In this document: positions 1 through 64,000 of the stretch, in pieces
Numbering within the stretch: position 1 is the first letter of the stretch
Layout: each line of letters opens with the position of its first letter
NCBI GenBank assembly: GCA_960531495.1
Contig: OY482850.1
Location: forward strand, 9,705,053 to 9,769,052
Source of the DNA: Zeus faber
Lineage: Eukaryota > Chordata > Actinopteri > Zeiformes > Zeidae
Length of the DNA: 64,000 nt
Reading direction: 5' to 3'
Position numbers and translations under genes: made by a program
The notes under the pieces: generated by a model
The model's database searches: none
Seen by the model: the letters and a program-made list of their open reading frames with translations, nothing else
What the model was told of the DNA's origin: nothing

Positions 1-589
1 GGAGAAACTTGCTCCAGTCTATACATCGATTCAGGCAAATAAGCTTGTTCATGTTGGCCTTCAATATTAACAGGTTTTATTTGGCTGCTGGAGTATTCAT
101 TAGGAAACCTTTGTGGAAGCTCGGGAGCAGGGTGGGATGGAAAACGATTATTTGTCAAACTTTGCTTCAGAATTTCCTGACCACTTTGACCAGGGTGAAA
201 CATGGCCTGATAAGTTCCTTCAGACTCAGTTCTACCTTTAACAGGAATGTTTTCATAGGCTTAAGCTGCTGTCCATCATTTGTCCCATGTCCTGGCTGTG
301 AGTCACTGAAAAAAGGCGTTTCCATTTGTTCTTGCATCTTGTAGCTGCTCTGAACAGAGTAAAGTTGCTGACTTACAACATTGCTGCTTTGGGGTTGAGT
401 AGATGAAGTAGGGGATGAGATAGGGATATTTAAGCTAATTTCAAAGCTCAGCGTGAAAGCATCATGAACATCTGGCTTATTAACATTTCCAGCTGAATCC
501 GTCAGAGCCACCATCAGAATTACGTTTGTTAAAACTGCTGTGGATTTGAATACTTGGCTTATACTGTATGTGGACTCCAGCGGTTCCAT
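1..589 (-). pseudogene. Partial coding-like segment with one frame change
   Basis: I do not recognise this product. On the minus strand one frame is open from 589 down to about 167 (start ATG at 589, polar Ser/Gln/Pro-rich middle, for example SSPTSSTQPQSSN). From about 260 to the window edge a second frame is open without a stop for about 86 codons and has the same polar, Gln/Pro/Ser-rich character (for example MFHPGQSGQEIL). The natural reading probably moves from the first frame to the second near 260, so there is either a single-base indel or an unseen intron. The segment runs off the left edge. A truncated SINE head starts just beyond the ATG, which weakens the case for a true start codon. 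It could be an internal exon of a host gene, a decayed pseudogene, or chance. Nothing confirms a function. Confidence 0.35.
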
Positions 590-610
590 GTTTCTCTTGA
601 TCTTGTCTGG

Positions 611-658
611 GAGCTCAGGAGGTAGAGCTGGTCGTCTAGTAATCTAAAGGTTGCTATG
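611..658 (+). repeat. SINE head fragment (V-SINE-like family)
   Basis: The segment GGTAGAGCTGGTCGTCTAG followed by TAATCTAAAG also occurs at 30667-30692, where it leads into a recognisable SINE body. This copy stops after about 45 bp, so only the tRNA-like 5' head remains. Confidence 0.5.
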
Positions 659-1827
659 TTCACAGATGTGCAATGTTCACAGATAAAGTGCAGAGAATGA
701 GGAATGTGCGTTAATGTAACTCTTTGACATACTCGTTTCATTTAAGGCATAGTGAGGGAGGGGGGCCTTGTTGATGAGGCCAGTTGCAGAGGGGAAGAAA
801 CTGTTCTTGTGGTGAGAGGTTAGTTGTTGAGGTGGTGAATAGGTTGAGAGTAAACTTTAGGGGTCACATGTTGTGGTCTGTGGAGTATTGGTAGAGAATA
901 AGTCCGGAACAACACTTTACTTCATGGCAATTTGTTAGGAACAGGAGACTGAGACAGTTTTTCAGGCTGTATAGGGTAGGCCGACTTTGGACCTGGGAAT
1001 AGATGCCAACTGTATTTGTCTGGGGTTTGAGTTGGTTTAGTAGTTGGGCGTGGAGGCTAGGGTTAGTCTGGAAGTCTCTATAGAGCTGCTGCAGCTTCTG
1101 GCTGTATTAGAAAGGACGGCGGTATCCATTGCCATTTACCTCTTGATGCTTTTTATTTGAATCCTGGCTTTCTTCAGAATAATCACAGCTGCCGACCATG
1201 GGACAAACACAAAAGGAAACCAAGCACAGAAATTAAAACCACAACAAGCCAATTTCATTTCACTTTGTTCTTCAAATGCAAGCAAAATCACAAGTTTAGT
1301 AGATCAATCATAGTACAATTCATACCAACTGGTAGTATCCCCCCAGAGGCTGACCTCAATCAGTACTCTCACAGCACACATTAATTAAAAGGTTAAAAAA
1401 ACATGAGCATACTTTGAATAATCAATTTACATGATTTTGATTCCGTCAACCAACCAAGTTTGCATGGCTCATTCATTTGCCAAAATATAGAGCGCTGTAG
1501 GAATGAGTCCTAAACCTGGAAATGAGTTAACATTTTGGCACTTCCGGTCCCTCGTCTCAAAGTCAATGGGTTTTTGGTTCGATGCCTGAAATAAGGTCTG
1601 TGGTTAAGACGAGCTTAAGAGATTTCCATGTTTTGCGACATAAATTCAGTAAATACTCCGCTCGCATATTTTGAAGATTTTACGTGTCTTAAAGCAGGCG
1701 GTTGTGATAAGTGGCTAAATGAGACTACAGAAGTTTTTGGGGACGGTAAACGTCATCGAGCCAAACTCTGAAAGTCATCTTAAGCTGCCATGTGTGGTGC
1801 GGATTGCATGGTGCTTTCTCTCAATTA
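659..1827. other. No gene seen; possible old LINE-derived DNA
   Basis: I see no credible coding sequence. The part around 775-870 (GGGGAAGAAACTGTTCTTG and onward) resembles a common fish interspersed repeat linked to LINE 3' regions, but that is from memory only. The rest is anonymous and moderately AT-rich. Confidence 0.3.
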
Positions 1828-1955
1828 GGAAATTTGGTGAGGGAGGACATGCAGGCAGTTGGTGTAAGGGAGGAAGATGCGCAGAAAAGAAGGTATTGGA
1901 GGCAGATGATCCGCTGTGGCGACCCCTAATGGGAGAAGCCGAAAGAAGAAGGGTT
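1828..1955 (+). mobile_element. 5'-truncated RTE-type LINE tail
   Basis: This 130 bp piece matches the last codons and 3' end of the larger RTE copy at 5341-6735 (opposite strand) and of the copy at 30893-31312 (same strand). The shared part includes CGCTGTGGCGACCCCTAA and a terminal GAAAGAAGAAG run. The reading frame that would encode the C-terminal RCGDP is present but the rest of the element is absent, which is typical of 5' truncation during target-primed reverse transcription. Confidence 0.75.
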
Positions 1956-3245
1956 GGCCTCACTTAACAAGCAAAACAGGATCACACTGAAGAGTATCAA
2001 CGGCAAAGATTTATTATAAGTAAATCAGCCAGCAATAAAATACAAAAGCACTAAACAACAAATATGACATTTTACAACTCAATTACCTCACAAGATGAAG
2101 TCCAGAAGGCATTGTTGTGGCTACCGCAGTACACACCAAACTACCATTCAGCAGCAGAAGGTGTGGAACGGCCCTGTGTGGCCCAATTGAAGAGAGACGA
2201 GGGAAAGGGGAGGATCTTCTCCAAATTCCACAAGGAGACACACCTGCTCCTGTTGCTGCCACACATCTAATGTGATCTGAGCTTGAGGAAGACACACCTT
2301 CAATGGTGATTGGGGATGATCTTTGTGTCCATCAAAGTTATGGAGCGACGGGGCAGTTTTGCGATCAGCAATCAGCAGTTGTGCTGAGCAAATATGCCTC
2401 TAACCTTCTGGAAGCCCCAAACCAAAGTGTACGCGGCAGTTTGAATCAGCCTCCTCACCTGTCCAGGTGTAATCACTTGATGAGATTTCTTTGGAAGAGG
2501 GCGGCATTTTGTTGTATATTCCTAGGAAATATGTATTGAAATCACTGGAAATAAAATGTCATTAAAATCCATTGAACTGATAAATCCACATGGGGTGTGC
2601 CTATTAATTTTACAAGTTTCATTTTTATTTTTGGAATACAGAACTCATCCTCCATTTATTTCTGCGAGGAATTATCTGTATTTTTCATTTATTATTTTAG
2701 GGAGGAGGGTGGACAACCACACATCCTGACTTTTTTATTTTAAATAATTTCTTTATCTAGTTTATCTATAGTTCAGCACCGACCTTGTCTGATATGTGTC
2801 GAACAGCAAGCAAAGTGCACTTATAGGATTTTTTTTGCACCTCTATTTTTAGCCAGAAAGTTTTTTTTATTTGTTAATTTGATTATTCAGAGTTTGGGGT
2901 TAAATAATATTGATGGAAAGCCCCAATTGAAAAGGGCTGAAGTATTGATGGATGTGTGTTTTGGGGGTTACTGGCACAAAGTGATGCATATTATCTCGCT
3001 CTTGTTGATTGATGATACATTCCCAAATTATTGAAAAAAGGCAAACTCTGTCGATCAGTGTCAAAATGACCACAACAATATGTTTGATATATCTGTTTCT
3101 TGTCCTTGTTAGTTGTATCACTAGATTTAACTGCCATTCAATCTTTGGGCTGATGAAAGGGCAATGTCTAAGCTGTTTTTAGGAAACAAAATAACACATG
3201 CACACACCATATTCAAAATAAACTGTTATTCTCAGTATTCACCTT
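1956..3245. other. Anonymous AT-rich DNA, no gene seen
   Basis: Several short open frames occur on both strands around 2064-2540, but none shows a domain or a conserved motif. From 2560 onward the sequence is AT-rich with T runs. I see no repeat family shared with the rest of the window. Confidence 0.4.
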
Positions 3246-3249
3246 ATTT

Positions 3250-3870
3250 TGATTAGATAGATAGCTGGATAGATAGACACATAAGCAATAATAATAATAA
3301 CAAAATAATACAAATACAAAAACTTTTTTTTTAATGACAATATGTAATAGACCTGGGGATTACCTGAAAAAATTGGCAATATACTGTAAAGCTATGGATT
3401 AATTTGAAAATAGAAGATAGGGAATGCACAACAAAAATAAACCTAAATATAAACCTATGGTAAACAATAAAAAAAGACAATTTGCTATCACAAAAACCTA
3501 CTGATTGACAATATGTGTAAACCTGGAGTTAACAAAAAACAATAAAATAAGCCTAGATATCAACAGGAAACAAGAATAACTGGCAATAGACACTAACCTA
3601 GAATGAACTAGAAGATAGGAAACATTTCCAATATACACTAACCTAGCCATAAACAATAAAATAAACCTATACAATAAGCCAGACAAAAAATAAACCTAAG
3701 AATGAACGATGTATAATTGAAGATTTGGCAAATATATGATAACCACAATGATCACCAATAAATACAATCTAGAAACCTAAAAATTTACCGACACAATAAA
3801 ATAAATCTAACAATAACATAAAAAATAAATTGGCAATTTATAACGGAACCTATTCTAACCTAAAGTGAAC
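3250..3870. repeat. GATA tract plus degenerate AT-rich minisatellite
   Basis: A short GATA tract (about 3256-3285) is followed by irregular repeats of roughly 50-80 bp. The recurring words are GGCAATATACACTAACCTAG, AAACAATAAAATAAACCT and variants. The same words, reverse-complemented and again next to a GATA tract, fill 12700-13060, so this is a dispersed composite repeat rather than a local expansion. Confidence 0.6.
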
Positions 3871-3900
3871 AACAAAAATAAACCAAACAATGAGCAGAGA

Positions 3901-4314
3901 GTTTGCTTCACAGTCGTATCCAACAATCTGTCCATCAGATGAACTGGGTCTGAGTCTCACGTCCCAAAATGTGTCAGGGAAAATTGGAGAGGTTTTTTTT
4001 TTTTGTTTTTTTTCAGAACAACGGCAAGTAACTTGTTCAGCTAGACATTAATCATGTTCCCTGAATGACAGTTTAAATCTCCCTTCATATAATGTATGCA
4101 AAGTGCGAACAAAATTACAAATACACAAAATTCACTTACATAAAGAGATTTACTGATAGTGAATTTGGTGACGTCAACGTTAACGTTAATAACGCTAAAA
4201 GATTCTGCACCACAGCACGTCACAGCTTTTTGCATGTGGAATCTGACTCTCCATTGGGATGAGCGGACTTCCAGTTTGTTTGTTGTCGTTCGTTGCTTTA
4301 GGTGTGAAGAGAGC
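3901..4314 (+). mobile_element. MITE-like element, copy 1 of 3
   Basis: About 410 bp. It begins GCTTCACAG-like and ends GGTGTGAAGAGAGC, so its ends are a short imperfect terminal inverted repeat of type GCTYGCTTCACACC. The interior (the AACGGTTAACGTTAATAA-type region and a segment near GAATCTGACTCTCC) is shared with copies at 11113-11530 (+) and 27174-27507 (-). It has no coding capacity, so it is a non-autonomous DNA transposon of unknown superfamily, possibly hAT or PIF type. Confidence 0.6.
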
Positions 4315-5340
4315 TTCAACATAAGATTGATTGGGGCCAAATTATTTTCTGCCTCCCCTCGCCGCCCCTTCTCCATGCTCTCGCTTATATTTAGAGAGAC
4401 TTTGCATGCACGCCATGTGCTGTGCGCAGGCGTTTTGTACAATGGTCACAAGACAAGCCGACGAAGTGAAGGGAGCCTGAACCCCAGCCTTCTAATGATT
4501 ACGGACCTCCTCGTGATGCATGCTCGTTTATTTTAGTTATCTTTAGTTGTTTATTTATTTCGACCCAGCCGCTACTCCCAGTTTACTCATTACACAGTCA
4601 TTTGGTTGTTTTGTTTTCTATTTTATTTAAATTTTAAACATATTTTGTCTCCCTCCCCCGTGTCTCCCTCTGATTGATCCCTCCATGCGTGGTGTCATCC
4701 CGCAGTCGATGAATGATGTTGTTTGCAGCCCTGACAACCAGTCAATACCAATACCAGTCAATACCTTATTTTGCTTCATTTTCAGGTGGCTCCCGTCGTG
4801 TGTATGTGTGTGTTAGTTTTCTCCCCCTGTGTGAGTTTGTGTTGGGAAAGCACTCACCGCCATCAGCTTGTCCCAATATCAAAGCTGACAAGTATAAGGA
4901 CCACCTCTGGCTCACTTTGCTGGAGAGTTTAACTAGACAGGCACATCAGGGGCGGACTGAAACAAAAATTCAGGCCAGGAATTTGACTCCATCCCAGGCC
5001 TTCCTGTTCACCCAAACCACCAAACACCTAATTTTGTAGGCAGACCCTATTTGTTGATGTAACAGGTACCAGACTAGTTATAAATTGGTCTGGGTCTGAA
5101 TACTGAGGTTTCAAGGTATGATATGGCTATGGCTGCACCCTCAAAGTAGGAATACATCAAGGAATTCACAAGTGAGTATACCAATCATAGCAAATAATTA
5201 GCCTACATTTTTAAAAAGAGAATGAGATACAGAGTTAGCTCAAAAGTTCAAATTATTAACTTCATATTCATGCATCAAGCATATCAAGTATCAAAAAACT
5301 TCACACACAGACATTCAACTGAAATTGAACATAAGCTACA
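4315..5340. other. Anonymous DNA, no gene seen
   Basis: Open frames around 4713-5039 have no recognisable motif or supporting splice or start context. I see no repeats shared with other parts of the window. Confidence 0.35.
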
Positions 5341-6735
5341 ACTTCTTCTATTAATTTCGGCTGCTCCCGTTAGGGGTCGCCACAGCGGATCGTCGGCCTC
5401 CAAAACCTTCTGTTCTGCGCATCTTCCTCCCTTACACCAACCGCCTGCATGTCCTCCGTCACCACATCCAGAAACCTTCTCTTTGGCCTTCCTCTTTTCC
5501 TCTTGCCTGGCAGCTCCATCATCAGCATCCTTCTCCCAATGTAACTCTCATCTGTCCTACACACGTGTCCAAACCATCTCAATCTGGCCTCTCTCACTTT
5601 TCCACCAAACTGTCCAACCTGAGCTGTCCCTCTAATGTACTCATTCTTAATCCTGTCCATCCTTATCACTTCCAATGAAAATCTCAACATCCTCAACTCT
5701 GCAACCTCCAGTTCAGCCACCTGCCCTGCCTGTACTCTCTTCTTCACCTCTCTCCCGCACTCTCCGCTGCTTTGGATGGTCGACCGCAAGTGCTTGAACT
5801 CATCTGCCTTCTCTACCTCCACTCCTTGCATTCTCAGCTTTTTGCTGCCCTCCCTCCCATTCAGGCACATGTAGTCTGTCTTACCCCTCCTGACTTTCAT
5901 TCCTCTTCTCTCTAATTCATGCCTCCACTTCACCAGGCTTTCCTCAACCTGCTCCCTACTCTCGCTACAGATCACAATGTCATCCGCGAACATCATAGTT
6001 CACAGAGACTCCTGCCTGATTTCATCTGTTAACCTGTCCATCACCATTGCAAACAAGAAAGGGTTCAGAGCTGATCCTTGATGCAATCCCACCTCCACTT
6101 TGAATGCCTTTGTCACGCCTACTGCACACCTTACTACTGTCTGACTGCCCTCATACATATCCTGTACCACTCTTAAGTACTACTCTGCCACCGGTCATCC
6201 CCACCTCTCCTCTTAACCTAGCCTCCACTACCCTTTCCCGTAGCTTCATGCTGTGGCTGATCAACTTTATTCCCCTGTCGTTACTACATCTCTGTACGTC
6301 TCCCTTATTCTTGAAGATGGGTACCAGTACACTTCTTCTCCACTCCTCCAGTATCCTCTCCCTTTTCAGGATGGTGTTAAACAGTCTCATTAGGAATACC
6401 ACTGCCATTTCACCTAAACATTTACATGCTTCCCCAGGTATGTCATCTGGGCCAACTGCCATTCCACTCTTCATCTTCTTTAATGCTGTTCTCACCTCAT
6501 CCTTGCTAATTATCTACACTTCTTGATCCACTATCCCTACATCATCCACTCCTCTCTCCCTCTCATTTTCTTCATTCACTAATTCCTCAAAATAATCCTT
6601 CCACCTTCTCAACACACTCTCCTCACTAGTCAGCACATCATTATCCTTCATCACCCTAACCTGCTGTACATCCTTCTCCTCCTCATCCTACATCCTTTGT
6701 CTTGCCAATTGGTACAATCCTTTTCTCCTTATAAC
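5341..6735 (-). mobile_element. RTE-type LINE fragment (Expander-like), decayed
   Basis: This is a 5'-truncated non-LTR retrotransposon on the minus strand. Its 3' end is at about 5341-5350 (TTTCGGCTGCTCCCGTTAG when read on the plus strand). Two reading blocks survive: 6495-6151, from the finger/palm part of the reverse transcriptase (AVGPDDIPGEA, VLVPIFKNKGD), and 5996-5370. They are joined by frame breaks. A region with the same coding character continues to about 6735, where the element stops. The assignment to the RTE clade rests on the overall resemblance of the C-terminal domain (RNEYIRGTA-type and RLRWFGHV) to animal and plant RTE proteins. The name Expander is a guess from memory. Confidence 0.75.
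5370..5996 (-). pseudogene. RTE reverse transcriptase C-terminal fragment
   Basis: A 208-residue open frame from the C-terminal part of a non-LTR reverse transcriptase. The catalytic FADD box lies at residues 3-6 and is followed by the RGMKV.R.KT.YMC region, EARLRWFGHV, and the C-terminal RRF.DVV.EDM...RCGDP ending. Relative to related elements, about 40 residues are missing where VQAG joins QVAELEVAEL (near 5710-5730). The junction lies at a short GGCAGG homology, so this is a deletion rather than an alternative form. The endonuclease domain is absent. The MMF start is simply the first ATG after a stop and is not a true initiation site. Confidence 0.7.
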
Positions 6736-6750
6736 AATGTACAGTATGTA

Positions 6751-7520
6751 ATACCCCTTTTCCACTGCGCCAAAAACCTGGTTACACCCGGTAACATCCA
6801 GCATTTGTCATCAGTGGGAAAGTTTAAACCCGTGTTTCAGTCCTGGGACAAATACCTGCAATAGACCACCACATGGTCCACCATGACTGACATGAACACC
6901 CGGGTCGATCCGTTAACTTTGGTCCCTTTACCTACGCGATGTGACACACATTTAAGTTCCGGACAGTGGCGCATTAATAGAGAGGAACATCAGTGCATCA
7001 TTTGATCATTTCATATCCAATTTAGAACCCAAAAATCAAAATCAGAAGTTGCTGACTGTTTTCCCGCATGGGGGACAATGAAAGGTTTTGATTGTAGGGA
7101 TGGATCTGTGGGGATTGCTCCGTGGGGACCACAGCGGCAAACACCCACACTCCCCACCAGGCTCTGAGTCCCTCCAGCACCACCCCGCCGCCGATCCAGG
7201 ATAGATATACGAACAATCGGATCCTTTTGAACGGCTCTTTTGTAGGAACAAAAGGAACCGAGTCTCGCTGGGTGATGAGACTTTTTTTTTTGGCAAGTTT
7301 TACAATTTTATGTCGTTGTTTGTTTAAGTTGCTGTCTCCTCCACTGTTTTTTTCCCAATCAACTGGAACCTTGACACACCACTTTTCCGTCATGTTCATG
7401 ACATCATCTTGACACACCAGAAAAAAACAACAATGGCATTTCTCCTGGCAATGGGAAAGGCATCAATTGCCTATTCAAGCGGGTTTACTTGCATTTAAAA
7501 AACCTGGGTATACCCCCTAA
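6751..7520 (+). repeat. 0.7 kb dispersed repeat, copy 1 of 2
   Basis: It starts ATACCCCTTTTCCACTGCGC and ends after GGCAATGGGAAAGGCATCAA. The same order of blocks occurs at 25356-26065. Shared blocks include ACTGCGCCAAAA, CAGTGGGAAAG-type, AAGTTCCGGAC and CTGGCAATGGGAA. The left end contains a short inverted pair (TTTCCACTG with CAGTGGGAAA). Both copies have an open frame on the minus strand with similar residues (KTFHCPPCGKTVSN against SKHFMVLPVGK). This is probably a non-autonomous DNA transposon, class unknown. Confidence 0.6.
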
Positions 7521-7819
7521 TTTTGGTGTTAAATGGTATGAGTATACACAAAAGTCCAAAATGTACTCCACTACAAAACCTGTTTTCGATTACAATGTTC
7601 ACTCCCTGGTGTCTGAGTCAATTAAATTAAACATTGGCTACATAATTGCATATAATACGTAAAGTCCAAAACTGACCTCGTCCCTTACTGCCAAACATAG
7701 CGCTTATTTTGCAGAATTAGTGGTTCCGTCTGGGGCCAGGGCCTTTCCCCTTTCTATTCTCTCTCTCTCTGCTTCACCATTCCTTTCCTTCTGACCGTCC
7801 ATTTCGCCGGGCGACTTTT
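7521..7819. other. Anonymous DNA, no gene seen
   Basis: There is no open frame of note and no repeat shared with other regions. It contains a short CT-rich run near 7755-7775. Confidence 0.3.
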
Positions 7820-9030
7820 ATCGGCAAGCAGATATGTTGCTATGAAGCTGTGCAGTCCACGTAGCATGCCAGAGCACCCCCAGAACACAGACAGTGAAGT
7901 TGCTCTTCTCACACACTCTGATGAGGGGGAGGAAAAAAGGCATCGGGTGTAACCACCCTCGATCTGTATCACAACAGCCTCGCTCCATCAGTCTGGGAAG
8001 TAGTACTGACGATAGGAATGTGTAAAGGAGACCCCTTGGCCACGGGTGGTGCGCAAACGCATCCCGTGGAGAGAGAGAACCACACTGAGCAGTATTTATC
8101 GATGCACAGGTCCACCCACGCTGTCCTGAATAGTTTCCAAAGCTGGAGCACTACATACAGTATAGGTGCCACTCTGCCTCACGGGTGCTTCCTTGTGACA
8201 TGAGGTCTGCCCCTACATTCAGGTGGCCCGGGATGTTGCTTGCCATCAGAGAGCGGAGCCGTAGAAGCATTCATCTCCACAGCCTCTCGGCTGTGTAATG
8301 AAGCACTGGTGATCTCACACCCCCTTGATTGCTCATGTAAGCCACCATAGCCTGGTTATCTGACCTGATCTGCACATCCTGGCTCTGTACCAGATGTTCG
8401 AAGTTCTACAGGACCAGTTATTAAGTCTCCAGTTCCAGGAGGTTGATGTGGCATTTGGACCGTAGTTGGTGGCGCAATCCAAGAGAGGGCACCTGTTAGC
8501 TGGGTATCGGAGTGCTCTTCTTCCAGTTTATCGTGAACCCCAATTCTATGAGGTGAGCGATCACAAGCTTGGCATGAGGTAGACCCATGGAGGGACCTAC
8601 GATCAGGGGGTCATCGAAGACATTTCAGGATCCTGACACCCTGACGACGCTGCAGCAGCAGTGCTGTCTCGAAGCAGTGGGAAAACACACGTGGAGTGAG
8701 CTTGTAGCTGAACGGTACTCCGGTGTACCGGTAGGCTAGCCCCTGAAAGGCGAAACAGAGGAATCTCCTGTGTTTCGGCACTGTTTGGGCGATTCAGAGT
8801 GCGTAGATCCAGGATTGAATGCACATCCCCTGTTGGAACCAGGAAGTACTTTAAGCAAATCCCTATGTTTCAAAATCACCTGGGCACCACTGTCACGGCT
8901 CCCTTGCTGCAGAGAACTGCTATTTCTGCTTTCAGAGCTGCAGCTTTCTCCAGTGACGTCACCTCGTGGCGAGTTCTCTCAGTTGCTGCTGAATTGTAAA
9001 GGTGAGACAATTAGCAGATGTCCTTGGCTT
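7820..9030 (-). mobile_element. DIRS-like retrotransposon fragment 1
   Basis: Decayed coding blocks on the minus strand match DIRS elements in this order. First, the RT approach and ILDLRTLNR box (about 8999-8770). Second, a segment near 8600-8480 with LIELGFTINW, the part after the RT palm. Third, an RNase H-like block with RSDNQAMVAYMSNQGGV at about 8375-8320. Fourth, IPGHLNVGADLMSQ at about 8245-8190. Stops and frameshifts interrupt every block. I see no tyrosine recombinase in the remnant, which fades out near 7820. The same RNase H block recurs at about 46300 and the RT block at about 55200. Confidence 0.65.
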
Positions 9031-9104
9031 ATATAGCGATGCCGATGCATCCTGATTTTGCAGAAGCGAGTGTATGAATAAATTATCAGCAGTCCACTTA
9101 ATGC

Positions 9105-9735
9105 CATGGGCACACTACACGACTTTCAAAGTCGTGAGATTGCTGTACTGTTCACACCACACAGCTTTCTGATCTGTGATCGGGAATCTTGCAGTCTTGT
9201 GGTTTTACACTACATGACTGATCGGCAACAGGGTGTCAGACATTACAAAATCTTTCATCGGGAGGAATCGCCGACCAGTCTGTTGGGTCTCCTAACTACA
9301 TTTGTCATGAAAACTCACGTGAGAATTGAACCAGAAAGATGCGAATCCATGTGTGGGAGAGGATTATTTATTCCCTATTATATTCTATAAAAGCAGAATG
9401 AAGAAACACATAAAAAAAAAGAAGAAAGTAAAATAGGTATGTTGTGTGTTTCTGGCTGCTACTCCGTGCACTCCCATCTATCCATCTCGACTCCCCTCCC
9501 CCGTCACCCCATGTCTGCTCTCATTGGCTGTAGCTTGTTGCGTCACGTCTGACTTGATCCCGACGCCACCAGATATTCAACCTGTTTAAAATTAGTCCAG
9601 AATCTGATTTTAGTGGACTGATAAGGTGAAATCAGTGAATGTTACAATGGCTCGAATACATAATCTGAGTGGTATTTTCAGCAAAAAACTTCCTCAGAGA
9701 CCTATATTAACTTGTTGAAATGTAGCATCATAGGT
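9105..9735 (+). repeat. Possible non-autonomous DNA transposon
   Basis: It starts near GGGCACACTACACGACTTTC with a 9-bp hairpin CACGACTTT-C-AAAGTCGTG (9117-9135) and ends near TAGGTCCCCTTTAA, a word I associate with fish DNA-transposon tails. There is no second copy in this window and no coding capacity, so the assignment is weak. Confidence 0.3.
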
Positions 9736-9739
9736 CCCC

Positions 9740-10077
9740 TTTAAATGAATAAATAAAGAAATCAAATACATTAAGATTGTGCCCAAAAATTGCTCCAAAC
9801 AGATTAATTAAATAAAATATAAATAAATATAAATGAATAAAATAAGAAAAATTATAAATAGATTTAAATAAAAAACAAAAAAAATGATATGTAAAATATA
9901 TATATATATTATACATTAAATAAAAAATTATATATATATATAAACATTCAATAAATCAATACATTACACAAATAAATAAAATGATTTATAAACACGTGAG
10001 TAAATACCTACATTTAATACATTTTTAATAGATCATTTTATTAATATTCTTTATAAATACAATAAATAAATACACTA

Positions 10078-10113
<36 letters not shown>

Positions 10114-10140
10114 GTATTAACTAAATAAATAGAACAAATT
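9740..10140. repeat. AT-rich tract with (AAAT)n
   Basis: It is almost entirely A and T with many AATAAA and AAATAA words, including a clean (AAAT)n run at 10081-10112 and (AT)n near 9898-9940. There is no gene. Confidence 0.8.
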
Positions 10141-10442
10141 TAAATATTGCCTAAAAAACTGTTTTTTCTGCTAATTTTTCCGCTGCACTTAATATTTGTT
10201 GTTTTATATTTGTATGACTGAAAATATTGATGAACACAAAAGAAAGTTGTTGAAGTGATATTTCACCATTGCCTGGTTCCCCCCTCCTCTTCTTTTTGTC
10301 CTGAGCTGCAGAGTTTCCACTCTGAATTGATGGGAGTCAGAAGGTCACACCTCTGGAGAATGAAAATTTGGTGATGAATTCACTCAGGACTTGATTAGGG
10401 AAAATCGTGTTTTCAATTGCTGCTTGAAAAAATGAATTAACA

Positions 10443-11112
<670 letters not shown>

Positions 11113-11530
11113 GCTTGCTTCACACCACTTCGCATCCGACAGTTGGATCCTCGTCCCTGGAGGCCGTCGGATGAACCGTGTCTGAGTTTCGCATCACAAA
11201 ATAGAGTATGTCAGCGAAAAGGGGAAAGATTTATTTATTTTTTTCAAGAACAACAGTCAGTGAGTAGTTCAATGAGCTGGACATTAACCATTTTCCACGG
11301 ATGACAGTTAAAACTCCCTTTATATAGAGTTTGCAAAGTGCGAACAAAGATTAAAAAAAGATACGCACAATTCCTTGATATTAGAAGACATTTATCGATA
11401 CTGAATATGGTGACATCCAGCATTAACGTTAATAATGTCATTATTTCATATACATCACTTATTTTCTTAGTTTTTAGCCCTGTTCCAATGAAAAACTTGA
11501 CTGACCTCACTTCCAGTCATACTATCAGAC
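11113..11530 (+). mobile_element. MITE-like element, copy 2 of 3
   Basis: It begins GCTTGCTTCACACCACTTCG, contains the GCCGTCGGATGAACCGTGTC block also seen in copy 3, and shares the GCAAAGTGCGAACAAA and TTAACGTTAATAA blocks with copy 1. Its right terminus is degraded: the CTCACTTCCAGT region is recognisable but the closing GGTGTGAAG is not. Confidence 0.6.
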
Positions 11531-12699
11531 CCAAACTTGACGCATGAGTTAAACTTATTATAATAATAATTTATTAAATACGCATCAGCTTTTAGCATGT
11601 GGAGACAGACGCCTGTGGAGCCCAGGTATAAATCTGCTTTATAATAAAGGAATATTTAAAAGCAAGGGTCTTTTGGCGTTTGTGTAGAAAAGCTAATGGT
11701 GCATTCCATTCCGTTGAAGTCAGAACATTGTACAATCCAACCTTGTACTTGGGAAAGTGTAAAGGAACGGCCATTCATGTTGGATGTTAAAACACGTCTA
11801 CTGTCGTTTTTACTGTCGTTTTTACTTACTCTGTAGTTTTTATATTATGATAACACGGGGACCACTGACTTAAATGACAGATTTCCGAGTTCCCTTGGAA
11901 CGCAGCATCACTTCCTGCTGCGTCGACCTGATGCAAACTTGGAGTTTCTCATCCACCTGAAGCAGAGAGCGTGGACAGCAGCCTTTACCAACGATGGCAC
12001 CAGAACTGGTGGAATAAATAATGAGGGAAACCAGCTGTTTCCACCAAAAAGGTGTGAAATAGGAAGCACAAACAAGGACGCCCACAATCTAAAAAAATCC
12101 CCCATTCATGTCTATATGTGGTCAATGATGTCACGGCAACCCAGAGCCGGAGCTCGCAGCTTGTGCATTATAAAAATATTAAATAAAATAGTGTGCTCCG
12201 ACTCAATACAATATGATATATTTTACATCATGTCGACTTGATTTGTCCACTTGAGAGGGCAGCCTGTGAGAAGTGCCGAGGCTCAAGAAAACATCACGGA
12301 ACGCCGAAGAGAAAAAAAACATAGAAGTGCCTGTGCTGTGTACCGCTGAGTACCGGCCCACTTTGAGCACTGCGTAGAATTTGTCTCCGCCGGTTTAAAT
12401 TCAACCGGCTGTGAACGTGCGACCTCTTGATCGATCATCTCGGCTCATTGAGTCCTCCAGGCTTCACGACGTCAACTTTCCACCAGTTTCCAAATATCAA
12501 TGCCACTACCGAGTTGGAATTGGGGATTAAATTGAAATTGACTCGAATTTTGAATTGAAATTGACCATTTGGGACAAAGTTATCAGAGGTGTTGAGTCAT
12601 TTAGAGCAATATTCAAGTCTCTGTCCGAACTATTTTTGAAATAGTTCACTCCTTTACACTGTAGCTATTTAGTGAAACACTACCCTTGTCAGAAGTAAA
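11531..12699. other. Anonymous DNA, no gene seen
   Basis: There are short open frames only (for example 11939-12241) without motifs. I see no repeats shared with the rest of the window. Confidence 0.35.
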
Positions 12700-13005
12700 T
12701 CAAAATAGAAGAACATTTCTATCTTATTGTATATTGTCAAATTGTTATTTTTCTTGTTCATAGTTTATGTTTAGGTTTATATTTTATTATTTATTGTTAA
12801 CTTTTAGGCTTATTGCATATTGCCATTTTTTTCTTGTTTAATGGTTTACTTTTCTTGTTGATTGTTTTATTTTTTACTTATTGTATTTTGCCAAAATATA
12901 TTGATTATTTTAGGATTTATTTTGTTGTCATTGTTTAGTTTTGTTGTTTACTTTTACATTTTAAGGTTCAATGCATTTAGCCAATTCTTGTTTTTGATGT
13001 GTGCT
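12700..13005. repeat. Degenerate AT-rich minisatellite, inverted relative to 3250-3870
   Basis: Read on the minus strand, the words GGCAATATGCAATAAGCCTA and AAACAATAAA recur at irregular spacings of roughly 68 and 86 bp. These are the same words found on the plus strand at 3340-3870. A GATA tract lies at the right edge, mirroring the arrangement at 3250. Confidence 0.6.
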
Positions 13006-13101
13006 GCTAGATAGATAGTTAAATAGATAGATATATAGATAGATTTTAGTTTAATATGTTCACATTTATATACAGTATGTACATGGTATGTATGTATATA
13101 C

Positions 13102-13170
<69 letters not shown>

Positions 13171-13171
13171 A

Positions 13172-13202
<31 letters not shown>

Positions 13203-13604
13203 GTCTATATATCAAGGAAAGTGTCTCCTGACGACTCCTGACGATTATTATCATTCACTTTGTAGCCAATCCTCAGCAGCCTTTCCATAACTTTTTCTAC
13301 TGTAGTTTCTTGATGAATTTGATGTGTTGATGAAGAAGGAGTGACCGCTGACGCTGACTTGAGTAAAACAATAGGCTTATAGCAAAAGAACAGCATCAGA
13401 CCAGACTTGCCAAGGACGTCCAGCAGAGAACTGAGCCTGATGGATTCTCTGTCGAATGAAACTCTGGTGATTCTTTTATGCTTGTCCAGAGACAACGTTG
13501 ATCATTTGGTTCCCCTACATAGGTCACAGGTCACATTTCGCCTCCCTTATCACCGGGACCCCTGGTGATGTGCTGTCTCTCTCGGGACCCCTGGCACCGT
13601 CTCT
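13006..13604 (+). repeat. Left arm of large palindrome
   Basis: The reverse complement of this arm matches 14344-14973. Over the roughly 395 bp of non-microsatellite sequence from 13211 to 13604 I counted about eight substitutions and no indels, that is about 98% identity. The arm starts in a GATA-type tract, contains (CTAT)n at 13098-13203 and ends at GGCACCGTCTCTT. Its minus strand is open at 13495-13205 (SLDKHKRITRVSFDRES and onward). Confidence 0.9.
13098..13203. repeat. (CTAT)n microsatellite
   Basis: About 26 units with one ATAT interruption near 13170. The matching tract in the other palindrome arm (14737-14825) is slightly shorter, as expected if arms diverge by slippage. Confidence 0.97.
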
Positions 13605-13652
13605 TCTTCTTCTTCTTCTTCTTCTTCTTCTTCTTCTTCTTCTTCTTCTTCT
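13602..13652. repeat. (CTT)n microsatellite at palindrome arm boundary
   Basis: About 16 CTT units begin exactly where the left arm loses its match to the right arm. Confidence 0.95.
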
Positions 13653-14256
13653 TCTGTCTCTCTTGTTGTCGCGTGGGAGGCGTTGAAACCAGGAGAAACA
13701 TTATTGACGCAAAGAGTAAACAGGAGCTGTTGGGGCTTTGAGACATCGGCGCTGGCCCTGCAGCATGTCCTACGTAAGGGAGCAAAAAGGCCATGTGGAA
13801 AACAAACCAAGTAATGTGTGTGATGTGCTGGTGAGCGTAGATTCTCCTCCTCTCTCCTAAAAGTGCCGCAGGGCTCAGATCAGTGGTAAATGGTCTTGGC
13901 ATCGCACATTACTCACGCCGCGGACGGCTGAAAAATTCTCTCAAAGTGACACGTCTAATATTTAACTCCTACTCTGTGGCAAAACAATTCTTTCTTCTTT
14001 TTGAACAAAGTATCATTGGCATTTACTGGCAAGATTAAATTTGACCATTGTTTAATACTTGTATATACACATACTGCCTATGCATACAATATATTGAATA
14101 TATAGAGTACACATATACATACACATATATACATATGTACATATATACATATATACATGTACATATACATGTGTACCTATATGCTGTATATATACATATA
14201 CATATATACATATGCACACATACATACATATTTGGGGGGAGCTACACAATATTAGT

Positions 14257-14257
<1 letters not shown>
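13653..14257. other. Unique spacer of the palindrome
   Basis: Non-repeated sequence from 13653 to about 14045 is followed by an ATAC/ATGT-rich low-complexity part (14055-14235). I see no gene. The short frame 13902-13531 on the minus strand runs through the CTT tract and is not convincing. Confidence 0.4.

Positions 14258-14320
<63 letters not shown>
14258..14320. repeat. (AT)n microsatellite
   Basis: About 31 uninterrupted AT units in the palindrome spacer, a sequence that can itself extrude a cruciform. Confidence 0.97.
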
Positions 14321-14736
14321 CCCCATCGTATAAGATAATTACTAAGAGACGGTGCCAGGGGTCCCGAGAGAGACAGCACATCACCAGGGGTCCCGGTGAT
14401 AAGGGAGGCGAAATGTGACCTGTGACCTATGTAGGGGAACCAAATGGTCAAAGTTGTCTCTGGACAAGCATAAAAGACTCACCAGAGTTTCATTTGACAG
14501 AGAATCCATCAGGCTCAGTTCTCTGCTGGACGCCCTTGGCAAGTCTGGTCTGATGCTGTTCTTTTGCTATAAACCTATTATTTTACTCAAGTCAGCGTCA
14601 GCGGTCACTCCTTCTTCATCAACACATCAAATTCATCAAGAAACTACAGTAGAAAAAGTTATGGAAAGGCTGCTGAGGAGTGGCTACAAAGTGAATGATA
14701 ATAATCGTCAGGAGTCGTCAGGAGACACTTTCCTTG

Positions 14737-14746
14737 ATAGATAGAC

Positions 14747-14825
<79 letters not shown>
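14737..14825. repeat. (GATA)n microsatellite
   Basis: Palindrome counterpart of 13098-13203, about 22 units. Confidence 0.97.
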
Positions 14826-14881
14826 GTATATACATACATACCATGTACATACTGTATATAAATGTGAACATATTAAACTAA

Positions 14882-14882
14882 G

Positions 14883-14967
<85 letters not shown>

Positions 14968-14968
14968 G
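14882..14968. repeat. (CTAT)n microsatellite
   Basis: About 21 units at the outer end of the right palindrome arm. The corresponding part of the left arm (13006-13042) is much shorter and interrupted. Confidence 0.97.
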
Positions 14969-14973
14969 CTCGA

Positions 14974-16780
14974 CGACGATTCTCCGTCCCACTTGTCCCT
15001 GATTTCATTGGTTTCACTTGCGATGAAAATGTCATCCCTGAGTCACGGGTGGGCGACTGAACGGTGGAAATACGCATCAGTCAGATACATTGTTGAGAAC
15101 AGAGTAACATTTGCCATAATTATGGCCTGACAAATTGAAGAAATGTCTTCAAATGGTCTATTCATGCAGTGAATTTAGCGAGTTAAAAACATTACCTCTC
15201 GCTACTTTGAAACAAATTTGAACGTTTGGGTCATGAATACAGAAAGTGACTCAGTTGGAACATGAGGAAAAGTTGATCTGAGAACAGCTTCCAGCAATTA
15301 TGTTGCAGAAGACGCTTTGCAATTACCGTATCTGGCAGAAAAAAAGTTTCAGTGAGCTGGTTGTGTCTATTTTGTAGAGGTTTCTGATTACAAGTTGGGA
15401 TTATTGTTCCTGTCAAAAAGCACTTTTACTCATTCGATCGCTCTGGAGTTTAGAGTACCGCCAACCGAGCTAAAAACAGGAAACCAATGAGAAGAATCTC
15501 CGGGCAGAAATCTTACATTCCACAAATCTTGACACGACTAAGGAAAAAAAAAAAAAACGTCCGGAATCGATCTGTTGGTGTCCGTCATCGATCTTAACCC
15601 AGACAGAATTGCTCTGTTTGCGGAACTGTAAACTGGAAAGTGCGTGAGATGTTTTAACTCGATAGCAAGAAGATATTTTTTCATTTCCCCACGTGATAGA
15701 AACGCACCCTGTTATCACCTCAGATAGCTTCTCCATTTTCTGCACGGAAATCTTTCACATCTTTTGGTTAGATGAGGCTTTGAATCTAATGATGCATACA
15801 TTTGTTTGTTTATGAATAAACAGTTTATTTGTACAAAACCTCTTGAGAATTCCACCCCCCCGACAAAGGTAACAAACGAATTTGTGTGCATATCCTGAGG
15901 AATATTTTGTTTGGATGCAGATTTCCATGCTTGGCATGTTCTTTAGCGGAGAGCGGAATCTCTCAATCCTAGACGACAACACGTTTAAATGTCCGATGCA
16001 ACAGCAGGAGAAGAGACGCACGTCAGACCAGACCAGACCAGACTGTGGCGACCTCTCTGCGGCTTATTAAAAGAGAAAGTGAGGCTCAAATCACAGGGCC
16101 TATGGAAAAATCTCACTCGCTCGGGATTGGTGCACATCATTGTTTCCATGGTTACGTGCGCCTGTAATGACCTGTCAGGTTGAATTTGTGCGAGGTGGTT
16201 AAGTGGAAGGTGTATTGGGTGTCTGGATGGGATTGTGCACTATGGGCTTAAACAGCGAAAGGAAAAAAATCTAAAAAAGAAAGGCCACCCTATACATAGG
16301 TGTATTTAAAGAAAATCTTGCCGTACTTAAGGAGATAAAAAAAAAGGTTGTATGTCGGCCGACACCTTCCTTCCTTTAGCTAAGGCTGCGTGACCCACTT
16401 TTGATGACTTTTTTGATTTTTTTATTTAACAGGCAGGTATTTTTAGTAGCAGGTTTGCAGATTTCGCTAAATAACCTTCAAAGCTCCACGAAACAAAACA
16501 AAACACCAAAACAGCTTCTGAATCTGATATTTGTGCTGGTGGAGTTATCAAATTAATTATGATGCCGTTGCACTCTTTAATTTGGATTTGTTATGGAAAA
16601 CAACACATATTTGCATACCATTAATCATTTAATGAAACCGTGCTCGGTAGATATCTTCATCGCAGTTTTCTGTTTATCATACTTTTTTTTAAACATCCAA
16701 TACGTGCAGTGGGAAGGGAAGTAGGTGGCGCTGTTGCCCTGCAGCACCAGAGGCCATGGGGTCAGTTCTCCTCCTGCTTA
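14974..16780. other. Anonymous DNA, no gene seen
   Basis: Low-motif sequence with scattered short frames (for example 15470-15745 and 15755-16021 on the minus strand). None has a recognisable domain, and no shared repeats are seen. Confidence 0.35.
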
Positions 16781-16783
16781 AAT

Positions 16784-17107
16784 GGAGCCCCCAAATTACC
16801 TGGTGTGAAAGGTGTTGTGGCAGTTCCACCTGAACACGCCACCCAAGTGCCGTTTTCAGGGCCCGCCAGCACAGAGACACAGACAACAATGGTTTGTAGA
16901 CATCAGGTTATTATAGACAGGAGGCTAGGTGGAATTAGCCAGGAGCAGATCGAACATGTCCTGGCTCCTATCCTGAGTGTGTGTGAGGATAGGGTTTTTA
17001 ACCTGTTGCCCGTTAGCCCAACCGATGAGCACCAGGTATGCAGCCACTTTGACCAAATCACCTAGATCCAGGTCAGGTGTGGCTGCTCAAACCATCCCAT
17101 CCCCACA
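16784..17107 (-). mobile_element. LTR of the small TRIM-like family, inverted copy
   Basis: Read on the minus strand, 17107-16816 is an LTR of the family found at 60085-61438. It shares the GGATGGGATGG head, GGTTGGGCTAACG, the ACACACTCAG and GGAGC..GGACATGTTC blocks, CTGGCTAATTCCACC, GTCTCTGTGCTGG, and the terminal CTGCCACA. About 17 bases further (16801-16784) lies a degenerate primer-binding-like GGGGGCTCC. It is longer than its relatives (292 against 242 bp) because of an extra stretch near 17020-17080. I see no partner LTR nearby. Confidence 0.7.
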
Positions 17108-17559
17108 TCACAGGTGTCTTACAGCATTACTAAACACAATGAGGTTCCACCCACACACAAATAAACAGGTAATGAAATCCGTTCAATGGACGCACACAAA
17201 ATTAGAATCACAAACTGACAAAAATAACTTGTGTTTGGACTACCTCCTGCCCCTCTTGATCATATCTACCAAGCTCTCCGTGTCAAAACCTTCCATTCCT
17301 TCAATGATGGCCTCTTTGTTTTCGGTATCGGTGTCGGCACTACTGGGTTAAAGTTTTCGTTACTACGCCCTTGTGCCAGTTAAACTCGCTTTCCAAGTTG
17401 CCTGGGTAACAAAAAAAAGAAAACGGATTTGCTTTTCTTTATAAGCCCGTTCTTTATCAGTGAGAGCGATTAGACAGATGCTCACGGACAGTTGTTTTTC
17501 TAACAAATCACCGGCGTTCAATTGGCAAATGTTGTTAAAGGGAAAACATGTGTGTGTGT
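17108..17559. other. Anonymous DNA, no gene seen
   Basis: No open frame or repeat that I can support. Confidence 0.35.
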
Positions 17560-17705
17560 TGGGGGTTTCCTAGTGGTTCAACTGCATGTGTGCATTCCAT
17601 AGAGCTAAAATTCCTGCAGCGACCCAGGTTTGAATCCAGCCTGTAGTCATTTGAAGCGTGTCTCTCCCTTCCTATACCTCTAACTCACTCATTACCCAAC
17701 CCTCT
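17560..17705 (+). repeat. tRNA-derived SINE
   Basis: It begins GGGGGTTTCCTAGTGGTTC, a degenerate A-box region. A B-box GGTTTGAATCC lies at about 17626-17636, followed by the CCTGTAGTCATTTG tail and a pyrimidine-rich end typical of fish tRNA-derived SINEs. It is not a tRNA gene, because the cloverleaf is not maintained and a SINE tail follows. Confidence 0.7.
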
Positions 17706-17904
17706 GCAGTGAATTCATGAAAACACAAGGTATTTACCAACAGGGCACAGATATAGGGCTCGCTTGATTTGCCACATTTAATGAACTGGTGTACAAGGAT
17801 TAGTGCCTGTCGTCCTTTGTTTCCTTCTGTCGTGCATTTTGCACCAAACGAATGTTCATGCACCAATACATCCTATAAATTCTGAGAGCTCTTCTGCACT
17901 AACT

Positions 17905-18444
17905 TGTTAGGATCCTGCCCTGTGCTTGTTTGTTACCTGTCTCTCTCTGGCTCCCTCTGTCTCTCTAGCTCCCTCTGTGTGTAGGTCCCTGAGTCCCGCC
18001 CTAGCTCCGTCTGTCTGTTTGGGATTCCACATCGCTGCCGCTGCACACCTGTCCCCCTTCTGCAATCTCATCACCTGTCCTCACCTACCTCATCACTACT
18101 CTTGTATTTAACCTGTTCCCCATTCACTCTCTCTTTGTCAGATCGTTGTGTGTGTCTGGTATTCACTGTCGTATGCACTTTGTCTAGCCACTGGATGAGT
18201 CTCTGCCTGTTTCCCTGGACCCTTATTCCTTGCTTGTTTAGCTGGATCCTGATTCTCTGCCTATTCCTTGACCCTGATTCCCTGTCTGTTTCCCTGGACC
18301 TAGGTTCTCTGCCATTAAGTTTGACCTTTGACTGTTCCCCTGGTTTTGACCCCTGCCTGTTCTTCAATAAACCCTTTACCCTTGCACCTACTCCTGAGCC
18401 TCCGTTGTGTCCTGCATTTGGGTTCACAAGACTATATTGTAACA
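17905..18444 (+). mobile_element. Ty3/gypsy-type LTR (540 bp)
   Basis: The segment runs from TGTTAGGATCC to TTGTAACA, giving inverted termini TGTTA/TAACA as expected for an LTR. It is CT-rich in the fish gypsy style (repeated CCTGTCTGTTTCCCTGGACC-like words) and has a polyadenylation signal AATAAA at 18366-18371. A leader and a short gag-like start follow. I see no second LTR in the window, so the element is broken. Confidence 0.65.
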
Positions 18445-18890
18445 GAACGATCTGACCAAACATGAACCCAGCGGTTTTTGTAGCTTTCAGGCAGTTCCTC
18501 ATCAGGGACCGACCAGGAGATTCACCTGCTAGCAACCGGCCTGCTAGTTGCCAGCATTTTTCTTGGCCTGAACATTCCCGTCCTACCCATGGCCAAGCCC
18601 CTAGTCCTGAGCCAGCTAGCCCGATACTCGCCTGTCCTGTTCCTGCCCCTGAGGATCCCCAGCAGTCCCCCCTCTGGGGTCGCGCCTTGCCTTTTTCTCT
18701 AGGGACCCTGAGAAGTCCCGCAGGAGACACACAGTCCCAAGGATCCCCAAGGCCATCCACGTTTCCCGTGGTCTGACGATCCCCAGTCTCTGCAGTCTGG
18801 TGCTCTCCAGTCCCTGCTGTCCGGCACTCCCTATTCTCCGCTGTCCGGCGCTCCCTGGTCTCCGCTGCCCGGTGCCGTCGCCACCCGGCT
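18445..18890 (+). pseudogene. Gypsy leader and gag-like N-terminus remnant
   Basis: Directly after the LTR comes GAACGATCTGACC, a leader of the type seen in fish gypsy elements. At 18462 an ATG opens a 104-codon frame beginning MNPAVFVAFRQFL, which resembles the gag start of these elements. The frame soon becomes Pro/Ser-rich and ends at 18776. The following 110 bp repeat CCGGCGCTCCCTGGTCTCCG-like words. At about 18890 the sequence changes abruptly into a LINE reverse transcriptase. Confidence 0.5.
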
Positions 18891-19412
18891 TATGTGAGAT
18901 TGCTGTTCATCTATTTTAGTTCAGCTTTCAATACCATAGTCCCTACCAGACCGGCTGTCAAGCTGAAGGAGCTCGGACTGAATACTCCGCTGTGTGCCTG
19001 GATCCTGGACTTCCTCTCAGCCCTGCACCAGGTGGTTAGGGTGGGGAAGCACATGTCCAGCTCCCTCACTCTGAACACAGCACCTCAGCACCATACTGTA
19101 CTCCCTGTACACACATGACTGTGTGGCCAGGTCCAGCTCCAACACCATCATCAAGTTTTCTGAAGACACCTTTGTCGTGGGCCTGATCACCAACGGTGAT
19201 GAGAAGGCCTACCGTGAGGAGGTGACTGACCTGTCACTCTAGTGCCAGGACAACAGCCTCCACCTGAACATCAGCAAAACTAAGGAGCTGATTGTGGATT
19301 TTAGGCGTGGATTACAACCGAGGACACACGCGCCCTTGGTGATTAATGGGACTTCTGTCGACAGGGTGAGCAGCTTCAAGTACCTAGGAGTCCACATCAC
19401 AGAGGATTAAAC

Positions 19413-19859
19413 ATGGACTTTACAAACAGAAACTCTGGTGAGAAAGGCGAGGCAGCGTCTTTACCACCTCAGGCAGCTGAGGAAATTCCGGGTCTCGTGA
19501 GGATCCTCAAGTCCTGTTACTGTGAAGCAGTGGAGAGCATCCTGACAGGCAACATCACTGCCTGGTTTGGGAACTGTACTGCTCAGGACAGGCGGGCCCT
19601 GCAGAGGGTGGTGCGTTCAGCTGAACGTACCACTGGAACTACCCTCCCCCCCTTGCAGGAGTTATACACCAGGAGGTGTAGTAGCAGAGCCCGTAGGATC
19701 ATGAAGGATCCTCATCACCCCAACAACGGACTGTTCCAGCTGCTGCGGTCAGGCAAGCGCCTCAGCAGTCACACAGCAAGAACAGAGAGACTGAGACGGA
19801 CTTTCTTCCTGCAAGCCATTAGAACTGTCAACGCTGACCTCACCAGGGGTCCTCACTGA
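19413..19859 (+). pseudogene. LINE reverse transcriptase C-terminal domain
   Basis: A 148-codon frame covering the C-terminal domain of the L2/Rex1-group reverse transcriptase. It includes ITAWFGNCTAQDRRALQRVV and the RCSSRARRIMKDPHHP region, closing with RTVNADLTRGPH. The first ~25 codons are read in a shifted frame, so the ATG is not the native start. The frame ends at the natural stop before the 3' UTR. Confidence 0.75.
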
Positions 19860-20138
19860 GCCACACACATAAGCTCCACTACCTTACTGTACTGTATGTA
19901 GCATACTGTACCGCATATTGTGTCACTCTTCTGGGTTGTTCGGTGTTACCGTATTGCTGCGCCGTACTGTTGTATACTGTGCTGTATATCTCACAAACAC
20001 TACCTCACTTTATTCACATGCCACTTTAATGCACATATCTGTATATACATAAATAGCCTATCCCATATACATAAGTCTATCCTATATAGATAAGCCTATT
20101 CCCTTTATCTATTTTGTACCCCCACCCTGCATTGAGTT

Positions 20139-20178
20139 CTTATTTTATTTTATTTTATTTTATTTTATTTTATTTTAT
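20139..20178. repeat. (TTTTA)n tract in LINE 3' UTR
   Basis: About eight pentamer units lie inside the 3' UTR of the L2-group element. The matching A-rich part occurs in the minus-strand tail copy near 42945-42965. Confidence 0.85.
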
Positions 20179-20402
20179 TCCATATATTTTTTATTTTATT
20201 CTATAGTATTCGACTTAGCATTACGTTTTAGGAATCAGTTAGTTAGTCAAGTAGAAATTCTTAGGCAGCTCCTGTGTTCAGTCTAGAACATATTGTGTGT
20301 AATCACTGGGTGAGTTGCATTGACATTTCACTGCATATATGTATGAAAGTATGTATATGTATGTGATAAATAAACCTCTTGAATCTTGAATCTTGAATCT
20401 CC

Positions 20403-20769
20403 CATAATGGTCTCCATGCTTCACAGAAATCATTCAAGCAACTTTGCTAATCTCTCCACTGCTGTATGGTTGTGACGGACCGAAGTGTCTGTTTAGACAG
20501 AATACCCACCGGAATAAAAATCATGCGAGCGGTATTATCATATTTTTCACTATATCCTCTGGGTTTAGGCCATAGCAGCACTGCAGCTTTTACCTCAGAA
20601 CTTTTCAGAGCAACAGTTATCATCATGGGGAACATGCAGCGGTAAACAGTGTGTTGGAAACCACCTGTGATGAAGCTGTGATATAATGGAGTCCATTGCA
20701 GGTAGAGGTACGAGCTGTGATTTGAGGCATAACTAGACTCATAACATAATAGACTCTTAACTACGGTGT
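20403..20769. other. Anonymous DNA, no gene seen
   Basis: Nothing beyond a short minus-strand frame (20635-20447) without motifs. Confidence 0.35.
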
Positions 20770-20890
20770 CTGGGTTTACAGATATCTGTAAAACACTAAA
20801 ATGTCCCGGTTTTCAACATTCACTACCAAATTGTCCCGGTTTTCACCAAAATATATAATAATATTGTATTTGTTTTCAGTGTTTATTCTG
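20770..20890 (+). repeat. Dispersed 120 bp repeat, copy 1
   Basis: TCTGTAAAACACTAAAATGT followed by CCCGGTTTTCA and TTGTTTTCAGTGTTTA recur in reverse orientation at 24095-24215. Within this copy the word TGTCCCGGTTTTCA is itself repeated twice. Confidence 0.6.
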
Positions 20891-23612
20891 TTCTGTCCCA
20901 CTCATTATCTAACCCAATCAGAAAGGTGACGTTCAGCGATCCGCGATCTGCATCCCCAGGGGTACAATACATATGAGTCCTGGTTTGGGGGTTTGAAAAC
21001 GTGGTCACCCTACCCATAACCAAGCTGTGTGTATGTGTGATAATATGAGCATTTCTGTGTTTTAGCATCAGCATTGTTGTAAATCCATCCCCGTCCAGTC
21101 CAGAGATAATCGATCACGCCTGTTGGCACTGATTGCAACAATTCTTCTTAGTAGTTTGACAATCAACACCTGACCTGAGCACAGTGGGTACAATGATGCC
21201 AACTCCCTTCAACTGTCACCTGAGGGAAGAACGAAGCTGGTGTAATCATGATGTGCAATGAGCTCATCTTCCCAATCTGGATTCTGGAAAGGTTGATGGA
21301 TTTGTGCATCAAATCCGGTTGAGTAATGACAGACCTTTCAGGCTGCTGTATCGACGACCATCCCACCACCAGCACAACAATGTCAGACAGGCTTGTGTCA
21401 AGATTGTTAGGAAGTAGCAGCAGTGAGTTTTCTTCTCCGCTGTCCTTATTCGGAATAAGTGATCAAGGACACTCATCCCTTGCCACATCAAGTGGATGCT
21501 CCCGTGGCCTAGGGCAGGAACACCAGTTTGGATGGCAATGATGAACTAGATATCTGGCAATTCCAATGTGGATGTGGATTCCAAGCTGATGATGAAGAAA
21601 CTGGTATTGCTGCAGATTTCAAGAAAGTCCAAGCTATCAGTGAAATGACATACAAATGATTATGGAAGACAACTTTAGTATGCTCTGTCAGTCCAAGATA
21701 AGGGACTGCTCAGGTCCTGATGCCACTGCCAAAGAAGTTTATTCAGGGTGCTAAGCCGTCTCCCCTATTGACTTCCATTCAAATATGGTAGGTTCATAGT
21801 AACCCCTTGTGGGGTAGGTCTCTGACGGCATCTCTACATTGAAGAAGAAGTGGTTTCAGAATATTTTGCATCCTTTGAAATCCGCGCCGCTGCAGTGGGT
21901 TCAAGCTTGTGGTGTGAGGGGGGTGTTTGACGTGGGCGGGAGCAGAAAGAGTTCCAGTATCTAATCATAATCATGCAGTATGTAATCATAGTATGCAATC
22001 GTGTTATCATAGAAAGAGATATAAAAGCATGTGACCTTCGCCAGGTCCACAGCAGAAAAAAACGGAACATTTTTGAAGATATTTTTTCATTTGAATGAAG
22101 CCAAGCTGCTCGTCTTTATTGGCTGAAAGTTAGTTAGTTAGTTCACCAAGAGCAGCTGCAGATGGAGTTGGTGGCTCTGGAAACACAAATCCCCACTATA
22201 TCTGATGAGATCCATCATCGCTTCTTTTGAAATTAAAAAGGTTTTGAATATGAAATACCCCCCATTTCCTCCCCTGCTTTTCCCCGCTACTTCCTGCCAT
22301 GATCCGGTAATTGCAACATCTGTCCTACTGGGGCGGCTGAGGCCAAAAATATTGTGCTTGGCATATGTGTGTCTGTCTGTTCTGATACGATGTAGTTTGA
22401 CTGAAGGGCCATTTATCAATTACAAAACAGGCTTGGAGAAGTAACTCCTGCTACGTTCAACATCCACAGGAGCGCATTACCAGCTCCGACAGGCCATGCA
22501 GTAAATTCCTGAACTAAGAAATGCAACTCTCACTCTCCCCTTTATTATAACAATGTCCTGTGGCTTTTAATGCTTCTTGCCATAAATTACAAATTCTGAA
22601 ACTACAGTACACATGAAAGAGTGCCAGTTCCTTGTGCCATAAAAACCCCCCTCCAGACACCCCATAAGTCAAGGCTTTTACTGTTTGAAGTACTCATGGT
22701 AGAACCTCTCAATTCTTAATATACCCTTAAACAACATTACCTTTATCAACTTTAAACATAATTGAAAACCCAGAAAGTGCAACACACACAGAAGTATCCA
22801 AAACAGAAGACTAGTGTCTATTCGACTGAAGTCTTTTGAACAAGAAAAATAATTATTATTGTTTATTATTTATTTATTTAATTACTTATTTTTATTCTTT
22901 TTATTTTTTTTTTAATTATTATTAATGATTTATCTATTTATTGATGTATATTTATTGATTAATCGATGTATTTATTTATTTATAAATGTATCAATGTTTT
23001 TATTTTTTATCTATTCATCTCTTCATCTATTTATTTTTACAAGCCATCATAAATTGCAACTGTCCTACTTGGAGGTTTTTTTTTAATTTGTGGACAGTGA
23101 ATGTAATCCTGTTGTAAAGCTTCGTACCCTGCTGTTTACGCATTCATGTTCAGTCCTCTCCAGGGAATTATTGCACCCAGATAGATCCAGTATGAAGCCA
23201 GCCAACACACTTCAAGGATGAGGGGGAGAAAACATTGGCACAAAAGAGGAAACACTTCTTCGACACTGATGTAATTTGAACGGCCCGAGAAATGTGGTTT
23301 AATTGCCGCAGGTAGGAGCGCAGTGGAATTTGAACCCAGTGTTGCACTCGCCTTTTTTCTATTTCTCACGCCGGTGCGGCATGAGGCCCAAGCAGCATAC
23401 AAATCTAGAAGGATTCAGACGGAGTGCTGCTCTATCTCTCTCACTGCATGACAGCTTTGACTGAGGATCAGGGTCGCACTATAAATCCCTCCTAAAAGTC
23501 AAGGACAGGGTTGTAATTAAGACTTTGGGATTGGAAATGACCGAGGGAGGAAGAGAGAGAGTTGATATGAGTCTGCGTTCGAGTGTGTGTGCGAATAGAC
23601 TTTTGAGTGTGT

Positions 23613-23618
<6 letters not shown>
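20891..23618. other. Anonymous DNA, no gene seen
   Basis: No domain is recognisable in any frame. The part 22850-23040 is AT-rich with TTTATT words. A purine/pyrimidine-biased segment at 21100-21560 has short frames only. Confidence 0.35.
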
Positions 23619-23650
<32 letters not shown>

Positions 23651-23660
23651 GTGTGTGTGC
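23619..23660. repeat. (GT)n microsatellite
   Basis: About 21 units with a GC interruption. Confidence 0.95.
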
Positions 23661-23974
23661 TGTAGCATAGCGTGCACATAAAGAGGCCGGCGCATAAAAT
23701 ACCCTCCAAGGATGAAAAGATTGTCATAAAACGTGACGTATGGAAAATAAACACTGCGCTCCCTCCCAGAGGTTGGGTGCCGCCATGGCCGAGAATCCTT
23801 CACACTTGTTTATGGGCGTTTCTGTTCCGCAGGATCATTAGGTATATATATGTTATTTGATAAACAGGGACACTGCAAAACCCATGCACGTTGCTTTTTT
23901 TTGTTTCGATCAATAAGGTAACAGAGAGGTGCTGAGACACGCAGTGGGGTCACCTATGGGAAGCACCAGCCCTA

Positions 23975-24001
23975 CACACACACACACACACACACACACA
24001 C
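23975..24001. repeat. Short (CA)n microsatellite
   Basis: About 13 uninterrupted CA units. Confidence 0.9.
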
Positions 24002-24094
24002 TCCTGACAGCACCAATTCGCAGCAAATGAGTGGGCTTGTTAATGTTGGTGCACGGCGTTGCTCTTTTCTGCTTGCCTGTATACAGTATACAAT

Positions 24095-24215
24095 ATTTGT
24101 AAACACTGAAAACAAGTATAATGTTATTAATGTTATTTTCAGTGTGCTGAAAACTGGGACATTTTAGTGTTTTACAGATACAGTATCTGTCGGGACTTGC
24201 GACACCCAGCTTGAA
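24095..24215 (-). repeat. Dispersed 120 bp repeat, copy 2 (inverted)
   Basis: Reverse complement shares the TCTGTAAAACACTAAAATGT and TTGTTTTCAGTGTTTA blocks with 20770-20890. Confidence 0.6.
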
Positions 24216-25189
24216 ACCGGCTCAAAACAGTCCCAGATGAACCCAGATGTCTGGTCACTGTATTTCTGTATTGATCAGAAATGAAATTTTCCTTTTTTAA
24301 AAAAGCTTTAGCTTCTCTTTCCCAAATCAAAAAAAAACAACGTTCTTGCAGAGCAGGGTTGTTCCACTGAAGGAATTTATACACAGTGAAAAACAAGAGA
24401 GTCGGTTGTCTCCCATTTTGAACATCTTATAAAGGTTTCTTTCCTCTTGACGTTTAGTCTGTCTTTGGTTTTTTTCTTCTGTGCATCAACTGTGACTAAT
24501 GTAACCTAGTCAACATCAGCATTTGTTTCCGACTCATTGTTGGTATTGCAGTCAAATCTGTAGACTAAAATTGCCTTTCCAATGTGGGTGCCAAATTGAC
24601 GACATGCTCTGCCCATCCAAAAATCCACAAGTCTGATAAGTTCTGTTAAATTCTACTTAACAGCCCAAACTGGGAACATCAGGCAGCTGTCAGGTCTGTT
24701 TAGTGCTACAGGAAGTTGGGGTTTTGAAGAGTAACAATCACAATTGTACTGAGCAGAGGTGGGTGGAACATACTGACAATGAGCCAGAGCAAAGCAAATA
24801 ACAACTTTGTACTTACATTTTGTCTTTCTTTCATCCTCCACTCCATTTGAGAAGTCTGTCACATTTGTCCTTCTGCCAGTTAGAGTTCTTTTACCCAATG
24901 CCATAACTGCTTGTTATCGTGCTTTATATCGGTATGACTGGCGAAGTTAGTGGAATGAGGACCACTAGAAAATGGCCTTATTATTTCATTTGATTGAAGT
25001 TGCATGTTTTGAAACTCAATGCTTCTGTGAAAACATAAGCTCTAAACCTTACGCTTTAAAAGGAACAGTTTGCCCTGATCCGTTCATACTCTTTTTCGAC
25101 CTAATTGTTCTCCCAATGTTCACGCAGGTTTCTTCTGGGAGCCCTCCCACACTGAAGACACTTCACTCTCCTGACCATTATGTCCGTGA
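24216..25189. other. Anonymous DNA, no gene seen
   Basis: A minus-strand frame at 24904-24653 (MALGKRTLTGRRTNVTDF and onward) is open for 83 codons but has no motif or context I can use. The rest is anonymous. Confidence 0.35.
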
Positions 25190-25310
25190 CCAAGGCGTTG
25201 GCTCTAGATCTGGAGTTTGTTCTTGGGCGCCGCTCTATGGCTGCACACTGCTCCTTGTTACTTAGGATGGGTCAAATGCAGAGGATAAAATTTCCCCACT
25301 ATTTTAACTT
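25190..25310 (+). repeat. SINE-like 3' segment
   Basis: CTGCACACTGCTCCTTGTTAC and GGATGGGTCAAATGCAGAGG followed by ATAAAATTTCCCCA match, from memory, the conserved 3' part of a very common teleost short interspersed element. Only this tail is present. Confidence 0.55.
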
Positions 25311-25355
25311 GAGTACCTCGTAGTATATTTATTTGTGAGTAGTATTCTGTATATA

Positions 25356-26065
25356 ATACCCCTTTCTCACTGCGCCAAAAGCCCGGTAACACCCGCTAGC
25401 ATTTGACATTAGTGGGAAAGGTTACACCCGGGTTTCAGTCCCGGGACAAATGACCCTGCAATAGACATGGGTTTTATCGGCTCCAGCTCCAATTGGCTCT
25501 GATGGAAACAGGACACCTGGGTCGACCCGCTACTTTTTGCCCCTTTACCTGTGCAATGCAACACGCGTTGAAGTTCCGGACGTTGGCGCAATTATAGACA
25601 GGAATATCCGTTTATTCATATCTGATTTACAAACCAAAATCAAAATCAGAGTCGAAGTCAATCAACTGACTATTTTCCCACAGGCAGGACCATGAAATGT
25701 TTTGAGCATGGGGAGGGGGAGGCTTCGATCGCACAAAGCATAGGGAACCCCCAGGCTCCCCGCCGGGCTCCCAGCCACTGGAGCGCCGCCCCAAGCCGTT
25801 CTCTGAACCGAAGAGCCGCCACCGAAGAACCAGCAGCGGGCGCTGCCGGTGCGCTCGTGTGGACGTGGCATACTCCATGTTGCTTCTTCTGTTTTTTTTC
25901 CCGAATCACACTGGAACCATGACAGGGCCCTTTTCCTGCATGTTTATGACATGGAACGTGACACTCCAGAAAAAAAAGAAAGGGATACCCGTCCACTCTG
26001 GCAATGGGAACAGTGTCAATGGCCTATTTTTTGCAGGTTGACCCGCGCTTAAACCTTTTAATATT
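25356..26065 (+). repeat. 0.7 kb dispersed repeat, copy 2 of 2
   Basis: Collinear with 6751-7520, starting ATACCCCTTTCTCACTGCGC and ending near GGCAATGGGAACAGTG. The central part is more GC-rich than in copy 1. Divergence between the two is high, so both are old insertions. Confidence 0.6.
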
Positions 26066-26392
26066 TGTGTAAGAACTGTATAATATATGTATTTTGACTA
26101 CTCAACCCACTTCTGGTACTGAGCCAAAGAGGGAAGCAAGAAACCCAAGGCCAATTCCATACATAGTTTTTTGTTCTTCTATGAAGGTAGGAGCGGGGGA
26201 AGGAAGTCCTTGAGGCAGTGATATGGTGGCGGGAATTAGGAGTCAGGATAAAATACATCCCATCTTTTCTGTTTCTTTCAAGTCTTTTATTTGGACGTAT
26301 TTTATTTGGACATGTTCACAGATGGAATGGATTGCATGTCCATTGCACAGTGACAGGCCACAGGCCAGAAGCACTTACAACTACACACACAG

Positions 26393-26394
<2 letters not shown>
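26066..26394. other. Anonymous DNA, no gene seen
   Basis: Short frames only; leads into a long CA tract. Confidence 0.35.
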
Positions 26395-26486
<92 letters not shown>

Positions 26487-26500
26487 CCACACACACACAG
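26395..26500. repeat. (CA)n microsatellite
   Basis: About 100 bp, interrupted only near its two ends. Confidence 0.97.
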
Positions 26501-26622
26501 GGGACTGAGGGGAATTTTAGGTCAACCTGTAAGAAAATTGTGTTTCAGGGTAAGAACTGAGACAATAGGAGATAGATTCAAGGATTAATTAGACCACCGG
26601 GAAGGAGAGAAAGCAAACTATT

Positions 26623-26623
<1 letters not shown>

Positions 26624-26687
<64 letters not shown>

Positions 26688-26690
26688 GGT
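26624..26690. repeat. (GT)n microsatellite
   Basis: About 33 units with one GG and one TTGGTT interruption. Confidence 0.95.
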
Positions 26691-26826
26691 TTGTGTGTGT
26701 CCGCCTCTGTGTATTTTGTGTGTGTCAGTCCACTTACTATATATATTTTTTGATATAGTCTCTTCCTCACTTCTCTCTTTCTTTAAAATTAATTAGTTAC
26801 CTTCTAATTCTAGAGGCCAACTTATG

Positions 26827-26836
26827 CCCCCCCCCC

Positions 26837-26892
<56 letters not shown>
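26827..26892. repeat. C homopolymer followed by (CA)n
   Basis: A run of about 11 C leads into about 27 CA units with a TA interruption. Confidence 0.93.
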
Positions 26893-26895
<3 letters not shown>

Positions 26896-27173
26896 GCAGA
26901 TACATATTTCGGCAGCATCAAGAAATACGACACACTTTCAGGGCTCGAGTTGATAACATCGGTGACTTTCCTCTCTCCCTCTATCGCTCTCGCTCGCTCC
27001 CTCTCTCTGCCTTATCCCAGACTATCTGTTAAGCACCGATTTGGACTTTCTTTTTAAAAGTTGCCTGGATTAAAGTCTGTATCCCTTTTTGTGGCAAATT
27101 TCCCACTGTGAGTGATGTATTTGACAATACTTCAGGTGAGTGGTTTTCAACTGGTCTAGTCTCACATTTGTCC
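26893..27173. other. Anonymous DNA, no gene seen
   Basis: CT-rich around 26960-27010, otherwise featureless. Confidence 0.35.
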
Positions 27174-27507
27174 TGATTCACACTGTATCCGACAAACGAC
27201 AAGAACAAACCGGAAGTCAATTCATTCCTACGGAGAGTCGGATTCTGTATTTTATTTATTGTTATTAAGGTTCACGTTGGATGTGACAATGTTGCCTTTC
27301 AATAAATGTATTTTTATGTAAGTGAATTAAGTGTAAGATTGTATTTTTGTTCACAGTTTAAAAACATTCAGGGACATGGTAAATGTCCAGCTGATCAAAC
27401 TCCTCCCATATTTCGTGACGCGAAACTCAGACACAGTTCATCCGACGGCCACTAGGGGGGAGGATCAGAGAGTCGCATGCGATTACAGATTTGGTGTGAA
27501 GCGAGCG
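27174..27507 (-). mobile_element. MITE-like element, copy 3 of 3
   Basis: Read on the minus strand it starts CGCTCGCTTCACACC, carries GCCGTCGGATGAACTGTGTC and GAATCCGACTCTCC, and ends at the GTGTGAATC-type terminus near 27174. These blocks are shared in order with 3901-4314 and partly with 11113-11530. It is non-coding. Confidence 0.6.
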
Positions 27508-27589
27508 TAAATGATCGAGTCACGGTTCCAACAATACCATCGGCAGGAGTGTAAACCTGACATGATTCGAGTCCTTTAGGTTGGGGCCG

Positions 27590-27718
27590 CCAGTGGCCGA
27601 GGGTGGAGAGAACATGCGAACTCCACGCAGAAAGACTTCAAACTCCGAACCTTCATTCTGTAACGCAAAACGGCGCTGACCACTGATCCACCAGGTTGTG
27701 TCACCGGCAATCCTTGGC
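27590..27718 (-). repeat. tRNA-SINE-like fragment, degraded
   Basis: Plus-strand AGAACATGCGAACTCCACGC, CAGAAAGACT and GACCACTGATCCACCAG match the reverse strand of a widespread fish repeat, of which a better copy lies at 62880-63035. Confidence 0.5.
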
Positions 27719-29247
<1,529 letters not shown>

Positions 29248-29450
29248 CATTATTATGGGGAAAATTCAGTCAGCCTTACCTGTTAACACGTCTCCACTGG
29301 CTCAATATGTGCTGCCAATGCACAAGCCCTGGGAGTGAGACAAAGGGCTCTCAGGTGGAGTGAAATGAAGACGGGAAAGAAAGGAGGTATTGTGTGTTTG
29401 TGTGAAAGAGATAGACATATGAATAATAACTCAAAGTCTTAACTGCACCC

Positions 29451-29590
29451 TGCACACACACACACGCACACACACACACACACACACGCACACACACACA
29501 CACACGCACACACACACGCACACACACACACGCACACACACACGCACACACACACGCACACACTCACACACATCCACACACATCCACACA
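29451..29590. repeat. (CA)n with regular CG interruptions
   Basis: CA tract in which single CG steps recur at spacings of about 8-14 bases, giving a higher-order CACACG-type pattern. It ends in two CATCCACA units. Confidence 0.95.
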
Positions 29591-30096
29591 GCACCGCAGC
29601 TGAGTGGGAGGATACGTGGATGTGAGAAGTGGAGGGGATGTGGATGGATGGAGGCAATTCCTCTGCAGGGATCCGGAGCGGAGGAAAAGTAGAAAACCGT
29701 CGGGGACACAAAACACTAAAAAGCCTGGCCGCTTGTAGCGGATTGAGATAGAAATTCATTATGCGGAATGGTTAGAGGCGGCCGGGGGAGAAGGAGAGGC
29801 CGTCTGGGTGCTCCTGTCATCCCCTGCGCCGGAAGCCGGGGTCCTGGCGCTGGTGCGGGAGTGGGAGGGACACTCCCCGATGGGTGAGTGTCCGAAGACG
29901 GGGAAGATAATGGGCACGGACATCATTTAGAATAGTAGCATTAGAATAGATTTGACTGGATCATATTATACCATATGATATTATATTGAATTTGATTACA
30001 TTTGATCTTAGAATAAATTGAATTAGACTAATTGATTATAATAAATGATAATGAAAATAATTTGATTAAATTGGATTAGATTGGATTACATCATAT

Positions 30097-30135
<39 letters not shown>

Positions 30136-30666
30136 TGGATCAAAGTTTATGACATTAGATTAGATTAGATTAGATGACATTAAATTATATTAGAATTAAT
30201 ATTAGAATAAATGTAATACATTTGTTTCTGATTGAATGGAATTAATTAAACTAGTGCATGGCACAGTTTTACAAAATGTCCATGATTCACTCATTAGCAT
30301 CTGTTCAAGACACACTTTGTGACTCAGTCGCAGAGCCCTGAAGCCCCGCCCCCCCGCTAGCAGCTGTTCGCTGTTTATTCAAAGTTAATTCATATTACAC
30401 GCACCAAATTTGACGCTGCATGTCCTCGGCGTCCCAGCAGTACACCCACCAAGTGTAGAAACCTGAAGGGAAGTAGATTGGACGGACTGTTGTAGATGTA
30501 ATCAAAGGACATACAAACAGACATAGAGACAGACAGACAGGCAGGCAGGCAGGCAGGCAGAGATTTGTTCCTTTATAGTAAGATAATGATTAAAAATGAT
30601 TTGTTAAATTTTTTTTATTATTTTATTATATTATATTATATTATATTATATTATATTATATTATAT
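29591..30666. other. GC-rich patch then AT-rich simple DNA, no gene seen
   Basis: 29763-29905 is clearly GC-rich and holds an 8-bp hairpin GGACACTC/GAGTGTCC near 29867-29893. After 29930 the sequence is dominated by TTAGATT/TGGATTA words, (AT)n at 30098-30134, a GACA/GGCA tract at 30528-30560 and (TTATA)n at 30615-30668. No coding sequence is evident. Confidence 0.5.
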
Positions 30667-30832
30667 AGAGCTGGTCGTCTAGTAATCTAAAGGGTGCTGT
30701 TTCGATCCCAGGCTCCTCGATCCTTGAGCAAGACACTTAACCCCTAATTGCTCCTGATGGCTGCGTCCATCGGTGTTTGAATAATTGTAAGTCGCTTTGG
30801 ATAAAAGCGTCTGCTAAATGTAATGTAATTAT
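30667..30832 (+). repeat. V-SINE-like SINE (DANA/HE1-type tail)
   Basis: AGCTGGTCGTCTAGTAATC leads to a B-box GTTTCGATCCC at about 30698-30708. Then come CCTTGAGCAAGACACTTAAC and the highly characteristic tail AGTCGCTTTGGATAAAAGCG followed by TCTGCTAAATG and a TAATGTAA end. The tail is shared with V-SINE elements of fish (established knowledge). The first ~15 bp of the tRNA-like head are missing, replaced by the preceding (TTATA)n tract. Confidence 0.8.
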
Positions 30833-30892
30833 ATTATATTGGATCAGATAAATTAAATCACATTTGTTAAGATTGAATTATATTTTATATGG

Positions 30893-31312
30893 CTTGTGGC
30901 ACTGACAAAAAGGCAGGTGGCTGAACTGGTGGTGGCAGAGTTGAGGATTGAGATGAGATTGAGATGAGATTTTCATTGGGAGTGACAAGGATGGACAGGA
31001 TTAAGAATGAGTACATTAGAGGGACAGCTCAGGTTGGACAGTTTGGTGGAAAAGTGAGAGAGGCCAGATTGAGATGGTTGGACACGTGTGTAGGAGAGAT
31101 GAGAGTTACATTGGGAGAAGGATGCTGAGGATGGAGCTGCCAGGCAAGAGGAAAAGAGGAAGGCCAAAGAGAAGGTTTCTGGATGTGGTGACGGAGGACA
31201 TGCAGGCGGTTGGTGTAAGGGGGGAAGATGTGCAGAACAGAAGGTTTTGGAGGCAGATGATCCGCTGTGGCGACCCCTAACGGGAACAACTGAAAGAAGA
31301 AGAAGAAGACTG
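30893..31312 (+). mobile_element. 5'-truncated RTE-type LINE 3' end
   Basis: About 420 bp homologous to the C-terminal coding region and 3' end of 5341-6735: KNEYIRGTAQVGQFGGKV, then GKRKRGRPKRRFLDVV and RCGDP before the stop, then a GAAGAAGAAGAAG tail. It starts at a segment reading ACTDKKAG-like out of frame, upstream of the deletion point of the other copy, so the two copies inform each other. Indels break the frame near 30950 and 31080. Confidence 0.8.
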
Positions 31313-31934
31313 GATTATACTGTATCAATTCATTAGATTCGATTGAACTGTTTTATAGCTGCAAAGTCAGAAATTGTTAATTACAAAATATTTATGTGAA
31401 TGTTGTGATTCTTCGAGTGCATATAGGTCCTCATTTATAAATTGGACACATTTCTTCCCATAGAAATATTTCTAGGGGCAGGCTGTCCATTGGTTTTTGA
31501 TTCAGCTTCATCAAAAATTTAATTGAGACTAATTAGTCCGAAGCCAATAGATTTTGACAAAGGCTGGCTGTTTTCCCGAGGTTGCAGATGTGATGTGGTG
31601 GATAAAGTGGAGTTATGCTGACGGAGGTGAGATTTCTCCAATCAGGAGATGTCGATCGTTGTTATCGTTATAGGAGGTGGAATGGACATAACTGACTACA
31701 TAAACCAAACTAGTAATGGATACAGTAACTACAGTTATGCAATATATGTCCCTACAATACATCTTTCAAGTTCAAAATTAATACATTTTCCATTGTTATC
31801 TGAAGATAAGGACCAACCTTGGTTGAGGTGGTGATCAGACAGGGGGGAATATCAACAAACCACCTGACCACCTGTTTCAAAAGGTCAAAAAAATGTTTTT
31901 TTCCAGCTAGTGTGAATCAAAATGTGATTTAATG
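31313..31934. other. Anonymous DNA, no gene seen
   Basis: No motif-bearing open frame and no shared repeat. Confidence 0.35.
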
Positions 31935-32110
31935 CAGTGTTTCCCAACCTTTTTTCTGCCACGGCACACTTTTTTTTTTACAATGAAATAATTCCATGAT
32001 GTTGTGGTTGCAGACACATAGATATTTTTTTATGGAGGTTTACTGTATATTGTATTGTATGTTTATGGTTGCTATGCTCACCCTCCAGTAGGTGTCTCCG
32101 TGTGACTGCA
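31935..32110 (+). mobile_element. hAT-like terminus plus a shared 100 bp segment
   Basis: CAGTGTTTCCCAACCTTTTT followed by GCCACGGCACAC is the 5' terminal sequence I associate with vertebrate hAT elements. A matching inverted terminus lies at 62584-62650. From about 32003 to 32105 (TTATGGAGGTT ... GCTCACCCTCCAGTAGGTG) the sequence matches 44280-44365. There is no transposase here. Confidence 0.5.
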
Positions 32111-32384
32111 GGATGATGTGAGAGAAAAGAGGGTAAGAGGGAGAGAGGCAGAGCAAGCTAGGATAAAGTGATGTACGCCATGAGTGTTAGCAGTTTCTAA
32201 GGGTAAAAGAAAATACTCAACAGTTTGTTGTCTCCTGTGCTACAGTCACCAACAAAACAAATTGGCAAGGAGGATGGGATTTTCAGTACCGAGTCCACAG
32301 TCCTTCCTTCCTCATGTTTGTCAGCCGCCGATACCGTTTGAAACAAGCTGGAAATTCTTCAACAACTACATGCTACTGATACAT
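32111..32384. other. Anonymous DNA, no gene seen
   Basis: A 68-codon plus-strand frame (32184-32390) lacks recognisable motifs. Confidence 0.3.
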
Positions 32385-32960
32385 GCTTGAGGAGGGGCCG
32401 GGAAGCGGCCATGCAGACCCTCCCCTGGACCCGACTGTGCCATAGCACACTCACCTCCCGTACCTGGAGGTACCCAACCTACAGCGAGCAGCCACGGGAG
32501 CAGAGCGGGTTGCCATGTGCCTCCGCCATGCCGGGCTGCTCCACGCCCCCATCAGACACCTGGTCAGCCCCTGGCTGCCAAGCATGCGCACCACAGAACA
32601 GAGGGCGGCAGCCTGCTCCCCCAGCGATGAGCGTCCTGCACATCGAGAATGCCACAGGACAGGTTCCCTGGCAGCCCTGTGGACAACAGGAGTGCGCCCT
32701 CCCACCGAAGGAGGCCACATGGTGAGTAAACCCGGCCAGGCTCAGGCCCCTGGGTCACAGGACCAGACGGAATGCCTAACCAGCCCCGGCACAACGGGCC
32801 ACCCCCGCCCCACGGGATGCAGAAGGACACGCAAGCCCTGCCAACCCAGCGGCGCACCGACCCCCGACCACGGGACCAAGACCCCAACCCGCAACCTAAA
32901 TATTATTTTCTTGGCAGTTGTTAAGGAGATCAAAACAGGTTGGTGGTGTTTAAGTGGTGG
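32385..32960 (+). other. GC-rich segment, probable 5' region of the fish L1
   Basis: Strongly GC-rich and rich in CCC and CAG words, unlike its AT-rich surroundings. It directly precedes the L1 ORF1 remnant. Long overlapping open frames occur on both strands, which is a composition effect. I infer that it is the 5' UTR or the start of ORF1 of the same L1 element, but no motif proves this. Confidence 0.4.
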
Positions 32961-33330
32961 GTCAACTGAGGCAGGACAACCTCATCTTTTTTGGGATCCC
33001 AGAGAACAACACAGAATCCCCAGAAAACATAGTGAAAGACTTCCTTCACACCGCCCTGAAACTCCCCATGGACACCGTGAAGCAGATCACCTTCCACTGG
33101 GTTCACCGACTGGGACACCGCTGGGGGAACCGTCCCCACTCTATCGTTAAGTTAGAACACTAAAGCCCAGGAGCTGGTGAAAAGCAAAGGACGGGAGCTG
33201 AAAGGAACCACACTGGGTATGAACAACGATGGAAGGTGCTTTACCGCATCCTGAAGGAGAACCAGCAGAAGGATAAACGGGTATCGCTGGTTAATGATAA
33301 ACGAATAGTTTATCAACAACCTGCGATACC
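32961..33330 (+). pseudogene. L1 ORF1 (Tx1/Swimmer-like) remnant
   Basis: Contains IPENNTESPENIVKDFLHTA (shifted frame), ALKLPMDTVKQITFHWVHRL, and after a frameshift KSKGRELKGTT. These match the RNA-binding ORF1 protein of fish L1 elements, known from the RRM-containing family often named transposase 22. Several frameshifts and a stop at about 33163 interrupt it. The C-terminus runs directly into the TIR transposon at 33334. Confidence 0.6.
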
Positions 33331-33333
33331 CAT

Positions 33334-34830
33334 GACCCACCACAGCAAAAACCGCTATATCGCTATATCTATATATTTCAAAAAACGCCAGAAGCAGCAA
33401 AATAAGTTGAAAAACCTTTCTGGAAGGAAAATTAGATTTTTCCAGATTGGTGTTCCTTTGTGTTTTTTTTTATCTCTCATTGTATTTTCAAAACCGTGTT
33501 TGATTTATAAATAACAGATAAATGTTAAACCGTGGAGTTAAATATGTGACCCACCGCATACTTTAGGGTCATTTAGCGGCTTTCAAGTTTTTTTTTTGAA
33601 TCAGAGCTTCCAAACAATGTGTCACTGGTGCCAATCAAGCAAATATTTTTAAAGCTATGACTTGTTAATGACAAGGGTGTGACAAACTGTGATTCTGACA
33701 TAATCACCTCCAAAGTTTTCTCCACACCAGGTTCATTCAGCCAGCTCCCAGAATGCAAATGGGGTTGGCGGACAAACAAAGCCTCATGGCAAATTAACAT
33801 ACTGTTGAATGGGCTAATCATGAACACCGTCAATAACACAACTGCTTGTTTTTAAAAAAGCTTTTATTTAACAGTAAGAAAATTCATGTATTATAAAAGT
33901 GGAATTATTTTGGAGTTTAAAAGTACGGACAACACAACAAAATGTAGTCTTTCAATATTATGAGTCTCAGAAAAACTGAAATCTGAAAATCTGTCACCAA
34001 CCTCAACGGACTTCATCACGTCATCAACTTCTTCCGTTGTAACAACAACGGAATCATCGGTCTCCTCTGGTGGTTCTTGAAAATATTCTGTTTTATCGCC
34101 ACATTAAGTTTGAAATGCGCTGTTTGAAATGTTCTCCAAGTCTGGAGTAATAACAGATACAGCAGCGCTGTCGTTCTCCGCATCGCCGTTGGAGAACTGA
34201 CTATCAGCGCGGAAAATGTCCAGTCCAGTACGCGCTGCTAATACTGACTTGGATCTATTGCACTGGTCAGATTAAGGTCCAAAATATGATTCAGAGCTTC
34301 CGCAACCTGCATAATCCATAATGATACGGAGAAGAAAGTTTTCACAGACAAGTGAGACCAAAACACCCCCGTGCTGTGCTTTAAGCGTCTGTTTATGGAA
34401 GTGACGTAGGTGCGTGACGCGAAGTGTTTTTCTTCTTCTTTGTGTGTAAAAGTAGTACGATTTAAAGGTTGAATTCTATCAAAACGGTTTCACATTGTGA
34501 CTTCACATCACATGGAATATGGAGGAATGATCTTCACCTGGACTCTCGCTTTAAAGGAAACCATAGATCGGCGTTATTCAGTGCTATTCCGCGTCTCGTA
34601 AGTGAACTGCGTTTCCCCATGAAATCTAACAGGAATATTTAACTCCACCGTTTAACATTTTTCTACTATTTATAAATCAAACTTGGTTTTGAAAATATGT
34701 TGAGAGATAAAAAAAACCCCACAAATCTGGAAAAATCAAATTTTCCTTCAAGAAAGGTTTTTTCAACTTATTTGGCTGCTCCTGGCAATTTTAGAAATGC
34801 ACAAGATGGCGAGTTTTGCTGTGGTGGGAC
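33334..34830. mobile_element. 1.5 kb DNA transposon with ~200 bp TIRs inside L1
   Basis: The left 212 bp (33334-33545) and the right 198 bp (34633-34830) are inverted imperfect copies. Both begin GACCCACCACAGC / GTCCCACCACAGC when read inward and share AGTTGAAAAA, TTTTTTTTATCTCTC, TTTATAAAT and CGGTGGAGTTAAATA-type words. The left TIR carries an extra CTATATCG microsatellite-like insertion. The interior holds a decayed minus-strand frame with its own polyadenylation signal. I cannot name the superfamily and could not identify a confident target-site duplication. Confidence 0.7.
33863..34319 (-). pseudogene. Decayed terminal exon-like ORF inside the TIR transposon
   Basis: From the ATG at 34319 one minus-strand frame runs 142 codons to a TAA at 33891-33893, interrupted by only two in-frame stops (TTA at 34272-34274 and 34104-34106 on the plus strand). 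A polyadenylation signal AATAAA follows at 33868-33863. Readable parts include MDYAGCGSSESYFGP, SKSVLAARTGLDIF, then EPPEETDDSVVVTTEEVDDV. The middle is acidic and Thr/Val-rich. The frame is also open upstream of the ATG to about 34385 (VLVSLVCENFLLRII), so it may be the last exon of a longer transposon gene. I do not recognise the protein, and no catalytic motif is visible. Confidence 0.45.
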
Positions 34831-36480
34831 AAATATATCAAACATTAACTCATTCCTTGAGGGTATTGACCTCACTAAACTTTCCACAGAGCAGGCTACC
34901 ACATTAGATTAACCACTTACTCTAGAAGAACTCAGGAAAGCTGTCTTTTATATTCCCAACAATAAATCACCTGGATCAAATGGCTACCCAGTGGAATTCT
35001 ATAAACACTTCTGGCCACTTATATCCCCATTATCCATCTGAATGGTTACAGAGTCCACCTCCACCATCCCTCAGCACATGAATACTACTCCCATTTCAGT
35101 TTTGCTCAAACCCAATAAGATCCCAACCCTCACCTCCAGTTATAAACCAATAAGCCTTATTAATTGTGATTTAAAGATTATTATTAAACACTAACCAACA
35201 GAATTGAAAATGTTATTCCATTCATAATTCACCCAGACAAAACAGGGTTTGTCGAGGGCAGACAGTCATCCAGCATATACACAGTTTATTCAGTCTGATC
35301 AGCATATCTCAAAGGAACAACATAAATACTGTTATTGCCTATTTAGATGCCGAAAAAAGCATTTGACAGAGTTAATTGGACATATCTCTTTTCAACCCTC
35401 AACAAATTTGGCTTTGGAGAGTCCTTCATTCAATGGATCAGAATCCTGTACAACTCTTCACCTGCTTCTGTCATCGACAATGATTACATTTCACAGCGTT
35501 TCATTCTACAACACGGCACAAGACAAGGATATCGGCTCTCCCCATTGCTATTCACCATCTTTATTGGACCACTCGCTGAGGCCATCCGTCAAAACAATAA
35601 TATGTAGGTACAGTATACAAACAGGAAACTGTTCACAAAATCAGTTTGTATGCAGACGATATTTTGTTGTACTTAAGGAACCAAATAAATCTTACCGTGT
35701 TCAATCTTATATCAAAGTTCTCAGCTATCTCAGACTATTCAATAAATTGGGCTAAAACCACTCAGTGTGGAAGATTGGAATGCTGTAACCCAGAAACTTC
35801 TCTTAACCATTACAACGGTCAACATTAGATATCTTGGAATTGATCTCTACCAATCCGTCAGATTTGTTTACTCTTAACTTTACAAAATTGCTCAAATGCA
35901 TTGATGAAGACCTCATTCGATGGAACAACCTACCCATCTCATTAATTGGTAGGATAGACATCTTCAATTTATAATTAAATGGTTACAACCAGAGCAACAA
36001 TTGGGCCATGGAGGGCGAGACAAACAGGATGGCAGGAGTTATCAATGTCTGATCTCCCATTCCTTACTGAATCAATAAGGAAACATAATTGCTTTTAAAA
36101 CCCATTCAACGCTATGACTCTGGCAGCCTGGTGGAGAATCCTCAAACTCAGTGGTTACACTCGTTCTCCAAAAAAATTCACCCCAATCTGGCACAACCCA
36201 GATTTTCTGGTTAAAAACAGGCCAATAATCTTCAGGTCTTGGAAAAGACAAGCAATTACTCATCTGGAACACGTTTTTGAAAACAATTTGCCTATATCCT
36301 TCCCAACCCTAAGCCAAAGGTTTAATATCCGTGCCACGGCTTCCTTCAACTCCTTCAACTACAGCAGTTTCTACATGTTAAAATCAAATTAAAAAACAAC
36401 ATCCTACAACCATCTTCGATTGAACATCTTACCCATATCAGTTATAAAAAAAAATCTCTTTTCCAGAGTACACAAACTTT
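34831..36480 (+). pseudogene. L1 ORF2 (Tx1/Swimmer-like) reverse transcriptase remnant
   Basis: Blocks in order: NNKSPGSNGYPVEFYKHFW (34950-35020), LLKPNKIPTLTSSYKPISL-like (35100-35160), KAFDRVNWTYLFSTLNKFGF (35347-35410), QHGTRQGYRLSPLLFTIFIG (35510-35570), MYADDILLYL (35646-35675; catalytic YADD intact), SDYSINWAKT, and WWRILKLSGYTRSP..FTPIWHNPDF (36126-36200). Frame changes separate nearly every block. The endonuclease part that should precede 34831 is missing, so the junction between ORF1 and mid-ORF2 is a deletion as well as a transposon insertion. The 3' end near 36480 is not marked by a clear poly(A). Confidence 0.75.
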
Positions 36481-36499
36481 TATTCAAAAACAGATGACA

Positions 36500-36841
36500 C
36501 TTTATCTTTACCAACCATTTCTGTTGCTGTTGTTGTAGTTTCTGTTCTGTTTCTGTTCTGATATTACAGTGAGAGGATTATAAGAAGGGCCTGTTTTCGG
36601 AGAGATAGTCAAAAGGATCTCCCTCCCGAGGTCAGAATAAAAAACTTGACCCGTAATTTAGGGATGCTAATTAAAGGACCGTGACCCGATTAAGATGAGA
36701 AGGTGCACACAGTTGAAATTTCCGGTGAGGGTTACCACTTCTGGTTCCAGTGACTTCTTTGCTTTGCGTTACTTCATTGAGATGAGATGGTACACACTGC
36801 TGACTCAATACAGATGAGGAAATTTCTGGTTCCGGTGAGAG
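36500..36841. repeat. Complex direct repeat, left part
   Basis: TGATATTACAGTGAGAGGAT, CAAAAGGATCTCCCTCCCGA and TGGTACACACTGCTGACTCA match, in the same order and orientation, 43610-43900. The array is interrupted by the gypsy element and the L2 tail. TACCACTTCTGGTTCCAG-type units recur at 36735, 42307, 42598, 43497, 43790 and 43897. Confidence 0.7.
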
Positions 36842-36845
36842 CTAC
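36842..36845 (+). other. Target-site duplication, left (CTAC)
   Basis: CTAC precedes the 5' LTR and is repeated at 42307-42310 just after the 3' LTR. The flanks join to give the AGAGCTACCACTTC motif found elsewhere in the local repeat, so the duplication is credible. Confidence 0.7.
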
Positions 36846-37287
36846 TGTTGCGTGGGCCCTGTGTAATTTTATTTGACTGTTAATATTAGTATGCTAATTT
36901 ATGCATGTTGACCTGTAATATGGGGGTGTGCTTCATGGACTATTTGGGACAGTGGGATCAATGTTTTTGCTGGTGGGTAGTTTTCCATATGGTTAGGCGC
37001 TAATCAGCACGACCCAGCTGATGACAACGAGACACAGCTGTTGCCAATGGGCAAGGACAGCGGACGGCAACCGATTGGTTACTTCGTAAACGGACGGTAA
37101 ATAAGAGAGGCCGATTGGAACTCAAGCGAGAGTTCCCCCCGGCCTCCTTATCCAGTGCAATTGGTGGAGTTATTTTAATGGATGAATTGTAATAAAATAA
37201 CTTCTTAATTGACGCTCGCTGCCTCTGTGTTGTGGTGTGTCCTGGGATTTCCTGCATTAACTGGGTTGTCCTTAAGACTTCGCGACA
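36846..37287 (+). mobile_element. 5' LTR of Ty3/gypsy element
   Basis: 442 bp from TGTTGCG to CGCGACA; these ends are near-perfect inverted repeats (TGTTGCG against TGTCGCG). A polyadenylation signal AATAAA lies at about 37192. Only the last ~135 bp (37150-37287) match the 3' LTR. The upstream U3 part does not. Confidence 0.75.
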
Positions 37288-37298
37288 CCTGCTTTTTT

Positions 37299-37316
37299 TG
37301 GCGTAGTCGGCAGGAT
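37299..37316 (+). promoter_or_regulatory. Primer-binding-site-like sequence
   Basis: TGGCGTAGTCGGCAGGAT, 11 bases after the 5' LTR, is where a tRNA primer would anneal for minus-strand synthesis. It fits the position and TGG start of such sites, but I cannot name the tRNA. Confidence 0.5.
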
Positions 37317-37334
37317 CCCAGTAACACCCACAAC

Positions 37335-38330
37335 ATGGAGGGCGCTAGGCCAGGTGATGAACCCGAGCCAGAGCCTAGACCAGGAGGCCACGCAGTGAGG
37401 ATGCCATGGTTCATGGGGGGGCCCTGGATCCCCAAGTTTAGCGGAAAAGGAGGAGCCATTGCCTTTGAGGAATGGAAGACACAGATGGTGGCCTCTCTCC
37501 GGGCACAGGGGCTACATGGCCAACAGAGGGTGGATTTTGTCCTGAGTGCTTTAGAGGGTGAAGCAAAGCAGGAAGTACAACTGGCTGCACCCGCCCACAA
37601 AGTCACCGACGAGAGAATCTTCACCCTGCTGAAGGGCCTATATGGGGGAGCCACGTCGGCGGCACAGCTCCGGGCGCAATTTTTCCAGTGCCGACAAGGG
37701 ACTGATGAGGAGGTGAGAGCTTTCCAGGCTCCGACGATTACACCATCGGTGGCGAGCGGCTGACCCAGGCCCAGCGGATGGAGATGACGAGATGCTTCGT
37801 GCACAGTTTGCAATGGGCCTACTGCGCAGCCTCATTCAACAGGAGCTCCAGCGTCAGCTGCGACGCAGACCAGATATGTCGTTTACAGCCACGTGCACTG
37901 AAGCCAAGGTACACGAGCAGGAGAGGGACCAAATGGAGCTACAAGCATGCCGGGTGGATGAACCAAGACCGGCCGCCGCCGCCCCTGCAGTTGACTCCTC
38001 CTGGCAGCAGTGGAAGGAGACCTTTTAAGTTGGAATTACAGCAAGATCTAAAAGAGAAGCTGTTCGCTCTTGGTAAGACCCTGGTACAAGACCTCTGGAA
38101 TCTGCAGCTTCGCGATCACCAGGTAGACCCGCCCGTAAGAGAGCGTCGGGTCCAGGACACTGCCCCCACCACCTCCAGACCTCGACCAGTCTGGAGAGCC
38201 CAAGGGGAGTCACAGTTGTACCGATAGGATGCAGAAGGCAGGCCCATCTGTCGTGATTGTTGTGAGTCTGGCCACATTCAGCAACGCTGCCCCCGGAGGC
38301 AGTGCCCGTCTAACCCGGGTTTTTAGCACC
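37335..38330 (+). pseudogene. gag: Gypsy gag, frameshifted
   Basis: ATG at 37335 is the first after the primer site. The N-terminus (MEGARPGDEPEPEPRPGG, then PKFSGKGGAIAFEEWKTQM and FVLSALEGEAKQEVQL) fits gypsy gag of the kind with a retrotransposon-gag core. The frame stops at 37763 and the reading moves to a second frame (SDDYTIGGERLTQAQRMEM), then a third at 37792 (MLRAQFAMGLLRSLIQQELQ). A nucleocapsid zinc knuckle of exact spacing C-X2-C-X4-H-X4-C is encoded at 38249-38290. At least three indels are needed to explain the frames, so no functional Gag is made. Confidence 0.75.
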
Positions 38331-38399
38331 CTCGGTTGCTGTAGGGCAAGCCACCGGGGAAAACGAGACCCAGACTGCTGGTCAGAGGCCCTCGATGGT

Positions 38400-38632
38400 A
38401 GGAGAATGCCCCCAAGTAGAGGTTAAGGTACAAGGTAAGAAGATCCCCTGTATTTAAGATACTGGGTCTCAAGTCACACTGTTTAGCTACTCCTTTTTCC
38501 AAAAGTACTTTGGAGCAGGCAAAATCCATAATGCGGAGGAAATCCCTTGGCTCACCCTTAGGGCAGCCAACGGCCTGACCATACCATGTCGGCTATACAA
38601 TCCTCAATTTTGAAGTAGGTGGGGTTCAGCTA
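38400..38632 (+). pseudogene. Gypsy aspartic protease remnant
   Basis: The frame VEVKVQGKKIPCI runs into a TAA at 38455-38457 immediately before the active-site triad DTG (38458-38466), followed by SQVTLFSYSFFQKYF. The stop sits exactly in front of the catalytic Asp. A second stop and a frame change precede the RT frame that starts at 38633. Confidence 0.65.
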
Positions 38633-40318
38633 GTGGATAAGGGGGTGGTGATTGTGAAGGACTCCTGCATGGGGGCTGACTGCGGGATACTGGGAATGAA
38701 CATCATTTCTGACTGTTGGCAGCGGGTGTTCCAGGGAAACCACCCTGGGGAGACGGCATTCCGGTCGACCAACAGCCCAACCGCAGGGGCAGCTTGGGCT
38801 CAGGCATTCGCCGCTTGCAGACGGACCTTGGTGCCGGGACCAGGATTCCATTTCCAAGGAGTCACCAAGCTGGAACTGCAGCCACCAGTCACCCTCCCCC
38901 CTGAGATGGAGGTGCTGGTGTGGACCAAGGTCACCCAAGGCAGTGGTCACCCCGACTGCTTCGTGATGGTGGAGGATCTGGACGAAGCAGATCATGAGTG
39001 GCGAGTGGCCAGAACCCTTGGCTGGATGCGACAAGGAAGAGGCACCGACCGACTGTGCAACCCAAACCCCTATCCAGTCCCGCTCCCACAGGGCCGACCC
39101 TTGGCCGCCGTGGTCCAGGTAGCAGCCGAAGAAGTGCAAGGCCAGCATGAGATTGTGCTAACCAGCCCGGAGCCAGCGGTGGTGGAAGTGGCTGTACAGC
39201 CGGTTAAGGCCGAGGAGACGGGCAGTCATCCAGCCTTGGCGTTGCAAGGGGAAGACTTGTCTTCCTCTCAGCAGAAGCAGCTGACTGCCTTGTTACGGAA
39301 ATGTGCGCCTGTCTTCACAGCCCATGAAGATGACTTCGGGCGGACCAGTGCGGTCCTGCACCAGATACCCACAGGCACTGCAGCCCCAGTGCGTGAGCGA
39401 TACCACCCTGTTCCACCACGGATGTACCCCGAGCTGCGTGCACTCTTGCAAGGCATGCTGGAGAAAGGGGTGGTAAAGGCGAGTTCAAGCCCCTGGGCCG
39501 CCCCGATCGTGCTGGTGCGTAAGAAGGATGGCTCCTGGCGCTTTTGCGTCGATTATCGGAAATTGAACACCCTGACGCATAAGGACGCCTACCCCCTGCC
39601 ACGAATCGAGGAGTCCCTTACCACCTTGAAAAAAGCGGCCTGGTATTCCACCTTGGATCTGGCGTGTGGGTATTGGCAGGTCGAAGTGGATCCTCGGGAC
39701 CAAGAGAAAACCGCGTTCACCACGCCCCTCGCCTTGTACCAGTTTGAGAGGATGCCCTTCGGCCTGTGCAATGCCCCAGCCACATTCCAGCGCCTGATGC
39801 AACGCTGCCTTGGCAACCAGGTGAATGATTTTCTATTAGTTTACCTGGATGATGTTATAGTGTTTTCATCTGACTTTGACAGCCACCTGGACCACCTGGA
39901 GCAGGTCTTCAAGCGCCTGGAAGCCCACGGACTCAAGCTTCAACCCCAGAAGTGTCACCTCTTCCGGCGGGAGGTCCGCTACCTGGGCCATGTAGTCAGT
40001 CAACGTGGTGTCGCTACAGACCCCGAGAAGACGGTGGCAGTAGCAGAGTGGCCTGTCCCCCACACTGTGAAGCAAGTGCACTCCTTCCTGGGCTGCGCAG
40101 GCTATTATTGGAGATTTATATCAGGATTTTCTAAAATAGCCAGCCCCCTCCATCGCCTCCTTGAGGGCACCGCTGGAGTCAAGTCTGCCACAGTCCAGTG
40201 GACGGAGGGCTGCCAGCAGCATTTGAAAGGCTCAAGATTGCCTTACTGGATGCCCCGATCCTGGCATACGCTGACTTCAACCTGCCCTTCCGGGTGTAGA
40301 CTGTCGACGCCAGTCTAG
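38633..40318 (+). pseudogene. pol: Gypsy pol: reverse transcriptase core (561 codons open)
   Basis: The longest open frame in the window. The N-terminal ~200 residues link protease to RT (GADCGILGMNIISDCW is the end of the protease-like domain). RT motifs follow in order: RFCVDYRKLN (residue 303 onward), YSTLDLACGYWQVEVD (motif A, Asp 342), FERMPFGLCNAPATFQRLM, and YLDDVIVF (catalytic YLDD at residues 404-407; 39842-39853). Next come KCHLFRREVRYLGHVVS and the FLGCAGYYWRFI thumb/connection. All catalytic Asp residues of RT are intact. The frame is lost after FERLKIALLDAPI and the last ~30 residues are out of frame. The ATG is internal to a polyprotein, not a native start. Confidence 0.85.
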
Positions 40319-40630
40319 AGGGTCTGGGAGCAGTGCTATCTCAAACCCAAGACGAAAAGAAAGGGTGATTGCCTATGCAAGCCGCAGTTTGCACCCCGCG
40401 GAACGGAATGACCAGAACTACAGCTCATTTAAGCTGGAGCTGCTGGGGCTCAAGTGGGCAGTCACTGAGAAGTTCAAAGACTATCTCTGGGGGGCAGAGA
40501 TTGAGGTGGTTACCGACAACAACCCCTTGGTGCACCTGGCAACGGCGACCCTCGGGGCTACCGAGCAGAGGTGGGTGGCACAGCTTTCCAAATGTTGTAA
40601 AATACCGCCCAGGCAATAGGAACGGGAATG
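40240..40630 (+). pseudogene. Gypsy RNase H domain, broken
   Basis: Read across frames: LKIALLDAPILAYADFNL, a stop at about 40298, TVDASLEGLGAVLSQ (catalytic Asp region), a stop at about 40364, then an open frame 40365-40619 with VIAYASRSLHPAERNDQNYS, KLELLGLKWAVTEKF (catalytic Glu) and VVTDNNPLVHL (catalytic Asp). After another frame change comes YRPGNRNGNADALSRLP, the conserved end of the domain. The four-residue RNase H signature is visible but no continuous protein can be made. Confidence 0.75.
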
Positions 40631-41560
40631 CAGACGCTCTGTCCCGTCTGCCGGGGGAAGCCACGGTGTCTGCAGTCGAGACTGGTCTGGACCTACAACC
40701 CCAGGGAGGTGAATCTGCATCACAGCCACCCCACACTGAAGAGGCTGTGCCCCCTGCTGCACCCGCTAGTCGATGGAGAGACGTGCAGCGTGCAGATCCC
40801 GACTTGCAGCAACTGTATGATTGGAAGAACCGGCATGCTTGCCCGACGGATGAGGTACGCACCACCCTTTCCCGACCCTTACAAAGGCTGCTGGTAGAAT
40901 GGGAGGCGATCGAGGTCCGGGATGGGGTCCTGGTAAAGATGGGGAAGAAGCCTGATACGTGTGCAGATGCACAACAAATAATCTCGGCCTCCCCAGGAGC
41001 GCACCACCCTGGATGGATGGGTCGCACATCACCACCAAGCCTTGACTGCCACCTATCACCGGGTGCAAGCATGCACCCATCAGAGGCAGGCCTGGGACCA
41101 GGCACGCTACAACCGGAGGGCCCAAGCCACTGAATTACTGCCAGGGGAGTGGGTCCTAGTCCGAAATTTCCGCCGTTGGGCTAGGGGCAAGCTGGAGCCT
41201 AGGTGGGTCCCCTCTCCTTTTGTGGTTCTTTCTCAGTTGCGCCCTGAGCAGCCAGTCTATCGCATCCGGCCTGAGGGGAAGGAAGGGCCTGTCCGAACCA
41301 TGCACCGGAACAATCTGCGTCCCTGCCCAACTGGCGAGCCGCCAGGGGAGGACGAGTTCACCGCGAGCCGCTGGGAGGGGCTACTCGGTGTTGACACGGA
41401 CGCGACGTCGGACTGTTCTGGCCCGGTTCTCTGCAGCGCGTTGACGGAGAAGACGAGTCGACGAAAGACATATGTTCTGCGATCTCAAGCACTTCCTAAA
41501 GGAGCGGTGACCTCTGGAATCCAGCAGCGCTTTTGTGTGAGTGGGCCGCCCCATCAATGA
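40631..41560 (+). pseudogene. Gypsy integrase remnant lacking the catalytic core
   Basis: The linker after RNase H (ADPDLQQLYDWKNRHACP, LLVEWEAIEVRDGVLVKM) ends at about 40945. The next recognisable part, from about 41000, is ALTATYHRVQACTHQRQAW, RYNRRAQATELLPGEWVLVR, LEPRWVPSPFVVL, VYRIRPEGK and TMHRNNLRPC: the C-terminal DNA-binding and GPY/F-like region. The HHCC zinc finger and the whole DD35E core, normally some 200-250 residues, are missing. The frame 41042-41560 is open across the C-terminal part. This is an internal deletion, not decay, because both sides are well preserved. Confidence 0.75.
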
Positions 41561-41920
41561 AACGGGAAGGCTCATACTGTGTCTGTTTGTTCTGTCAGCT
41601 ACAGCGATCGATCCCCTCCTGGAATCCCAAGAGTGACGTCAGCCCTACGTGGGACTCCGGGCCATTCCCATGCCAACGCCCCGCCTGCTGTCAAAGTAAA
41701 ATTCCTGGCTGCTTGGGATCGACTCAACTTAGGAGCCCCGCAACTGGTGAACTTTCCGCCAGGTCTGCGGTGACCAATGGCGGATCCCACTTTGCCTTGC
41801 TTGTGTCCTTAATTTCGGTCGGGAGGGACCCCGACCGAACGGACGATTTATCTTTCTGTCTGTTTGTGCCCTTAGTATTTTCTACCTTGTGGTAACCTGC
41901 CAAAGTGTTAGATTTGGGGG
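41561..41920 (+). other. Gypsy 3' untranslated segment
   Basis: Non-coding sequence between pol and the 3' LTR. It contains a hairpin CGGTCGGG/CCCCGACCG near 41817-41839. A purine-rich ATTTGGGGGTAGG at about 41911-41923 is a candidate polypurine tract. Confidence 0.4.
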
Positions 41921-41923
41921 TAG

Positions 41924-42306
41924 GCCTTAGGCAGGCCACCAGTAAGGTTAGTGCAGTCCATAACTTACGCGTGCGGCTAGTGTGCTGGTTTGAGAGATTT
42001 GTGGTAGTTCAGTCACAAATCTAACGAAGGGTTGCCGTGAATGCATTTTTATACAGTTTGCCGTGAATGCATTTTTATACAGTGTGCTGTCTCGTAAACC
42101 CCGTGCATATATTCGCTGTAATTTAGATCCAGACTGCTGTGTGATTGTCATCGGTTCTAGGCCCCCTTATCAAGTGCAATTGGTGGAGTTATTTAAAAGG
42201 ATGAATTGTAATAAAATAACTTCTTAATTGACGCTCGCTGCCTCTGTGTTGTGGTGTGTCCTGGGATTTCCTGCATTAACTGGGTTGTCTTTAAGACTTT
42301 GCGACA
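41924..42306 (+). mobile_element. 3' LTR of Ty3/gypsy element (U3 unlike 5' LTR)
   Basis: The last ~140 bp (42166-42306) match the 5' LTR from TTATC.AGTGCAATTGGTGG to GCGACA with only about six differences, including AATAAA at about 42211. Upstream of 42166 there is no visible match. Instead this side carries a 27-bp tandem pair GTTGCCGTGAATGCATTTTT... at 42029-42082. The left boundary is a guess based on a candidate polypurine tract. Confidence 0.6.
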
Positions 42307-42814
42307 CTACCACTTCTGGTTCTGATGACGTCTTCGCTTGTATGCTGTTGCTGCTATTATTGCTGCTGATGTTTTCTGTTGCTGCTATTGTTTCTGCTGG
42401 CATTGTCGTTGCTGCTTCTAACCTTATACCTAAACTTCACTATCCACCGTGACTGGATTTAGATGAGATGGTGCACACAGTTGTAATCTCAGTGTCTGGT
42501 GAGGGCTGCCACTTCCGGTTCTGGTGACGTCTTTGCTGTGCGTTGCTTCCCTGAGAACTGTTGACTAAATACAGATGAGATTTCGGGTTCCGGTGAGAGC
42601 TACCACTTCCGGTTCCGGTGATGTCTTCGCTTGTGTGCTGTTGCTGCTGCTGTTGCTGCTGTTTTTGCTGCTGCTATTGTTGCTGCTGGTACAGTAGCCG
42701 CTAGTGTTGTTATTGCCGCTGGTGGTGTTGTTGGTGCTGCAAACCTTATACCTTAACAGGTTTTGTCGTTGCCGCTGCTAACCTTACACCTAAACGTAAC
42801 CATCTCTGACCTTA
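42307..42814. repeat. Complex direct repeat, middle part
   Basis: The sequence resumes with CTACCACTTCTGGTTCTG after the right CTAC target duplication. It then contains two units of the form TACCACTTCCGGTTC followed by GACGTCTT.GCTTG and a (TGCTGCT)n-rich segment, plus CTTATACCTAAACTTAAC-type words. Confidence 0.65.
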
Positions 42815-43307
42815 TTCAAGATTCAAGATTCAAGATTCAAGATTTTTATTTGTCACATACATATACATACTTCCATACATATATGCAGTGAAATGTAATG
42901 CAACGCACCCGGTGATAGCACACAAGAAGTCCTAGGAAAAAGTACTAAAATAAAATAAAATAAAAAGTAGAAAATTACTTTCTAATAGACCGACTAACTG
43001 ACTCCTAAAACGTAATACAGTAAGTGGAATACTTATAGAATAAGATAAAAAATATATAGAATAAAATACAATAAAAAATAAATTGAAATAAAATGGAATA
43101 GGTTGAAGGAATATGGCTATGTATATACAGATATGTGCATTTAAAGTGGCATGTGAATTAAAGTGGCATGTGAATGTGAATAGTGTGAGGTAGTGTTTGG
43201 GATAATACAGCACAGTATACAACAGTACGGCGCAGCAATACGGCATCACGAACAACCCTGAACAGTGATACAGTATGCGGTACAGTATGCTACATACAGT
43301 ACAGTAG
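42815..43307 (-). mobile_element. L2-group LINE 3' UTR, 5'-truncated
   Basis: Reverse complement of the 3' UTR of the element at 18891-20402. It starts with tandem ATTCAAG units and ATTTGTCACATACATATACA, continues through TGCAGTGAAATG, an AAAATA-rich tract matching the (TTTTA)n, and the CAGTACGGCGCAGCAATACG block, and ends before reaching coding sequence. It sits inside a short tandem of CTAACCTTATACCTAAAC words; CCTTA flanks both sides and may be its target duplication. Confidence 0.8.
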
Positions 43308-43960
43308 GTCCTTAACCTAACCATCTCAAACATTATACCTAAACATAACAATCCCTAAACTTATACCTAAACTTAACCATCTCTAACCTTAACCATCTCT
43401 AACCTTATACCCTAATTTAAATATCTCTAACTTTGTACCTCAACTCAACATCTCTAACATCTCTAACCGGAGTGACTTTTCCGGTTCCGGCGAGAGCTAC
43501 CACTTCCGGTTCCGGTGAGGTCTTTGCGTGTGCGTTGCTGTTGTTGCTCCTGCTTTGGTTTTGCTGTTGATGTTGCTGCTATTTCTGTTGCTGTGGTTTT
43601 TCTGTTGTGATATTACAGTTAGAGGATCATAAGAAGGGTGTGTTTTCGGGGAGAGAGAGTCAAAAGGATCTCCCTCCCGAGGTGTGATTGAAAACCTGAC
43701 CTGTAACTTAGGGTCGCTAATTAAAGAACCATGACTGGATTAAGATGAGATGGTGCACACAGTTGAAATTTCCGTTTCTGGTGACGGCTACCACTTCCAG
43801 TTCCAGTGACTTCTTTGCTGTGCTTTATTTCGTTGAGATTAGATGGTACACACTGTTGACTCAATACAGATGAGGAGATTTCTGGTTCCGATGAGAGCTA
43901 CCACTTCCGGTCCCAGTGACGTCTTCGCTTGTGCGCAGTAATTTAGTTTGGAGAAATAAA
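43308..43960. repeat. Complex direct repeat, right part
   Basis: First ~140 bp are a short tandem of AACCATCTCTAACCTTATACC words. Then follow units matching 36510-36840 (CAAAAGGATCTCCCTCCCGA, GGTGCACACAGTTGAAATTT, TGGTACACACTGTTGACTCA). Confidence 0.65.
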
Positions 43961-44279
43961 CACTTTACATTTTGCCATAGTACTGATTATTATTTATCGT
44001 CCTGCATAAAAGAGTATGTGATGATAGCATTACCAATATGCCTTATTCTGAGGTTCAATATTTGCCACTTTCTTAATGTGGTCCGCTAACGGTTCCAGCT
44101 ACATTAATACCGTAAGGACTGTTTTGAGGTACCAAAATACTGAGCAGATTAGGTTCTTGAGCTTTGAGACACAGGTTACCTGGTTATGTTATGTTAGCAT
44201 AAATAAATGTTTGCTACTGCTTGTGCTAAGTTAGTTTGACTGAGTAAGAAGAACTTCCTTGAGAAACAGGGGAGATGTG
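43961..44279. other. Anonymous DNA, no gene seen
   Basis: No motif or shared repeat. Confidence 0.3.
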
Positions 44280-44365
44280 TTTACAGACACATAGACACTT
44301 TTTATGGAGGTTGATATTGTTACTATTGCTACGCTCACCCTCCATTAGGTGTCTCCATACAGTAA
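44280..44365 (+). repeat. Shared 85 bp segment (also 32003-32105)
   Basis: CAGACACATAGACAC, TTTATGGAGGTT and CTACGCTCACCCTCCATTAG followed by GTGTCTCC match the region after the hAT-like terminus at 31935. Confidence 0.5.
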
Positions 44366-44877
44366 ATTATCAACATCAGCTGCCAAAGCAAGAGAAGACC
44401 CAAAATTAACACTGTATGTGACTAATACTATAAGCAAATTATCTAGACAGAATTTAAATAGGAATGATTCTGTTCCAAGCTTTTTGAAGAGGTTGATCAC
44501 TGTAACCGGGATCATTATAAGCTGTTTCCACTGTCATAAGCAATTCATAGTCAACTTCAAGTAAACAAGCCAAGCTGATTCCTCACACATACAGTACCAT
44601 GTTGTATCTCATTAGCTTGACGCTTGTAGAACAAGCGATCCATCACGTTCCTCTCCGCGCATAAAGATAAACATGTACATACACATGTACTGTACAACAA
44701 AGCGGCCTTCTGAACCGGCACCATGCTACACTGTCGCTTTCATAATCTGGCGGCTAAAAAGAGAAACCAAAATATTGATTTTCCACAAGCCCACCGCAGT
44801 TAATTGAGCGCCACCATATTGGGGATAAAGAGCGACGGAAGTAAAAATAGTAAATCTAAAATAATATAATTATATAA
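44366..44877. other. Anonymous DNA, no gene seen
   Basis: Short frames only. The right edge (AATAATATAATTATATAA) is AT-rich and abuts the perfect palindrome. Confidence 0.35.
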
Positions 44878-44934
44878 CTGTCTGAACTTTCGTTATACCT
44901 TACGAAACGTAAGGTATAACGAAAGTTCAGACAG
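44878..44934. repeat. Perfect palindrome, 27-bp arms and AAA loop
   Basis: The left arm 44878-44904 (CTGTCTGAACTTTCG and onward) and the right arm 44908-44934 are exact reverse complements around AAA. As RNA or single-stranded DNA this would form a 27-bp hairpin. It is not a Rho-independent terminator and no gene adjoins it. Confidence 0.95.
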
Positions 44935-45239
44935 AGGAAGTGTTCGCCGACGAGAAAAAAGTTCTAATAAAATCCAAAGGGAAATACAGAGACAGGAGCA
45001 GTCACCAGCTTTCTATCCATCCTGAATATTGTTAAAAAGAATTCATATAAAAATAGAGGGATATTCTCTTTTTTAAATGGTGAGGAAATAAAACAGCGGC
45101 TAATTAATGGAGAAATTCAACTTTCCTTGAGTGGCTGTTTATTTTAGTTTTTAAGCAAAGTTTACGTTTCACGCACGCACGCGCGCGCACACACACACAC
45201 ATAGAAATCCAAACGAGAGTTACTGAAATTTTGTGACTA
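44935..45239. other. Anonymous DNA, no gene seen
   Basis: Includes a short (CG)n(CA)n tract at 45175-45200. Confidence 0.4.
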
Positions 45240-46516
45240 CAGTTCTATGAAGTAGGCATATCCACAACAGTGTATGTGGAAGTACTGAAATTTATTCATC
45301 CACTCTCTTCAGCCAATGGAGCAGCAGGGCCAATATGCACCCCAGAAGTGCTCCCTTTGTCGTGTGAAACCAATTCAAGACTGATAGCCCTAAGGGGCTA
45401 CGCCTCCTTCATAGAACCATAGTTACAAAGCTACAGTACCTCTCGTTCTATGTCAGGAGGCTCCGTCCCTTAGAAGCTACGCTTCTATTGGTATACTAGG
45501 CACGGAGACCCCTGATACTCTACCAACCCTAACCTTAACCCTAACCCTAACCCTCGACCATGGCAATCCACCATGGCCCACTGAAGGGCCAATGGGAAGC
45601 ACTACACACACTGTATCCATGGAGAGAGTGTGAGTCACTAAACACAGGCAACACGTCAGAAATCTGCATGACCCGTGAAAGAAAATATTCCCGAAGTGTG
45701 CTCGGCTGCAATGCCAAAGAGAGACCCTGCGGAAACAGGCAGAAATAGACAAATGGGTACGGCAATGTCCTGCACCCCAAAGCCCCTAAAACGGGCAGTT
45801 GAAGGTGCCACACTGCGAGTGGAGTGGCCATGGAAAGTGGTTGGTGTAGCCTGACCCACCGACTCATAAGCCATCAGCTACGCATAGCCAATGAGATAGG
45901 TGCTTTGCAGAGAGTGGCTGGCCAAGCGCAGCCACTCCATAGCACACAAACAGTTGTTGCGACAACTGTATCAGGTTTGAGAGCGCAACCAAAACCAACT
46001 CGCATCATAGGACCCAGAAGCCTGTTAGCAAAACCCTCAAAACAAGTCTAAATCACTGCCGCATACACCCTTGTGGTGGACGCAGTGCAATGCTCATCCG
46101 CGACAGACTGCAGGAATTCCAAAACAGAAACGATGCTGCAGCACAGGGTTTTCACCTGCCTGTTGATGCACCACTGCAAAAAACACATTCAACTTGGAGG
46201 CGTAAAGATGAGAAGTGGACTGAGCGCGAGAGCCCGCGGTGGTGAGATCACAGCCTGTGAAAGGCTATTTAAGAGATCCCAGGATGTGTTCACGTTCAGA
46301 TGGCCTGGGATGTGGCTGACAGAGAGCAGAGCCATATCAGAGCCATGCCAATCTCCACAGCCTCTCAGCTGCAGCCAACATAACCCAGTTGTCTGACCTG
46401 ATCTGCACATTCTGGCCCTGTCCCAGGGGTTTGAGGGGCTTCAGCACCAATAAAACAGTCTCCATTTTCAGGAAGTTGATGTGACGCTCAGAGCAGGTTC
46501 CACCCCATCACTTCAG
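45240..46516 (-). mobile_element. DIRS-like retrotransposon fragment 2
   Basis: The minus strand encodes ALLSVSHIPGHLNV (46350-46300), homologous to the RNase H block of fragment 1. Shared non-coding words include TCTCCACAGCCTCTC and CTGACCTGATCTGCACAT on the plus strand. The left ~90 bp (45255-45345) are an inverted match to 56497-56600 of fragment 3, consistent with inverted terminal repeats. A telomere-like tract interrupts it at 45527-45554. Coding frames are heavily broken and no recombinase is recognised. Confidence 0.6.
45527..45554. repeat. Short interstitial telomere-like tract
   Basis: CCCTAACCTTAACCCTAACC then CTAACCCT: about 4.7 units of CCCTAA with one substitution, within the DIRS-like fragment. 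Confidence 0.85.
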
Positions 46517-47510
46517 GGAAGCGTCCATGAAAACCTGTGCGAAAACCTGACCCAAACACACACCCTGTGTGAGGGTCTGGGGATCCCTCCATTGGGTTAG
46601 ATCCCTGTTGAGAGATTGTGACACAACCAGCAAGTATAATTATGATGTCGTGGTTAAAAAAGGTCCAGACCTCGGGCCGACGTGCCGACGGGCTGATACC
46701 GTCTCTGGACAACGTTTCTATCTTATTCTAGCTTCAAAAAACTTGGGAGAAAAAACGATATAACCAAAGCAAATCTGATGAAAAAAGTTTATTGTGTATT
46801 AGAGGGACATATTTTTTGATTGTTAATAGTTTTATTTCAAACACAAGTCAAAAAAAGCAATAAACTTTGAGTAGGCTTTGAGAAACCGACTGACTAACTG
46901 ATCCCTTGGATTTCTTTATATACCCACGAAGTTGTCTCCCATTTCACGTCCTGCCTACGTCAGTGCCGGGAACCAATCCTTGTTCAAGTTCAAGTTCAAG
47001 GGATTATTTGTCACATACCTACACATACGGTCGTACATATATGGAGTGAAATGTCATGACACCCGGTGATAACGCACAAGCTCGAAATTTGTCCTGTTAC
47101 TATGGAGTTCCTCCTTGCAGTGAACCGATCATAGTCTTGGGGGCATGTCCCAGGGAACCAATTGCAGTCTTGTGACCTCATCACTGATGTGGACCTCATC
47201 AACCCTGTCACGGTTCCTGGAATGCTTGCATCACATTTTACCAAATATGGGCATGTTCACATTTTCTGCTGGTGTATTGTTCGGACATGAGCTTGACTAG
47301 TTTCTCTGTGTCATCTGTCTTCGGCTAGTGGTCTGCTCAGGCCCGTTTCTATGAAAGACTATGTTCTTTTTATTACTTATTTTTTGGGGTTTTATAACAT
47401 ACATTTTTAAAAGGTTCATTTAATACATATACCTTGAATGTTGGTGGTTTAGTATTACACGTAATCAGTTTCTTGTCATGTAGGAATTAATAATCAACCA
47501 CAACATTCCC
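46517..47510 (-). other. Possible LTR-like segment, minus strand
   Basis: On the minus strand a purine run AATGGGGGGAA (47509-47519) is followed by TGTTGTGGTTGATTATTAAT, as a polypurine tract followed by an LTR start would be. Further along are AATAAA signals (near 46840 and 46786) and a possible end CTCTCAACA near 46608. I found no second copy or primer site, so this is tentative. Confidence 0.25.
46982..47085 (-). mobile_element. L2-group LINE tail, very short
   Basis: TTCAAGTTCAAGTTCAAGGG and ATTTGTCACATACC ... GGAGTGAAATGTCATG match the 3' end of the L2-group copies at 20402 and 42815. Only about 100 bp are present. Confidence 0.7.
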
Positions 47511-47929
47511 CCCATTGTGACTTCTAAAGAAACATTCTAACAGAATAACGAGGATAAACAAAATACATTAAGTGTTAACACTGGTTATGCTGGATAACAT
47601 AAACATTTCAATTACAACATTGAGTATGTATGGTATGAAAAACCTGTCTATATGGTGTTTAGATTTGCATGCCAACTATTAATTATGTTCAAACTGTCAT
47701 GGAGGAAACCCGACTGTGGCGCCAAGAAAGCTGAAGAAGACAGCTGACCAGCTATGAAAAACAGCGGTCAGCAGCAGTGGTCATCAATAGTGCAGTGGGC
47801 AATACAAAAACAAAATTCACCAGTGGGCTCCTGAGAGGAAAGCGCCAAAAATATGCATGTGCATAAGTATTTAAGTATCTGATACAGATACAGATACATT
47901 AAAGTGAGAGAACAGTTCTTCTGCAGAAT
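47511..47929. other. Anonymous DNA, no gene seen
   Basis: Contains AGATACAGATACAGATACA near 47884-47897, otherwise featureless. No open frame of note. Confidence 0.3.
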
Positions 47930-48445
47930 TGCTCGGCCTTCATGCGACTTGTTTAAAGTTGTAATAATGGTCGACTAGTTTACTAATTTGCTGATAACAT
48001 TTTGAAACTTTGTAGTTGGATAAATTACTGATAATATTTTCAACAGCTTTGTTTACTTTTCAATTTACTAAAATTGCCAATAACATGTTTTAAAGCTTTT
48101 GTAATATACCAGACTGCTGATAATGGTTTTTGAAGGCTTTGTGATTTATTAATACATTTCTAATAAGGTTTTTGAAGGGTTTTTTGGTATGCTGAAGTGC
48201 TGATGATATTTCTGAAAGCTCCGAAGTTTGCTGCTGATATTTTTGGAAGCCTTGTGGTTTATTGCAGGTAATTTCAAAAGCTTTATAGGTTATTGCTGAT
48301 ATTTTTTGAAAAGCTTTGTAGTTTATTACTGATATTTTTCAAAGCCTTGTGGTTTATTGCAGGTAATTTCAGAAGCTTTATGAGTTATTGTTGATAATTT
48401 TGAAAAGCTCTGTGATTTATTGTTGATGGTATTTGAATGAAATGA
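47930..48445. repeat. Degenerate ~35-45 bp minisatellite
   Basis: At least nine units with the words GAAAAGCTTTGTAGTTTATT and GCTGATATTTTT. Units vary in length and diverge by roughly a quarter of positions. A two-unit sub-block with GCAGGTAATTTCA.AAGCTTTAT occurs twice (about 48260 and 48355). Confidence 0.65.
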
Positions 48446-48693
48446 ATTGAAATAAATAAATAACTGATTGATTAATTGATTGTTTGATTGATTGGTTAGT
48501 TGAGTGATTGATTTGTTGATTGAATGATTTATCGAAAGATTGGTTGATTTGTTGATTAATTGGTTAGTTGATTGATGTGTTGATTAACTGATTGGTTGAT
48601 GGATCGATGGGTTGTTTGATATATTGATTGATTGGTTGATTGGCTGATTGATTGGTTGGTTGATTATTTGTTGATTGACTGATTTGCAGATGA

Positions 48694-48725
<32 letters not shown>

Positions 48726-48785
48726 GTTGATTGACTGGTTGGTTAGTTGATTTATTGATTGATTGAATAATTAAATAATAATAAT
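48446..48785. repeat. (GATT)/(GGTT) tetramer-like satellite
   Basis: Mixture of GATTGATTGATT, GGTTGATTGG and TTGTTGATT words for about 330 bp, ending in (AAT)n. It is strand-asymmetric: almost no C on the plus strand. Confidence 0.85.
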
Positions 48786-48849
48786 AATAAAAATCATTAT
48801 AATAGTAAAATAAAACCTGTGAGGAAAAATACTATAAAGGACAGGACAG

Positions 48850-49300
48850 GTCTCTAAAATACTGCCTAAGAGAAGGGTCTCTTGAGGGTCTGAATGGTTA
48901 GAGGAAGTTGCACTTCTGAGATACTGCCTCAAGTAGAGAGGGTCTGCTTGGTAAGAATTGTGTTTTCATTCTGCGATACCCCCTCTAGTAGAGAGGGATT
49001 GCTTGGTCAGAAGTGTGTTTTTATTCGGAGATACCGCCTCTCGTAGATAGGGTCGGCTTGGTAAGAATTGTGTTTTCATTCTGAGATACCCTTTCTAGTA
49101 GAGAGGGATTGCTTGGTCAGAAGTGTGTTTTTATTCTGAGATACAGCCTCTAGTAGAGAGGGTCTGATTGGTCAGAAGTGTGCTTTTATTCAGAAGTTCC
49201 GCCTCTAGTAGCGAGTTCTGCTTGGTCAGAAGTGTGTTTTTATTCTGAGATACCACCTCTAATGGAGAGGGACTAATTGTTCAGATGAAATCTGAAGTCA
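48850..49300. repeat. 55-bp minisatellite with two unit types
   Basis: Six recognisable 55-bp units, each with CTAGTAGAGAGGG, TGCTTGGT.AGAA.TGTGTT and TT.ATTC.GAGATACC.CCT. Two unit types alternate at first: type A (GGTAAGAATTGTGTTTTCAT) and type B (GGTCAGAAGTGTGTTTTTAT), in the order A-B-A-B-B-B, with degenerate units at each end. Confidence 0.85.
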
Positions 49301-49561
49301 ATGATTCCGCCTTAAGGAGAGAAGTCTCATAAGTGCCTGCTTGGATAGACTTATAGGTACTACGCTATCGCCTCAAGAAAGTGCACTTCTGCCTGGGTAG
49401 AACCGTACTCTGCGGATACTGCTTAGCAAGAAAATGCTTGCCAAGGACTGAATGGGTGGAGTATAAAATTATAGAAATTGTATTTGGCTGATGAAGGAAG
49501 AGGTCTTGACCAGAGAGCAGAGGAAGCAAGAAAGAGGAGGTTTCCCTGTGACTCTGTGTGT

Positions 49562-49610
<49 letters not shown>

Positions 49611-50152
49611 GGTTTTGTGTGTGGTAGCAGCAAAGCTGGTTGTGAAAATGTGTTTGATAAAAATGCTTGTAGTCTATAAAGTATGAAATTGCTGTTTATA
49701 ATAACTGTGTGAAGTATAGTTCATGTTTAGTGGTAAGAAGTATCGTGATCAGATCCTTAAAAGTAACTGTTTATGATAAATTGGATAAATATTTGGGATT
49801 CTGATAAAATTGTGTGTATACACAGTTTCTTCAGGTTACAAATTGAATCGTGTCACTGAGTTTGATTCTCCCTGGAATACTGCCGTGAAGGTCTGTGAAT
49901 AACTAAGGAGTTGAGTGTGCGACGAGTGGGCCTAAAAGAGAATACCCTGAGGAGCTATATCGGTAACAAGAGGTCAAATCCAGAGGTCAGAAGCGGAGAG
50001 GGAGAAAGAAAGAGAAAAACAGAACACTAGAATAATTTATAAAGTATAAGAAATAAAGAATTAACTTTTAGGTAAAGTAAAACTAAATTAAGGTATCAGC
50101 CAATACCAATATTTACACTCAAAGTTAGATAACATGGGGTCAGGGTCACCTG
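49301..50152. other. Anonymous DNA with (GT)n at 49558-49609
   Basis: Apart from the dinucleotide tract I see no repeat, and no frame with a motif. The part 49850-50020 is purine-rich. Confidence 0.4.
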
Positions 50153-50556
50153 CTAGCACGGATTGTCTTTGGCGGTATTGATAATGGCCACTTGATCTTT
50201 GAATAATGCCAGTTGATCGAGGCAAGCCTTAGCGCCTGGAGACGGCGTTGTTTCCATATATGCATATTTTACGTTAGTGGAAGATCTTCTGCGAGTGGTT
50301 GGTGAGGAGGATCTGGAACAGTCCCAGGAATCTGGCAGACTTCCTGCTTTTCCTTGATGGGTAGGGTTGCTTTGACCTGGGCACATAGACTTAAACACTT
50401 GAGTGAGAGACAACACATTATGACAACATTTTTTGGTCTGGGTCCATGACTGTAAAGTGGGGTACGTGGAATAATTCTGTGATTCCAAAACAGTTTTTTT
50501 GAATAGCCGACTACAGTCTCAATACCAAAGTAAATGCATGCACCCCCTGGTAACAA
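50153..50556 (-). other. Open frames of unknown nature
   Basis: Two overlapping minus-strand frames of 111 and 95 codons (50488-50153 and 50556-50269). I recognise neither. Residues such as PGGACIYFGIE and SHGPRPKNVVIM do not fit any family I know. It could be a remnant of an unrecognised mobile element or chance. Confidence 0.2.
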
Positions 50557-50724
50557 CCTAATTATATTGTTACAATGTCTAATATGTAGGGGATAATGTC
50601 CTTAGAATATCGATAAGGCTACAAAATATCCGACAGTGCGTAAATCATGTAGGGTTTTCAAAAGTTTAGTCAAAGTTTAGATAAATAGTATTTAAAAGAC
50701 GCATAAAGAGGAACGTGCTAAACA

Positions 50725-52190
50725 GTTTATCCATCCATCCATCCATTCATTTTCCTCCGCTTTTCCGGGGCCGGGTCATGGTTGCAGCAGGCCCCCTTCT
50801 CCCAATGTTTCGCAACATTTTCCAGTTCCTCCTGGGGGACCCCGAGGCGTTTGCATGCCAGCAGGGATATGTAATCCCTCCAGAGCGTTCTGGGTCTACC
50901 CCGTCGGACATGCCGGAAAACCTCCAACGGGTTCTTGGGTTACCACCACGACAGGCACCTGCAACCCTTCTAGCCTTCCCGTACCTGTCTGCTGCCTCGG
51001 TAGACCCCTGGGCCAGCCAAGCCTGAAATGCCTCCTTCTTCAGCTTGACAGCTTCCTTCACCGCTGGTGTCCACCAACAGGTTCTTGGGTTACGGCCACG
51101 ACAGGCACCGACTACCTTCCGACCACAGCTCCTAGCAGCCGCCTCTGCAATGGAGGTTTTGAACATGACTCACTCGGATTCCATGTCCCCAGCATTCCCA
51201 GGGATGTGCGAAAAATTCTTCCGGAGGTCGGGGTCGAAGACCTCGCAAACGGGGGCATCCACCAGGCGTTCCCAGTTCACCCTCACTACACGGGTTTACC
51301 AGGTCTGTCTGGCAGCCTCCCCCGCCATCTGATCCAACTCACCACCAGGTGGTGATCAGTTGACAGCTCTGCTCCTCTCTTCACCTGAGTGTCCAAGACA
51401 TACAGCCGCAGAACTGATGACATGACCCCAAAGTCGATCATCCGTCTTTGACCTTAGGTGGTCTGGTACCACGTACACTTATGAGCCACCCTATGCTCGA
51501 ACATGGTGTTTGTTATGGCCAATCCAGGCACAGAAGTCCAATAACATAGATCCACTCGGATTCAGATCAGGCAGGCCGGTGAGTGTTGAAGTCTCCCAGT
51601 AGAACTCTAGAGTCCCTAGATGGAGCCCCTTCCAGGACACCACCCAGAGACTCCAAGAAGGCTGAATACTCTGAACTGGTGTTCGGTGCATAAGCACACA
51701 CAACAGTCAGAGCTTTCCCCTTAGTAACTTGTAGTCGCATAGAGGCGACCCTCTCGTTCACTGGGGAGAACTCCAACACAGCGGCACTTAGCCGGGGGCT
51801 CATGAATATCCCCACACCCGCCCGGCACCTCTCACCCTGGGCAACTCCAGGAAAAGGAGAGAGTCCATCCCCTCTCCAGGAGTTTAATTACAGAGCCAGT
51901 GCTGTGCGTAGAGATGAGCCCAACTATATCTAGTTGGTACAGCTCCACCTCCCGCACCAGCTCCGGCTCCTTCCCCGCCAGAGAGGTGACATTCCATGTC
52001 CCTAGAACTAGTCTACAATGCCTGTATACAACCCTGTGGACCCACAACCTGCAGGTTGTGGGTCCACAGGGTGGCAGGTCCATGGTATTTCTTCAGGCTG
52101 TGCCCGGCCACCAGATGCTCGCCTGTGAGCTCCCTTCCCAGGTGTGGCACTAGGAAGGGGTCCCGCTTAAGGGGGCCCCCTTTAAACAGT
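50725..52190 (-). mobile_element. Rex3-like LINE with reverse transcriptase deleted
   Basis: The minus strand encodes the endonuclease region of a Rex3-type element: LVLGTWNVTSLAGKEPELV (about 51995-51940), [20 protein letters not shown] (51815-51755), [20 protein letters not shown] and [20 protein letters not shown] (51710-51590), and [16 protein letters not shown]. Then comes KVVGACRGRNPRTCWWTPAV (51120-51060). It jumps directly to the C-terminal RPRTLWRDYISLLACKRLGV (about 50895-50840) and ends in tandem ATGG units (50727-50745). The whole RT between the linker and the C-terminus is gone. GDFN, a catalytic endonuclease motif, survives. Confidence 0.8.
52031..52072. repeat. Perfect 42-bp palindrome in the Rex3-like LINE
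   Basis: ACCCTGTGGACCCACAACCT is followed by GC and by its exact reverse complement with no spacer; the centre is ACCTGCAGGT. It lies just upstream of the endonuclease start. Confidence 0.95.
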
Positions 52191-54465
<2,275 letters not shown>

Positions 54466-54500
54466 GGCGGTCTCAACACACACACACACACGCACACACC

Positions 54501-54939
54501 ACCAACACCTGCTTTGAGCGCACCCCAGCACCCTCCTGGTTGCATTCCTCTCCTTTCCTTCCTCATTTACTGCCATAACTATGACAGGAAGAGGCCACAT
54601 GCCCAATTGCTGTTCCAGTTTTCCTTGACTCTGTTTTTCAATACATGATGTCCGATGTTTATGTTTTCCATGTAAATGTTGTTTGGTTCTATGTTTAATT
54701 GTCTCACCCATAGTGAATCTCCCCCTCTTGGAGTGGTGATTTGTTGTTTAAAGACCCAAACATGGTAAAATTGTTCTCCAAAGATGGGGATTGGTGAAGG
54801 CTCTGTATAACAAAATACTGTGCTCATCCCATAGGTCATCCACAGGACAGAGTTATTGCAGCAGTTCTTGATGATTTTAGAATTAATAAAGAGTTGCATT
54901 GCAAGTTTAGAAGTTAAATTCTACTTGCAGACTTACTCT
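54501..54939. other. Anonymous DNA, no gene seen
   Basis: No motif-bearing frame or shared repeat. Confidence 0.3.
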
Positions 54940-55026
54940 GTCCTCGATGCAAGATGTCAAGACGCAGTGGGAAAACACGCGTGGTGCGAGCTTGTAGCTT
55001 GAATGGTACTTTGATGTACTCGTAGG

Positions 55027-55435
55027 CTAACCCCTGAAGACGAAAGGGAACCTCCTGCATTTTGGCGCTATTGGGACATGGAAGAAGACGTCCTTCAGGT
55101 CAATGCTTGCACAGAAATCGTTCTCGTGGACCGCCCGCAGCAGCACATTCATGTTGAACATGCAAAATGGGCGGGTCGCTATGTGGTGATTCAGTGTGCG
55201 TAGATCCAGGATTGAATGCAAACGCTTCAGATCCAGGAAGTAGTTTGGCTAAAACCTTCTGTTCCACGGGCATTTCTGTCACGACTCCCTTGCTGAGGAA
55301 AACTTCTATTTCTGAGTTCAGCGCTGCAGCCTTTTCTGGTGATGTAATCACAGTCAGTGGGGTGGGGTTCAGCGGAATTGTAAAGTGTCCTCTCCATCCA
55401 GCAGGACAACACGCAGAGGAATCGCCACCTGGCAT
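55027..55435 (-). pseudogene. DIRS reverse transcriptase N-terminal part
   Basis: Two frames join. The first is SPEKAAALNSEIEVFLSKGV followed by VTEMPVEQKVLAKLLPGS (55340-55250). The second is MHSILDLRTLNHHIATRPFC (55221-55160) with SIDLKDVFFHVPIAPKCRRF (motif A; Asp of SIDLKD intact). These are hallmark DIRS RT blocks. The frame ends at PFVFRG, before the FADD-type catalytic box. Confidence 0.75.
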
Positions 55436-55679
55436 ATGAAATACTCGTTAAGTCATTGCCATGCCGTGCATGCTCAGAGTGAGTCTGTCGTGATGCCACT
55501 TGCTTCACTGTATGCTTATTATACAAATGTGGGCCTGAGGTGGGTCCAGAACTCCCCGTGTGTGTGGGGGGGTCTGTGGCCGATCGCTCTGTTGTACGCC
55601 CAGGGTGCCATGGATATGAGACGGCAGCTACGGCTGTAACACTTGTTCCGTCAATTTCCGTGGGGCGGGGACAGGGAGC

Positions 55680-56210
55680 CATGCTCTACCCTGCCAATGG
55701 CAGGTGGGGGTAGAACCGTCTCCTGTCCACCTCTCTCCCTCTGAGGTGCTCGGTGGTCTTGGTGAGAGCGACCTCAAACAGCCCTGTATACGGGATGGGC
55801 ACGTAGATCAGTGCCGCATTCTCGAACTTGTGCATGGCAGTCCGGGATAGCCAGAGATGTCTCTGTGTAACTACCAACAGCATCGCGACACAGCCCTCTC
55901 AAGTGGCCTGTGCCTGGTAGAGGTGGAGAATGGCGGTGGAAGCCTTAGAAACCTCCTCTGCATCAGAAGCTGTCAGCGCCTCCATGCTGGTGGTCAGATG
56001 AGAGATTGAGGCTGCCAGAACTGCCATGTTCGATGTTGCCGCCGCAGCCTGGGTTGCCAGGATGCATGTCCTGTTAGCCAGCCAGGCAGTGAATTTATCC
56101 TTTGCTGAAGCTGATTGCTGATTGTCTTGTCCCCACGACAGTATGGTCTAGTGGCATGCATACTGTAAAGTATTTCATGAGCCAGGCCGCTCAGCGACCG
56201 GTCTGCCACA
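55680..56210 (-). pseudogene. DIRS gag-like region, frameshifted
   Basis: Readable parts are LPGWLTGHASWQ, then (other frame) MAVLAASISHLTTSMEALTA, SDAEEVSKASTAILHLYQAQ, QRHLWLSRTAMHKFENAALI and FEVALTKTTEHLRGREVDRR. This helical, Ala/Ser/Thr-rich style with a C-terminal basic stretch fits DIRS ORF1. At least three frame changes occur. Confidence 0.55.
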
Positions 56211-56640
56211 GCAGACCTCGCACAGTAGCGGATCCGTGAACCCAGTGAGAGGGTGTTCCGCTCTCAGGCAGATAAAATATCTGCAGTGGGAGTCACACAA
56301 CCCCGCCAGGCCTATGCATAGGTAAGGGGCTCATAGAAAAGTCGTTGTCATGTCCTCAAGATGCCGAGGATTGTGCTTAGGTTCCTGCTTGTCTCGTTGA
56401 CGGAAATCTTGAAATTGGAGTCGTTTTCGATGAGTACTGAGTGTATTGAGTCGCAGCTGAATTGGAAAAGAGGGAGCAGTTACGGGGTTTATATTGGCTA
56501 CGCTGCTCCATCCTGATTGGCTGAAGTGAGTGGATGAATACATTTCAGTATTTCCGCATATGCGGTTGGGTATATACCAATAGGAGTGTAGCCCCCAAGG
56601 GGTAGAGCTTCTAGACAGAGAACTATAATACCTGTGCACG

Positions 56641-57013
56641 TATTAAAATACTGGATTTATTTTTGCCCTTCTCTCTTCTCCTGTTTTCTCTCTTTCTCTT
56701 CACCATTTATTTGTTCCTCTCTCTCTGAGTCTCTCTCATGTACATGTGAGTGCACAACGCGAGTGGCAGCGTGAAAGCCGGGCGTCAGGCTTAACGGGAG
56801 CGCCGGCAGAATAAATCTTTCTCGGGTGCCGCCGGGCTGTAAAAGCATCACAGACAGGAAGAGAGGGAGAGGGAGAGTGAAATAGAGGGAGGGAGGGAGG
56901 GAGTAGAGGGCAGGGGAGATAAATAAGATAAAAGGAAGCAAGGGGAGAAAAAAAAATCGAGATTAGAGGAGGGAGAGAGAGATGCTCAGAGAGGCAAATA
57001 CCAGGAAAGGGAA
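56641..57013. other. Purine/pyrimidine-biased DNA, no gene seen
   Basis: CT-rich near 56670-56740 and GA-rich near 56850-57000. Minus-strand frames here are composition artefacts. Confidence 0.4.
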
Positions 57014-57043
57014 CAGAGAGAGAGAGAGAGTGAGAGAGAGAGC

Positions 57044-57069
<26 letters not shown>
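57014..57069. repeat. (GA)n microsatellite
   Basis: About 26 GA units with a TG and a GC interruption. Confidence 0.93.
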
Positions 57070-57075
<6 letters not shown>

Positions 57076-57079
57076 TGTA

Positions 57080-57446
57080 GGGGATAATCTACAGTCATGC
57101 TCACCACTATTTATACCCTAAAGTGTATACCTATGATAATTATTGATCCTGTACATAGTATAGCATTTTGCTTATCTGACAATTTCTGTTTTGCATTTCA
57201 TTTGTATTTTTGTGGTATTTTTATATGTTTGACAATTTTTATTTTTATTTTTTATCATATTTTTACTTCCCTTCTTATTCTGTCTTGTTTTATTTCACTA
57301 TTTCTATTCTCCATTTCTTCAGACAGTTTTTTTTTCTTCTACTAATTATGGTCGGTCGTGAAATGCACCAAACCTCAGCCAAACAAATCCCAAGTATACG
57401 TATATGTTAATGTACCTGGCAGAATAAACTGATTCTGATTCTGATT
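57080..57446 (+). repeat. LINE-like 3' tail
   Basis: GTACCTGGCAGAATAAACTG followed by tandem ATTCTG units (57423-57446) is the style of a fish LINE 3' end. The T-rich upstream part (57180-57340) may belong to it. No coding part is seen. Confidence 0.45.
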
Positions 57447-58192
57447 TTTCAGAAAATCTAAAACAAACAAAAAAAACAAAACAGGCTTTTCGGACACTTC
57501 CATCTTCAGCAGGAGGCCGGGTCTTGGTTTGTGTTCTTGGATGACAAAAAAAAATTTCGGGGGGGGGGGTGCGCCTCCACATCAAGCCTCTCCATTTCAT
57601 TAAGGCCCTCGACAGATTGGAGCCCTTCCCTTCCCTTGCAAATCATCACATTTGGCACAAGACGCCGCACATAAGACAATGTTTTCCCCGACCTTCCCCC
57701 CGGGCAATGGGCGATTTCTGTCGCGCCCCTGTGATTTAAACCCCCCCAAATCTCGCAGATTTGTGATATGGTTTTTCAATTTGAAGTCCAGGCGGTTAAA
57801 AAGTAATGAAGATAATCGCAGCAGAGACGAAAATTAATTTCAAAAAGCTATGAATCACTCAAATGGCAGTCAGCAGATTTGGGAGCTAAGAGGAGAGATA
57901 TTTCATTTTGAGCTCAACTCGGATTTATTCGACTTTAACCGGCCGCTTTGAAAGCGATTCCGAGGGTGGCGGTGGGGGGGCTGCACGTCCTTTTGTAAAG
58001 AGATGATGAGATGAGATGAAGTAACTGATTCATAGCTCCCGTTAAGCCCAAAATCTCACTAATCTCTCTGATATAGTCTGATAATACATTCCTGTAGAAA
58101 GTACATATATATATATATATATATATGCACCTATTTATCCACAGCCACAGATTGAAACTATATAATATTGTTTCCGACAAAATGTTATCATC

Positions 58193-58244
<52 letters not shown>

Positions 58245-58293
58245 TGATTACAATAACAATAATTTTAAGAAACCCAGGGACCCAAGAAGAATA
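57447..58293. other. Anonymous DNA with (AT)n and (AAT)n
   Basis: No gene seen. (AT)n at 58107-58126 and (AAT)n at 58192-58241. A G homopolymer of about ten lies at 57560-57569. Confidence 0.45.
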
Positions 58294-58950
58294 TACACTG
58301 CACAGCCAAAAGTACACTATGTGGACACCTCTTCTAATGACTGTGTTTGGCTATTTCAGCCGCACACATTTCTAACAGGTGCATTAAATCGAGCATACAG
58401 CAATGCAATCTCCTGAGACAGACATCGCAGCGGAATGGGTCGTACTAAAGAGCTCAGTGGCTTTCAACCTGGCGCTGTCATAGGATGCCACCTTTCCACC
58501 CCATCAGTTTGTCAAATTTCTGCCCGGCCAAACCCGCCCCGATCAACCGTAACTTCTGTTACTGTGAAGTGGAAACTTCTAGGAGCAACGACAGCTCAAC
58601 CCACAAGCGATGCGGCAACACAAGCTCACAGAACGGGACCGCCACGTGCTGCGGCGTGTTGCGCCTAAAAATGGTCTGTCCTGGATTGCGACATCAATAC
58701 CGAGTTCCAAACGGTCTCTGGAAGCAACGTCGACCCAACAATCGTTTGTCGTGAGCCTTATGCACTGGGTTTCTATGGCCCAGTAGCTGAAAAGCACAAT
58801 GAAGCCTGAGGTGCACAATGCCAAGCGTCAGCTGGAGTGGTGTAAGACACACCGGCATTGGACTCTGGAGCAGTGGAGATGCACTCTCTGGATAGAATCT
58901 GGCGTCTGATGGATGAATCTGGGTTTTGTGGATGTCGTGTCATGCATGGT
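58294..58950 (+). mobile_element. Tc1-like DNA transposon, 3'-truncated
   Basis: The 5' end (TACACTGCACAGCCAAAAGT, then ACTATGTGGACACCTCTTC) is the terminal sequence of a fish Tc1/mariner family. The leader and transposase start follow. The right part reads LHNAKRQLEWCKTHRHWTLE in another frame and stops abruptly near 58950 after IESG. No right terminal inverted repeat is present, so the element cannot move. Confidence 0.85.
58435..58668 (+). pseudogene. Tc1-like transposase N-terminal (helix-turn-helix) fragment
   Basis: The ATG at 58435 is the native start of these transposases. MGRTKELSGFQPGAVIGCHL leads into the first helix-turn-helix, with SVCQISARPNPPRSTV in place of a standard recognition helix, then VTVKWKLLGATTAQPTS. 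A frameshift after about residue 60 gives a Cys/Ala-rich false C-terminus. The catalytic DDE domain is missing. Confidence 0.8.
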
Positions 58951-59989
58951 CAATTAACAGTGTTTATTGAATTCAAATACCTCGGCTTTGCTGTGTACGG
59001 AATGCATCAGTAAATAAACCCTGTTGGATAATAAACATACACATTCATAGTAATATGACAACTTCTCCATTCAATATTCTCTTTCCCTCATCTTACAGCT
59101 TAGGGTCCTCTGCATTTAATGTACTAATAGATTGAAGAACACTCCAAAAGGACAATAAGTGTTCAAAATGAATTAATGTATTATTCGTTAATTAAAAAAG
59201 GGAACTGTTCATTCCAAACCTCGCATACATCTTCAATCAATAGGCTTATATTAAATCTTAGTCGGAGGGCTCTCTCGATCTTTTGGTGCCTCGCTTGTTG
59301 ATCCAGGGTCCTACACTGAGTGGGAGTTATGTAGTGGGGTAAGAAGAGAACGCCTAAGCACATCTCTGAATTTTCTTCATCTGGATCAAAATATTATGTT
59401 TGAATTATTCATTTTATGCTTTTATTTATGAACATTCTGTGTTAATTACCTGTTATTACGGTTTTTGTTTCTGTTACTAACATATAAAAATATACATTAT
59501 TTGTATTATTGTGCATCCCACCTGCAATACCCAAAATCCATCTTTCAAAATTTCATGTCAAGGGCAAAAATAATGTTATAATGATTCAAAATACTTCTTA
59601 AAATCAATCTATTAAAGCAAAACCAGTAAGTCCTTTATAAAATGACCAAATATCACAAGTAAAAGTCAACTCACTTAAAGCCGAACCTCAAAGTGGTGAT
59701 GATTTTCACCGGAAAACATGAAAACGAAATCCAATTTAGTCAATTTTTTAATTATCATTTGAATCTTCAGTGACGGAGCTGTAACCTTCAAAAAAAAAAA
59801 AAGATATTGTGGAGGATACTTCATGGTCTCCAAGTACACTTGGAGGCCATGAAGTGTCCATCTCTATGCTCCTTTGGCGGAGCCTTCGAACAGAGGGAGA
59901 GATGCAATGCTTGTTACAGGCAACGCAAATGTAACCATCTCCACCACCTACTGTTTGGACAGCTAAAAATAAGGTAAAAAAAAAAAAAG

Positions 59990-60034
<45 letters not shown>

Positions 60035-60079
60035 AAGAGTGTATCAGAATAGAACAGGGTAATTTCCCCGTCCTTGTAT
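58951..60079. other. Anonymous DNA, no gene seen
   Basis: AT-rich, with an 18-bp-arm hairpin at 59818-59855 and (AT)n at 59991-60031. No coding sequence is evident. Confidence 0.4.
59818..59855. repeat. Hairpin with 18-bp arms, one mismatch
   Basis: ACTTCATGGTCTCCAAGT and ACTTGGAGGCCATGAAGT are inverted copies separated by AC. Confidence 0.9.
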
Positions 60080-60084
60080 TTTGT

Positions 60085-60326
60085 TGTGGTGGATGGGATG
60101 GCTTGAGCAGCCACACCTGATGCTTGTTGTTTGGGCTAATGAGCATCAGGTTTAAAAACTCCGTCCAGACACTCAGTCAGGAGAGGAGCCCTGACATGTT
60201 CCATTAGCTCCTTGGTAATGCCGTCTAGCCTCAGCGCTACAATAAACTGGTGTTATCAACCCCCTGTCTTCTGTGCCGGAGGTCCCTGGAGCCACCCAAG
60301 TGGCGTGTGGTGGCGAAACTGCCACA
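60085..60326 (+). mobile_element. 5' LTR of TRIM-like element
   Basis: 242 bp from TGTGGTGGATGGGATGG to AACTGCCACA, with AATAAA at 60241-60246. The end at CCACA is supported by the inverted copy starting at the same point (61309). Confidence 0.75.
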
Positions 60327-60345
60327 GTCTGATTCTGATTCTGAG

Positions 60346-60363
60346 TGGCACCCAATGTGGGGC
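60346..60363 (+). promoter_or_regulatory. Primer-binding site
   Basis: TGGCACCCAATGTGGGGC closely resembles the lysine-tRNA type binding site TGGCGCCCAACGTGGGGC known from retroelements. It lies 19 bp after the LTR. The intervening bases contain two TGATTC units. Confidence 0.7.
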
Positions 60364-60399
60364 TCCAAAGACGCCCTGGAGCCACTAGCAGTTCAACGG

Positions 60400-60690
60400 G
60401 CGACCCCAACACCAACCCTCTCCCGACTGGCAGCAGCAGCAGCACCTAGGGGGTCCGGCGGAGCACTAGGGGAGAAGCAGCGCAGCAACCATTACAGGTA
60501 ACCGCTGGCAACTAGCTTCTCTGTCCCAACAGCCACCGCCAGGACTATCCAGCAGCCCAGAAGCCAGGCCAACTCTCTCTCCACTGGCAGCGGCAGCACC
60601 TTGGGGGTCCAGTGGAGGACATGGGGAGAAGCAGCTCAGCAACCACCATAGGTAACCGCTGGCGGATAGCTTCTCTGCCCTGCAGCCATC
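60400..60690. repeat. Internal ~165-bp direct duplication
   Basis: 60405-60528 and 60570-60683 share ACTGGCAGC.GCAGCACCT, GGGGTCC.G.GGAG, GGGGAGAAGCAGC.CAGCAAC and AGGTAACCGCTGGC in the same order. Confidence 0.7.
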
Positions 60691-61110
60691 GCCGGGACCA
60701 TCCAGCTTTCAGGCCACCCCTCCAAGCAGCCCCCGCAGCAGCCCCGTCCAGCTACTCCGTGACCCGCCAGCGCAGCAGCCCCAGGCCCCACACTCCGGAA
60801 GGGAGGAGAGGCAGTCTGTTGGCGCCCTGGGGGAAGGAGGCCGGTCGACCGTGCTGCTCTGGGGAACCCAGGTCCTCTAGGAGGGGATCTGTTCACTTTT
60901 TTTGGACATTTGTTAGTATAAGGTATGGGAACCCTTTTTCAGAGTCCGGTGTTTTTATTAATTTAAGGTATAGGAGCTAAGGGGCAGAATCTGTATTTTT
61001 AGGTATAGTAACCCTGGGTCAGAATCTGTTTTAAGCATTTCTTTTCATTTTTGTTCTCTGCTTGGTGGGGGGAGTAGGCTCGGGCCAGGATTTCTTCCTG
61101 GCCTCAGTTT

Positions 61111-61123
61111 GGTGTTGGGGGTA
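61111..61123 (+). promoter_or_regulatory. Polypurine-tract-like sequence
   Basis: GGTGTTGGGGGTA directly before the 3' LTR. It is not all-purine, so the assignment rests on position. Confidence 0.5.
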
Positions 61124-61308
61124 TGTGGTGGATGGGATGGCTTGAGCAGCCACACCCAATGCTCGTTGGTTGGGCTAACGAGCATCGGGTTTAAGAACCC
61201 CGTCCACACACTCAGTCAGGAGAGGAGCCCTGTCATGACATGTTCCATCCGCTCCTGGCTAATTCCACCTTGTCTCATCTCTACAATAAACTGGTGTTAT
61301 CAGGCCCC
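61124..61308 (+). mobile_element. 3' LTR of TRIM-like element, truncated
   Basis: Matches 60085-60268 (TGTGGTGGATGGGATGG through AATAAACTGGTGTTATCA) and then ends in GGCCCC, directly against the inverted LTR. Confidence 0.75.
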
Positions 61309-61438
61309 TGTGGCAGTTTCGCCACCACACGGACCTCCAGCACAGAGACACATACGACAGGGGGTTGATAAACCTGATACTCGTTAGCCCAATCAGCGAG
61401 CATCGAGTGTGGCTGCTCAAGCCATCCCATCCACCACA
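61309..61438 (-). mobile_element. Inverted LTR with internal deletion
   Basis: On the minus strand it runs from TGTGGTGGATGGGATGG to AACTGCCACA, that is both true LTR ends. The middle is deleted from CAGGTTTA directly to TCAACCCCC. Its outer end CCACCACA is followed by the TTTGT duplication. Confidence 0.8.
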
Positions 61439-61443
61439 TTTGT

Positions 61444-62119
61444 CTGAGCACCTTGTTGCGTTTGGGTTTTGTGCCGAGAGCCGCCGCGCCCGTCCACGCC
61501 GAGAGATTTCCAAATGATCCAACCACAAACGGATTGAATCAAGCCCCTGTTGCTCGAAAGCGTTACCGTCCCCTTCTTATTTTTGAGTGACCCCAGGAAG
61601 CTGTGGTCCAGTGTGACGGAGCCCGAGCAGAATAATTGCCATTGCATCTCTGAATGATGAGGGGAAACTCGTATTTTTATTAAATCCAAATCCACCAGTA
61701 GAAACGGTAGTCCCTTCACAAGTCCCTTAGAAAACATATGGCTGTACTGTATGTAGGCATACTTTAGGCTGGAAATCCTTCAAATCTGCATCTGAGATCC
61801 GGTCCCTGAAGATTCCAATTGCGGGGACAGACACTGCTCATCGACAAATTAAGCCCACGCCGTTTCCTCCCCAAGTCTGATAAATTGTAAAGATTAGCAC
61901 CAGATCAATCCACTAAAACCTCAATTGATTGGAAATGAATCGGCCAGCTGCGCTGACTGCCTCTTGGCAAACAGATGGATTTGATTGCGATTGCCCAGAA
62001 AGCGTTTAAAGCTCTTGAGTTCCAGCCCGTCACTGCTTCCGGTGGTATTTCCCAACCGCTGTGAAAATGTCAAATTCCACTGAAAAAATAAATAAAGGAA
62101 ACAAGGTTTTGTTGTGGCA
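61444..62119. other. Anonymous DNA, no gene seen
   Basis: No motif-bearing frame. A few short minus-strand frames overlap the LTR end. Confidence 0.35.
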
Positions 62120-62510
62120 AAATCAAAATTGCAAGACAGGCGGGGATATTTGGTAATGTCTTTTATTTGTAGAGCAGACGGAAGACAGGCAGGGGGCAGG
62201 CAGGATACGTCGTCGGGGACAGGCAGGTTCGATAACGAGGAGTGCAGACAGAAGGCAGGCGGGGGGGGAGGCAGGATACGTGGTCGGGGCGAGGCAGAGT
62301 CGGGGAATCAGTCCGGTGAACGCTGGAGAGCCTGGTGCAAGCATCGAAGACAATCTGTCAATGGGTGACTGGCGAGAGAGGCATATATAGTGGTTAGATT
62401 GCAGATCTGGAACAGCTGTGTGCGCAGGTGTATAGAGTTGGGCTAATGGGACAGGTAAGGAGAGGGAGGGGAAGGTAGAAGGCGGCGGAGATCATGACAT
62501 GATTTAAGAG
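62120..62510 (-). repeat. Possible gypsy-type LTR fragment
   Basis: GCAGGCAGGATACGTCGTCG-type words recur twice (about 62195-62225 and 62268-62298) and the segment ends near GGCGGCGGAGATCATGACA. The style recalls minus-strand LTRs of fish gypsy elements, but no partner or primer site is seen. Confidence 0.3.
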
Positions 62511-62583
62511 TTCTTTGTGGCAAACTATTCGGTTGCGAGTCTTGCCTGGCTATTGCTGATGTTTTTAGTGGTAAACAGGACAG

Positions 62584-62650
62584 TGGTGTGCCGTGGGATT
62601 ACTTCATTGATGAAAGCGTGCTATGGGAAAACAGGTTGTGAAACACTGGT
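62584..62650 (-). mobile_element. hAT-like terminus, inverted
   Basis: Reverse complement starts CCAGTGTTTCACAACC and contains CCCACGGCACACCACTG, matching the hAT-like terminus at 31935. An open frame covering this (62517-62723) is therefore not a gene. Confidence 0.5.
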
Positions 62651-62879
62651 GAAAAGTGTGGAGCATAACCCGATGCCTATGAAGAAGAAGCAGCAATTTT
62701 TTATGTCTCACAGGTGTGAATAAATTCCACTAGCACACGGCTGGAGAAATTCAGCCTCTGTGTCCCCCTCCCAGCTGTCCTTCCTCCACTTTGATGGCAC
62801 TCAGGGACCAATTCCAGGTGTTGGATCCATGTTGTGGTCAGGGACAGGACATGTTCTGCATGTTTTTGATTGGGGTCTT

Positions 62880-63035
62880 TTTTTATATATTGGAGGAGAC
62901 CCATGTGAGCACATGCAAACTCCACACAGAAAGGCCCCTAATCAGGAGTTAACCCACCAGAGCATCCCAGGTGGGAATTGGACCCAGGACCATTGTTGTG
63001 AGGCAGCAGTGCAAGCACTGCGCCACCATGCCACA
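62880..63035 (-). repeat. tRNA-derived SINE-like repeat
   Basis: The minus strand reads GGCATGGTGGCGCAGTGCTT (A-box region), GGTCCTGGGTCCAATTCCCA (B-box region), and ends with CTTTCTGTGTGGAGTTTGCA followed by TGTGCTCACATGGG. This is a widespread vertebrate/fish repeat. A poorer copy lies at 27590-27718. Confidence 0.65.
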
Positions 63036-63317
63036 AGGGCTCTCTCTTGATATTCATGGCTTTCTTACTCTTTGGGCCTCTCGGCCTAAAAAACAATTTT
63101 GTTGGGAATCGTGCTGGATCAACAGACAAGACGGACAGACAGACTCACTCAGTCAGTCAGTCAGTCAGTCATTCAGACAGCGGCGAGCACGCCACAGAAG
63201 CAGAGGGCCTTAATATTTCAGATCTGATGCATTATTTATACCCTTGACAAGCCGACCGTATCCGCTGGGGTGCTCTTGGGTGAATAGATGGGTTTTTTTT
63301 ATGTTATACCATTTGGG
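63036..63317. other. Anonymous DNA with a short (AGTC)n
   Basis: (AGTC)n at about 63147-63172. No gene seen. Confidence 0.4.
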
Positions 63318-63347
63318 CGTGTGTGTGTGTGTGTGTGTGTGTGTGTT
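63318..63347. repeat. (GT)n microsatellite
   Basis: About 14 units. Confidence 0.93.
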
Positions 63348-63544
63348 GACTGGCACATGATTGGCAAAGCGGGGAGCAGTGGATGTGGAAGACAAAGATG
63401 GAAGCTGCAGCCCGGAGGCTCGATCAGTCAGATCCATCTGTGAGCGCAGAACGGCTCTGAAGTTACTTTGACACTCAGGTAGACACCACCTAGGAGGCCG
63501 AGGGATCAGAGGTGGGTGTCTGGGTGTCTCTGAAGACAATTTAA

Positions 63545-63546
<2 letters not shown>

Positions 63547-63609
<63 letters not shown>
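63547..63609. repeat. (GT)n microsatellite
   Basis: About 31 uninterrupted units. Confidence 0.96.
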
Positions 63610-63773
63610 CCGAAACGGAGCGAAGGTTTGCAGAAAGACAGGGTGTAGAAGGGACAGGGGGGTAATCAAGGACGTTGTAGAGGTGGTACTGTAGGAATAG
63701 AAGTTCCTAGAAGTGTCTCTTGTGTGTGTCAAATGTTTGTCAGTGTGTTACACCGGTACCTACTCTACTCTCC

Positions 63774-63780
<7 letters not shown>

Positions 63781-63826
<46 letters not shown>
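63781..63826. repeat. (CA)n microsatellite
   Basis: About 22 units preceded by a (CT)n run. The final 140 bp to the window edge are CT-rich with no gene. Confidence 0.95.
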
Positions 63827-63828
<2 letters not shown>

Positions 63829-64000
63829 AACAGTAGTCAGTTCATTCCATGGTTTGCCTATAAATACATCATTTGAACAGCTACATGGTGTTTCAGTTGA
63901 ATTTCTCTCTCTCCCTCGCCCCCTCCCTACCTCCGCCCGCTATCTCTCCCACCTCCCACTCCTTCTGCCGCTCCCCCTTGCAATTTTGATCTTGCAACAC

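Follow-up and report, generated by a model that had tools for sequence, protein, structure and literature searches.

Facing LTR pairs with outward U3 starts in a short LTR retrotransposon family of Zeus faber, a probable outcome of aberrant plus-strand priming

Structure of the element in the window

The window (the whole stretch of 64,000 nt analyzed here, located on contig C6 of the 803-Mb genome) carries at 60085-61438 an LTR element whose parts are listed in Table 1, together with the related loci found elsewhere in the same genome. A preliminary description had assigned U3 starts of the same LTR to both outer termini of this element, with TTTGT on each side, which was confirmed by sequence comparison. 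The element comprises a complete 5' LTR (L1), a PBS-like 18-mer, an interior, a 3' LTR (L2) and an inverted LTR (L3), all enclosed by a single pair of target site duplications (TSDs).

Table 1. Coordinates of the window element, of a solo LTR of the same family and of the facing LTR pairs at other loci (contig coordinates for the pairs).
Feature	Position	Strand	Remarks
Left TSD	60080..60084	none	TTTGT
5' LTR (L1)	60085..60326	+	complete, 242 nt, TGTGGTGG...CTGCCACA
PBS-like 18-mer	60346..60363	+	TGGCACCCAATGTGGGGC
Interior	60364..61123	+	two frames without Pfam match; holds imperfect tandem duplication
12-mer abutting 3' LTR	61112..61123	+	GTGTTGGGGGTA; same 12-mer or variant precedes LTR in L007, L009, L021, L028
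3' LTR (L2)	61124..61308	+	U3 and R only; ends 18 nt past AATAAA
Inverted LTR (L3)	61309..61438	-	both termini kept; lacks 101 and 19 nt internally
Right TSD	61439..61443	none	TTTGT
Solo LTR, same family	16816..17112	-	TSD GGTGT at 16811-16815 and 17113-17117; reference for ordinary insertion
C16 pair	C16:8174031-8174511		palindrome query; outer flanks GTGAG/GTGAG
C1a pair	C1:19811930-19812380		palindrome query; outer flanks TATGG/TATGG
C8 pair	C8:86753-87203		palindrome query; outer flanks GTCAC/GTCAC
C1b pair	C1:57167572-57167985		palindrome query; outer flanks CATAC/CACAC (4/5)
C1c pair	C1:40993254-40993600		palindrome query; outer flanks AATAT/AATAT
C4 pair	C4:22444742-22445144		palindrome query
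C5 pair (L077)	C5:27407306-27408215		palindrome query; outer flanks CTACA/CTACA
C13 pair	C13:20884484-20884792		palindrome query
C7 pair	C7:10245558-10245869		palindrome query
C22 pair	C22:4362142-4362534		palindrome query
C14 pair (L003)	C14:5199441-5199839		outer flanks GTATG/TTATG (4/5)
C12 pair (L025)	C12:3869745-3870212		outer flanks ATGAA/ATAAA (4/5)
C20 pair (L039)	C20:15070553-15070838		
C4b pair (L006/L043)	C4b:32895231-32895564		

The two LTRs that follow the interior are both incomplete. L2 is identical to L1 at 161 of 183 aligned columns, and its R/U5 border was placed by AATAAA alone. In comparison with L1, L3 misses 101 nt, from the TATA box to the poly(A) signal, and another 19 nt in U5. 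The junction lies where it had been placed before, with the forward LTR ending at 61308 and the inverted one running from 61309, and the CCCCTGT microhomology is present; the TGT at 61309-61311 is compatible with both L2 and L3.

The PBS-like 18-mer, putatively of the tRNA-Lys type, is separated from L1 by 19 nt that include a TCTGAT repeat; in the other PBS-bearing copies whose downstream sequence was examined this gap is 1 nt. Two frames of the interior gave no Pfam match at E<=1. The tandem duplication within it (60412-60553 and 60569-60706; 82% over 142 columns) has matches in other family members, and the 12-mer abutting L2 would occupy the expected place of the plus-strand primer. A 24-base U3 pattern (at most three mismatches) occurs at four places in the window, compared with none in 100 shuffles. 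Within the U3 of L2, at 61154-61190, a 14-nt inverted repeat (93%) surrounds a 9-nt loop. The inverted relative reported earlier at 16784-17107 does belong to the same family, but its bounds had to be corrected (Table 1), and it is an ordinary solo LTR with its own GGTGT duplication. The window also contains the 3' element of a UnaL2 LINE (30774-30827; Rfam RF00436, 66.6 bits).

The LTR family in the genome

L1 was used as a query against the genome, and the best 40 of 3251 candidates were scored. The LTRs of this family have the termini TGTGG...CCACA and a TSD of 5 bp; such TG...CA termini and a fixed-length TSD are those of an LTR retrotransposon of the integrase type. Full 5/5 duplications flank single LTRs at seven of the 30 loci examined (L002, L004, L008, L011, L012, L015, and L024), and those lacking one include L018 (3/5), L020, and L022 (both 2/5). 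Around many of the other 23 LTRs no TSD is expected, since each is one end of an element or of a pair.

Seven ordinary elements were measured. They span 908-1239 bp (one is under 1 kb), with 397-734 nt between LTRs that stand in direct orientation and are 87.5-94.7% identical. Regarding the outer flanks of four such elements, L005 has CTGTG (5/5) and L030 ATTAG/ATTAC (4/5), and the ends of L033 and L036 are incomplete. The base following the LTR is G or C, then TGG, and at least three types of PBS-like 18-mer occur in the family; the third PBS-like 18-mer, TGGTGGAGAATGCRGGCR, follows the LTR in L049, L077, L078, and L079. On contig C1, L009, L010, L014, and L016 (G000 C1:19326830, 19265398, 19235107, and 19296310, respectively) have nearly the same right flank and a spacing of about 30-31 kb; this array looks like a tandem segmental duplication.

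Recurrence of facing LTR pairs

An inverted LTR stretch lies within 100 nt at five of the 39 loci of the L1-query sample (the window copy L001, L003, L006, L025, and L039), where L005 and L019 are taken as one locus, four loci are near-identical C1 copies, and the partner stretch of L006 is a mere 37 nt long and that of L039 22 nt. It should be stressed that this sample was ranked by similarity to L1, and such ranking may favour two-armed loci. L005 contains one pair facing inward, with 147 nt between the LTRs, i.e., beyond the 100-nt cut.

The search of the genome assembly with 60085-60326, which had been suggested as a check, was extended by whole-palindrome queries, for which the best 40 of 5599, of 3814, and of 3255 candidates were scored. 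It brought at least 14 more loci, so that 15 loci in total (named below by contig, as in Table 1) carry two facing LTRs with the U3 starts directed outward. Across 59 LTR-bearing loci, neighbouring LTR pairs within 100 nt comprise 14 outward, no inward, and six same-strand pairs, where nine of the 14 outward pairs came from palindrome queries; the C5 pair is absent from the 14 because its LTRs stand further apart than 100 nt.

Outer flanks of the pairs

Both U3 starts are kept in 10 of the 15 loci, and the outer 5-bp flanks match at four or more positions in nine of these 10, six of them (including the window copy) perfectly and three at 4/5. Such a match was reached by none of 90 swapped pairs and by seven of 200 displaced pairs; in an earlier swap control, run on 11 loci (C4 and C4b among them, C5 left out), two of 110 reached it. 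The tenth locus, C20, has the flanks TCACC/CACCC, which agree at 2/5 with the strict boundary and at 4/5 only if the boundary is shifted by one base. When the full LTR of a pair is treated as an insertion of its own, its flanks agree at only one to three of five positions in the eight pairs measured. An outer end is lost or truncated in C4, C4b, C13, C7, and C22, and these have no TSD; in C4b and C7 the shorter arm ends near AATAAA, at nearly the same LTR position (L043:3232 and L079:59). It is thus well supported that the facing-LTR units were inserted whole.

Sequences between the facing LTRs

A PBS is normally found only beside the 5' LTR. In 10 of the 15 loci, the LTR end is directly followed, towards the middle of the pair, by at least seven PBS bases: all 18 come after CCACA in eight of them (C16, C8, C1b, C1c, C5, C4b, C13, and C7), 10 in C12, and up to seven in C22. 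In C14, C1a, and C4 the LTR end is followed just by G or C and TGG, a match that carries little weight at this length and that, in C14 and C1a, might be part of the inverted arm. There is no clear PBS between the arms in C20 and in the window copy. The presence of the PBS inside the pairs points therefore to products of reverse transcription and not to rearranged solo LTRs. In C8, C16, C1c, C13, C7, and C4b the PBS leads into TCCG..., which is complementary to U5, and further into inverted U5/R. The C5 pair has an interior, and its turn falls about 480 nt beyond the LTR end instead of at the PBS.

Pairing between U5 and the leader was assessed in two ways. RNA folding of four copies predicted pairing of U5 with the 3' half of the PBS and the leader in L005 (z -4.4) and L027 (z -3.9), while this stem is weak or absent in L030 (z -1.3) and in the window copy (z -0.06). 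The longest exact complementary word between U5 and leader has 15 nt in L077 and 12 nt in L006, which both belong to the class, whereas its length is 7-10 nt in seven other copies; for the latter, the word length was reached by 4 (L033), 10 (L027), 25 (L005), 47 (L036), 78 (window copy), 102 (L029), and 125 (L030) of 500 shuffles. Hence, the word beats shuffles at the 5% level in just two of these seven copies, with a third at the line, and the inverted repeat between U5 and leader is clear in some copies only. One palindrome, at L050:1501-1951, is 91% identical to its own reverse complement over its full length; it passes from R directly to an inverted U5 end, its centre is a U5 hairpin, and it may be a double fold-back.

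These observations bear directly on two other explanations of the facing pairs. In the first, an inverted LTR would have inserted into the 3' LTR, and a subsequent deletion of about 70 bp at CCACA, a motif common to the U3 end of the inserted LTR and the U5 end of the host LTR, would have left the inverted LTR beside the original right TSD. This sequence of events yields the exact structure of the window element, outer TTTGT included, and is viable for the window copy alone, where the terminus of L3 at the join is a clean LTR end and two small deletions are visible within L3. As an account of the class, it has to be set against the PBS or leader bases retained inside the pair at most other loci, and against the shorter arms of these loci, which wholly or partly lack the U5 part that an inserted LTR would have. 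In addition, all five pairs of the L1-query sample face outward, and the same sequence of events would be needed many times. We therefore consider nested insertion with deletion unlikely.

The second explanation is autointegration by the integrase, in which the processed U5 end of one cDNA would attack the LTR of another, and the resulting inverted U3/U3 join would then be integrated. The join at the CA terminus of the LTR in the window copy, the join near it in C20, and the varying start positions of the shorter arms are in keeping with such a reaction. Strand transfer of a processed end would, however, exclude bases beyond CA, and 10 of the 15 pairs hold at least seven bases there that read as PBS or leader; furthermore, among the 14 other loci, interior sequence between the arms is seen only in C5. 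Autointegration thus appears improbable, even more so than a nested insertion.

Relationships of the arms

The arms were compared in an alignment of 71 sequences, the number left after removal of loci retrieved twice, of nearly identical copies on C1, and of short fragments. Among 66 others, the arms of C14 are mutually nearest, narrowly (0.952 vs. 0.951), and so are those of C1a (0.949 vs. 0.948). For the two arms of five other loci, the numbers of sequences closer than the partner arm are 0 and 11 of 67 in C12, 0 and 3 of 65 in C16, and, each time of 66, 40 and 21 in C8, 10 and 23 in C1b, and 1 and 12 in C4. Rare bases common to both arms are few: one in C14 (in 0 of 34 others; 1 of 67 in the 71-sequence alignment) and three in C12 (in 0, 1, and 2 of 33 others), where a single rare shared site passes in the 71-sequence alignment (4 of 67). 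In the latter alignment there are one in C1a, one in C8, two in C1b, four in C4, and none in C16. With regard to the window copy, L3 is nearest to L1, marginally (0.910 vs. 0.908 for L012), and other copies resemble L2 more than L1 does; no rare sites are common to L3 and L1/L2, the informative part of L3 being deleted.

The arms are 0.88-0.955 identical in the nine loci with at least 50 aligned arm bases; in loci with short alignments, the values are 46/47 for C7 and 13/16 for C13. As these identities overlap those of the LTR pairs of ordinary elements, the palindrome-forming events look spread over the life of the family. It is highly improbable that the pairs arose beside ordinary LTRs through a later rearrangement of the chromosome or through an artefact of the assembly (an inverted duplication or a missed sequencing adaptor). 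Short inverted duplications do arise in genomes and in long-read assemblies, but they would not break off precisely at the U3 start and carry a 5-bp duplication on the outside, as nine of 10 loci do, and arm differences of 4.5-12% in the nine loci with at least 50 aligned arm bases are too great for an artefact.

A single ancestral palindrome that amplified was also considered and is not favoured, as the centres differ by locus and the arms of C14 and of C1a each group within their own locus (narrowly). The exact join of L025, TGGCGCCCAAYGTGGCAG, has four matches in the genome at no more than one mismatch, vs. two for the reversed control; of these, L025 is the palindrome itself, L046 looks unrelated, and L045 and L047 were compared by matched letters only.

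Proposed origin of the facing LTR pairs

Taking together the structure of the loci, their outer TSDs, the PBS or leader bases inside the pairs and the recurrence in the genome, we consider it likely that the window element belongs to a class of aberrant insertions with two U3 ends, formed by fold-back or cross-priming of the plus strand and inserted by the integrase. For the window copy, the route would be that of the class of loci to which it belongs. What the window alone could not reveal is that the structure recurs and that most of the other pairs enclose PBS or leader bases.

The proposed course of events is as follows. During second-strand synthesis, a plus strand consisting of U3-R-U5-PBS, often extended (after transfer) into the leader, would leave the normal path, and its 3' end would pair with complementary U5/R, which could belong to the same strand (fold-back) or to another plus-sense strand (cross-priming), possibly aided by the inverted repeats between U5 and PBS/leader. 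Copying would then proceed through R and U3 and run off exactly at the U3 start, because the plus strand begins there; pairing of the 3' end with U5 and this run-off would give two U3 termini without further assumptions. If the template were plus-strand strong-stop DNA, a bare LTR-PBS-LTR' palindrome would result, and a template that extends beyond U3 on its upstream side, be it a complete plus strand or the 3' end of genomic RNA, would give LTR-interior-LTR(U3-R)-LTR', as in the window. The 3' end of genomic RNA carries only U3-R, and the end of L2 near the end of the genomic RNA (after R) would fit a priming event whose template was RNA or a longer plus strand. Since both ends of the product are U3 termini, the integrase would accept it and insert it with the usual 5-bp duplication of the family; in vitro, integrases are able to join two ends of the same kind. 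Later deletions may have shortened the centre and the arms.

The preliminary description envisaged a snap-back template switch followed by integration. Both insertion as a unit and an origin by template switching find support in the class of loci; snap-back is now only one of two possible forms. Priming between two plus strands would lead directly to a two-ended duplex, and fold-back of a single strand would produce a hairpin that needs opening, so cross-priming explains the two-ended duplex more simply.

A broader reading is that U3/U3 palindromes and inverted-LTR elements are a second, regular product of reverse transcription in this family, with the U5-PBS/leader repeats acting in self-priming and the germ-line integrase accepting two U3 ends. 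The share of insertions involved would then be appreciable; the figure of five of 39 loci comes from one similarity-ranked sample that includes the query, and we offer this reading tentatively, leaning slightly against it.

Comparison with known systems

TRIM elements have two LTRs in direct orientation, a length of about 1 kb or less, and no coding capacity. The window copy resembles them in its short LTRs (about 240-260 nt in the family), PBS-like 18-mer, short interior (two frames lacking a coding match), and 5-bp TSD, but it differs, as do at least 14 other loci, in having an inverted LTR with U3 outward. The earlier label "TRIM-like" is thus loosely fair for the ordinary members of the family, seven of which (908-1239 bp) have direct terminal LTRs; the window copy ends in an inverted LTR.

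DIRS-like elements encode a tyrosine recombinase and produce no TSD; in the window element a TSD is present, and two frames have no Pfam match. In products of LTR autointegration (Ty1, HIV-1), an LTR end is likewise joined to LTR sequence in inverted order; most of the pairs described here, in contrast, include PBS or leader bases, and they lie in the chromosome between outer TSDs. Inverted LTRs flank DIRS-1 as well (PMC5633606), a likeness to the window element that is offset by the TTTGT duplication and by the origin of the inverted form here as a by-product of a family with direct LTRs. The minus-strand strong-stop DNA of HIV-1 undergoes TAR-dependent self-priming, which is lowered by nucleocapsid (PMC4668388). 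There, too, an inverted repeat allows the growing strand to fold back and to serve as its own template; the difference is that in our case the plus strand is proposed, and the product is genomic, with TSDs. Among open-access titles and abstract openings, no description of integrated LTR palindromes with outer TSDs was found.

Significance

If the proposed origin holds, an error of reverse transcription that is usually deemed a dead end has left chromosomal fossils, whose joins mark the points at which nascent strands turned. These loci would be natural evidence that concerted integration needs no more than two U3 ends. They would also be a source of LTR palindromes, which combine two inward-facing promoters with fragile inverted repeats and which annotation tools could misfile as nested solo LTRs. 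For this family, the analysis points to an occasional folding back during the copying step, with the mirror-image product nevertheless being inserted into the genome.
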